Below are positions 1 through 40,569 of a DNA stretch of 40,569 nucleotides, one piece after another. A program made the translations under genes and the position numbers. The notes under the pieces are model-generated. The model did not search any database. It was not told the DNA's origin and saw nothing but the letters and a program-made list of their open reading frames with translations. The stretch covers positions 1 to 40,569 of the IMG/VR virus record IMGVR_UViG_3300043419_002109; one strand, given 5' to 3'. The stretch comes from a virus. How positions within the stretch are numbered: the stretch's first letter is position 1; the number at the start of each line of letters is the position of its first letter.

Positions 1-68
1 AACTTAGAGTTAGCAGAATTACAATTATTCCACTCATAAAGATTGCCAAAATCTAAACGATAAATCAC
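1..68 (-). CDS. Possible partial gene running off the window edge
   Basis: An open frame starts with GTG at 68 and continues to the window edge. Its GTGA overlaps the TGA stop of the preceding HAD gene by four bases, a coupling used elsewhere in this window. It reads IYRLDFGNLYEWNN and onward for about 22 residues with no stop. No family is recognisable from so short a piece. A competing ATG near position 39 in another frame would give a hydrophobic peptide. Neither choice can be settled here. Confidence 0.3.
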   Translation of the reverse strand, partial: MIYRLDFGNLYEWNNCNSANSK

Positions 69-628
69 AATAAGAATTTTAAGATTTTATCTTTAATACC
101 ACTTTGTTTAATACCCTCAGATGATTTAGGAGTTAGTACAAAGTTCTTCAAACCACCAAGAAAGTTGCCAGAGATTGGTCCATATAGTTCACCTAAAGGC
201 AAATCATCAACAGCAACCCATTGAGTTACTTCTGGATGTTCTTTTAACCACATCTTAATTTCACTTATTCTATATTCAGCTAATTCTCCTTCAGTATAAT
301 AATTCTTATCATACTTCAAAGGAATACTAGGTGTTACATCAATTGGTTGTTTAACAACACCATACTTAGTAAACATTTCTTTTAGCTCATCTAAAGTACA
401 ATACAACTTCCAATCAGAACTAACAACAATTTCAGCATCAGTTTCTAATAAGATTGAATTAAGAATCTTAACAGCCTTATCATTGAAGTTATCCATCTTT
501 ATATAAGCAGGTAGAGTACCTTCAGTACCTGGAAATTCTTTCAAGTACTTAGATTTCTTTTTGCCTCGTCCACCCCATTCGGTAGACAAGCAAACAACAC
601 CATCATTATCTAAAAATATTACTTTCAT
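65..628 (-). CDS. HAD-superfamily phosphatase-like protein
   Basis: This 187-residue protein carries the haloacid dehalogenase signatures: FLDNDGVV near the N-terminus (motif I, nucleophile and acid/base aspartates), VVSSDW mid-protein (motif II serine) and VAVDDLP near residue 140 (acidic motif). The layout resembles the HAD domain called 'Swiss Army Knife RNA repair' type, which removes phosphates and occurs widely in phages. The substrate is unknown. An in-frame ATG at 646 exists, but the six codons from there run through an AATATATAA promoter-like element, so the ATG at 628 (MKVIFLD) is preferred. The C-terminus (KDKILKFLL) loosely resembles the C-terminal tag seen on other proteins here. 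It ends in TGA. Confidence 0.8.
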   Translation of the reverse strand: MKVIFLDNDGVVCLSTEWGGRGKKKSKYLKEFPGTEGTLPAYIKMDNFNDKAVKILNSILLETDAEIVVSSDWKLYCTLDELKEMFTKYGVVKQPIDVTPSIPLKYDKNYYTEGELAEYRISEIKMWLKEHPEVTQWVAVDDLPLGELYGPISGNFLGGLKNFVLTPKSSEGIKQSGIKDKILKFLL

Positions 629-632
629 CTTA

Positions 633-651
633 TTATATATTGACAAAGATA
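633..651 (-). promoter_or_regulatory. Overlapping promoter elements of the HAD gene
   Basis: Upstream of the ATG at 628, the minus strand reads TATCTTTG (651-644, Bacteroidota -7 box form TAnnTTTG) followed directly by TCAATATATAA (643-633), the TATATA-type element found before several other genes. No clear TTTG -33 box is visible. Confidence 0.55.
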
Positions 652-668
652 CGGAAAGTTTTTAAAAT

Positions 669-696
669 AAAAAAGTCCCTTTCGGGACTCTTTTTT
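669..696 (-). terminator. Rho-independent terminator
   Basis: On the minus strand an A-run and the stem GAGTCCC, a GAAA tetraloop and GGGACT are followed by a run of T. The hairpin overlaps the TAA stop of the metallopeptidase/VWA gene ending at 695. It separates that gene from the HAD gene, which has its own promoter elements. Confidence 0.85.
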
Positions 697-2260
697 AGCT
701 TTCTTTCTCAACCATAATTTGTTTCACTCTATTGTTGGATCTAGAGATTGGAACTTTCACTCCAATTGAAACCATTAAGACCTTGCCTTTGATTTTTGAC
801 AAGTCAAGAGAGTCACAGTATCCGTCTGTTAAGACAACAGTGTTGAACTCGTTGAACTGGTCAGCTACTAAGTCAATAGCAGGTTGTAAGATAGTACCAC
901 CAAGACCTTTAATCACCATTGTTTCCAATTTGCGTTTGTTCTTGATGTTCTCAATCCACTTAACTTCAGTATCAGCCTCAATCAAGTTGATTTCGATATC
1001 ATTACGGTAGATGTAAGAAAGAACTCTTTCAAACGTACCACCCATTGAACCAGATGTATCTAAGATACAGTTGATTTTGGTTTTAACTTTACGGTTACCT
1101 TTCAAACCAGCGATTTGTCTACGGTTAGGTTTAACAATCGTTTTTTGTTTTACAGTACCGAAAATCATATTTGATACAGCACGTTTGATTTCACGAAGAT
1201 AATCTTTACGTTTCTTACGAAGTTTGTTAAGAGTAGTCTCAACATTACCCGCAGATAAACCACGAGCCGCTAAACGCTCCATAACGTCTTTAACCATTGC
1301 TTCACGCATTTCTTCTGGAACATCGTCTCCCATGTGTTTGTCCATGTATTCTCCGTTACCATTTTCCATATCTTGGAAGATTTGCTCTTTAGACCAAGTA
1401 TCTAAAGACTCACCATCTTTAGATGGGTTCTTTCCGTAAGGTCCATAAGACGGTTTACCACTTGAGTCTTTACCACCTTCGTTACCAGTACCTTGACAGT
1501 CTGGACAACTTTCACCTTCACCAGAACCACCACCTTGTTGACCTTGACCTTCGCCTTTTCCTTGACCGTCTTGTTTGTCTTGGCTTTCACCTTGACCTTG
1601 ACCTTCGCCTGGTTGTTGACCTTCGCCTTGACCTTCTTGTTTCTCGCCTTCGCCTTGACCATCACCTGGTTGTTGACCTTGACCTTTTTGTTTTTGGTCT
1701 TGTTGACCTTGACCTTGGTCTTTCTTACCAGAACCACCACAAGATTTACATTCAGAGTTTTTCTTTTGCTCTTTCTGCCATTTTTCTTTCTCGTCTTTCA
1801 ACCACTCGTACAACTCTTCAAAGATAAGTTTACCAGTGTACTCTTTCGGAACGAATAGAGCCATATTCTTACCATCTTTGTTCTTAGGAATTTCAACGAA
1901 AGCGTGTGGAATATCTTCCCAGATAACGTGATTGATAATCATATCTTGGGCGATGTTAGACATCTTATGGTCGTATTGACCAGTAACTGTACGTTTTGGG
2001 TGATTAAACAATAAGTGGAAATCCTCGTGAAGAGTAATGAAATTCACTTCTTTTTGTGACATATCTTCCAAGAACTTTGGAGAGTAGAAAAAGTTCATAC
2101 CCTTAGATGATACGTTGACACCACAAGTACCAACAGAGTCTTGCTCTATGAAGTTAATATGTAAGTTGAACTCACCGTAGTAAGGCAAATTAATCTTAGT
2201 ATCAATCAACATCGTTTGGATACCTGATAATAGTTTTTCGTGTATATTCTTTAATACCAT
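695..2260 (-). CDS. Metallopeptidase-like / VWA-like protein with a Gly-Gln linker
   Basis: 521 residues. An N-terminal domain has HEDFH at residues 78-82, fitting the zinc-binding HExxH motif. A C-terminal von Willebrand A-like domain (about 395-500) has DTSGSMG near 401-407, the DxSxS metal (MIDAS) motif, and a later TDGYCDS. This pairing matches bacterial 'putative metallopeptidase plus VWA-like' proteins (DUF2201 type), often linked to MoxR ATPases; no MoxR ATPase is in the window. Between the domains lie two DnaJ-like CxxCxGxG motifs (171-178, 252-259) separated by about 70 residues made almost only of Q, G, E, K and D. The role in the phage is unknown. A TTTG-N19-TATCTTTG promoter lies upstream and a terminator overlaps the stop. 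Confidence 0.8.
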   Translation of the reverse strand: MVLKNIHEKLLSGIQTMLIDTKINLPYYGEFNLHINFIEQDSVGTCGVNVSSKGMNFFYSPKFLEDMSQKEVNFITLHEDFHLLFNHPKRTVTGQYDHKMSNIAQDMIINHVIWEDIPHAFVEIPKNKDGKNMALFVPKEYTGKLIFEELYEWLKDEKEKWQKEQKKNSECKSCGGSGKKDQGQGQQDQKQKGQGQQPGDGQGEGEKQEGQGEGQQPGEGQGQGESQDKQDGQGKGEGQGQQGGGSGEGESCPDCQGTGNEGGKDSSGKPSYGPYGKNPSKDGESLDTWSKEQIFQDMENGNGEYMDKHMGDDVPEEMREAMVKDVMERLAARGLSAGNVETTLNKLRKKRKDYLREIKRAVSNMIFGTVKQKTIVKPNRRQIAGLKGNRKVKTKINCILDTSGSMGGTFERVLSYIYRNDIEINLIEADTEVKWIENIKNKRKLETMVIKGLGGTILQPAIDLVADQFNEFNTVVLTDGYCDSLDLSKIKGKVLMVSIGVKVPISRSNNRVKQIMVEKES

Positions 2261-2282
2261 AGTGTTTTATTATTTCTTTTTA

Positions 2283-2313
2283 CAAAGATATGTATTTATT
2301 TTTAATTGGCAAA
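2283..2313 (-). promoter_or_regulatory. Bacteroidota-type promoter
   Basis: The minus strand reads TTTG (2313-2310), 19 bases, then TATCTTTG (2290-2283). This is the full TTTG-N19-TAnnTTTG consensus of the primary sigma factor of Bacteroidota. It lies 22 bases before the ATG at 2260. Confidence 0.8.
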
Positions 2314-2784
2314 TTATTTCTTCATTCTACTCAAAAGAATTTTCTCTTCTTGTTCTAATAACTTATCAATATCTGTTTCAATAATTGCTCTTTTATTAGT
2401 CTCGGCTCTTTTCATTCTTTTCTCTAACTCATAGTCAAAGTGGTCTGATACAACATCAGCGTGTTTAAGTGGAATATGTAACTCATATAAACTTCTTCTT
2501 TCATCAGTGATGTCAATAAGTGTCATTATATAATCATTATTACCACCAGATTGAAAAGTCATAAATACATTATTCTTTTCAATTTGACGAACACCGTAAG
2601 TATTATACGACATTTTAGTGTCTTCGTCTCTTAGAAGAATCTTCCAAAGTCTAATGGCTTTTTCTTCATATGGGGTTAGTTTAGATTTCTCAGCGACCAT
2701 TTTATCATCGATTGAGTTTCTAAAATTACGCCATTTAACTCTTAGACGCAAATATTTGTACTTTAATTTCTTTATATTAGTCAT
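2314..2784 (-). CDS. Hypothetical protein, basic N-terminus
   Basis: 156 residues with no family recognised. The first 30 residues are rich in Lys and Arg. The middle has beta-rich sequence (NVFMTFQSGGNNDYIMTLID) and the end is a charged helix (ETDIDKLLEQEEKILLSRMKK region). Its ATG overlaps the TAA of the preceding 615-residue gene by one base (TAATG), so the two are probably translationally coupled and may act together. No membrane segment or signal peptide is visible. Confidence 0.75.
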   Translation of the reverse strand: MTNIKKLKYKYLRLRVKWRNFRNSIDDKMVAEKSKLTPYEEKAIRLWKILLRDEDTKMSYNTYGVRQIEKNNVFMTFQSGGNNDYIMTLIDITDERRSLYELHIPLKHADVVSDHFDYELEKRMKRAETNKRAIIETDIDKLLEQEEKILLSRMKK

Positions 2785-4631
2785 TACTTAATTATTTTAT
2801 CAATTTTAATATCTCTCATTGCGGCAACTGGAACTTGATGATAATCATCCATCTTCATAATTTGAGTTCCTTCTGGTAGAGTCAAGGACACATAAGCATC
2901 TTCCATTCCATCTTGGTGTAGAATGTAATCATCCAAGTCAAAGTCATTTGTGAATTCACCTACATCATACATAGCAGTTACTCCAATAGTTCCTTTGAAG
3001 TTAGGAAGTAAGAATGAACCTACACCACCGCCATCAGTCATAGCATCTGGATATTGTTTTTGCCATTTAGCAAACTCTACTAAAGTCATAATTGAAATAA
3101 AACCATCGGACTCATAACCACCCTTCATCTTTTTATTACCAACATAAACTTCAAATCCGGTATAGTCGTCAGTGATTTCAACATCACGATTATCGTTGTG
3201 GTCGATTGTACCTACAACTACTAATGTAGTTTCTTCGTTATATGTTCTTACAGTTTTTGATTTAATCTCAATTGAAGATGAGTCCTTCTTAGTAGGTTCT
3301 GAATCACTTGGTGGAATACCAAATACACCGTTACCCATATTAACAAAACCTTCTTCTGACTTAGCAATCATACCATTACCTAAATCCATTTCAGTTGCTT
3401 TTTCTTCTTCATGAGAATCGTAAGAGTTAGATTGGCAAATCTTATCAAACTCTGGCTCTTGTTCAAACCCTTTGCGAATCATCTTACCAACAATTTGATG
3501 CCAAGTCATACTACCACGATATTCAAACTGACCAGGTTCGGTCATAGTTACTTTAGCTTCAAGTGAACTATCACCATTAACTAAAGACTTCATCTTTTCT
3601 AAAACTTCGTTAGTGACTTTTACTTTTTCAGCAGTCATATCTGATCTCTCCGCAATACGGATTTTGTAGTGACCCTCTGTCAACATTTTGAAAAGAACAT
3701 CTTTTTTAAGACCAACAATTTCGGCAATCTTATCAGCCATTGCTCTGTTTTCGTCAGTCAATCCAATTTCTTCTGGTTTTTGTTCTTCTGAAACAAAGAA
3801 TACATAACCTAGTGATTCATCATTAGCGTTGAAACTATCTAAACGAGTTTCTAATACACCTAAGTCTTCTGTTTGTTTCTTCAACTTAGTTTCATTCATA
3901 GAGATTTCTCTACGCAAACGAGAAGATTCTTTCTCAGCATCTTCAATACGTTTTTTTAACTCATTGATTTTATCTTCATTCATCTTACGGAATTGTTGTT
4001 CCAAATAAGACTCTGAAGCTTTTATTAATTTTTCGTTTGGTTCAGCAGGATTATCAATCGCTTCAATAAAAATCTCAGCATCTTTTTCAGAAAGTACTAA
4101 TGTTTCAACTTCGTCAGACTCTCCTTCAAACTCACGAGCTAACTCTTCATCAGACTCAGAAGAGAAAAGTGCGTCAAGAATTGAAAATCCTCTGTCAGAT
4201 AGTTCTGTCTTAGGTTCTTCGTCAAATAACGATTTCAATTTATCAATTGGTTTCTTTTGTTCTACTTCTAAGTAGCAAAGGTCACCATTAACATCAGCAA
4301 ACTGAATACCAGCAACTACAAATTTCTGAGCGTAACCTGTAACATCAGTTGAATCAATATCATCAATAAGACGTTTGCGTTGAGCCGCATCAGTTACATT
4401 AGTATCAACTTCTTCAAAGTTAATTGTGCCTTCATCACAGATTGTGATTTTGAAAACGACACCTTCTAAGGTACCAGATAGTTTCTCGCCTTTTACAAAT
4501 GCGATATCACGGATGAAACGAATTCTTGCTCCGTTTACAGCCGATACAAAGTTTAAGAACTTGCGCTTAGGTTTGAACTCACCAATTACAGGTTGTTTCA
4601 CTTCTTGTTCAGTATTTAATGTTTCTTCCAT
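2784..4631 (-). CDS. Large acidic coiled-coil protein, C-terminal tag
   Basis: 615 residues, not recognised. Residues about 205-268 form a strongly charged coiled coil (ELKKRIEDAEKESSRLRREI). The flanks are acidic, and the C-terminal third looks beta-rich. The protein ends AMRDIKIDKIIK, a clear copy of the recurrent C-terminal tag. TATATTTG (4657-4650) lies 18 bases before the ATG, but no good TTTG -33 box is seen. It is coupled by TAATG to the next gene. A structural or assembly role would fit the coiled coil and tag, but that is inference only. Confidence 0.8.
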   Translation of the reverse strand: MEETLNTEQEVKQPVIGEFKPKRKFLNFVSAVNGARIRFIRDIAFVKGEKLSGTLEGVVFKITICDEGTINFEEVDTNVTDAAQRKRLIDDIDSTDVTGYAQKFVVAGIQFADVNGDLCYLEVEQKKPIDKLKSLFDEEPKTELSDRGFSILDALFSSESDEELAREFEGESDEVETLVLSEKDAEIFIEAIDNPAEPNEKLIKASESYLEQQFRKMNEDKINELKKRIEDAEKESSRLRREISMNETKLKKQTEDLGVLETRLDSFNANDESLGYVFFVSEEQKPEEIGLTDENRAMADKIAEIVGLKKDVLFKMLTEGHYKIRIAERSDMTAEKVKVTNEVLEKMKSLVNGDSSLEAKVTMTEPGQFEYRGSMTWHQIVGKMIRKGFEQEPEFDKICQSNSYDSHEEEKATEMDLGNGMIAKSEEGFVNMGNGVFGIPPSDSEPTKKDSSSIEIKSKTVRTYNEETTLVVVGTIDHNDNRDVEITDDYTGFEVYVGNKKMKGGYESDGFISIMTLVEFAKWQKQYPDAMTDGGGVGSFLLPNFKGTIGVTAMYDVGEFTNDFDLDDYILHQDGMEDAYVSLTLPEGTQIMKMDDYHQVPVAAMRDIKIDKIIK

Positions 4632-4649
4632 GAATTTTTATTTAGATTA

Positions 4650-4657
4650 CAAATATA
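4650..4657 (-). promoter_or_regulatory. Putative -7 promoter box
   Basis: TATATTTG on the minus strand matches TAnnTTTG and lies 18 bases before the ATG at 4631. A -33 TTTG is not evident, so this is weaker than the sites with both boxes. Confidence 0.45.
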
Positions 4658-4674
4658 GTAAAAATAATTTAGAA

Positions 4675-5076
4675 TTAGTTCTCGTTGATGATATTAATTT
4701 TAGCATCACGAACTTGGTCTTTGGTTAAAGGCTCTGGTAACTTTTGGTCGTCATTATAAACGATGTTATCAGTTTCAATGTATTTATCACCAGATTCAGT
4801 GATTAAATCAATCAACACTGAGTCAATAGCATCTTTATCATCTTGAACATCAAAGATATTCATAATTTCTTCTTTGAAAGGAAGTAAGTTGTGTTTAACA
4901 ACAGGATCTTCATCAGAGAATTTATCTAAACAAACAGTTAGTAGTAAATACAACTCACGCTTTGTAAGTTGTTTCATTTTTTCAACTTGTGTTACAACGT
5001 TGAAGTTTGAGAATATATTAACAAACTCATTTGAAACATGAATTTGGTTCTCTTTGGTTGATTCGTTATCGTACAT
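4675..5076 (-). CDS. Hypothetical acidic protein, C-terminal tag
   Basis: 133 residues, mostly helical, with no recognised family. The middle (KRELYLLLTVCLDKFSDEDP) is amphipathic. The C-terminus reads QVRDAKINIINEN, which matches the recurrent tag (R-D-x-K-I-x-x-I-I/L) followed by a short acidic/asparagine tail. It begins 6 bases after the stop of the preceding 98-residue tagged gene, so the two probably share a transcript. Confidence 0.75.
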   Translation of the reverse strand: MYDNESTKENQIHVSNEFVNIFSNFNVVTQVEKMKQLTKRELYLLLTVCLDKFSDEDPVVKHNLLPFKEEIMNIFDVQDDKDAIDSVLIDLITESGDKYIETDNIVYNDDQKLPEPLTKDQVRDAKINIINEN

Positions 5077-5082
5077 ATTATT

Positions 5083-5379
5083 TTATTTTATTAAGTCTTC
5101 TATTTTTCTATCTCTTAATTGTTGTGTATCAGTTTCAAAAAGTAATCTGAACATTGGTTTTGATATTTCTTCTTTCTCACCTTGTTCATTTATAACCCAA
5201 TATCTTCTCCATCCACTATTTATTCTATAGCCATCTTCCCAAGACCAAGTTTCATACTCACCATCATACCACTTATCTTCAATGAATCTATCTTTACATT
5301 TAATATTCTCAAGTGGACCTCTTGGTGCGGTTCTGCTGCCAGTTTTACAAAGAAATTTAGTTTTAATAATCTCCGACAT
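5083..5379 (-). CDS. Small SH3-like protein, C-terminal tag
   Basis: 98 residues. The body is rich in aromatic residues and short strands (KWYDGEYETWSWEDGYRINS), suggesting a small SH3-like beta barrel, and the end is QLRDRKIEDLIK, a near-perfect copy of the tag. Its ATG touches the stop of the preceding gene at 5379. It resembles in build the tagged small proteins at 9751, 38441 and 38752: a beta-rich body followed by a terminal helix. No enzyme motif is seen. Confidence 0.75.
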   Translation of the reverse strand: MSEIIKTKFLCKTGSRTAPRGPLENIKCKDRFIEDKWYDGEYETWSWEDGYRINSGWRRYWVINEQGEKEEISKPMFRLLFETDTQQLRDRKIEDLIK

Positions 5380-5816
5380 TAAATACCTAATTTCTCTAAT
5401 TTATATTCTCTATACTCTTGTTTACTAACTGAACCTAACTCGTAAGCACGTTGAAAAAATACTTCAAATATGTGGTCTTCTTTCATTGATTTAGCCGCCA
5501 TAGCTCTGTTAATGGCTTTAAATTCATCTGAAATACGATTGGCTTGTGTTTTTGATAAGGCAATAGCTTTGTTTTCATCACCTGCTGATTTATCAACAAT
5601 ATCTTTAACTCGTTTGTAGTTTTTTTCAAACTCTGATTTAGTTTGACCGTTCCATTTACCTGACATATGTGAATATTTTACTTCAAAAATTGCTAACATT
5701 TTATTAAACTGAGACTCAAATCTTTCTGGTAATCCTTTACCATTTTTATAATTAACATACTTATACCAAAACCAGTATAAGTCACTCATTAAACTATCGT
5801 CTCGTTTAATTATCAT
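5379..5816 (-). CDS. Hypothetical helical protein
   Basis: 145 residues, largely alpha-helical and basic, with Trp/Tyr-rich N-terminal sequence (DLYWFWYKYVNYKNG). No family is recognised. The end, EYREYKLEKLGI, is a weaker version of the recurrent C-terminal tag. Its start overlaps the stop of the upstream lipoprotein gene (ATGA, 5816/5813), so translation is probably coupled. Confidence 0.7.
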   Translation of the reverse strand: MIIKRDDSLMSDLYWFWYKYVNYKNGKGLPERFESQFNKMLAIFEVKYSHMSGKWNGQTKSEFEKNYKRVKDIVDKSAGDENKAIALSKTQANRISDEFKAINRAMAAKSMKEDHIFEVFFQRAYELGSVSKQEYREYKLEKLGI

Positions 5817-5989
5817 TTTCTAACTGCTGTATCTAGCCAAACACATTTATATTCTGACTCTATATGATAATGATTTGGTGTGATAAAAGTAGTATCACTT
5901 TGATTCATTGAATAAGCATCACAAGTTGATTTTTGAGTTTTACAAGAAAATAAAACAACAGATAATAGAGCAATAAGAATATATTTCAT
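5813..5989 (-). CDS. Small lipoprotein
   Basis: 58 residues: a short signal peptide (MKYILIALLSVVLFSC) ending in a lipobox (LFSC), then about 40 polar residues. The cysteine would be lipidated by host Lgt and LspA, putting the protein in an inner or outer membrane leaflet. An open frame extends upstream through the tRNA-like gene, but the lipoprotein signal fixes the start at 5989. Small phage lipoproteins sometimes act in superinfection exclusion or lysis control; nothing here decides the role. Confidence 0.75.
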   Translation of the reverse strand: MKYILIALLSVVLFSCKTQKSTCDAYSMNQSDTTFITPNHYHIESEYKCVWLDTAVRK

Positions 5990-6003
5990 AATAAAAAATT
6001 TAG

Positions 6004-6083
6004 TGCGGATAGCAGGATTTGAACCCGGTGCCAGACGTTTTAGAGGCGCCCACGACTTCCACGCCGTATTAGACTCTACCCGC
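6004..6083 (-). tRNA. tRNA-like gene with CUA anticodon loop (putative amber-reading)
   Basis: On the minus strand, 6083 to 6004, a 7-bp acceptor pairs GCGGGTA with TATCCGC (one G-U), and a T-arm has the loop TTCAAAT with four paired bases. The anticodon arm has the loop CTCTAAA (C32, T33, CTA, A37, A38) on a stem GGCG/CGTC closed by a C-A mismatch, giving anticodon CUA, which reads UAG. The D region is abnormal: 26 bases lie between acceptor and anticodon stem instead of about 19-22, with a hairpin TACGGC/GTCGTG rather than an ordinary D-arm. CCA is not encoded. It has its own promoter, 10 bases upstream. It could be a functional suppressor tRNA, a decayed tRNA or a tRNA mimic. Confidence 0.55.
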
Positions 6084-6093
6084 AATTGTTTTA

Positions 6094-6124
6094 CAAAGAT
6101 AGTAAAACTTTTTCAATTGTCAAA
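6094..6124 (-). promoter_or_regulatory. Promoter of the tRNA-like gene
   Basis: The minus strand reads TTTG (6124-6121), 19 bases, then TATCTTTG (6101-6094). Ten bases follow before the first acceptor base at 6083, so the expected transcription start is within a few bases of the mature 5' end. Confidence 0.8.
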
Positions 6125-6758
6125 TTATATTTCTAATTATTTTACAAGGTGATCCATATGCCACAACATTATCAGGAATATCTTTTGTAACAACTGATCC
6201 AGCTCCTATAATAGAATTCTTACCTATCTTTACTGTGTGTAATATATTAGTACCCATTCCAATTGTTGTGCCTTCGCCTATTACAACATTGCCAGCAATA
6301 TTAACACCTGGATTAATAGAGCAATAATCTTCTATTATAGTATGATGTCCTATAGAAACGTGTCTATTAATTGAAACAAAATCACCAATTGTTGTATGAG
6401 CAGCAATTGATACTTTTGAATTGATTAAAACTCCTCTTCCTATTTTACTCATTTTAGATATATCTAAACCACTATGTATAATATTAGTAAATTTATTCAC
6501 ATCAGGCTTTAATGATTCTATTATTTTTATTTTATGTTGAGGTTGATAAACACCCAGAGTCATTTTATCATATTCATTTAGGTCTAAATCATCTAATACT
6601 TTTATATCAAATTCATCATGTTCAAATGTGTTCAGTATAGGAAGTTTTAGATTATTGTATATGTGAATTTCTGGTGTACTCTTATTAGAATATAAATTAT
6701 CTAATATCATTGTTATAATATTATCTCCTTTACCTATTATTAATAATTTTGTTTCCAT
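6120..6758 (-). CDS. NeuD/PglD-like sugar O- or N-acetyltransferase
   Basis: 212 residues. The first 25 resemble the nucleotide-sugar-binding start of NeuD-type enzymes (KLLIIGKGDN). From about residue 100 the sequence is a left-handed beta-helix built of hexapeptide repeats ([I/V]GxxxxI spacing: TIGDFVSI, VSIGHHTII, VVIGEGTTIG, VKIGKNSIIG) and ends with GSVVTKDIP, typical of acetyl-CoA-dependent sugar acetyltransferases. The histidines in HVSIGHH fit the catalytic position. It overlaps the end of the BKACE gene by 29 bases and follows a glycosyltransferase-like gene, so it probably acetylates a sugar in a phage-directed glycan pathway in the cytoplasm. Confidence 0.85.
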   Translation of the reverse strand: METKLLIIGKGDNIITMILDNLYSNKSTPEIHIYNNLKLPILNTFEHDEFDIKVLDDLDLNEYDKMTLGVYQPQHKIKIIESLKPDVNKFTNIIHSGLDISKMSKIGRGVLINSKVSIAAHTTIGDFVSINRHVSIGHHTIIEDYCSINPGVNIAGNVVIGEGTTIGMGTNILHTVKIGKNSIIGAGSVVTKDIPDNVVAYGSPCKIIRNII

Positions 6759-7557
6759 ATCCTAATTGTTTTAATTCTTTTGATGTATAATGATTTATAT
6801 CTAACTCATTCATTATTCTATGTAATCTTTTTAAGAGTTCACTATTTGTTGTTTTTTTCTTTTCTTTAAGATATAAATTATCCTCAAGTCCAATTCTAAC
6901 GCCATCAAAATCTAATAAACCATATAAGTTACTATTTAATTGTTGATTTCCTATACCACCTAAACAAACATATGAGTTTGATGGTAAGTTAGCTTTAATT
7001 GATGATAGATTACTTAAATCACACTGACCGTTGTATATATTACCTAAGATTATATTAATGTGATATGGTGGATTTAATTTACCTTTTGATATAAGATAAT
7101 TAGTATAATTCAACATACCTGTATCAAAACATTCTATCTCTGGCTGTACTCCATATTTATTCATTTCATCTATCAAAGATAGAATCATATTAGGTTGATT
7201 AACTGAGGCACCTGATGGAAAATTTAAAGAAGACATAGTTAGTGAACCCATATCAGGTAGTAACTGTAACACTTCTGATCTTTTCTCTAATTCAGGAAAA
7301 TTTCTACCCGTTAAAGAAACACAAATCAATAACTCAGGACAATATTTTTTTATACCCTCTATTATCTTTTGATATACTTCTTTCTTATAAGTATTCTCTA
7401 ATGTAATCTCATCTCTTGCGTGTAAATGAACTATAGATATACCTAATTCATTAGCCTCATGTACAGACTCAATTATCTCATTTGGAATCAAAGGAGCATA
7501 CGAATTATCTCTTGTGGTTTGTGTACCAGTTGGAGTAAAATTAATTATTTTGTTCAC
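6730..7557 (-). CDS. BKACE-family enzyme (DUF849-like, Kce-like)
   Basis: About 275 residues from the GTG chosen here. The BKACE signatures are present: FTPTGTQTT at the start, VHLHARD (HxH metal-binding pair), CFDTGM in the middle and VRIGLEDN near the end. Characterised members bind zinc and cleave beta-keto acids with acetyl-CoA, as in lysine fermentation. The substrate here is unknown. The only in-frame ATG (7647) adds 30 residues that are just a second reading of the upstream gene, so GTG at 7557, overlapping that gene by 17 bases, is preferred. Its place between a glycosyltransferase-like and an acetyltransferase gene suggests sugar or acyl-sugar chemistry. Confidence 0.75.
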   Translation of the reverse strand: MNKIINFTPTGTQTTRDNSYAPLIPNEIIESVHEANELGISIVHLHARDEITLENTYKKEVYQKIIEGIKKYCPELLICVSLTGRNFPELEKRSEVLQLLPDMGSLTMSSLNFPSGASVNQPNMILSLIDEMNKYGVQPEIECFDTGMLNYTNYLISKGKLNPPYHINIILGNIYNGQCDLSNLSSIKANLPSNSYVCLGGIGNQQLNSNLYGLLDFDGVRIGLEDNLYLKEKKKTTNSELLKRLHRIMNELDINHYTSKELKQLGYGNKIINNR

Positions 7558-8497
7558 AAATAAATGATTTATTTTTATAGATTTCTCTTTCGATTTGGTC
7601 AAAATTCTTTTCAAATAAAATTTTAACAGAGTTATCAATTCTAACATTATCTATTTCATCAAATGTACCTAATGGTCTTACATACCAATGATTTGGTTTA
7701 ACATCCAAATTAATAACTTTTTGTTTATTAACAATAACAGTTATTTTTTCTTCAAAATCAAAACCTTTATAAAATAAATTTAATGATCCGTCATCAGGAT
7801 TATAATAAAAAGTATAGTGTAGATTTCTATTATAAAAATGCTCACCACCCTTAAATCTATTATACAATCCATTTGTATTTTTAAATAAAACTTTTCCGGA
7901 ATTCATAAAAATTCTTTTTGTTAAAAACTCCAAAGCGGCTGGATTCATTTTTGAAATTTCATTTTTAATAAATTCACGATTATAATTTTTGAAATTATCT
8001 GGAAGTGAGCTAACTTTAAATGACTTGAATGATCCATAAAGAAAACCATCTTCTTTACCAGTGTTTGTATAAATTACTGAATCACATTCTTCAAGTAAAT
8101 TACTGTGTTCGTTTATAAGATTTACATCTAAAAGCTCACAGTCATATTCAATATGATGAATATTTTGATAACCAAAATTTATAGCTATTTGACTAGCAAT
8201 TGAAAACATTCTATAAATGGCAAATCCATAAAAATATTTTTCAAAAAATATAGATTGAATCACATTATTATTAAATGAGAAATACTTTAAACCCAGTAGT
8301 TTGTAATCATCTGAAATATCATTTAGATAATCATAAAAATAATATTGACACTTTTTCTGAATATGTATTGGAGCATGTGAGTGTGAAATAAGAGCAACGT
8401 GAGCATCTGATTTAATTACTGAATCAATACATTTTTCTAAACACCTTTCTTGCTCTTCAGTTTTACAATAGGCGGTTACTATTATTAAATCTTTCAT
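7541..8497 (-). CDS. Glycosyltransferase-like protein (GT-A type, tentative)
   Basis: 318 residues. The N-terminus, MKDLIIVTAYCKTEEQERCLEKCIDSV, resembles the nucleotide-binding start of GT-A glycosyltransferases, and HIEYDCELLD near residue 120 could provide the acidic metal-binding pair. The C-terminal third is beta-rich. Assignment is by fold resemblance and context, since acetyltransferase and BKACE genes follow directly. A role in host or virion glycan modification is inferred. It starts 9 bases after the stop of the tagged 247-residue gene. Confidence 0.6.
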   Translation of the reverse strand: MKDLIIVTAYCKTEEQERCLEKCIDSVIKSDAHVALISHSHAPIHIQKKCQYYFYDYLNDISDDYKLLGLKYFSFNNNVIQSIFFEKYFYGFAIYRMFSIASQIAINFGYQNIHHIEYDCELLDVNLINEHSNLLEECDSVIYTNTGKEDGFLYGSFKSFKVSSLPDNFKNYNREFIKNEISKMNPAALEFLTKRIFMNSGKVLFKNTNGLYNRFKGGEHFYNRNLHYTFYYNPDDGSLNLFYKGFDFEEKITVIVNKQKVINLDVKPNHWYVRPLGTFDEIDNVRIDNSVKILFEKNFDQIEREIYKNKSFICEQNN

Positions 8498-8505
8498 TTC
8501 AATTA

Positions 8506-9249
8506 TTAATTTAAAATATCATCAATTCTTGAATTACGACTGTAACATAACTCAGATTCTCTAAATGTATAAATCTCACCATAAGTTATAACCGAACCTT
8601 TATTATTTAACATTTCACTAGCAATAAAATCGATAAAATACTTATCATCTAATTTTCTATACTTATATTCTAAAACTAAATAATCAGTAGACTTATCTTT
8701 AGGTAAAGAAACAATTGTACCAATTGGATATTTTAATAAACAAACTTCCGTGCCATCTTCGTTATAACCCCAAATCTGGGAGAAGAAATTAATAGTATCT
8801 TCTAAATAAGAAACATAAGCCATTATAGATCCTAACTTACCAGCAAAATGTATGGTAAATCTAATATACTCTTTTTCAAAAACTAAGTGTGTATTTACTT
8901 CTTTACTTTCAATAACAGTATCATTAAAAGTAATATCCATTATCTTCTCACTTTTCTGATCTCTATAAATAGATTTAGTACCAAATGGATCTTTTGATAG
9001 TTTTTCAAATAAGTCATGAAATGTTTCTTTCCTGTTAGAAGCTACTGAGAATGTAAAGTCATATCGAATAAATGGATCAATTGTTTCAACAAGTTGTTCA
9101 CCCATAGGGCTATAACCATTATTGATTTTTTGTCTAAAGATGATGTCAGGATGACCTGATCTAACATTGGAAAGTGGATAAACTGCGTAATCACTTTTTT
9201 CCAATCTTCTGTTCCAGTTAAGGATTTCTGTATCTGATAGATATCTCAT
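8506..9249 (-). CDS. Hypothetical beta-rich protein, C-terminal tag
   Basis: 247 residues starting MRYLSDTEIL. The ATG at 9249 overlaps the TAA of the preceding oxygenase gene (TAATG), which favours it over the ATG 30 bases upstream. The protein is mostly beta strand (TFSVASNRKETFHDLF, YIRFTIHFAGK) and is not recognised. It ends CYSRNSRIDDILN, a copy of the recurrent tag. Translational coupling to the 2OG oxygenase suggests a shared task. Confidence 0.7.
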   Translation of the reverse strand: MRYLSDTEILNWNRRLEKSDYAVYPLSNVRSGHPDIIFRQKINNGYSPMGEQLVETIDPFIRYDFTFSVASNRKETFHDLFEKLSKDPFGTKSIYRDQKSEKIMDITFNDTVIESKEVNTHLVFEKEYIRFTIHFAGKLGSIMAYVSYLEDTINFFSQIWGYNEDGTEVCLLKYPIGTIVSLPKDKSTDYLVLEYKYRKLDDKYFIDFIASEMLNNKGSVITYGEIYTFRESELCYSRNSRIDDILN

Positions 9250-9758
9250 TAATTTATATTTTTTTCTCTTCTTATCCAAATAACACCAATATATTTAGTA
9301 CCAGCAATTACAGGTAATCCAGCATGTGAACTATCAGGGTCCTCTGATCCATCTTCTAAAGCATTATCCCAAATTACTAATTTTCCTGTTTCCGGTTTTA
9401 TTATAGTTTTTAGTTTTGGAAATTCTGTTTCACCACCTACAAATCCATCGTTAAGATAAACTAAAGCTGTTTTTGGTCTATCTTTACCATCTTCATGTAT
9501 TTTATATTCACCATCAACATTATACTTAACAAAGTGAAAATCTTCTTGATTTTCAACAGGATATCCGGTTAATTCAGCAACATCATTTTTAATTTTATCA
9601 ACTAAAGGAGAATTTGGTTTTAACCATGTGACTTTAGCTTTTCTATAGCCTAGTTGTTTATTGTTAACACGACCAGGATTTAATTGACCAGATTCTCCTA
9701 GTCCAATCAACATACTACACTCAAGTTCAGTTAAAAAGTTTGGTATTTCTTTAATCAT
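9249..9758 (-). CDS. 2-oxoglutarate/Fe(II) oxygenase, prolyl 4-hydroxylase-like
   Basis: 169 residues covering one double-stranded beta-helix domain. The iron ligands are visible as H88-x-D90 (IHEDGKD) and H145 (SSHAGLPV), with K155 (TKYIGVIWIR) in the position that holds 2-oxoglutarate. The family uses O2 and 2-oxoglutarate to hydroxylate protein prolines or other substrates; small single-domain members are common in T4-like phages. The substrate is unknown. It overlaps the upstream gene by 8 bases and is coupled by TAATG to the tagged gene downstream. Confidence 0.88.
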   Translation of the reverse strand: MIKEIPNFLTELECSMLIGLGESGQLNPGRVNNKQLGYRKAKVTWLKPNSPLVDKIKNDVAELTGYPVENQEDFHFVKYNVDGEYKIHEDGKDRPKTALVYLNDGFVGGETEFPKLKTIIKPETGKLVIWDNALEDGSEDPDSSHAGLPVIAGTKYIGVIWIRREKNIN

Positions 9759-10029
9759 TTTTTAAAATTTGTTCTATTTTCTTATTACGATGTTCGTCTA
9801 AAGTTTCAAAATGTTTATGAAAATTCTTTTCACTTATTGGTGACCAAATATTTTTTACTTCAGACTCTATTATTAAATAAGTAGCTGGTTTTTCATAGTC
9901 TTTTGGTTCGTGACACTCATATATCTTACCCCAAGCCCATTTAGCATAATCTTGACCATACTCTTTTCCATTTACTGGAAAAGCATTTGTATTCTTTTCA
10001 AAGCAAGTTCTTTTACAATAAACTTTCAC
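9751..10029 (-). CDS. Small protein, C-terminal tag
   Basis: 92 residues, rich in Lys, Trp and Tyr, with three cysteines near the start and middle. No family is recognised; the length and beta-prone sequence fit a small SH3-like fold. It ends EHRNKKIEQILKND, a clear tag copy with a two-residue acidic tail like that of the 49-residue protein at 35423. It overlaps its neighbours by a few bases on both sides (10029/10026 and 9758/9751). Confidence 0.72.
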   Translation of the reverse strand: MKVYCKRTCFEKNTNAFPVNGKEYGQDYAKWAWGKIYECHEPKDYEKPATYLIIESEVKNIWSPISEKNFHKHFETLDEHRNKKIEQILKND

Positions 10030-10259
10030 TTAATAATTTGTCTAATTTTTTCTTCTCTTTCTTCTTCAAGAGATGATGGTTTATTTGATTTTTCCAATGT
10101 TACATTAGCCACACAAGTACAAGTTAGGAAGAAACAAAAGTAAATACCAGCATACATTTTATCATTAGACTTGATAAAGAATGGTATAACAAACATCATT
10201 AGGAATGCTAATATACCAAACACAACACCTATTCTACCTAGTATTTTTCGTTTCAACAT
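10026..10259 (-). CDS. Small two-helix membrane protein, C-terminal tag
   Basis: 77 residues with two hydrophobic segments (about 8-29, IGVVFGILAFLMMFVIPFFI, and about 37-54, AGIYFCFFLTCTCVANV) joined by a short polar loop. Both ends should then face the same side, presumably the cytoplasm given the basic N-terminus. The C-terminal tail carries the tag EREEKIRQIIK, so a tagged protein appears to be membrane-anchored with its tag exposed to the cytoplasm. It overlaps both neighbours. Confidence 0.72.
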   Translation of the reverse strand: MLKRKILGRIGVVFGILAFLMMFVIPFFIKSNDKMYAGIYFCFFLTCTCVANVTLEKSNKPSSLEEEREEKIRQIIK

Positions 10260-10503
10260 TTATTAGCTGATTTAATTTTATTTCTCTCATCAACACAGTA
10301 AAGAATCTATCTAATTCTCCTTCACTAGTAAACTCAACTACTATGGATTGTTTATAGTCTTCTTGACTAAAAAACAACCAATTTTCGTTTGTATAGATAT
10401 TTTTGTAAGTAGTAACACCAGGTATAATAACAAAACTATCTATGGGAAAGTCACCTCTCTTCATAGAAATTATCTTACCCATATTTTTAGTTATTCTCAA
10501 CAT
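10234..10503 (-). CDS. Hypothetical protein ending in TAG
   Basis: About 89 residues, no family recognised, beta-rich (SFVIIPGVTTYKNIYTNENW). Three ATGs are possible: 10512, 10503 and 10482. The last lies 4 bases after the stop of the methyltransferase gene and may be the true start. It is one of only three genes in the window ending in TAG (10236-10234), which matters because of the CUA tRNA-like gene. Readthrough would add about 23 residues before TAA. Confidence 0.6.
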   Translation of the reverse strand: MLRITKNMGKIISMKRGDFPIDSFVIIPGVTTYKNIYTNENWLFFSQEDYKQSIVVEFTSEGELDRFFTVLMREIKLNQLINVETKNTR

Positions 10504-11302
10504 AATCTCCAATTCTTATATTCGCAACATCGATATAATCTTGTTGTAATTCAAATCCCATGTAATTTCTACCTAACTTCTTAGCGGCAACAGCAGTTGT
10601 ACCAGTTCCCATAAATATATCTAAAACTAAATCACCTTTATCAGTAGCACCTTTGATAAAGTATTCAATAAGATCAACTGGGAAAACAGCAACGTGATTA
10701 TCAGCAATTCGTTTTGATTCAGATGAGATGTTTACTAATGTAGTCGGTAAAGCTCCTTTAGGGTTTGGTGCCCAGTCTTTGTACTCAATATTATCATCAC
10801 CTTCAGTTCTGGCAAATCTTTTCTTCAAAGGCTTAGTCATTCTTTTGATAGACTTCTCAGAGTATTCGGTTCTCATCTCATCAAGATTAAACTTGAATCC
10901 TTTTTCTTTAGCAAACCAAAATAAGTATTCTACTCTATCACCAAATCTGGCTCTGTTAGGTAAACTTTTTAATTTGTTCCAGAACAGTCTTTCAAACATT
11001 TTTAGACCTGTTTGTTTGTGTAGTTCTGATATTAAATCAAAGACATAAGGATGTCTGAATCCATTTTCAACTTTATCATTGATGTTAAGAATAAAAGAAC
11101 CAGTTGGTTTAATAACTCGTTCTATTTCTTTACAATAAGGTATGAACCAATTAACATAGTCTTTGGCTAAGATTCCACCATTGTCTATATAAACTTTTAA
11201 GTCAGCATAAGGCGGAGATGTTATTACCAAGTCAACAGAGTTGTCTGGTAGTTGTTTCAGTAACTCTAAAGAATCACCTTGATGAATAGCATTAATTTCC
11301 AT
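10487..11302 (-). CDS. DNA methyltransferase, beta class (N6-adenine or N4-cytosine)
   Basis: 271 residues. Motif IV, TSPPY, is at residues 29-33 and the AdoMet-binding FxGxG motif (DIFMGTGTTAVAAKKLGRNY) is near the C-terminus. The order IV before I marks the beta class. TSPPY is most often seen in N4-cytosine enzymes but occurs in N6-adenine ones. No restriction partner is adjacent, so it is an orphan, probably guarding phage DNA against host restriction. Its start codon lies within a perfect 15-bp inverted repeat (11291-11328). Confidence 0.9.
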   Translation of the reverse strand: MEINAIHQGDSLELLKQLPDNSVDLVITSPPYADLKVYIDNGGILAKDYVNWFIPYCKEIERVIKPTGSFILNINDKVENGFRHPYVFDLISELHKQTGLKMFERLFWNKLKSLPNRARFGDRVEYLFWFAKEKGFKFNLDEMRTEYSEKSIKRMTKPLKKRFARTEGDDNIEYKDWAPNPKGALPTTLVNISSESKRIADNHVAVFPVDLIEYFIKGATDKGDLVLDIFMGTGTTAVAAKKLGRNYMGFELQQDYIDVANIRIGDYVENN

Positions 11303-11328
11303 AGACGTTATATTCTATGGAAATTAAT
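11291..11328 (-). promoter_or_regulatory. Perfect inverted repeat over the methyltransferase start
   Basis: ATTAATTTCCATAGA (11291-11305) and its exact reverse complement (11314-11328) flank an 8-base loop. In mRNA the ATG and the next four codons of the methyltransferase sit in one arm. It could hide the start codon, be a self-binding operator, or block readthrough from the long gene upstream. No T-run follows, so a simple terminator is unlikely. Confidence 0.7.
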
Positions 11329-11332
11329 AAGT

Positions 11333-14300
11333 TTATCTCAATAATGTAACGTGACCATATTTCTCAAAAGATGTACCATCCGAAGTTTTGAATCTTATTC
11401 TATAAACATAAACATCTTCTTTAACTACTTCACCTTTACAAGTTCCATCCCACCCTTTTTTATAATCATTGGTTGTAAATAGTAATAATCCCCATCTATC
11501 AAATATTTCTAATTTGTAAAATCTTTGGTCTAAACCATATGATGTAAATACTGGTATAAAAACATCATTCAAATTATCATAGTTTGGAGTAAATGTATTT
11601 GGTATCGATACATTAAAATCATTTTTAACTTCTACCCACTTAGTCATCCAATCCTTACAGCCTTCAGAAGTCATTGATATTAAATTAACTTCATATCTAC
11701 CAATCTTACTAAAAATAACATTAGGGTTCACTTCATTAGAACTTAAATTTATACTTGGTATCGACCAAGTGTATGTACAAAACCCTAATGGATTTGTTTT
11801 ATTATTTAATTTTAAGTTTGGCTCGGATATTAGAATATCATCAACTATAAAGTTAGCAACTGGTTTAGAAAAAACACTTACACTTGGAGTCGATACTAAT
11901 TTAGCACCACAACCTTCAGCACTTATATAACTAAAATTAGCAGTATAAGTTCCATTTGATGTATAAGTATGAGATGTATATAATCCATAAGACTCAGTTC
12001 CATCATCAAATCTCCAAGTACCTTCACCCTCATATTTATCAGTCGTAAATACTACTTGTAACGGAGCGCATCCTGAGTTAGTATTAGTTAAAACACTGAC
12101 TGTTGGTGTTTCAGCAACAAATATATTTATCATTGAACTATCTTTACAAACATTAGTAATTGAGTTTGTCCAATAAGTAACATAGTTGTTACCAACATTA
12201 GCCGAATTAGGATTAAACATATTACCAATTACACCTGATCCAGACCAAATATAACCAGGATTCTGAACAAGTGAATTAAGATTAAATGGAAATTCATAAT
12301 CTTTACAATAAACGGATTTAGGATATTTATCAAAATCAGCAGAGATAAACTTCTCAATATTAATCGTTGTTTGAGCGTATGCTATACAAGGACCAGCAGT
12401 AATACTATAATTAACTACATTGTTTCCAATCGTTCCATATGCTGGATTAACCAACCCAGCTAAAGTTACTAAACCATTATATCCACCAAATAGTCCACCA
12501 ATTGGTGTTACTTGTAATTGAAATGGTGAATGAGTATTACAAATAGTATTTGGTTTTGTGATTTGAGGTGATTGTAAAGAATAAACTCTTACTGAAGTTG
12601 TTGATGTACTAGGACATAAACCACTAGGAGAGGAAGCTGTATTGTGAACTAAGGTTATTGTTCCTGTGTTAGCACTATATGGAGTAAACATTGACCCATT
12701 AACACCAGGACCTGACCATGAACCAGGAAAAATCGCATAATTATTTAAGTTAATAGCTAAGCTTGTATTACATAAATCTGGTATCTGACTTGTAATAGTT
12801 GATGGTACAAACATCTCAACATTAATTAATTTTGTTTGTTGTGAGTTACAAGTACTAGTTCCTATTACATACTGAATAAAGTTATTACCAATGGCACAGA
12901 GTGATGGAGTTAAAACACCATTTGAATTAAGATAAGGAGTCGTTATCCAACTACCTGTACTTGGTGTAACTGACATTTGTATTGGAGCATCTTTACTACA
13001 AAAAGGTCCGACTAGTGTAATATTAGGCATTGGTGGATTAAGTACCGATACATTTATAGTTCTACTATCAGGACAAAGACTAGTATTAGGTGATGAACTA
13101 GTGTTATATGTTATAACATAAGTTCCAGTAATTAATCCAGTTGGATTAAATGAGTTTTGAGTAACACCTAAACCAGACCAGATACCTGTTGTGTTTTGAA
13201 CAATAGACATTAAGTTGAATGGATTACTATTAACACACATATTAGGAACTACTCCAGTTAATGAGGCAGTATTAAATGTTGAAGGATATATGTTAAATGT
13301 ATTTGTATTTACACAAGGTCCAACACTAACTACATAGTTCACAATACTACTTGATGGTGAAGATAGAGAAGGAGTAACAACACCTAAAATACTAACAGCT
13401 GAGTTATTAGACCAACTACCACCATTTGGATTAGCCGATAGTACAAACGAAGATGTGTTATTACAGAATGGTCCAGGATTTGTCATTGTAGGAATAACTG
13501 TATTTGTAACAGTTACGTTTAGTTGAGTGCTTGAAGGACAAACAGTTGGATTTGGATTAGATATAGTATTGTAGGTTAAAGTATAAACTCCACTTAACCC
13601 AACTGGACTAAATACATTGTTTATAACATTCACTCCTGACCATGATCCTGTTGCGTTCTGAACAATGTTGATTAGATTAGTAGTCGGACTGGTTACACAT
13701 AGTGGAGCTACTGAACTTGTTAAGGTTGATGGAACAAATTGATTAAGCTGAAAACTAGTAGTAGTAATAGCAGTACATCCATTCACATTGATTGCGTAAG
13801 ATACTGTGTTTGTTCCTAATGCTAAGTTAGTTGCAGTTGGTACTATAAGTCCATTAGGTATAGAAAATACACCTCCAGGAGGACTAGCAAGTATTTGATA
13901 GTTAGTTCCATTAGTACATAGGTTAGGTATAGCTGTAATGGTTGGGATAGGAGGATTGGTTGCCAACAAAGTCATTGTTCGTGTTAATGGACAATTAATG
14001 ACACTAGGAGTAATTGTGACTGAGTAAGTTATGTTTGATTGAGTTCCTACTGCAAGTGCTGGAGTTATGATAGTGTTTTGTAAGGTTGGATTGTTAGCAA
14101 ACAAAAACACATTAGGAGTCCAAGAGTAAGTGTATTGACCAATGATTGGAGGTGTAGGAAAAGTAACACCAGCAGCAAAAGCACTTCCAGCACAGATTAC
14201 TACAGATGTAGGAGATAATATAGGACTAAACGAATGTGTATTAACATTTAAGATAGTGTTATAAAGGCAAGAGCCATCAAAAGCAGATATACTATATTGA

Positions 14301-15988
14301 CCTGCTGCGAATCCATTAAAAGTGTATTGAGTAGCTGATGTAATACCTGAAGTTGAAGTATATGCTGGAGTTAAAGAAGTATTCTGTACAGCAAAGCTGA
14401 TTATTCCAGGAGGAGCTCCGGCAGCAGGTATCAAGTTGATTGTGCCTGTTCCATTATTCAAACCCGAGCAAACAGAAGTAGATGTAACCGTCATTAATCC
14501 AGGAGCAGATGTTATTAAAGTAAAGCTAACATTTGATAGACAGTTTTGTGTGTTAACATAAGTTAGATTGTACACAGCACCATTAGATGGATTAGTAACA
14601 GTATAGTTAGCCGCAGTACCTACAGATCCAGTAATAGCAGTATTTCCATTAAACCACTGAAAGTTAGAGCCACCTATAGTGTTTAGATATGCTTGACCAT
14701 TACAGAATGGCTTGTATAAGTTTTGTGTTGCTGTAGTGGCGGTTCCAATAGATACTGTAGTAGAAGCCGCACCACACATAGCATTACCTAATCCAGCAAT
14801 AGTAACAGAATAAATACCAGCGGGTAAATTAACGGCAACTGAAGAACTACCAACAACAGAGTTTGTAGAGTTAGTCCAAGTATAAGTATAACCTGAGCCA
14901 CTACCATTACCTTGTACAGTAGCTGTTCCGGAAGAACCTAAAGGACAACTAGGAGAAGATCCAATCCCAGCAATACTAATTGTTGATGTATTTAGAGTAT
15001 TAATTGCGCTTAACTGACAACCACCTTGTGATACCAATTGAACTGTATAAGTCTGACCTGGTATTGGATTTGTAACTGTCAAGACTGACAATGTTCCTTG
15101 AGGAGCAGGTATTATTCCATTAGGACCATACCATTGATAAGAGTTATAACCAGCAGGCGCGGCAATAGTAGCTACACCAGATCCAGAACAATAAGACACG
15201 GGACCTGGTATTGGACCTCCTGGTATTCCACCTAATCCTTGTCCTATTAACTGACCACCACACTGAGCATCAAAGAAAGTAGTACCATAGTGACCACCAA
15301 AGTTACAATCAGCAGTCCAAGCTTCTATTGTAACACATCCTCCAATGTAAGGAGTTAGATCAATAACCTTAACTTGCCAATTAGACATTACACCAAGTGT
15401 ACCACAAGCAGTAAAAGAAACATTAGCTACAGTACCACAATTAGCCGCTAATGTCATTGAAGAACAAGAAGCAACTGTATTACCACTACAAGCATTAAGA
15501 ACTCGTAGATATAATCCGGGTTGGTCACAACAACTATGTCCAGGGTTTTCATAATATCCAGCAAACGCAAATTGAAATAAAGTATTCAATGAAGTTACGT
15601 TGAATGTAGTTGATATTTTATTTCTAGCATAGTTGAAATTGTTATCGTTTAATTTAGCAACTCGATTACCTCCAAAAGGAGAATTACCTAATATAAATGA
15701 ACACCCTCCACCGTTGCTATTATAAGTCAATGGAGTGGATACAATAGCAAATTCATTAGCTCCTAAGTTATAAGGTGTTCCTAAATTGGCACAATTATAA
15801 TTGGCACTGGCACTATTAGCATAGTTACTTGATAAAGTCCAACCGGTAACCGCATAAGCATTACCAGCTCCTATATAAGTTCCAGGTGATGTTTGCTCAA
15901 AACCTAGATTTGTTGGACACTGAGCATTTCCAAATGTAGTTACTAAACTAAAAAGGAAACTAATAATTATTTTAGTTAGATTTTTCAT
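11333..15988 (-). CDS. Giant T9SS type B surface protein (gliding-motility C-terminal domain)
   Basis: 1551 residues. A signal peptide (MKNLTKIIISFLFSLVTTFGNA) leads to a cysteine-rich N-terminal domain, then many Thr/Ser/Gly-rich Ig-like units. Between about residues 760 and 1295 there are roughly three and a half tandem units of about 155 residues sharing QNxTGxWSGxGV and GPFCN-like anchors. A PKD-like region (about 1297-1370, WRFDDG) follows. The last ~95 residues (IPNTFTPNYDNLNDVF, FDRWGLLLF, GWDG, YVYRI) are the gliding-motility-associated domain that directs type IX secretion, type B. Such proteins are adhesins or exoenzymes of Bacteroidota; in a phage it may remodel the host surface or be virion-linked. 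It overlaps the small exported gene upstream. Confidence 0.9.
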   Translation of the reverse strand: MKNLTKIIISFLFSLVTTFGNAQCPTNLGFEQTSPGTYIGAGNAYAVTGWTLSSNYANSASANYNCANLGTPYNLGANEFAIVSTPLTYNSNGGGCSFILGNSPFGGNRVAKLNDNNFNYARNKISTTFNVTSLNTLFQFAFAGYYENPGHSCCDQPGLYLRVLNACSGNTVASCSSMTLAANCGTVANVSFTACGTLGVMSNWQVKVIDLTPYIGGCVTIEAWTADCNFGGHYGTTFFDAQCGGQLIGQGLGGIPGGPIPGPVSYCSGSGVATIAAPAGYNSYQWYGPNGIIPAPQGTLSVLTVTNPIPGQTYTVQLVSQGGCQLSAINTLNTSTISIAGIGSSPSCPLGSSGTATVQGNGSGSGYTYTWTNSTNSVVGSSSVAVNLPAGIYSVTIAGLGNAMCGAASTTVSIGTATTATQNLYKPFCNGQAYLNTIGGSNFQWFNGNTAITGSVGTAANYTVTNPSNGAVYNLTYVNTQNCLSNVSFTLITSAPGLMTVTSTSVCSGLNNGTGTINLIPAAGAPPGIISFAVQNTSLTPAYTSTSGITSATQYTFNGFAAGQYSISAFDGSCLYNTILNVNTHSFSPILSPTSVVICAGSAFAAGVTFPTPPIIGQYTYSWTPNVFLFANNPTLQNTIITPALAVGTQSNITYSVTITPSVINCPLTRTMTLLATNPPIPTITAIPNLCTNGTNYQILASPPGGVFSIPNGLIVPTATNLALGTNTVSYAINVNGCTAITTTSFQLNQFVPSTLTSSVAPLCVTSPTTNLINIVQNATGSWSGVNVINNVFSPVGLSGVYTLTYNTISNPNPTVCPSSTQLNVTVTNTVIPTMTNPGPFCNNTSSFVLSANPNGGSWSNNSAVSILGVVTPSLSSPSSSIVNYVVSVGPCVNTNTFNIYPSTFNTASLTGVVPNMCVNSNPFNLMSIVQNTTGIWSGLGVTQNSFNPTGLITGTYVITYNTSSSPNTSLCPDSRTINVSVLNPPMPNITLVGPFCSKDAPIQMSVTPSTGSWITTPYLNSNGVLTPSLCAIGNNFIQYVIGTSTCNSQQTKLINVEMFVPSTITSQIPDLCNTSLAINLNNYAIFPGSWSGPGVNGSMFTPYSANTGTITLVHNTASSPSGLCPSTSTTSVRVYSLQSPQITKPNTICNTHSPFQLQVTPIGGLFGGYNGLVTLAGLVNPAYGTIGNNVVNYSITAGPCIAYAQTTINIEKFISADFDKYPKSVYCKDYEFPFNLNSLVQNPGYIWSGSGVIGNMFNPNSANVGNNYVTYWTNSITNVCKDSSMINIFVAETPTVSVLTNTNSGCAPLQVVFTTDKYEGEGTWRFDDGTESYGLYTSHTYTSNGTYTANFSYISAEGCGAKLVSTPSVSVFSKPVANFIVDDILISEPNLKLNNKTNPLGFCTYTWSIPSINLSSNEVNPNVIFSKIGRYEVNLISMTSEGCKDWMTKWVEVKNDFNVSIPNTFTPNYDNLNDVFIPVFTSYGLDQRFYKLEIFDRWGLLLFTTNDYKKGWDGTCKGEVVKEDVYVYRIRFKTSDGTSFEKYGHVTLLR

Positions 15989-16220
15989 CTTTCCTCCTAA
16001 CTATAAAAAACTTTTGATTTATGTAATCTCGTTTAAGTTGTTTGAGGTGGTTCTCTAATTCTTGACCAACTACATTATTAAACTTTAGTCTTTCTCTTAC
16101 TTCGGATTCATTAAATCCTTTTAAGGAGTCGATTGGATGTTTATCCATATCTGGTGTGAATGATTGTGAGCGTACCACAAAACTAAGCATCATCACCAAC
16201 GCTATTGATATCTTTTTCAT
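15972..16220 (-). CDS. Small exported protein
   Basis: 82 residues with a signal peptide (MKKISIALVMMLSFVVRSQ) and about 60 mainly helical, charged residues. No lipobox is present, so it should be released to the periplasm after cleavage. It is the first gene of a two-gene unit with the giant T9SS protein and overlaps it by 17 bases, which suggests it helps fold, escort or anchor that protein. It has its own TATATATAA element and sits behind a terminator. Confidence 0.7.
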   Translation of the reverse strand: MKKISIALVMMLSFVVRSQSFTPDMDKHPIDSLKGFNESEVRERLKFNNVVGQELENHLKQLKRDYINQKFFIVRRKDEKSN

Positions 16221-16223
16221 ATT

Positions 16224-16234
16224 TTATATATAAG
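16224..16234 (-). promoter_or_regulatory. TATATA-type element before the T9SS unit
   Basis: CTTATATATAA on the minus strand, three bases before the ATG at 16220. It resembles the elements at 18763, 20390, 28567, 38428 and 39934, and the T4 late promoter core TATAAATA in composition. Confidence 0.5.
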
Positions 16235-16239
16235 AAGAT

Positions 16240-16279
16240 AAAAAAAATATCCACTCAATGTTGATTATATTGAGTGGAT
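16240..16279 (-). terminator. Rho-independent terminator
   Basis: On the minus strand ATCCACTCAAT (16279-16269) pairs perfectly with ATTGAGTGGAT (16259-16249), followed by ATTTTTTTTA. It follows the gene ending at 16305 and precedes the promoter of the exported-protein/T9SS unit. Confidence 0.88.
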
Positions 16280-16304
16280 CGTATGTTATATTTAGGGAAT
16301 GAAA

Positions 16305-16757
16305 TTATTTACCTAATCCAAAGACACCGAGAATCTTATTTAGTTTATTATCACGATAAGTTGATATACTAATACCCTTAGCAATACCATCTAAAGCATC
16401 TTCAACTACTTTTTCGGACGGCTTCATATCTTGACAATATTTATCCATTATTACTTTTCTAAATTCAGAAATAATTTCTTTCAATTCGGATTGACCACCA
16501 TAGATATAGAAAACACCATTTGGAAGTTTCTCACTTCTAACCCAGATAGAAGGAGCAGATTCTAATACCCAAGTACCACTATTACTTAATGTATACTTAA
16601 CTTCTGCCTCGTATTTTGTACCATCTTCAGCAATAGCATAATACTCACGATGATAACTTCTTTTATCAACAGAACCTTTATCAATCCATTCTAACTCTGA
16701 GTTTTTAGTTGATTGTATCAGATTTTCTACAATCATTATCACTTTATCGTTTATCAT
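16305..16757 (-). CDS. Hypothetical protein, internalised C-terminal tag
   Basis: 150 residues, alpha/beta, not recognised. The tag-like sequence TYRDNKLNKIL lies just before the end but is followed by seven extra residues (GVFGLGK), the longest tail of any copy. Upstream it overlaps the 70-residue SH3-like gene by ATGA (16757/16754). A strong terminator follows. Confidence 0.7.
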   Translation of the reverse strand: MINDKVIMIVENLIQSTKNSELEWIDKGSVDKRSYHREYYAIAEDGTKYEAEVKYTLSNSGTWVLESAPSIWVRSEKLPNGVFYIYGGQSELKEIISEFRKVIMDKYCQDMKPSEKVVEDALDGIAKGISISTYRDNKLNKILGVFGLGK

Positions 16758-16966
16758 TGTTTCTTAAATCTTTTTAATACCCATTGTAATTCGTGTTCCA
16801 TATATTCATTGCCATATAAATTATGGTTCATATAGACATAAGTTTTTACCTTTTCATTATCTACATAAAGAACTTCATATTGCTTACCTTTTTCAAATAA
16901 GGGCCAACCGAAGACGTTATTCACATCTTCGGTACATAAAAGCTTATCTCCCTTTCTTATATTCAT
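16754..16966 (-). CDS. Small SH3-like protein
   Basis: 70 residues: NIRKGDKLLCTEDV, KGKQYEVLYVD and YMEHELQWVL fit a single SH3-like/KOW barrel of the kind common among small phage proteins. It lacks the C-terminal tag and ends VLKRFKKQ instead. It starts directly at the stop of the lipoprotein gene (16967) and overlaps the next gene by four bases. Confidence 0.7.
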   Translation of the reverse strand: MNIRKGDKLLCTEDVNNVFGWPLFEKGKQYEVLYVDNEKVKTYVYMNHNLYGNEYMEHELQWVLKRFKKQ

Positions 16967-17431
16967 TTATTTAATTACTTTTTCTTTTGGAACGATTACC
17001 ACATAGATTGTGTCAACAACTTTACCACCTGTATTATTTGAGTTACCAAATACGCTACCCATTGGGTCTCTATCTAAAACTTCTACTTCTTTAACAAAGT
17101 AATTAGTTTCACCTCTATTAGAAAGCCAGTTCTTACCAAATGTTTCGTGATATTTAATTTTAACTTTCCATCCTTCAGTAGCCGCTGAATCTAAAGTAGA
17201 GATAACTTTAGCATCATTCACATCATTATCAACTGAGAACTCAAAAGGAGTGGCACTATTCATACCAGTTTGTGTTGTGTTTAGTGAGCCTTCCCAAGAG
17301 TTCCAAACAAGACCTTTTTGTGAGAATTTAGTAATCATACCAATACGTTCACCATTAGAATAGTTCTCAGTACAAGAAGTTAAGAACATTGTTGCCACAA
17401 GAGCCAACATCAAAAATTTAATTGTTTTCAT
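16967..17431 (-). CDS. Lipoprotein, Bacteroidota-type
   Basis: 154 residues. The signal peptide MKTIKFLMLALVATMFLTSC ends in the lipobox LTSC. The mature part begins NYSNGERIGMITKFSQKGL, a sequence style found in uncharacterised Bacteroidota lipoproteins, and it has the pattern W-x-S-W-E-G. It should be anchored in the host envelope. Probable roles are envelope change or superinfection exclusion, but these are inferred only from its location. Confidence 0.8.
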   Translation of the reverse strand: MKTIKFLMLALVATMFLTSCTENYSNGERIGMITKFSQKGLVWNSWEGSLNTTQTGMNSATPFEFSVDNDVNDAKVISTLDSAATEGWKVKIKYHETFGKNWLSNRGETNYFVKEVEVLDRDPMGSVFGNSNNTGGKVVDTIYVVIVPKEKVIK

Positions 17432-17438
17432 ATTTATT

Positions 17439-18017
17439 TTAGTTTTTAATTTTATACAAATCTACGAGTTTTTTTAATGACTCAAAACATTTTTTAGCAG
17501 TTTCATCTGAGATATTTCCATCATAGTTGGATTTACTTGGTATTTCAATTTCAATGTTTGTACCACGATGGTCGTAACCAATGTGAAAGTTAGCGCCTTC
17601 AACATTTACAAAGTAAGAAGCATAAGATTCTTTAACCTCTGGTTCACCATATTCGTCAGTTTCTTCATCATACTCACCATCAAATCCTTCACCGAATTCA
17701 TCGTGAAAAATTGGGTCACCAAACATATTTTTTAAAGCCTCTTCATCTAAAACACCGGTCAAGAAGTGAATAGCGATGGATGTGTAAGTTCTACTTTCTG
17801 GGCTAATAAAGTCTTTGATTTTTGTAATTAAACCTTTTCTTTCTTTTAGTTTATCAGCATAGAATCCAAGATAAGGTATTTTCTCAATATCTAATGTTTC
17901 GGTAATATACTTACCTAATTCAGCATACCAATTCTCTGAACGATTGTTCATAATAATATTCATTATAGGAGTATAATGAGTTTTACCTTTTGTGTAGTCT
18001 TTTAATTTTTGTTCCAT
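17439..18017 (-). CDS. Hypothetical acidic protein
   Basis: 192 residues with no recognised family. A helical N-terminal half is followed by a very acidic stretch (EFGEGFDGEYDEETDEYGEPE) and a beta-rich end. It starts 24 bases downstream of the RNase P RNA on the same strand, so the RNA and this gene may be cotranscribed and separated by processing. Confidence 0.75.
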   Translation of the reverse strand: MEQKLKDYTKGKTHYTPIMNIIMNNRSENWYAELGKYITETLDIEKIPYLGFYADKLKERKGLITKIKDFISPESRTYTSIAIHFLTGVLDEEALKNMFGDPIFHDEFGEGFDGEYDEETDEYGEPEVKESYASYFVNVEGANFHIGYDHRGTNIEIEIPSKSNYDGNISDETAKKCFESLKKLVDLYKIKN

Positions 18018-18040
18018 ATATTATTTTATAATTGAAAGTT

Positions 18041-18257
18041 ATATAAGTTTAGTATAGCCGCGATTCTGTTCTATCCCATCATTTATCTATGCCACAACCC
18101 GACTATTACAGGGGAACCGACACCCTAAGTCTGTATGTGTTGCTACTTCCTCGGTACAAACGAACTTTCAATTTCTTTACTTATTCTCCCGTGTTAGGTT
18201 CTGTAGTCGCGAACTTCCTCCAGTATTTCTACCAGCGATAGGTCCTTTGACTTATAT
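18041..18257 (-). ncRNA. rnpB: RNase P RNA, compact form
   Basis: The RNA reads from 18257 to 18041. It has the universal 5' core GGAGGAAGTTCGCGAC (CR I, around 18221-18206) and the 3' core TAGATAAATGATGGGATAG then AACAGAATCGCGGCT (CR V, around 18088-18056), matching the order and spacing of E. coli M1 RNA. Helix P4 keeps pairing through compensatory changes: CGCGA/TCGCG here for CCGGG/CCCGG in E. coli. The ends pair as P1, ATATAAGT (18257-18250) with ACTTATAT (18048-18041). An AGGG/CCCT stem with GGTT in its loop (18118-18115) could be P15/L15, which holds the tRNA CCA end. Only about 140 bases separate the cores and no specificity-domain motifs are seen. It should be the catalytic RNA that trims tRNA 5' ends. 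Confidence 0.85.
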
Positions 18258-18722
18258 TATACTTCCAATTTTCATATCTCTTAAAACAACTTTTACATTG
18301 TCTTTATTCTTTTCTAAAACTTCACCAACAAATCTTTCTGTTCTATGATGTAATCCTCTTTTATCCGGTACATCTGATATCATATTCATTGGTCCGATAT
18401 ACTCTTCAAACTTTTCAGACATTGATATCAAATTCATATTTTGAGTTGAGTGAAGATACATTAAAATATTTTTTACTTCTAAAGAATATTTTTCATATAC
18501 ACGCCATCTTTTCCAATAATCAAGAAAAAAGTTAGTCATACTATCCAGTGTGTACATTTTATACTCAACTATTGGTTCAAATCCAATCCAGTAATTATAC
18601 TTTTCAAGAATATAGTCTGGACTATGACTCAAAAGATCATTATTATGAATAAACTTACTGAAGTTCACATTGAACTTAGTAAGATTCACAATTTGATTAT
18701 ATTCTTTATTTAAAGATACCAT
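18252..18722 (-). CDS. Hypothetical helical protein, C-terminal tag
   Basis: 156 residues from MVSLNKEYNQ, with no family recognised. An ATG at 18785 would add a hydrophobic segment (MNFIYILKTIVFVLIFSIFVE), but those codons overlap a TATATTTG box lying 5 bases before the ATG at 18722, and a TATATAAATA element on the other strand. The shorter start is therefore preferred. The C-terminus, VVLRDMKIGSII, is a clear tag copy. Its stop codon lies within helix P1 of the RNase P RNA. Confidence 0.65.
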   Translation of the reverse strand: MVSLNKEYNQIVNLTKFNVNFSKFIHNNDLLSHSPDYILEKYNYWIGFEPIVEYKMYTLDSMTNFFLDYWKRWRVYEKYSLEVKNILMYLHSTQNMNLISMSEKFEEYIGPMNMISDVPDKRGLHHRTERFVGEVLEKNKDNVKVVLRDMKIGSII

Positions 18723-18727
18723 TTCTA

Positions 18728-18773
18728 CAAATATACTAAAAATTAAAACAAAAACAATGGTTTTTAATATATA
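18728..18773. promoter_or_regulatory. Divergent promoter region
   Basis: Minus strand: TATATTTG (18735-18728), 5 bases before the ATG at 18722. Plus strand: TTTAATATATA (18763-18773), continuing AATA to give TATAAATA, the exact T4 late-promoter core, 21 bases before the ATG at 18795. The -33 box of the minus-strand promoter is not clear. Confidence 0.55.
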
Positions 18774-18794
18774 AATAAAATTCATTTTCGAAAC

Positions 18795-19769
18795 ATGAAA
18801 ATTAAACATAAAGTTGTTAAGGAGTTTCAGTATTTAAGTCCTGATAAAAAAATCTTTATTCTTAAAATAGGTGCTATCTTAGAAGAGTACATTTATAAGG
18901 TAAAGACTGAATTAATTCCTATTGATAAAGCCATTATTGATAATAATCCAGAATTTTTCGAGGTCATCGATTGGAAAGCCGAATTATTAACATTTATGAG
19001 AGCTGAAAAAATGCCTCAACCTGCTCAGTTAGGTAAAAAATTAATTCCTTTCTTTGAAGATATGATTATGTCTTCAATTCAACATGATAATATTCCGTCT
19101 ATCGATCCTACTTTGATGAAGGATGTAGAAAGAAGAGAGATTGAATTAAACACTTTTAAAAGAGATTTAGATAGAAGAGAAACTGATTTAGATTCAAGAG
19201 ATAGAAGAATCAAAGATAAAGAAGATGAACTTGAAATCAGAATTAAAAGAGTTGAAAAAAGAGAAGACGAATATAAATTAGATCTTAAAACAATTGAAAA
19301 GAAAGACGATGATTTAAGATTAAGAACAAGAACTATAACTGAAAAAGAATTAGACTTACAAGAAAAGATTCAAGAGTTAAATGAGAGAGAAAGAAATCTT
19401 GATAGAACTGCTCTTTCATCTGCTAAAGAATATGATTCTAAATACGCAGAACTTCAAACTAAAATTGATTCTGACTTAGCTGATCTTTCTAAGAGAGAGA
19501 AAGAATTAGAAGCTGGATTCAAAAAAGTTCAAGAATTAGAGTCTATGTTAGAATCTAAGATGAATGAAATTACAGAGGCTAATAAAAGTAAAATATACGG
19601 TGATTTAGAGGCTGAATTAAAAGGAATAGAATCAGAAGTTAGAAATATTAGTAGCATAGCAAATAGCCTTTCAGGATTTAATCATCCAGTTGTTATTCAA
19701 GTTGCTGGTGAGTTAACAAGAGCAATACAAAAGTTAAAAGATAGAGTTGACAATAATATGTTCGACTAA
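18795..19769 (+). CDS. Coiled-coil protein with seven 14-residue repeats
   Basis: 324 residues. Residues 1-110 are a compact helical domain. From 113 to 210 the chain is seven consecutive 14-residue units, each close to [RK]-[RK]-E-x-x-L-x-x-R-x-x-x-[IL]-x, that is, two heptads per unit. A further coiled coil runs to about 270 and a helical end follows. It is probably a long rod, perhaps a scaffold, a length gauge or a tail/neck component; this is inference. A late-type element precedes it and a strong terminator follows. There is no signal peptide or membrane segment. Confidence 0.8.
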   Translation: MKIKHKVVKEFQYLSPDKKIFILKIGAILEEYIYKVKTELIPIDKAIIDNNPEFFEVIDWKAELLTFMRAEKMPQPAQLGKKLIPFFEDMIMSSIQHDNIPSIDPTLMKDVERREIELNTFKRDLDRRETDLDSRDRRIKDKEDELEIRIKRVEKREDEYKLDLKTIEKKDDDLRLRTRTITEKELDLQEKIQELNERERNLDRTALSSAKEYDSKYAELQTKIDSDLADLSKREKELEAGFKKVQELESMLESKMNEITEANKSKIYGDLEAELKGIESEVRNISSIANSLSGFNHPVVIQVAGELTRAIQKLKDRVDNNMFD

Positions 19770-19771
19770 AT

Positions 19772-19799
19772 AAAAAACCCACTCTAAAGTGGGTTTTTT
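19772..19799. terminator. Bidirectional terminator
   Basis: AAAAAACCCACT, loop CTAA, AGTGGGTTTTTT: a 12-bp symmetrical stem with an A-run and a T-run. It ends the plus-strand coiled-coil gene and the minus-strand gene starting at 20373, whose stop overlaps it. Confidence 0.92.
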
Positions 19800-20373
19800 A
19801 TTCTTCTTCTGGTAATGGCTTCCAAAATTCAATAGTCATACTTTCTATATAACCATTTTTGACACACTCTATGGAATAATGTTCAAAACCTAATTCTTTT
19901 ATTCTATCTAATATTTCTTCAAAGTTAATTTTAAATAATATATCTTTAATATAAATTTTTACAGAATATCTATCATCATTTAACCTAGACGTTTTACTAA
20001 CTTCAACCTTACCCATATCAGAATATTCTAAAAATACTTCTTTTATATCTTCAACTAAGTCTTTATTTACATGTTTAACAAAATGTCTACAATCATAATA
20101 TACATCAAGTAATTTTTCTATTTCTCTGGACCAAGCACCTTTATAATCCTCAACTACTTCTCTCATCATCTCTTCAGTTAGCACACCATCATTCTCCCAA
20201 CCATGTAAATCAACATTTGAGGTATTCCAAAGTATTTCATCAATTTGATCACATAAATCACCAGTATGAGTTGAGTAATAAGTTGTTATAACTTTTACAA
20301 TATCATCAGCATACTCTATTAACTTTTCTTTAGAGTCTTCTGATTTGGCTTCAAATTTTTTAAGAAATTTCAT
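19798..20373 (-). CDS. Hypothetical protein, possible capsid-targeting N-terminus
   Basis: 191 residues. It begins MKFLKKFEAKSED, which loosely resembles the capsid-targeting peptides at 28582 and 39949 (M-K-x-x-K-[YF]-x-[ED]-F). The rest is helical in the first half and beta-rich toward the end; no family is recognised. A TATATATA element precedes the ATG by about 5 bases. If packaged, it would be an internal head protein, but the peptide is the weakest of the three. Confidence 0.7.
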   Translation of the reverse strand: MKFLKKFEAKSEDSKEKLIEYADDIVKVITTYYSTHTGDLCDQIDEILWNTSNVDLHGWENDGVLTEEMMREVVEDYKGAWSREIEKLLDVYYDCRHFVKHVNKDLVEDIKEVFLEYSDMGKVEVSKTSRLNDDRYSVKIYIKDILFKINFEEILDRIKELGFEHYSIECVKNGYIESMTIEFWKPLPEEE

Positions 20374-20378
20374 ATACC

Positions 20379-20400
20379 TATATATAAATTTTAATATATA
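20379..20400. promoter_or_regulatory. Divergent TATATA-type elements
   Basis: The 35-base gap between divergent ATGs (20373 minus, 20409 plus) holds TTTAATATATA on the plus strand (20390-20400, 8 bases before its ATG) and TTTATATATAGG on the minus strand, about 5 bases before its ATG. Confidence 0.5.
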
Positions 20401-20408
20401 ACTTCATA

Positions 20409-21149
20409 ATGGATAACTTAAAGAAACTTTACAATTACTTAAAGAAAAATAAGAATAAAAAAATTCTTTTCTTAACAACATCTAACAGATGGGAAGGTGA
20501 TAATGAACTTCCTAAATCATCAATAATAGCTGATGAACTTATTAAAAAGTTAGGTTCTGATAGAGTTCAATTGATTAATGTTGCTAAATTAAAAATATAT
20601 CCTTGTGAAGGAAATGTTTCAACTAAAAGAGGTAATACTTGTGGATTGAAAGAAGCTAAGTTAGATGATAAAGAAAAAAATCCAACAGGTAACATTAGAT
20701 GTTGGGCATCTTTGAATAATAAATCAGACGAAATGTATAAAGTAGCAAATGCTATTTTTGATGCTGATATAGTTATTTTCTTTGGTTCAATTCGTTGGGG
20801 TAAAATGAATTCTATATATGGTGAGTTAGTTGAAAGATTAACTTGGTTAGATAACAGGCATACAACTTTAGGTGAATCTAATTTACTTAAAGATAAAGAA
20901 GTTGGTGTTATAGCAACTGGTCACAACTGGAACGGTGAAGAAGCTGTTAAGTTAGAAAAACAAGTTTTAGGTTTCTTTGGATTCAAAACACCAGATGTTC
21001 TTTCTTTTAACTGGCAATGGACTAAAGATAAGAACGATGAAAGTAAGAAAGGTTATCTTGAAGACTTTGGAGATTTTCTTAGAGAGTTTGATTTTGTAGA
21101 ATCACTAAAAGAATCAATTATCAAGTTTAAGGAATGGATAAAAAAGTAA
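20409..21149 (+). CDS. Flavodoxin-fold NAD(P)H-dependent FMN reductase-like protein
   Basis: 246 residues. KKILFLTTSNRWEGDN resembles the phosphate-binding loop after strand 1, and IVIFFGSIRWGKMNSIYGELVERLTWL resembles the flavin-binding and helix region of NADPH-dependent FMN reductases and NAD(P)H quinone reductases. An inserted stretch (about 70-105) contains three cysteines. It may supply reducing power or protect against oxidants during infection. It has a TATATA-type element upstream and a terminator just after its stop. Confidence 0.75.
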   Translation: MDNLKKLYNYLKKNKNKKILFLTTSNRWEGDNELPKSSIIADELIKKLGSDRVQLINVAKLKIYPCEGNVSTKRGNTCGLKEAKLDDKEKNPTGNIRCWASLNNKSDEMYKVANAIFDADIVIFFGSIRWGKMNSIYGELVERLTWLDNRHTTLGESNLLKDKEVGVIATGHNWNGEEAVKLEKQVLGFFGFKTPDVLSFNWQWTKDKNDESKKGYLEDFGDFLREFDFVESLKESIIKFKEWIKK

Positions 21150-21174
21150 AAAACCTCTCAATTTGAGAGGTTTT
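21150..21174 (+). terminator. Rho-independent terminator
   Basis: AAAACCTCTC, loop AATTT, GAGAGGTTTT, followed by ATTTTT, immediately after the stop of the reductase gene. Confidence 0.9.
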
Positions 21175-21260
21175 ATTTTTCTATAAAAAATCCAGTATAA
21201 GATTTTTCAAAAATTTCAAGTATTATTAGTAAGAATAGGCATCATGATGTTACATGATTT

Positions 21261-21494
21261 TTAGATAGAGAACAAGCAAGCGTCGATTTCATCACCAATA
21301 GTAGAGTCAATTTTTTTCTTATCAACCATATCTATAATTAGAAGACTTTGATAAACAACAAGAATATCAGTATTATTTACTTTATTTTGAATAAATCTAG
21401 AAAGAGCATCACAGAAATTTGAATATTCTGAAATACCGTCATATTTTTCAAGAATTGACCAAAGGATTGCTTTATTTTCTGTAGTGATTTTCAT
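21261..21494 (-). CDS. Small hypothetical protein
   Basis: 77 residues, helical, unrecognised. It has its own complete promoter, with the -7 box only 4 bases before the ATG, which strongly supports the gene and the start MKITTENK. No tag, signal peptide or membrane segment is visible. The 86 bases between its stop and the terminator on the other strand hold nothing recognisable apart from a short palindrome CATCATGATG. Confidence 0.75.
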   Translation of the reverse strand: MKITTENKAILWSILEKYDGISEYSNFCDALSRFIQNKVNNTDILVVYQSLLIIDMVDKKKIDSTIGDEIDACLFSI

Positions 21495-21498
21495 AATA

Positions 21499-21530
21499 CA
21501 AATATAAGCAAAACTACCTAATTTGCCAAA
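21499..21530 (-). promoter_or_regulatory. Bacteroidota-type promoter, leaderless spacing
   Basis: TTTG (21530-21527), 20 bases, TATATTTG (21506-21499), then 4 bases to the ATG at 21494. The expected transcription start falls on or next to the start codon. Confidence 0.8.
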
Positions 21531-21534
21531 TAAA

Positions 21535-21897
21535 TTAGAAAGAAATAGCGTTTTCTATTGAAAGTTTTTCTTTTAATTTTATTAACTTAAATACTTGAGA
21601 ATTAGATCTTCCAGGAAACTTATATTTATTCTTTATCAACCAATCTAAGTCTTTAACTCTTTGAGCACAAACTTTAATATACATTACTTGATACTTAGTC
21701 TTTGAAGGAGTTATGGTTTCTGTTTCCATCATAAGTAGCTTCAAAAGATCCACTGTCTTGTCAGCTTGTTTAATATTATCACAGAATTTATTCATCTTAT
21801 CATTAAGATCCTTCTGAATAAAAGGTATAGCATGACCTTCAACAAGATGTTCAATTATCTTTTTATCAATCATGTTAAATACACTTTCAGTCTTCAT
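21535..21897 (-). CDS. Hypothetical helical protein
   Basis: 120 residues, helical and lysine-rich, with no family recognised. The start MKTESVFNMIDKK is fixed by a full promoter ending 4 bases before its ATG. The gene lies in a run of small, separately promoted genes, a layout typical of early host-takeover genes, but no function can be read from the sequence. Confidence 0.75.
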   Translation of the reverse strand: MKTESVFNMIDKKIIEHLVEGHAIPFIQKDLNDKMNKFCDNIKQADKTVDLLKLLMMETETITPSKTKYQVMYIKVCAQRVKDLDWLIKNKYKFPGRSNSQVFKLIKLKEKLSIENAISF

Positions 21898-21901
21898 AAA
21901 G

Positions 21902-21932
21902 CAAAGATAGTAAAAAAATTATAAATACCAAA
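21902..21932 (-). promoter_or_regulatory. Bacteroidota-type promoter, leaderless spacing
   Basis: TTTG (21932-21929), 19 bases, TATCTTTG (21909-21902), then 4 bases to the ATG at 21897. Confidence 0.82.
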
Positions 21933-21935
21933 GAA

Positions 21936-24146
21936 TTATCTGATAATAGTTACATAACCCATAACAGTTCTTTTCTCTGAAGAGTTTAAAACCGTAAACT
22001 GAGATTTCCAAAAATAACAACCATCTGGAACATAATACCCATTATAAGATCCATCCCACTCACCATTTATATCATGACATTCCCATATCATTTGACCCCA
22101 TCTATTGAATATAGACATAGTGAAATCTTGCTCATCAACACCTGATAAGTAGAATTTCCAAGTTGAATTGAATTCATCACCACCCGGAGTGAAAGCATTA
22201 GGTATATAAGTTAATACATCTGGATTAACAATTAAAACAACAGAAGATGAATCACTACAACCTAAGCTATTTTGAACTGTTAGAGTAATTAAATACTGAC
22301 CTATAATTCCTTCAGGGTATGTGAAATTTGGATTAGAAAGACCACTAGTTAGTTCTAAAGATCCTGGTGCTGACCAATTCCAAGCCACAATATTAGGACC
22401 TGAATAATCAAATGTAGAAACAGTTGTCTCAAACATTGTTGTTGGGTTTGGTCCAACCATAAACTGAGAAACTGGCAATGAAACGGTTTCTACTATATTG
22501 TTAAATGTTTGTGTGTATGTACATCCATAATCATTAACCGTTGTTACTATAACATCCCAAATACCAACTGTACTATAAGTATGTGTAAAGTTGGAATTTG
22601 ATAATATATTATCAGTAAATCCATCACCATAATCTACTATTGAACTAACAATATTAACAGTAGGTGTAGAGTTATTAATAAAGTTAAATATACCTGGAAC
22701 ACAAAGAATTGTATCAACCGGTGATACTGAAATATTTATAGGTGTTGGAAAATCAATAAAAACGATTGAGTCTATAGTACAACCATTATTATCTGTTACA
22801 GAAACTGTATAGTTACCACCAGAAAGATTAGTAATTGTATCATTTGATATTAAACCATCTATAAAATAATCATATGTTGGTGTTCCATCATTTGGATAAA
22901 TAAAAATTTGTCCATCATTTAATGAGCAAGTAACATCAGATAAAACTAAACTATCAAAAATCAATTGTGTTGGTTGAGTTATATTAACAGTGGTATTTGC
23001 TGAACATCCGTTTATATCAGTTACATTTACACTATAAACACCAGCACATAAACTAGTAGCAGTTTGAGTTGTTTGACCATTTGACCATAAATAATTATAT
23101 AGTGGTGTTCCTGTTATTGGAGTAACAGTTGCTGTCCCATTACAATCATTAAAACAAAGTGGTTCGGTAAATGAAGTATTAAGAAGAATGTTAGGTGGAC
23201 CTGGCACAACTAAAACAGTATCTGGTCCAGGTCCAGCAATACCAGCATTACAAGAAGTCCAACCCGCATTACAAATAGGGTAAACAAAATGACAAGTATA
23301 TTGTGTTGGTACTAATGGATTTACAGTTATAGTAGGACCTGTTCCAATAGCAACTGGATTACCAACTTGATACCAAGTTAATACAGGTGTAACTACTGGT
23401 CCACTAGGTGTCCATTTCCAAGCATCATTATTAGCAACCCAAGCAGTTGAATTTCTACCAGGTACTGGAATTCCTATTGTACCCGCTAAGTTATGTATAC
23501 CTTCAACAGCAGTACCACCTTGCCAACCTAAACAAGCCGGTTTATTTTGAATATAATTTTCAATATTATTACTAGATTCATAAATAACTATATGAAATGT
23601 TCCTTGATTACCTGTACAAGAGAACATTGGAACCCCAATCCAACTAACTGTTAGTTTTCTACAAGGAGCAACACCAGACGTTTGATATCTAATTTGACCT
23701 CCAATACCAGGATGCCAATCTTGCCAAGGTCCCATAATACAGTTCTTTGGAACTAAAGGACTGACAGTTGGTATTAGTTGAGAACTAAATGTTGTTGGTT
23801 GTGCTGGTGAGAAAGATATCCAACCATTTGAACCTATATAAAATTGAGTGTATGTTGTACCAAAGAAACAAAAGTTAAAACCTATATTAAAAGGTCCTTG
23901 TTGTGAATCATCAGTCATAAATAACTGAGTTCCCGTATTTGTTTGAGCAACATAAGGAATAGAAGCAACAGAATAGTTAGTTGTTTGATTTGGATTTGTA
24001 CCAGCACCACAAGCGGTTAGATTAGCAGTCAATATAGCAGTATTTACACCACAAGGTAAAATCTGATTTGGTCCTAATTCAGGACAGTTCTGTGAAATAG
24101 CAAATAAACTAATCACAGAAAATAACATAGTTAGCAATTTTCTCAT
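21936..24146 (-). CDS. T9SS type B surface protein with SprB-like and PKD-like repeats
   Basis: 736 residues. A signal peptide (MRKLLTMLFSVISLFAISQ) is followed by a domain with aromatic and glycine-rich sequence (GFNFCFFGTTYTQFYIGSNG) seen in Bacteroidota surface proteins. Residues about 325-470 contain SprB-like repeats (NGTATVTPITGTPLYNYLWS, SVTDNNGC). PKD-like units follow (VDYGDGF, NWSAPG). The last ~85 residues (YIPNAFTPGGDEFNSTWKF, IFNRWGQMIWE, EWDGSYNG, PDGCYFWK) are the gliding-motility/T9SS type B C-terminal domain. It should be exported and attached to the host surface by the host T9SS. It is the second such protein here. Confidence 0.9.
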   Translation of the reverse strand: MRKLLTMLFSVISLFAISQNCPELGPNQILPCGVNTAILTANLTACGAGTNPNQTTNYSVASIPYVAQTNTGTQLFMTDDSQQGPFNIGFNFCFFGTTYTQFYIGSNGWISFSPAQPTTFSSQLIPTVSPLVPKNCIMGPWQDWHPGIGGQIRYQTSGVAPCRKLTVSWIGVPMFSCTGNQGTFHIVIYESSNNIENYIQNKPACLGWQGGTAVEGIHNLAGTIGIPVPGRNSTAWVANNDAWKWTPSGPVVTPVLTWYQVGNPVAIGTGPTITVNPLVPTQYTCHFVYPICNAGWTSCNAGIAGPGPDTVLVVPGPPNILLNTSFTEPLCFNDCNGTATVTPITGTPLYNYLWSNGQTTQTATSLCAGVYSVNVTDINGCSANTTVNITQPTQLIFDSLVLSDVTCSLNDGQIFIYPNDGTPTYDYFIDGLISNDTITNLSGGNYTVSVTDNNGCTIDSIVFIDFPTPINISVSPVDTILCVPGIFNFINNSTPTVNIVSSIVDYGDGFTDNILSNSNFTHTYSTVGIWDVIVTTVNDYGCTYTQTFNNIVETVSLPVSQFMVGPNPTTMFETTVSTFDYSGPNIVAWNWSAPGSLELTSGLSNPNFTYPEGIIGQYLITLTVQNSLGCSDSSSVVLIVNPDVLTYIPNAFTPGGDEFNSTWKFYLSGVDEQDFTMSIFNRWGQMIWECHDINGEWDGSYNGYYVPDGCYFWKSQFTVLNSSEKRTVMGYVTIIR

Positions 24147-24187
24147 AAAATAAAATAAAATTTTTCAACACAAAAGTTATCTCAAAT

Positions 24188-24225
24188 TGGGTGACTAACA
24201 AAAATTATGTTAGAATATTAGCCCA
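24188..24225. other. Imperfect hairpin in an otherwise empty 165-base gap
   Basis: CTAACA, a 7-base loop, TGTTAG, flanked further out by TGGG and CCCA with unequal spacers. It lies between the rhomboid gene and the T9SS gene start at 24146. TAACTTTTG nearer that start may be a degenerate -7 box. Nothing else is recognisable in 24147-24311. Confidence 0.35.
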
Positions 24226-24311
24226 GATAACATATAATATTTATTTATATATCAAGTTATAAATAAAGATTTATCTAAAGTTATAATTTATTTACAATGG
24301 ATGAGCAAAAG

Positions 24312-24875
24312 CTACTTTCTATTGAGCAAATAAATTAAAAGACCAGTTAAAGCACCTCCAACATGAGCAATATGACTCACACCATCACTACCACCTATAA
24401 GTGCTAAGTATAACTCTATGGTAAAAAACACACCAACAATATATTTAACTTTAACCGGAATTAAAAAGTAAAGATGTAGAATTGTATTTGGATTAGATAA
24501 AGCATATATCATCATAACTCCCCAAACAGCACCTGATGCGCCTAAAACTGGATTACTTATAAATAAAGCATGACATAAACCAGATACTATTCCCATTATT
24601 AAATAATAGTTCAAAAACTTTTTACTACCAAATCTTTCTTCTATATCTGGTCCAAATGTTATTAAACCTAGCATATTGAATATAATATGCATGAGTGAGC
24701 TATGTAAAAACATATAACTCACAAGCTGGTAGATGTGAAATTCTTCAGATTGAATTGGATATAATAGAAATTGACTAACAAAAGGTAATCCCATTTCAAA
24801 TAAAAGATATGATATAATAAAAGCTATAACATTAATCTTTAATAACTGCTTTACAACTGGTGTTAAATTTATCAT
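24312..24875 (-). CDS. Rhomboid-family intramembrane serine protease
   Basis: 187 residues with six hydrophobic segments. The catalytic dyad is visible: S114 in GASGAVWG and H171 in HIAHVGGALTG, both in expected membrane helices. FLHSSLMHIIFNMLGLITFG matches the conserved H..N region of loop 1/helix 2, and EERFGSKKFLNYYL follows it. Rhomboids cleave substrates within membrane helices. In a phage it might process host envelope proteins or phage membrane proteins. It ends in TAG and its ATG overlaps the TGA of the upstream small zinc protein, so the two are coupled. Confidence 0.92.
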   Translation of the reverse strand: MINLTPVVKQLLKINVIAFIISYLLFEMGLPFVSQFLLYPIQSEEFHIYQLVSYMFLHSSLMHIIFNMLGLITFGPDIEERFGSKKFLNYYLIMGIVSGLCHALFISNPVLGASGAVWGVMMIYALSNPNTILHLYFLIPVKVKYIVGVFFTIELYLALIGGSDGVSHIAHVGGALTGLLIYLLNRK

Positions 24876-25042
24876 TTTTTATCTCTATTATCCATTACAA
24901 TTCTCATACAACCATTACAAACAATAACTGGTCCTTCCTTAGTCATTACAACTTGACGATCACAGACACCTTGACAATCTTTTGTCATCACTGGCGCAAA
25001 ATCTTTAAATGGATCTTCTTTTCTTGGTCTTAAATGCTTCAT
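24872..25042 (-). CDS. Small zinc-ribbon-like protein
   Basis: 56 residues. Four cysteines in the arrangement C-x3-C (DCQGVC) and C-x2-C (VCNGC), about 15 residues apart, suggest a small zinc ribbon. The start MKHLRPRKEDP is supported by TATATTTG 4 bases upstream and by the ATGA overlap with the rhomboid gene downstream. It may be a partner or regulator of the rhomboid, or an unrelated nucleic-acid-binding protein. Confidence 0.75.
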   Translation of the reverse strand: MKHLRPRKEDPFKDFAPVMTKDCQGVCDRQVVMTKEGPVIVCNGCMRIVMDNRDKK

Positions 25043-25046
25043 TTAG

Positions 25047-25054
25047 CAAATATA
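25047..25054 (-). promoter_or_regulatory. -7 box, leaderless spacing
   Basis: TATATTTG on the minus strand, 4 bases before the ATG at 25042. The -33 box is not clear. Confidence 0.55.
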
Positions 25055-25060
25055 CAAAAA

Positions 25061-25414
25061 TTAAATTATCTTTTTAATAATTAAATGTCTTTTTATTGAT
25101 TTTAGTGTAGAAATTATTTCTTCAACTTCTCTGTCAGGTGGATATATCATTTCAGACTTATCGGTATAAACTGCGATGTGTTTATCTATAACTTTTTGGT
25201 TAAGTTCTTTCTTATTGTAGTTAATCCAATCTTCTTTTATATAATGAGGCATTTGACTAACATCCATTACTTTTTCAATATCATCCTCAATTATATAATA
25301 GTCTTCATCATCACTTATGATAATGGTTGCTATATCAATTAAAGTATGATGTTGTACTTCAGTTGATATAGAAATTTCTTTCCAGGGTGAAAGATTAATT
25401 GATCTTTGATTCAT
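25061..25414 (-). CDS. Hypothetical protein
   Basis: 117 residues, acidic in the middle (ISDDEDYYIIEDDIE), not recognised. The C-terminus, IKRHLIIKKII, is a weak variant of the recurrent tag. It starts 15 bases after the stop of the topoisomerase medium-subunit gene and is probably cotranscribed with it. Confidence 0.7.
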   Translation of the reverse strand: MNQRSINLSPWKEISISTEVQHHTLIDIATIIISDDEDYYIIEDDIEKVMDVSQMPHYIKEDWINYNKKELNQKVIDKHIAVYTDKSEMIYPPDREVEEIISTLKSIKRHLIIKKII

Positions 25415-25428
25415 CTTAGATATTCAAT

Positions 25429-26772
25429 TTATTTGAATTTCTTTTTCAATTCAGTTAAATCTAATAAGTACATATCTTTAGGATCAGTTGCTTCTAAGAT
25501 TTTAATTTCTTCTTTCTTAGTAGTAAAATCCTCTTTAATCTTTTCATACATCTCTTTAGTCAAAGAGTAGATAGGCATTCTCAATAAGTAATCATATGAA
25601 TCATCAATCTTATCCAAACCCATTGCTTCAATGCCTTCAATGATGAGGGCTTTAGCAACATTGTTTACTTTTAACTTACCATCAATAATGGCTTTAATAA
25701 ATCGACCACGATTAGAAAGTATTTTCAACTCTCTGTTCATTTTATCTAATAAGAATTGTTTTCTTTTGTGATAATATTTTAACCTGAAGTTAACAAAGTA
25801 TTTAATGATGTCACTTGTATTTTCAAATATCATTAACTTACCAAACTCATCTAATGTTGAGAAGATTTCTGTAGATGATTCTTCTAACTTTAGTAACTTA
25901 ACTAACTTCTCATCATCTAACTTATCTAAATCAGCTCTTGTAAATTTAATAGTGTAATCAATATTATCTTTACAGTTGTCATCATAAGAAACAATTAATT
26001 TATCATCAACTAACTTATCTAATATTTCTTCATATTTTTCATAAGTCATTGAAGGAGGAAGTTCACTAATCTTAACAGTAGAAGTATTTGCTCTATCAAA
26101 CTTACCTCTAATCATCCATCTTTTATTATTCTCAGAATCTTGAACAAACTCACCAGTGAATCCATTTAGAGATGGTTTAACTTCACCAGGATTCTTATCA
26201 GCAAGTACTTTAACACAAGCATCAATGATACTTTTAATATCTCTATTAAGAACATTAGAAGCAAATCCTACAGCAATACCAGATGAGCCATTTAATAATA
26301 CGGTTGGTACAATTGGTAAGAAAAATCTTGGTTCAATTGATTCACCCTCTTCTTCTTTGTATTCAAGAAGTTCAAAGTCTTTATAAATCAATCTAAAGTT
26401 TTCAGATAGTTTAGTACCGATATAACGAGGCGCACCAGCTTGAGGTGAACGTAATGATCCAAACTGACCATCTTCTTCTAATAAAGCCGCATTGTTCTTA
26501 AATCGTTGAGCCATTGTGATAATAGCATTCTCTAAAGAAGCATTACCGTGATGGTAGAAAGCATCAGATGCTACTTTACCGGCTAGTTGAAATACTTTAA
26601 GTGCTTTTTCACTACCATTCTTCCAGATATCGTTTGAAACGTGAATAATTTTTCGTTGAGTTGGTTTGAAACCATCAATAACAGAAGGGATAGCTCTACC
26701 TTCAATTGAATACATTGCGAACTCCTTATACTCATTGGCTAAGAAATCAGATATTGTTTTTTCTGTCATCAT
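25429..26772 (-). CDS. 52: DNA topoisomerase II medium subunit (T4 gp52-like)
   Basis: 447 residues, almost the length of T4 gp52. The GyrA/ParC-type breakage-reunion domain is complete: RAIPSVIDGFKPTQRKIIH at residues 26-44, YHHGNASLENAI at 73-84, and the catalytic tyrosine Y117 in APRYIGTKLS, which links covalently to cut DNA. GSSGIAVGFASN follows. The gyrase-type beta-propeller is absent, as in T4. It acts with the large subunit encoded divergently at 29305. A CATATATAAAC element lies just upstream of the ATG. Confidence 0.95.
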   Translation of the reverse strand: MMTEKTISDFLANEYKEFAMYSIEGRAIPSVIDGFKPTQRKIIHVSNDIWKNGSEKALKVFQLAGKVASDAFYHHGNASLENAIITMAQRFKNNAALLEEDGQFGSLRSPQAGAPRYIGTKLSENFRLIYKDFELLEYKEEEGESIEPRFFLPIVPTVLLNGSSGIAVGFASNVLNRDIKSIIDACVKVLADKNPGEVKPSLNGFTGEFVQDSENNKRWMIRGKFDRANTSTVKISELPPSMTYEKYEEILDKLVDDKLIVSYDDNCKDNIDYTIKFTRADLDKLDDEKLVKLLKLEESSTEIFSTLDEFGKLMIFENTSDIIKYFVNFRLKYYHKRKQFLLDKMNRELKILSNRGRFIKAIIDGKLKVNNVAKALIIEGIEAMGLDKIDDSYDYLLRMPIYSLTKEMYEKIKEDFTTKKEEIKILEATDPKDMYLLDLTELKKKFK

Positions 26773-26809
26773 ACGTTTATATATGATAAAAATGTTTGTT
26801 TGTTTTAGA

Positions 26810-27544
26810 TTATCCGATCACGACTAACTTAATCTCACCATCTAAATCTTCATATAAAAATGAACAGGTCTCACAGAAATCACCTGTGTTGTAGTAGGTT
26901 TTTTCTCCTATTTTTTCAATTGCTGGTGTGTGAATATGTCCAATCATAATTGAATCACAATCAACCTCATCTAATTTTCTAAGTGATAAAATTTTGAAGT
27001 CATTAATAAATGTTATAGCATTCTTAACTTTATATTTGAGATATTGAGATAAAGACCAATATTCTAAACCTACAATTTTTCTTAACCAGTTATAAGCTTT
27101 GTTAATCTTAAAACTAAATTCGTAAGCCCAGTCACCTAAGACATATAAAAAAGGATGTAATCTGATAAAACCATCAAACTGGTCACCGTGACAAATGTAT
27201 ATTTTCTCACCTTTAGATGTTTCATAATACATCTCATCACAAATAGTTATATCACCAATATTTATATTCTCATCTTTTATTAAACCTCTTAAATAGAAAT
27301 CATGATTGCCTAATATGTAAGTAACATTAACTCCTTTTCTGGATGCTCTTAAAACTTTTTGAATAACTGTTGAATGATTAGCATTCCAATAGAATTTCTT
27401 TTTTAATGATGTTAAATCGATGAAGTCTCCAACGATTACTAAATTTTCATATTCATAGTCTCTCAAAACTTCAAGTAGTTTTTCTGGTTGTGATTTGTGG
27501 TTACCTAAATGTATATCAGATACAAATAATGTTTTAACTTTCAT
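26810..27544 (-). CDS. Metallophosphoesterase, LpxH-like
   Basis: 244 residues with every calcineurin-type metal motif: SDIHLG (8-13), GDFIDL, GNHD, CHGDQFD and GHIHTP. The overall pattern matches UDP-2,3-diacylglucosamine hydrolase-like phosphoesterases, which act in lipid A or related glycolipid pathways. It overlaps the upstream glycosyltransferase by 11 bases; this pairing is common in Bacteroidota, suggesting one glycolipid pathway. The actual substrate is unproven. Confidence 0.85.
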   Translation of the reverse strand: MKVKTLFVSDIHLGNHKSQPEKLLEVLRDYEYENLVIVGDFIDLTSLKKKFYWNANHSTVIQKVLRASRKGVNVTYILGNHDFYLRGLIKDENINIGDITICDEMYYETSKGEKIYICHGDQFDGFIRLHPFLYVLGDWAYEFSFKINKAYNWLRKIVGLEYWSLSQYLKYKVKNAITFINDFKILSLRKLDEVDCDSIMIGHIHTPAIEKIGEKTYYNTGDFCETCSFLYEDLDGEIKLVVIG

Positions 27545-28469
27545 ATATCTCTTTTATTTTAGTAACTATACTTTCAATTGGATTAATCCATTCATAATCT
27601 ATTTTAGTATAATTATTTAACCAATTTTCTAAATTTTCAGAAGTTAAGTCATCTGTATAGATACCTAACTTATTTAACTTTGTAGCATTATCAATTTGTT
27701 CAAACTGACCTTTTATTGGAATTGACCATAGTCTTTTACCTAAAACAAGAGCCTCAGATGTTGTTGAGAATCCAGAAGCAGTTATAACTCCAGAACATCT
27801 AAGTAAGTCAGACTGAAATGAATCTTTATTTGATTTTTTGAATTCTATATTGTTATAAACGTAATCTACAATAACATCACTACTATAAACTTTGAATTTT
27901 TTATCTGAGTATTTAAGTTCATTCTTAATATGTTCCAAACTGTAAGCGGCTAAGTAAACTAAATAGAAATCTTCATCAGATACTTTACCATTCAAGAACT
28001 TCTCAGATATAATAGGCTGATAACCATTTGTATAATCTAAAGGTATATAATAATCACAAGGAGCAAAGTATTTAATAAAAAGAGATTCTAAAAAACTTGA
28101 TTTTGTAATTGAAACTTGATTTGAAATACCTATTGATCTTACCTTGTACTTTTTAGCAGAGTAAGCACTTATAGGTTCAAAGTCAGAGATAACTAAATCA
28201 TATCCACTACAATCATAATTTATATCTTTTATTAATTTAAATAAATTTAATGATAATGTTGTTTTAAGTTTATTGATTCTACCAGACTTGTTAAAATACA
28301 TTGACAAACCTTTGAACTTCTTAATGTAATCTGGTAATTCTATACTGTAGTTACCACCAGAGGCAATAACATCAACTTCATAACCTTTAGCCTTTAGTTG
28401 ATTTATCAATTCTAAAGATCTTGTTATATGTCCGTTTCCATTAAGTTGTATTCCGTATAAAATTTTCAT
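27534..28469 (-). CDS. GT-B glycosyltransferase
   Basis: 311 residues starting MKILYGIQLNGNGHITRSLELINQL, the glycine-rich N-terminal loop of GT-B (Glyco_trans_1_3-type) enzymes. The C-terminal donor site is visible as ITASGFSTTSEALVLGKRLWSIP, then QFEQIDNA. It likely transfers a sugar from a nucleotide donor to a lipid or envelope acceptor. It is translationally coupled to the LpxH-like phosphoesterase. A TTG codon immediately upstream is less likely as the start. Confidence 0.85.
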   Translation of the reverse strand: MKILYGIQLNGNGHITRSLELINQLKAKGYEVDVIASGGNYSIELPDYIKKFKGLSMYFNKSGRINKLKTTLSLNLFKLIKDINYDCSGYDLVISDFEPISAYSAKKYKVRSIGISNQVSITKSSFLESLFIKYFAPCDYYIPLDYTNGYQPIISEKFLNGKVSDEDFYLVYLAAYSLEHIKNELKYSDKKFKVYSSDVIVDYVYNNIEFKKSNKDSFQSDLLRCSGVITASGFSTTSEALVLGKRLWSIPIKGQFEQIDNATKLNKLGIYTDDLTSENLENWLNNYTKIDYEWINPIESIVTKIKEIYES

Positions 28470-28566
28470 CAATATATCTATTCATGTATAAAAGTCATTT
28501 TTAATAAAGTTCTTTAATTCTTAAAAATTACACTGATTTTTCAATGTTATTTTTATGCTAAGTAAA

Positions 28567-28577
28567 AATAATATATA
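28567..28577 (+). promoter_or_regulatory. TATATA-type element
   Basis: AATAATATATA followed by CATT and ATG at 28582. The string TAATATATACATTATGA is shared exactly with the element before the gene at 39949. The remaining ~100 bases of the divergent gap (28470-28566) show nothing recognisable. Confidence 0.55.
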
Positions 28578-28581
28578 CATT

Positions 28582-29247
28582 ATGAGACTTAAAAAATATG
28601 ACGATTTTTTGATTTTAGAGAAGTTTGATAGTAATATCAAGGCTGAACTTATAAAATTAGGTGTAACTGATGAAAAAGAAATCAACACATATTTATATCA
28701 CGCTCATAGAGGTCATTTAGCAAAATACTTAGAAGAAAATGGTAAAGTATTTACATTTGGTATGTTAAATGCCTTATTCAAAGATGCTAGAGCCGCTAAA
28801 AAAGGAACTGAACTTAAAGTAGGTATTATTAAAGCCGTACATAGAATTGTTCCGATGTTATTAGCACCTTTCTTTCCAATATTAGCAATTTTTGGTTATG
28901 TTTTAGGAACATCAAGAGCATTTAATAAAGTTGTTGCTCCTATCTTAGCAGATCCAGGACACGATTATCCAGACTTCTTAAAGAAAGTTATTGACGCAAC
29001 AATGAGAATCGCTGAAGGTGATTTAACTACCGAAAAAGATAGATTCACAAGAGCATTCGTTGTATCCGATAGATTAGTAGAAGCAATTAAACCAGAAGTT
29101 CTACAAAAGTTTTCATTAGAGTTATCTGAGAAGATGGCTAATATGGATTCTAATATGGAAGTTCCTCAACACTATATTGAAAATGAACTAAAAGATTATT
29201 TAAATAGAAACTTTGAAGTTAATCCCGAAATTCCTCTAAAAGATTAA
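28582..29247 (+). CDS. Putative internal head protein with capsid-targeting peptide
   Basis: 221 residues from MRLKKYDDFLILEKFD. The start resembles the T4 capsid-targeting peptide M-K-[TK]-Y-x-E-F-[IL]-x-E, cut in T4 by the gp21 protease after an (I/L)-x-E site; ILE at residues 11-13 could serve. A hydrophobic region (IVPMLLAPFFPILAIFGYVLG, about 94-114) could insert in a membrane after ejection. The rest is helical and charged. An upstream TTG start at 28555 would put the promoter-like element inside the gene and is rejected. The packaging role is inferred from the peptide alone. Confidence 0.7.
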   Translation: MRLKKYDDFLILEKFDSNIKAELIKLGVTDEKEINTYLYHAHRGHLAKYLEENGKVFTFGMLNALFKDARAAKKGTELKVGIIKAVHRIVPMLLAPFFPILAIFGYVLGTSRAFNKVVAPILADPGHDYPDFLKKVIDATMRIAEGDLTTEKDRFTRAFVVSDRLVEAIKPEVLQKFSLELSEKMANMDSNMEVPQHYIENELKDYLNRNFEVNPEIPLKD

Positions 29248-29304
29248 ATTCCTAAACAAAAGAAATTATTTACCATATATACTTAAAATTCTAAGTTAAG
29301 TAAA

Positions 29305-31149
29305 ATGTCAGTAGATAAGAAGTTCAAAAAGTTAGATGATATTGACCACGTTATATTAAGACCTGGTATGTATATCGGTTCTATTAAACCTCACAAAGCT
29401 ACTAAATGGATAGTTGAAGATGATAAAATGATTCAAAAAGAAGTAACCTATAATCCAGGTTTACTTAAAATTTTTGATGAGATTGTTACCAACTCTGTAG
29501 ATGAAAGCAAAAGAGCAGGTTCTAAATTAAATACTGTTAAAGTAAATATTGATAGAACAACAAACTACATAAACATCTGGGACAATGGTGGTATTCCTGT
29601 AGTTAAACACACACAACATAAAGAGTGGATTCCCGAGATGATATTCTCGAATCTTAAAGCAGGTTCTAACTTCAACGATGAAGAACAAAGAACTGGTGCT
29701 GGTACAAACGGTGTAGGTTCTACACTTACTAACATTTATTCAAAAGAATTTACTGTAACTACTTGTGACGGAGTGAATCACTTTACACAAACTTTCTCTA
29801 ATAATATGAGAAAAAGAACTGCGGCTAAAGTTAAGAAATCTACAAAAGGATTCACTGAAATCAATTACCTAATTGATTTCGAAAAGTTTGCCATAACTGG
29901 AATCGATGATGACCACTTTAAGATGCTTGAGAAAAGAGTTTATGATATTGCGGCTTGTAATACCAATCTTAAAGTTTATTTTAACGGTAAGTTAGTCAAT
30001 ATCAAAACATTTGAAGATTACATTAAGTATTATACTAAAGACTTCTTCTACGAAGCTAAGAAAGATAAAACTTGGTCTTTAGGTATAGCTCTTTCTAACA
30101 ATGGATTCCAACAAGTCAGTTTCGCCAACTCTACCGATACTTATGATGGTGGTACTCACGTTGATTATGTGATGAATCAAATCATTGCTCAGTTAAGAGA
30201 GTTCTTTATGAAGAAACATAAAGTAGATGTAAGACCTGGTGAATTAAGGAATCATATGTTTCTATTCCTAGATTCTACTGTAATTAATCCATCATTCTCT
30301 TCTCAAACTAAAGAGAAACTTATCACTGAGATTAAAGACTTTGGTTCTACTTTTGAAGTCACTAATAAATTAATTCAATCAATTATTAAATCTGAAATAG
30401 TTAATTCTATCTTAGATTGGATTCAACAAAAGAAAAGTGCTGAAGAATCTAAATTACAAAGAGACTTAAATAAGAAACTTGACAAGATTAAAGTTGAGAA
30501 GCTTATTGATGCTAAAGGTAAAGACAGATGGAAGTACTCAATTGGTTTATTTGAAGGTGATTCTGCTATCTCTGCTTTCAGAAAGTATAGAGATCCACAA
30601 ACAATGGGAGCCTTTGCTCTTAAAGGCAAGTTTGTAAATGTATCTGAAATGACTAATCAAAAATTAGTTCAAAATACAGAAGTTGTTAATTTAATGGCGG
30701 CTATTGGTTTGAAATTAGGACAAAGAATTGAATTAAAAGATTTAAGATATGGTAGAATACTTTTCTATGTAGATGCTGATGTTGATGGAAATTCAATCGC
30801 TGGATTGCTTCTAAACTTTTTCTACAAGTACTGGCCTGATATGTTTGAGAGACGAATGATTTATAAAGTTGAAACTCCTATCGTAGTTGCTGTTCCAAAA
30901 GCTAAAACTAAAAAGAAAGTTCTTTTCTATACTCAAACAGAATATAATGATTGGGCCGCTAAGAACGACTTGAAGAACTATGAGATTAAGTATAAGAAAG
31001 GTTTAGCCGCACTTGTTGATGATGAGTATCAAGATATTATCAATAGTCCTAAAATGACTTTAATCTCAAAAGATGATATGTCAGCTAATTCTTTAGATAT
31101 ATGGTTTGGTAAAAACTCTGACCTAAGAAAAACAGAGTTGCTAAAGTAA
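29305..31149 (+). CDS. 39: DNA topoisomerase II large subunit (T4 gp39/gp60-like, one chain)
   Basis: 614 residues. The GHKL ATPase domain shows RPGMYIGS (19-26), the Mg-binding EIVTNSVDE helix, DNGGIP and GAGTNGVGSTLTN (ATP lid). The TOPRIM domain has E417 in EGDSA and D490/D492/D494 in DADVDG. In T4 this protein is split between gp39 (516 residues) and gp60; here one uninterrupted frame covers both. It pairs with the gp52-like subunit to relax and untangle phage DNA. Confidence 0.95.
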   Translation: MSVDKKFKKLDDIDHVILRPGMYIGSIKPHKATKWIVEDDKMIQKEVTYNPGLLKIFDEIVTNSVDESKRAGSKLNTVKVNIDRTTNYINIWDNGGIPVVKHTQHKEWIPEMIFSNLKAGSNFNDEEQRTGAGTNGVGSTLTNIYSKEFTVTTCDGVNHFTQTFSNNMRKRTAAKVKKSTKGFTEINYLIDFEKFAITGIDDDHFKMLEKRVYDIAACNTNLKVYFNGKLVNIKTFEDYIKYYTKDFFYEAKKDKTWSLGIALSNNGFQQVSFANSTDTYDGGTHVDYVMNQIIAQLREFFMKKHKVDVRPGELRNHMFLFLDSTVINPSFSSQTKEKLITEIKDFGSTFEVTNKLIQSIIKSEIVNSILDWIQQKKSAEESKLQRDLNKKLDKIKVEKLIDAKGKDRWKYSIGLFEGDSAISAFRKYRDPQTMGAFALKGKFVNVSEMTNQKLVQNTEVVNLMAAIGLKLGQRIELKDLRYGRILFYVDADVDGNSIAGLLLNFFYKYWPDMFERRMIYKVETPIVVAVPKAKTKKKVLFYTQTEYNDWAAKNDLKNYEIKYKKGLAALVDDEYQDIINSPKMTLISKDDMSANSLDIWFGKNSDLRKTELLK

Positions 31150-31168
31150 TTTAGTTTTACTATCTTTG
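31137..31168 (+). promoter_or_regulatory. Bacteroidota-type promoter, leaderless spacing
   Basis: GTTG (31137-31140), 20 bases, TATCTTTG (31161-31168), then 4 bases to the ATG at 31173. The -33 box lies in the end of the topoisomerase gene. Confidence 0.75.
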
Positions 31169-31172
31169 CCTG

Positions 31173-31502
31173 ATGATCCGAAATAGAGCATGGCGTAGGT
31201 ATATGGAAGAACGAATAGTCATTCGTAGAATGTCTCGCGCTGTTTGTACCAATAGGTGGTGGCGAGGATTTAGAGATGTTAATGACATTAATCATCAAAG
31301 ACCTACTATAGCAATTTATATCGGAACTGAAATACACTTTAGAGCTAAAACTCACACCACTACAAAGTGGGACACTAAACACAAAGTAAAATACTCTCCA
31401 AACAAAGACCAAGGTTATTATCGTGATGAAGGTAATGGTCAAACCAGAGAAAAACAAAAAAGATTATTTTTGAAGATATTAAAAGAGAATGGACTTAAAT
31501 AA
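31173..31502 (+). CDS. Small arginine-rich protein
   Basis: 109 residues, highly basic, starting MIRNRAWRRYMEERIVIRRM with three Trp and many Arg in the first 32 residues. It may bind nucleic acid. No family can be named with confidence. A full promoter with leaderless spacing fixes the start. Its end overlaps the next gene by 14 bases. Confidence 0.72.
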   Translation: MIRNRAWRRYMEERIVIRRMSRAVCTNRWWRGFRDVNDINHQRPTIAIYIGTEIHFRAKTHTTTKWDTKHKVKYSPNKDQGYYRDEGNGQTREKQKRLFLKILKENGLK

Positions 31503-32034
31503 CTTAATACCAGATAAATTTAGACCTTTAGTCAATCCTACTTGGGTTGTTAAAGGTAAATTTGTTATGTTCAAAAAATATGAACATATACCGGTTTGTT
31601 TTGTTGAGGATGATATAGTTTATGTTTTTTTAGACAATAGAGTTTCAAACGCAATAGTAAAATTAGTTAAACATTTAATAAACATAGGTGTTGAGTTTTA
31701 CTTTACAACAACAGAGTTATCAAATCCTAAAGGAGTTTTAGAAGAAGATTATTATGATAAAGTTATTAGACACTATCTATACTCACATGCTCAAGTTGAG
31801 TTTTTTGACGGATTCAAAAAGATTGACTTTGACTTAATTAACAATATGGTTAAGTGGACTGATAAAGAAAACTGCTTTGATAAAGTTAAAGCCAATTATG
31901 AATCAATTAGTAAGAAAGTAGAGAGAAAAGAATATGATTATTTTTCAAATAATTATTCATATGAATACAAAGAAGAAATAAGAGAAGAGTTTCAAAGTCT
32001 TTATCGCCATATTCAAATTAGTAAGATTATCTAA
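31489..32034 (+). CDS. Hypothetical protein, variant C-terminal tag
   Basis: 181 residues, alpha/beta, with no family recognised. The N-terminal part (WVVKGKFVMFKKYEHIPVCF) looks beta-rich and the second half helical. It ends LYRHIQISKII, a recognisable but divergent tag. Its ATG lies inside the last codons of the arginine-rich gene, so it is coupled. Confidence 0.7.
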   Translation: MDLNNLIPDKFRPLVNPTWVVKGKFVMFKKYEHIPVCFVEDDIVYVFLDNRVSNAIVKLVKHLINIGVEFYFTTTELSNPKGVLEEDYYDKVIRHYLYSHAQVEFFDGFKKIDFDLINNMVKWTDKENCFDKVKANYESISKKVERKEYDYFSNNYSYEYKEEIREEFQSLYRHIQISKII

Positions 32035-32063
32035 ACTTTCTATATGATGTTTATATAATTCCT

Positions 32064-32486
32064 ATGGGATTCGTAAACATAGCCGGACAAACAGTTCACA
32101 CAAGCGCAATAGGTGCTCCAGTATTTGGAACACCTTCTATATCAAGCTCAGTAGGTAATTCTGGAGTTATCAACATATCTGGTACAAATTCTTCAATCAC
32201 AACATCTACATTATCATCTGGTCAATATCTTACTTGGGGCGGTAGCACTATGAACTACTCAATTAATAAAACAACTTATCATGTTTTAGGTGAAGATATT
32301 GAAGTTGATGGTTATGGTGATCCACATCTTGCTGTTGCTATTTCAACATTAAATGTTTTAGGTAAACCTTTTTACGATGAGTTAAAAAAGAATAACCTTA
32401 ACTTACCTTCAGAGATAGAAGAATATTTAGAAATTAAATTCAAAATTTTAGAAAGAGATAGAAAAATAAAAGAGATTCTTAAATAG
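32064..32486 (+). CDS. Hypothetical protein with Gly/Ser/Thr-rich N-terminus, C-terminal tag
   Basis: 140 residues. The first ~75 are rich in Gly, Ser, Thr and Ile and look like extended beta structure, as in fibre or tail-associated proteins. The second half is helical and ends LERDRKIKEILK, one of the best tag copies. It ends in TAG, one of three such genes here; readthrough would add about 21 residues and bury the tag, a possible switch if the CUA tRNA works. A TTTATATAA element precedes it. Confidence 0.72.
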   Translation: MGFVNIAGQTVHTSAIGAPVFGTPSISSSVGNSGVINISGTNSSITTSTLSSGQYLTWGGSTMNYSINKTTYHVLGEDIEVDGYGDPHLAVAISTLNVLGKPFYDELKKNNLNLPSEIEEYLEIKFKILERDRKIKEILK

Positions 32487-32541
32487 ATTAGAAAAACAAA
32501 CCATCTTTATTTTAGTATAAAAATAAAATTAATAAAATCCA

Positions 32542-33516
32542 ATGATATGTGATTTAATAATAGATGGTAATTATATTCTAAGTAAGAATACATTCACACT
32601 ACACAAGAACAATTTATTGTTCGGCGCACTACATAAGTCATTAGAGAATACAATAAACAATTATAGAAAGTGGTACCCATTTGCTAATGTTTATCTTGTC
32701 TCTGATTCCAAAGAGAAATCTTGGAGAAAACAATTAACCACTGCTTACAAAGCTACTCGTAAAAAAGATTCTGATATTGACTGGCAATTCGTTTATAACG
32801 CTTACGGTGAATTCAAAGATTCTATGAGAGATTTAGTGAAAATTTTAGAAGCACCTCATGTTGAAGGTGATGACTGGATTTCATTCTTAGTTACTAAAGC
32901 TAATAAAGAAGGAAGATCAGCAATCATAGTTTCAAATGACTATGATATTAAACAAATTGTTAACTATGGTTTGGATCCATTGTACATTAACATTATGACT
33001 AATGAAATGTATAATAAAGAAAAACTCTTTTTACCAAGAAACTATCAAGTCTTTTTGAATAAAGTATCTAAACTACCAAGTGACGATATTTTTAGTCTAA
33101 ATGATAATACAGACTTCTTATTATTACTTGATAGATTTATTAACAAGTATGAAATCAACGAAATTGACCCAGTTGAATCTTTAATGATTAAAGTCATTTC
33201 AGGTGATACTTCAGATAATATCGGCTCTGTTTGGTCTGTTACTAAGAATGGAAAGAAAAGAGGTATTGGTGATAAAGGAGCTAAAACAATTTATGACGAA
33301 TATCTACAAGAGTTTGGTGAAGTAAACTTAGGCGATCCAGATTTATATGAGAATATAGCTGACTTAATCTGTGAAAAGAAAAAGTTAAGTAAAACTCAAA
33401 TTGAATCAATTGTAGAAAACATTAAAGGTAATATGAGATTAATCGATTTAAGATTACACAATTTACCAGATGAGATTATTAACAAAATGGAAACTGGTTA
33501 TTCAGTATTAAGATAA
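32542..33516 (+). CDS. rnh: RNase H / 5'-3' flap exonuclease (T4 Rnh-like)
   Basis: 324 residues, close to T4 RNase H (305). The FEN/PIN metal-binding acids are visible in IIDGNYI near the start, VEGDDWISF, VSNDYDIKQ and SGDTSDNIG, the last followed by the helix-hairpin-helix region KKRGIGDKGAKTIYDE. It removes RNA primers and flaps on the lagging strand. It is followed with one-base overlap by an unknown gene, as T4 rnh is followed by small replication and transcription genes. Confidence 0.93.
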   Translation: MICDLIIDGNYILSKNTFTLHKNNLLFGALHKSLENTINNYRKWYPFANVYLVSDSKEKSWRKQLTTAYKATRKKDSDIDWQFVYNAYGEFKDSMRDLVKILEAPHVEGDDWISFLVTKANKEGRSAIIVSNDYDIKQIVNYGLDPLYINIMTNEMYNKEKLFLPRNYQVFLNKVSKLPSDDIFSLNDNTDFLLLLDRFINKYEINEIDPVESLMIKVISGDTSDNIGSVWSVTKNGKKRGIGDKGAKTIYDEYLQEFGEVNLGDPDLYENIADLICEKKKLSKTQIESIVENIKGNMRLIDLRLHNLPDEIINKMETGYSVLR

Positions 33517-33911
33517 TGGCAGATTTGAAACTTGTAGGGAACGCAATGTTCTATAAAAAGAGTGATTGGGTAAATGTACCGGATGAAGAAAAGGAGTCTT
33601 GCTTCTTTATCTTCAACCGTTACTTTGCTAAAAAATTTCCCGAAAAGGCTCAACTTCTTAACCTAAAATCAATAGATAAGATAACCGCCATGAATTTATG
33701 GTATCAGTTTATGTTAAAGCAACCTTATCCAAATTGGTTTTGGTCTAAGAGTGAGAAAGGCGAAAAGTCTGAGATCATTGATAAGGATTACAAACTTCTT
33801 TTACAAAAACTTAAAATAAAAGATATTGATTTAGATTATCTAATTGAACATCATATCGACTTCATTAAAGAAGAACTCAAATATTACAAACAAATAGAAA
33901 AAGGAAATTAA
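33516..33911 (+). CDS. Hypothetical protein downstream of rnh
   Basis: 131 residues, helical, rich in aromatics (FFIFNRYFAKKFPEKAQLLN, NPW-like NWFW). Its ATG overlaps the TAA of the RNase H gene (TAATG), which suggests a linked role in replication. By position it recalls the dsbA/33/59 genes after T4 rnh, but no sequence match to these could be seen. No tag is present. Confidence 0.7.
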   Translation: MADLKLVGNAMFYKKSDWVNVPDEEKESCFFIFNRYFAKKFPEKAQLLNLKSIDKITAMNLWYQFMLKQPYPNWFWSKSEKGEKSEIIDKDYKLLLQKLKIKDIDLDYLIEHHIDFIKEELKYYKQIEKGN

Positions 33912-33920
33912 ATTAAAAAT

Positions 33921-34478
33921 ATGAATACAACAATGGAAAAAGAAACAACAATGAAGTGGTACATCGTTAGAGCACAATCTAATCGTGAGCGTTCTGTAGC
34001 CGAAAAGTTAAGAAAAGAATCTGAAAAAGGTGACTTGATGGGTGCTATTAGTAGAGTTTTAGTACCTACTGAAAAAAGCTTCCACTTAAAAGACGGTAAG
34101 AAAGTTACCAGAGAAAAAGTTATGTACCCTGGTTATATTTTTGTTGAAACAATATCAATTGGAGAATTAGCACACTTTGTTAAAGGTTGTGATGGTGCCA
34201 CTGGTTTACTTTCAGATAGAGCTAAAAAACCTCAAGTACTTTCTCTTAAAGAAGTAGAAAGAATGATTGGTGTACAAGAACAAGTAGCTGTTGAACAGGA
34301 ATCTACAAACAGATTCATCATAGGCGAAGAAGTTAAAATCTTAGATGGTCCTTTTAATTCATTCACTGGTGATGTTGAAAACATTGATGGTGATAAGGTT
34401 AAGATTGCTGTTTTAATCTTTGGTAGAAAAACTTTGGTAGAATTAAACATTCAACAAATCGACAAACATATCGCTTAA
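33921..34478 (+). CDS. nusG: NusG-like transcription factor
   Basis: 185 residues, the full length of bacterial NusG. The NGN domain starts MKWYIVRAQSNRERSVAEKL and includes VMYPGYIFVE; the KOW domain is at about 128-180 (FIIGEEVKILDGPFNSFTGD and later VLIFGRKTLVEL). NusG binds RNA polymerase and affects elongation, Rho action and ribosome coupling. A phage copy could redirect the host polymerase to phage genes. It lies in a plus-strand operon with replication and nucleotide genes. Confidence 0.92.
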   Translation: MNTTMEKETTMKWYIVRAQSNRERSVAEKLRKESEKGDLMGAISRVLVPTEKSFHLKDGKKVTREKVMYPGYIFVETISIGELAHFVKGCDGATGLLSDRAKKPQVLSLKEVERMIGVQEQVAVEQESTNRFIIGEEVKILDGPFNSFTGDVENIDGDKVKIAVLIFGRKTLVELNIQQIDKHIA

Positions 34479-34481
34479 TAA

Positions 34482-35267
34482 ATGGGTAGAGTTACATCAT
34501 ATGGTGTAGAGAAAGACCGAAAAATTTATGGAAACTGTCAAGTCCTATCTCCGGGTGGGATTTTGATGTTTAGATGTGACGAGAAAAAAGCCAAGTGGTA
34601 TCTTAATAGAAATTTAGGTGAGATTGTATCAGAATCACCATTAATAGTTAAATTGAAATTTGAACCAAGAGGTTTAGGTAATCATAATAAATCATTCGGT
34701 TTATCTGAAATGGGTAATCGCTGTGTTACTTGTGGTAATGAAGAATATCTTACTAGACACCACGTTGTGCCTTACTGTTATCGTAGATACTTTCCGATGG
34801 AATTAAAATCTCATAACTTCCACGATGTTCTTTCATTATGTGCTGATTGTCATGATTCTTATGAAAGAAAAGCAGATGAGTTAAAAAACAAAATTGGCGA
34901 AGAGTATCAAATACCTTTGAACGGTGAATTATGTAGTGATAGTAAAGAGTTAATAACTTATGTGAAGATATCAATTGCTTTACTTAATCCAGATATTACT
35001 ATACCTAAAGATAAAATTAATCTGATGAAAAAGAAGATTAAAGATTACTTTGGTATTAAAAGGTTAGATTGTAGAAGATTAGAGAAGATATCTAAAATAA
35101 AAACAATGGTTATTAAAAAGACTCACGGTGAAGTTGTTATGTCTAAAATAGATAATATACAAAGTTTCATAGAGATGTGGCGATCACACTTCTTAGAACA
35201 CAATGAGTGTAAACACTTACCAAAAGACTGGAGTATTAAAACTAATATTAGAATAACACATGAGTAA
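34482..35267 (+). CDS. HNH endonuclease-like protein
   Basis: 261 residues. The centre holds a zinc-stabilised HNH motif: CVTCG, then RHHVVPYCYRRYFP, then SHNFHDVLSLCADCHDSYE. The CxxC pairs bind zinc and the first His group gives the catalytic base. The style recalls the HNH region of EXD2-like nucleases. It begins 4 bases after nusG, so it could be a free-standing homing or recombination nuclease or a functional partner. The long helical tail is unrecognised. Confidence 0.8.
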   Translation: MGRVTSYGVEKDRKIYGNCQVLSPGGILMFRCDEKKAKWYLNRNLGEIVSESPLIVKLKFEPRGLGNHNKSFGLSEMGNRCVTCGNEEYLTRHHVVPYCYRRYFPMELKSHNFHDVLSLCADCHDSYERKADELKNKIGEEYQIPLNGELCSDSKELITYVKISIALLNPDITIPKDKINLMKKKIKDYFGIKRLDCRRLEKISKIKTMVIKKTHGEVVMSKIDNIQSFIEMWRSHFLEHNECKHLPKDWSIKTNIRITHE

Positions 35268-35430
35268 AGAACTAATTGATAAATTATTAAAGGCATCTGA
35301 AATGATTCATAAAGCATCTACTAAAGGTGGTGCTAACTATATGGTTGTTTCACCTGCTGTTGCTGATGTTATAAATGGTTTTAAAAGAGGTAGTAGAAAA
35401 GAAAAAATTAAAAGATTATTCAATGAATAA
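35260..35430 (+). CDS. Small protein with C-terminal tag, capsid-like segment (speculative)
   Basis: 56 residues beginning MSKELIDKLLKASEM, overlapping the HNH gene end by 8 bases. The middle, TKGGANYMVVSPAVADVING, resembles in style a core segment of T4-type major capsid proteins (GxGNxxVxSxxVA), though this is by eye only. It ends SRKEKIKRLFNE, a tag variant. The reading frame overlaps both neighbours in the usual way and codon use looks coding. Confidence 0.65.
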   Translation: MSKELIDKLLKASEMIHKASTKGGANYMVVSPAVADVINGFKRGSRKEKIKRLFNE

Positions 35431-35572
35431 GGATAGAATGAAAATAATGTCTGACATGATTAAATCATACAATACACCATACTTTTCAATAGATTGGATA
35501 ATTAAAATGTTAGGTCTAGAAAGAAACGAGGTTAGAAAATATAAAATAAATAAATTATTTAATAATGACTAA
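35423..35572 (+). CDS. Small protein with C-terminal tag
   Basis: 49 residues starting MNKDRMKIMSDMIK at 35423; the ATG overlaps the end of the previous tagged gene. The open frame extends 48 bases upstream with a non-ATG start, which is less likely. It ends EVRKYKINKLFNND, a tag variant very similar to its neighbour's (xxRKxKIxxLFN[DE]), so the two may be recent relatives or share a partner. Confidence 0.65.
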   Translation: MNKDRMKIMSDMIKSYNTPYFSIDWIIKMLGLERNEVRKYKINKLFNND

Positions 35573-35987
35573 AGAAGAAAGATACGATAGAACTTATTTG
35601 AATATGGCTACAGAGTGGGCTAAACTCTCACATTGTAGTAGAAAACAAGTAGGTGCTTTAATAGTTAAGAACGGTATGATTATATCTGATGGGTATAACG
35701 GAACACCAACAGGCTTTGATAACTCTTGTGAGAATGGTGATGGTGATACTAATTGGTATGTTATTCACGGAGAAGCTAATGCTATTCTAAAGTGTGCTAA
35801 ACATGGTCATTCTTGTGAGGGTAGTACTTTATATCAAACACATTCTCCTTGTAGAGATTGTTCTAAACTTATACTACAATCTGGAATAAAACGATTAGTC
35901 TACATTGAAGACTATAAAGACACCTCTGGCTTAGATTTTTTAAGAGAGGCTAAAATTGAGATTGTTAAATATGGACAAGGAACTTAA
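35565..35987 (+). CDS. cd: dCMP/CMP deaminase-type enzyme
   Basis: 140 residues. The zinc and catalytic motifs are HGEANAI (His ligand and catalytic Glu) and SPCRDCSKLI (two Cys ligands). CSRKQVGALIV and GYNGTPTGF are typical of deoxycytidylate deaminases. It converts dCMP to dUMP, feeding thymidylate synthesis. It is shorter than T4 Cd (193 residues), lacking much of the allosteric insertion. It overlaps both neighbours by a few bases. Confidence 0.93.
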   Translation: MTKEERYDRTYLNMATEWAKLSHCSRKQVGALIVKNGMIISDGYNGTPTGFDNSCENGDGDTNWYVIHGEANAILKCAKHGHSCEGSTLYQTHSPCRDCSKLILQSGIKRLVYIEDYKDTSGLDFLREAKIEIVKYGQGT

Positions 35988-36648
35988 ATTATTATTAGAC
36001 AATTCTAAATTAGACCAACTTTATAAGCATAACTTATTTAGTATTAAATCTATTTGTGAGTCTTTAGGTGTTTGGGATAACTATTCATCTGAAGACAAAT
36101 TCAAATTAGAAAATTTTACTAAAAGAGATACAAATATCAATAAACACTTCACATATAAAGGAAATTATAATAATAATTTTACATATGGTGAGATTCTTAG
36201 AAATGGTGTTGATGAAATCATAAATAAAATCAATAAATATAAAAAAGTATCTGATAAAGATGTTTTCGTAGATATTGGTTGTGGTTGTGGTAAATTAATT
36301 ATACATACTGCTATTAAGTCTGATATAAAAACATTTGTTGGTATTGAAATAGTTCCACAAAGACTTAGATATGCTAAGTCTATTAAAGAAGAAGTTTTAC
36401 CAGAACATAAATCAATTTTTTTCATTGAAAAAGATGTAAAAGATTTTGATTTATCAATGGGTTCTATTGTTTTTATGAATGATGTTTGTTTTGATTATGA
36501 TATGAGGTCTGATATATTTAATAAGCTGTCAAAAGGCTGTCACTTTATTACATCACACGAAAATAAATCTTGTAAGATATTAAAAGAAGAATTTGTCGTT
36601 GATGTCTCCTGGGGAGATAAACTTAAACTATATTATTACATAAAATAA
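35971..36648 (+). CDS. DOT1-like class I SAM methyltransferase
   Basis: 225 residues. VFVDIGCGCGKLIIHTA is the AdoMet-binding loop and FVGIEIVPQRLRYA the acidic loop after strand 2. FMNDVCFDYDMRSDIFNKL sits where DOT1-type enzymes have their NNFAF-like substrate motif. DOT1-family proteins methylate lysine; the substrate of phage members is unknown, and host transcription or translation proteins are possible targets. The ATG at 35971 lies inside the deaminase gene's end. Confidence 0.8.
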   Translation: MDKELKLLLDNSKLDQLYKHNLFSIKSICESLGVWDNYSSEDKFKLENFTKRDTNINKHFTYKGNYNNNFTYGEILRNGVDEIINKINKYKKVSDKDVFVDIGCGCGKLIIHTAIKSDIKTFVGIEIVPQRLRYAKSIKEEVLPEHKSIFFIEKDVKDFDLSMGSIVFMNDVCFDYDMRSDIFNKLSKGCHFITSHENKSCKILKEEFVVDVSWGDKLKLYYYIK

Positions 36649-36650
36649 AT

Positions 36651-37151
36651 ATGATATTCAAAGACTTTATAAAAAATTTAAATGGACCGACTCAACTAAC
36701 GAATACGGATCCAAAAAGTATATCAGTTTATCCTATTGGTGAGAATAATCTTGAAGGTATTAAAATACTAATTGATAACTGCTTTAGAATGGGTAGTGAT
36801 AATAGTAATGTTAGAATGGCTACAGTTGATCCATCATTATGGTTAGGTCAATTTTTAGATAAACATTGGACTAAAATTTCTTATGTTACTTCGATGCCAT
36901 CATTTCATATAATGAAAGTAGTTGATAATAAAATAGTTTCAAAACAATATAATGCTGAAACAAAAGAATTTGAATCCGAAGATTTAGTTAATGAGTTTTT
37001 TGAAAAAAGAAGATGGAAGACATTTGTACTTTTTTCAATTATAAAATATGTAGATCTAGTGAATCTAAGCACATCATTCAGATTAAGATATGCTGATATA
37101 ACAGAAAAGTACGAAGAAAGAGATAATAAAATAGAAGAAATATTAAAATAA
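36651..37151 (+). CDS. Hypothetical protein, C-terminal tag
   Basis: 166 residues, alpha/beta with no recognised family. It starts MIFKDFIKNLNG and ends EERDNKIEEILK, the copy closest to the consensus tag. It lies 2 bases after the DOT1-like gene and 2 bases before the thioesterase gene, all in one operon. No enzyme motif is visible. Confidence 0.75.
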   Translation: MIFKDFIKNLNGPTQLTNTDPKSISVYPIGENNLEGIKILIDNCFRMGSDNSNVRMATVDPSLWLGQFLDKHWTKISYVTSMPSFHIMKVVDNKIVSKQYNAETKEFESEDLVNEFFEKRRWKTFVLFSIIKYVDLVNLSTSFRLRYADITEKYEERDNKIEEILK

Positions 37152-37153
37152 TT

Positions 37154-37618
37154 ATGGAATTAGTAACAACAAAAATTTGTATGGCATTAGATTTAGGAGT
37201 TCACGGAAATCTTTTCGGAGGCTCAATGATGTCATTCTTAGACGAAGCGGCAGCAGCATACGCTTGTCAAATATGTGATTCAGCTAAAATGGTCACAATG
37301 AAAATAGAAGAAGTAGTTTTTCAAAGTCCTGTTAGAGTAGGAAATCTTATTAAGATTTATGCTTCTGTTGATAAATTTGGAACTACCTCAATAACAATTA
37401 ATCTTGAGGCAAGAAAACATAATGTTCATACAGGTAAACAAGAAATCGTATGTTCAACAAAAATGGTATTCGTTAAACTTGATGAAGAAGGATCTTCCAT
37501 TCCTATTTCAGATAGAGTTAAACTAAGATACGCAGAAAGATTTAAAACTTATGGAAGAGGCTTACTTCATCCAGAAGAATTAGAAAAAGAAAAAATTACT
37601 AGACAACAACAAAAATAA
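37154..37618 (+). CDS. Acyl-CoA thioesterase, hotdog fold (YciA-like)
   Basis: 154 residues. HGNLFGGSMMSFLDEAAAAYA contains the conserved hotdog helix with the catalytic Asp/Glu pair; VVFQSPVRVGNLIKIYASV and TSITINLEA follow as expected. The family hydrolyses acyl-CoA to free acid and CoA. In a phage it could release fatty acids or adjust acyl pools, possibly linked to lipid or glycolipid modification genes in the same genome. Confidence 0.9.
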   Translation: MELVTTKICMALDLGVHGNLFGGSMMSFLDEAAAAYACQICDSAKMVTMKIEEVVFQSPVRVGNLIKIYASVDKFGTTSITINLEARKHNVHTGKQEIVCSTKMVFVKLDEEGSSIPISDRVKLRYAERFKTYGRGLLHPEELEKEKITRQQQK

Positions 37619-37628
37619 ACAATTAAAA

Positions 37629-38006
37629 ATGGAAAATTTACAATTAATTTTAGTAACAGTTTTGATTACTCTTTTGTCAGTTGCGGTCGTAGGCTCTATA
37701 GCTTACTTGGTTGCGGTTGTGAGAAAGTTAAGACGAGTTGTTAAAAACAACGAAGTAGATATTACAGATCTACAAAATGCCTTAAATGGCGAAGTACAAA
37801 ACATAAACAATAGATTAGTTGAGTTTGATAGCTCAATGTCTAATGTTTATAACGATTTAGATAGAAAGTTAGATAGTCGTTGTGATAAACTATATGACGG
37901 TTATAACAGAGAAGTAGCAAATATTTATCAAGAGCTACAAAAAAGAGATGAAAGTATTGAACACGTCAGAGATTTGACAAGACAAGCTTTAGGTCTTAAA
38001 AAATAA
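37629..38006 (+). CDS. Single-pass membrane protein with coiled coil
   Basis: 125 residues. One membrane segment (about 5-31, ILVTVLITLLSVAVVGSIAY) is followed by a basic stretch (RKLRRVVKNN) and a long coiled coil to the end (NNRLVEFDSSMSNVYNDLDR). The basic flank predicts the coiled coil in the cytoplasm. It might be a spanin-like, holin-associated or membrane scaffold protein; the sequence does not decide. A terminator follows. Confidence 0.75.
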   Translation: MENLQLILVTVLITLLSVAVVGSIAYLVAVVRKLRRVVKNNEVDITDLQNALNGEVQNINNRLVEFDSSMSNVYNDLDRKLDSRCDKLYDGYNREVANIYQELQKRDESIEHVRDLTRQALGLKK

Positions 38007-38029
38007 ACAAACAATATTGTCTAGTAATA

Positions 38030-38057
38030 AAAAAGAGAGTCATTTGACTCTCTTTTT
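38030..38057. terminator. Bidirectional terminator
   Basis: AAAAAGAGAGTCA, short loop, TGACTCTCTTTTT, between converging genes ending at 38006 (plus) and 38060 (minus). It works as a hairpin plus T-run on both strands. Confidence 0.92.
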
Positions 38058-38059
38058 GT

Positions 38060-38422
38060 TTATAATGCTTTTATATAATTATTAAAATCATCTTTTAATC
38101 CTCTTAGTTCAAATCCTAAAGACTGATAAAGATTATTGGCAACAGTGTTATCAGTTTCGGTATTTAACTCTAAAACATACGAACCTTTAGATTTAGCTCT
38201 ATTAATAGCCTCAACTACTAATTTCTTACCATATCCTTTTCCTCTATGTTTATTTAGAACTTCTACTGAAAAAATAGAAGCTGTATTTTCGTTATAGATA
38301 AGTACAAGACTTCCTACTTGGTTACCACCTTCTGTTAAGTATATTAACTCAGAGTTAAGACTTTGACAACCAACTCCTACATTACCTACACTTTCTTTAA
38401 TTAATTCACTCATTTTCTTCAT
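38060..38422 (-). CDS. GNAT-family N-acetyltransferase
   Basis: 120 residues. The acetyl-CoA-binding motif A is clear in VEVLNKHRGKGYGKKLVVEAI (Q/R-x-x-G-x-G/A) and motif B in NNLYQSLGFE. It transfers an acetyl group from acetyl-CoA to an amine on an unknown substrate, perhaps a host or phage protein. CTTAATATATA lies 5 bases before its ATG. Short but complete for a minimal GNAT. Confidence 0.9.
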   Translation of the reverse strand: MKKMSELIKESVGNVGVGCQSLNSELIYLTEGGNQVGSLVLIYNENTASIFSVEVLNKHRGKGYGKKLVVEAINRAKSKGSYVLELNTETDNTVANNLYQSLGFELRGLKDDFNNYIKAL

Positions 38423-38427
38423 AGACT

Positions 38428-38438
38428 TATATATTAAG
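38428..38438 (-). promoter_or_regulatory. TATATA-type element
   Basis: CTTAATATATA on the minus strand, 5 bases before the ATG at 38422. Confidence 0.5.
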
Positions 38439-38440
38439 TT

Positions 38441-38755
38441 TTAATTTAACAATTGGTCTATTCTTGAATTTCTTTCTTCTTGTAAAGAGTACTTTCTTAA
38501 TTCTGATTCTAAGAACCAGTATCTTAGTTCACTTCCTTTACTATTCTTAAATGAAACATAATATTCTACTTTCCAACTTTGTTTAATATCTGGCAGAACA
38601 TAACGAGCATTAATATCTAATACTTTACCAATATACCAAAATTCTGGCACCTCAGAGTAAATAGTTACTTTGACTTCATCACCTCTGTTATATTTAACAA
38701 AACCATAAATTTCTTCTTCTTTATTTTTGAATATAGAAAGTATTTTTTTTATCAT
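38441..38755 (-). CDS. Small SH3-like protein, C-terminal tag
   Basis: 104 residues from MIKKILSIFKNK. After a basic, amphipathic first helix, residues about 20-90 are beta-rich (NRGDEVKVTIYSEVPEFWYIG) and fit an SH3-like barrel. It ends EERNSRIDQLLN, a strong tag copy. The ATG at 38755 overlaps the stop of the preceding tagged gene (ATGA-type), so the two neighbours are coupled and share both fold style and tag. Confidence 0.72.
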   Translation of the reverse strand: MIKKILSIFKNKEEEIYGFVKYNRGDEVKVTIYSEVPEFWYIGKVLDINARYVLPDIKQSWKVEYYVSFKNSKGSELRYWFLESELRKYSLQEERNSRIDQLLN

Positions 38756-39093
38756 TTTAGAACTTGTTTTAACTTCCAATCTCTTTCTTTAGATGTATCT
38801 TCAAACTGAAGTTCTTCTTCAGCAAAAATAATAGGTATTAAATGTTGTTTTAATTGATATCCACTTGGATATAAATCTAGTTCAACTCTATATGAGTTAA
38901 ATTCCAGTGTATCTTTAGCAGCAACCACCGAACCTACTCGATATTTAAGATCCTCATAAGCTCGTGTCACAATAACAACACGATCACCCTTTGAGAACTT
39001 TAAACTGATTTCTATATCTAATAACTGCGAGGTCTTTTGCTTTCGCTTCGATTTCTGTATCAAAGTCAAGACCAAATGTTTTAATTTCTTCAT
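38752..39093 (-). CDS. Small KOW/SH3-like protein, C-terminal tag (start uncertain)
   Basis: The convincing part is about the last 88 residues: FSKGDRVVIVTRAYEDLKYRVG is a KOW/SH3-like opening, and the end is KERDWKLKQVLK, a tag copy. The in-frame ATGs (39108, 39093) lie far inside the UvdE gene and would add lysine-rich residues that are a second reading of that gene. The true start may be a non-ATG codon near 39015, close to the UvdE stop at 38984. The end coordinate is therefore only the nearest ATG. Confidence 0.6.
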   Translation of the reverse strand: MKKLKHLVLTLIQKSKRKQKTSQLLDIEISLKFSKGDRVVIVTRAYEDLKYRVGSVVAAKDTLEFNSYRVELDLYPSGYQLKQHLIPIIFAEEELQFEDTSKERDWKLKQVLK

Positions 39094-39910
39094 AAATATA
39101 ATCGGCATGTGCTGTTTGTTTTCCTGATGTATCTTCTAATGTTTTTGGTGAACTCATATGAGTTAGTACTCTAGTTTTCCAAGTAGAGTGAGCTAATCTC
39201 AAAGCTTCTTCCATTGATTGGTCTTGTGGACCATAGTTAAAGTGGTGTTGGTCAAAAGTAATTGGAATGCCAATCTTAGTGTGAACCCAGTCGTGTAACA
39301 TCTTTACAGAGTATTGATTTTGACCATCATCATTCTCAACTACTAATCTTAGCTTACAAGATTCACTTAGGTTCTCAAACTGCTCACAGAAACGCACTGC
39401 GGCTTCTTCTCTGGTAGGTTTAGTTGTATTGATATGAATGTTTATCGGATAGAACGTAGTCTTGTCTAAGTTCATTAAATCCATTAATTCAGCGTGTTTA
39501 TTTAACTCTTTAATTGTTTTCTCAACAACTGATGGATTCTCACTTGCCAAAACGTTGAAAGGACCTGGGTGATAGCTCACACGAATTTTATTTGATTTAA
39601 TCTTCTCACCAATTTGAGCCATAAGAATTTGAATCAATTTGAAATTTGGTAAGTCAGAGAATTCATATTCAGACATCCATGGAAATGAGTCTGAACTCAA
39701 ACGATAGATATAGATATGATTTTTAAGATTATAGTCTAGAACTTTGAGAGTATCTTTTAGATTCTCAATAATTAACTCGGAAGCATAAGGCAAGCCTTTA
39801 GCATCAAAAGTTCTACGAACCATACCTCTATTAACTGTTATATGTTCTTTTTTAGGTTTACCTTCGTTACATCCCATTGGAATACAACAATATCCGATAT
39901 TCTTCATCAT
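38984..39910 (-). CDS. uvsE: UV damage endonuclease (UvdE/UvsE)
   Basis: 308 residues, normal length. The TIM-barrel UVDE signatures appear in order: NIGYCCIP at the start, YRLSSDSFPW, VSYHPGPFNVL, VVENDD, TFDQHHFNYG and LTHMSSP, supplying the histidines and acids that hold the three metal ions. It nicks DNA 5' to UV photoproducts, a job done by DenV in T4. A TATATTTG box lies 5 bases before the ATG. Confidence 0.95.
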   Translation of the reverse strand: MMKNIGYCCIPMGCNEGKPKKEHITVNRGMVRRTFDAKGLPYASELIIENLKDTLKVLDYNLKNHIYIYRLSSDSFPWMSEYEFSDLPNFKLIQILMAQIGEKIKSNKIRVSYHPGPFNVLASENPSVVEKTIKELNKHAELMDLMNLDKTTFYPINIHINTTKPTREEAAVRFCEQFENLSESCKLRLVVENDDGQNQYSVKMLHDWVHTKIGIPITFDQHHFNYGPQDQSMEEALRLAHSTWKTRVLTHMSSPKTLEDTSGKQTAHADYIYEEIKTFGLDFDTEIEAKAKDLAVIRYRNQFKVLKG

Positions 39911-39915
39911 AAATA

Positions 39916-39944
39916 CAAATATAAGGAATAATATTTAATATATA
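39916..39944. promoter_or_regulatory. Divergent promoter region
   Basis: Minus strand: TATATTTG (39923-39916), 5 bases before the uvsE ATG at 39910; no clear -33 box. Plus strand: TTTAATATATA (39934-39944), 4 bases before the ATG at 39949. The 38-base gap thus carries one element of each class. Confidence 0.6.
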
Positions 39945-39948
39945 CATT

Positions 39949-40527
39949 ATGAAAATTAGAAAATACTCAGAATTTATCAACGAGGAGATTATGAATGATA
40001 CTCCTGAATCATATGTTGAAATAGCACTTAACCAATTAAAGAGAAAGTTTGATAAGATGTTTGAGTTTCAAGAAGGTGAATCGGATGTTAATGGACCAGC
40101 TGATGAATTAGAAAAAGACGGTAGTAAATCTATACAAAAGGCTAAGTCTGAAAGTAGAGATAAATCTAAAATGTCTTTAAAAGATTTAGGCGTTAGATTA
40201 GATAGTTCAGAGGTTTCTAAATATTCAAAAATGTATGACTCTTTAACTATCAAGTTTACAGATGATGAGGCAACATATAATCTTTACTTAGCAATTGATA
40301 TTAAAGATGCTATGCCTAAAGATGCTACTAAAGACTTCTCTTATGAAAATATTGAAATGTGTTACATTAAATTTAAAAAATATAATCTAGATACATTTGA
40401 GGTTATTGGTCAAATAACTAAAAATGTTAAAATTAAAGATATTGATGAGGAATTTTTAATTGACTTAAAAATCGAAATCGATGATAAGTTTGGTGATGAA
40501 GAAGAATTTGAAATTGAAACAGAATAA
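39949..40527 (+). CDS. Putative internal head protein with T4-like capsid-targeting peptide
   Basis: 192 residues starting MKIRKYSEFINEE, very like the capsid-targeting start of T4 internal proteins (M-K-T-Y-Q-E-F-I-x-E). The INE at residues 10-12 fits the (I/L)-x-E site cut by the T4 gp21 prohead protease. The rest is highly charged and acidic toward the end (DEEEFEIETE), with a polar linker at about 45-75. Packaging in the capsid and injection with the DNA are inferred from the peptide. A TATATA-type element precedes it and a terminator follows. Confidence 0.75.
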   Translation: MKIRKYSEFINEEIMNDTPESYVEIALNQLKRKFDKMFEFQEGESDVNGPADELEKDGSKSIQKAKSESRDKSKMSLKDLGVRLDSSEVSKYSKMYDSLTIKFTDDEATYNLYLAIDIKDAMPKDATKDFSYENIEMCYIKFKKYNLDTFEVIGQITKNVKIKDIDEEFLIDLKIEIDDKFGDEEEFEIETE

Positions 40528-40530
40528 ATT

Positions 40531-40557
40531 AAAAACCCTATAACATAGGGTTTTTTT
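40531..40557 (+). terminator. Rho-independent terminator
   Basis: AAAAACCCTAT, loop AAC, ATAGGGTTTTTTT, directly after the stop at 40527. Confidence 0.9.
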
Positions 40558-40569
40558 ATTTTAAGGAAG

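Follow-up and report, generated by a model that had tools for sequence, protein, structure and literature searches.

We report a minimal RNase P RNA on the minus strand of a viral DNA of 40,569 nucleotides (IMG/VR virus record IMGVR_UViG_3300043419_002109, positions 1 to 40,569; hereafter the window). The RNA runs from 18257 to 18041 (217 nt, P1 to P1'; located by a leave-out covariance model and by structure counts), and the feature is confirmed as real. We hold with considerable confidence that it is a catalytic-domain-only RNase P RNA of bacterial descent, most likely a ribozyme acting in trans on phage pre-tRNAs with an RnpA of the host or of the phage. Its homology, the selection on its structure, the tRNA-array context of the family and the RnpA genes encoded along with it in three relatives are observed. 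It is also probable that a distinct class of trans-acting RNase P RNA free of the specificity (S) domain is spread among phages of several host phyla, and that some huge phages encode a full RNase P (RNA and RnpA), processing their own tRNAs independently of the host.

The 20 phage loci behind the covariance model include neither the window nor its close relatives; the match of the model spans 18274-18034 (165 bits, E 3e-46), and the runner-up in the window reaches only 10 bits. The Rfam RNase P models gave no match to the window at gathering, nor at E up to 10 over a 331-base stretch, and the Rfam gathering score of RF00010 or RF00011, one of the criteria for class A/B, is not reached. Folding of the single window sequence was not better than that of shuffles (z 1.1). 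The identity was therefore settled by comparison with relatives. An original prediction, made from the letters alone, had placed an RNase P RNA at 18041-18257; these coordinates are right, the RNA lying on the minus strand, and the identity is supported by the leave-out model together with covariation in 28 phage relatives. The lack of any significant covariance-model match, which was to refute the prediction, does hold for Rfam's own models on the window, but it is overturned by the leave-out model and by the significant RF00010 and RF00373 matches of relatives. Homology and a structure under selection are established by these comparisons; activity and substrates of the RNA are inferred.

The following elements are kept in the window RNA: P1-P7, P15 with an AA bulge, L15 (ACAG/CGGGUU), P16, P17, and CR I, IV and V (all coordinates on the minus strand). 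P1 is formed by 18250-18257 (5' strand) and 18041-18048 (3' strand), the perfect 8-bp helix that had been claimed (18257-18250 with 18048-18041). P2 pairs CCUAUC (18237-18242) with GAUGGG (18080-18075), crossing P4, with compensatory changes in 6/6 pairs; P3 is a hairpin with a GAAA loop (CUGGUA-GAAA-UACUGG, 18220-18235; 95.2% of cells paired, 5/6 pairs compensatory). CR I, GAGGAAGUUCGCGACU (18205-18220; also read as GGAGGAAGUUCGCGA), comprises the start of P5 and the 5' strand of P4, in which the equivalent of U69 is bulged; CR V, ACAGAAUCGCGGCU (18056-18069), comprises the 3' strand of P4. CR IV, AUAGAUAAAUGAUG, lies at 18077-18090, with no P18 between P15 and CR IV. The cores named beforehand, CR I as GGAGGAAGTT and CR V as ACAGAATCGCGGCT, are both present, and the segment said to precede CR V, TAGATAAATGATG, is CR IV. 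The window thus has the RNase P hallmark of P2 and P4 crossing, with CR IV (J18/2). P5 pairs CUAC (18203-18206) with GUAG (18146-18143), paired in 100% of cells in the 28 RNAs; P6 pairs AACC (18200-18197) with GGUU (18115-18118) and rests on an alignment-free test; P15 (C-AA bulge-NNCA / UGNNG), L15, P16 and P17 occupy 18092-18142, P16 being paired in 100% of cells.

The entire remnant of the specificity domain is P7 (96.4% paired) with one hairpin (18152-18191). The S domain is lost beyond this point, so that a domain of P7-P14 with CR II/III is not present. The absence of a specificity domain, as claimed, is borne out by the 56 nt between the P5 strands, which hold a single hairpin (41-102 nt over 62 members), and the distance between the cores, put at about 140 bases, was counted as about 142 nt. 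P18 is absent from the window and from most members; some members keep a hairpin at that place.

A GGTT-containing loop resembling that of P15 had been named as well. Two GGTT stretches occur, and the claim holds for only one of them: CGGGTTG (18101-18095) is the L15 equivalent, while GGTT (18118-18115) lies in L17, not L15. The stretch CGGGUUG (18095-18101), which we take to be L15 after comparing it ourselves with the sequence and numbering of E. coli as generally known, would correspond to the GGU motif, the pairing partner of the tRNA 3' CCA; it is found as CGGGTTG in 61/62 phage RNAs, and the GGU in L15 expected of class A/B is thereby present. A reading of the GGUU hairpin as P15 with a lost CCA-binding motif was rejected, since E. 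coli numbering makes CGGGUUG L15 and GGUU the partner of P6. The idea that L15 is tied to CCA encoded in the genome was likewise rejected: tRNA-encoded CCA is mostly all-or-none by phage across the carrying phages, and nearly all members keep CGGGTTG regardless.

Selection on the structure was assessed in an alignment of 28 phage RNAs, scored against a 44-pair structure including both pseudoknots. Paired cells amount to 94.9% (shuffle mean 71.2%) and drop to 32-44% when the 3' partners are slid by 1 to 3 columns; compensatory changes, with both sides changed, are seen in 34/44 pairs; doubly changed cells number 273 (shuffle mean 83); and the covariation score is 0.581 (shuffle mean 0.165). The original prediction was to be refuted if P2, P4 and P15 failed to form in related phages; they are paired in 100%, 99.1% and 97.1% of cells, respectively, and the compensatory changes claimed for P4 are present in 5/8 of its pairs. 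A count over 62 sequences, independent of the multiple alignment, had the same outcome for P4, P5 and P15: the 8 pairs of P4, with the bulged U, are paired in 60-62/62 RNAs per position, and the first 4 pairs of P5 in 60-62 of 62. For P1, P2, P6 and P16, the own partner pairs better than one swapped from another phage (62 RNAs); a P1 helix of at least 5 bp is found in 62/62, as is a P6 helix of at least 5 bp (mean 7.45 with the own partner, 4.90 with a swapped one). The aligned P6 columns are only 75.5% paired in the 28 RNAs, which we put down to misalignment of segments of variable length. P6 co-varies across phages (AACC/GGUU, CUGCU/AGCAG, GAGAAU/GUUCUC), also between close relatives (GAATGACA/TGTCATTC in Microbacterium phage A3Wally, GAATCATA/TATGATTC in Big4).

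These counts bear on the possibility that the gene is a decaying copy of a host rnpB acquired by recombination, which we consider very improbable. The phage RNAs are indeed shorter than host RNAs and unannotated, and some copies depart from the CR V consensus, but strong compensatory change over dozens of diverse phages cannot persist in decaying copies, and the short form is common to phages as unlike as Stenotrophomonas phage DLP6, A3Wally and the 735-kb phages. For the family, decay is excluded by the covariation.

Relatives were collected by pattern scans of IMG/VR (CR IV-CR V and P15-L15 patterns; loci were required to have CR I, P15/L15, CR IV and CR V in order). The ordered motifs occur in at least 90 viral loci, predominantly within tRNA arrays; in at least 74 of these loci the S region is short (<125 nt from CR I to P15). 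Among named phage genomes, blastn gave a full-length relative in LR745206.1 (635 kb; 72% identity) as well as copies in LR756501 (735 kb) and DLP6; follow-up queries added LR756502 (642 kb) and the Microbacterium phages A3Wally, Big4 and Zooman. The genes in cultured phages are unannotated (DLP6, KU682439.2 105771-106031; A3Wally, MZ150783.1 93836-94077; Big4, ON637770.1 91774-91992; Zooman, OK040793.1 89338-89551) and lie in or beside tRNA arrays, the RNA occupying an unannotated gap within the array in DLP6, A3Wally and Big4. RF00010 matches below its cut-off of 100 bits were obtained for A3Wally (72 bits, E 7e-20), L123 (61.5 bits) and DLP6 (54.7 bits); some members match RF00373 best, and the RF00010/RF00373 matches of relatives are significant though sub-threshold. 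One viral copy, L008, is a full class A match (247 bits), with 197 nt from CR I to P15 vs. 77 in the window.

Some viral copies depart from the common form. RNase P RNAs with longer S regions occur in the viral contigs L001, L003 and L008, possible intermediates or captured host copies. In L052 (332-698, minus strand) and L082 (322-690, plus strand), the loop of the lone S hairpin holds, where the specificity domain would be, a tRNA- or tmRNA-like domain with a T-arm (GACGGGTTCGAATCCCG in L052) and a CCA end; the Rfam tmRNA match in L082 (417-548) is just 14 bits, and ARAGORN calls nothing there. Inserts of about 100-150 nt with long near-perfect stems are found at the same loop in L059, L065, L104 and L115. 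This recurrence marks the S-hairpin loop as a frequent insertion site.

A search of about 85,000 cellular genomes, made with the P18-less pattern only, gave no P18-less example without an S domain; its sole match, in a bin of a WOR-3 bacterium (L139 534-922, plus strand), is a full class A RNA (208 bits). As this lone match has a full S domain, the short P18-less form was found only in viral records. The literature searched, which did not cover most subscription journals and preprint servers, yielded no description of an RNase P RNA encoded by a phage, and RNase P goes unmentioned in the main text of the huge-phage paper.

In the window, the RNA gene is flanked by two ORFs of the same strand: upstream, an ORF of 185 aa (18252-18809, minus strand) without Pfam or PHROG match, whose counterpart in the same position in L020 is 68% identical, and downstream, an ORF of 192 aa of unknown function (17439-18017, minus strand). 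The stop codon of the upstream ORF lies inside P1 (within its 5' strand), from which we infer that the RNA is probably either processed out of a longer transcript or transcribed from a start of its own at this point; scans for consensus promoters and terminators gave nothing above shuffles. The window has genes in common with a 385-kb viral contig (up to 86% identity), as well as with LR745206 and the 476-kb contig of L020, and it encodes phage-type topoisomerase II subunits. Two large window proteins (11333-15988 and 21936-24146, both minus strand) have C-terminal CHU_C type IX secretion signals and PKD domains, the latter protein also an SprB repeat, and both resemble surface proteins of Bacteroidota; the two secretion signals suggest a Bacteroidota host. 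Metabolic and sugar genes are also present (6120-7647 and 27534-28472: beta-keto acid cleavage enzyme, hexapeptide transferase, glycosyl transferase).

This setting, with neighbours shared with viral contigs and topoisomerase genes of phage type, speaks against reading the gene as an archaeal RNase P RNA of the T-type or as cellular contamination, which we find hardly credible. T-type RNAs are likewise without S domain (PMC7191817) and RF00373 is the best-scoring model for some members, but the partner protein in relatives is a bacterial RnpA, and the cellular genomes yielded only the one P18-less match with its full S domain.

RnpA genes were found in three huge phages: in LR745206 (Pfam PF00825, 49 bits; L137 1465-1812, LR745206.1), in the 476-kb contig of L020 (also PF00825; L138 1498-1797) and in LR756502 (tblastn, 52% identity; L147 1501-1776, LR756502.1). 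The RNR motif (RAVDRNR.KRLM.E) is present in all three, and a ClpP-like (protease) gene adjoins RnpA in LR745206 and the 476-kb contig, which are among the closest relatives of the window. RnpA was not found in 48/50 phage records, many of them fragments, and none was seen in the 40-kb window, itself a fragment; in the 48 records without RnpA, the host RnpA is the likely partner. If the reading given above is true, there is a virus whose genome supplies the whole holoenzyme of a ribozyme that is near-universal in cells.

The protein also enters an alternative in which the RNA is a decoy, binding host RnpA or pre-tRNAs without useful catalysis and so lowering host RNase P during infection. In bacteria, RnpA binds elements of the catalytic domain. 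Those elements are kept in the phage RNAs, and most of the carrying phage records show no RnpA, as a decoy would allow; yet a decoy has no need for the L15 GGU (61/62), a bulged P4, CR V or a compensated P6, and the RnpA co-encoded in three huge phages and the position in tRNA arrays argue for an activity in use. With the parts for substrate contact and the active site conserved, the decoy is the less likely reading, and we judge it improbable.

Processing of tRNAs by an active RNase P RNA accords with the large tRNA sets of the family. Six related records have 26-62 tRNAs each, the near relatives of the window 41-59, and tRNAs lie within the fetched flank of 57/68 loci scanned. No tRNA gene was found in the 40-kb window, a genome fragment, by ARAGORN or by Rfam at E up to 10. 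The odd tRNA-like gene that the original prediction had reported in the same genome could accordingly not be recovered in the window, and its suggestion that the phage adjusts tRNA processing, plausible from the flanking tRNAs of the scanned loci, is unproven and loses the support it had cited.

As we picture it, the core of P4, CR I and CR V would hold the metal ions and cleave the 5' leader, L15 would dock the CCA-proximal tRNA ends, and an RnpA-type protein would bind leader and RNA; the protein would be that of the host in most phages and the phage's own in the three huge relatives of the window. The RNA would most likely serve in 5' processing of the phage's own large tRNA set, at times when host RNase P is in short supply or favours other substrates. 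Expression, catalysis, substrates and protein partner are inferences, no activity or expression data being available. Published biochemistry gives the measure of what such an RNA can do. The E. coli C-domain without S domain cleaves, likely in dependence on a P6-like interaction, and P18 makes no contribution once the S domain is gone (PMC5839562); S-less RNAs of types A and B cleave pre-tRNA with and without protein, at lower affinity (PMC11143913). The phage RNAs retain the parts which this work calls needed, P6 being kept and P18 often dropped, and are thus most likely trans-acting minimal RNase P RNAs for phage tRNAs.

The best rival to this is altered specificity, in which the S-less ribozyme prefers non-canonical substrates (tmRNA-like or mRNA hairpins, or phage tRNAs whose T-arms are unusual). 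Contact with the T-loop region is normally made by the S domain, and E. coli RNA without residues 94-204 no longer cleaved one pre-tRNA and still cleaved pre-4.5S RNA (PMC11143913), so that the substrates of the phage RNA could differ; the tRNA-like inserts within the RNA of two phages (L052, L082) point the same way. However, ARAGORN and Rfam class the tRNAs next to the gene as ordinary ones, and L15 is retained for CCA contact. We regard altered specificity as possible but unlikely, and processing of ordinary phage pre-tRNAs remains our preferred reading.

RNase P belongs to the very small number of ribozymes that almost every cell retains. A class carried by viruses and lacking the substrate-recognition half is a natural test of which parts are needed, and it agrees with the published biochemistry of minimal domains (P6 kept, P18 dispensable). 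It is relevant to the question of why phages should carry tRNAs by the dozen, and it indicates that a large RNA family has gone unannotated, the short form of which is caught by no Rfam gathering threshold (members tested). The Microbacterium phages A3Wally, Big4 and Zooman and Stenotrophomonas phage DLP6 are cultured systems for S-domain-free RNase P.

Among known systems, bacterial class A (RF00010) shares with the phage RNA P1-P7, P15-P17, the P6 pseudoknot, CR I/IV/V, the bulged U of P4 and the L15 GGU, and phage relatives reach 72 bits against its model. It differs in that the phage RNA has one hairpin for P8-P14 of the S domain with CR II/III, lacks P18 in the window and most members, is phage-encoded, and stays below the Rfam gathering score; at about 217 nt, it compares with 377 nt for the E. 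coli RNA. The T-type RNase P RNA of Thermoproteaceae (Pyrobaculum) has an S domain that is almost absent (Lai et al. 2010, as described in PMC7191817), as has the phage RNA, but is archaeal and chromosomal, with archaeal RNase P proteins; encoding by Thermoproteaceae with such proteins does not apply here (phage gene context, RnpA in relatives), and the phage RNA has the bacterial L15 GGU and relatives that pair with RnpA, although the two were not compared directly in sequence. The engineered E. coli C-domain (Eco CP RPR; PMC5839562) is likewise C-domain only, depends on a P6-type contact and can dispense with P18, whereas the phage RNA occurs naturally, has a true P6 and is capped by a P7 hairpin. 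The protein-only HARP and PRORP (PMC6380272) are also alternative small enzymes of tRNA 5' processing, but are protein, not RNA, and unrelated to the phage RNA. As a viral class without S domain, bacterial in its L15 and its protein partner, the phage RNAs differ from both of the nearest known forms, class A and T-type.
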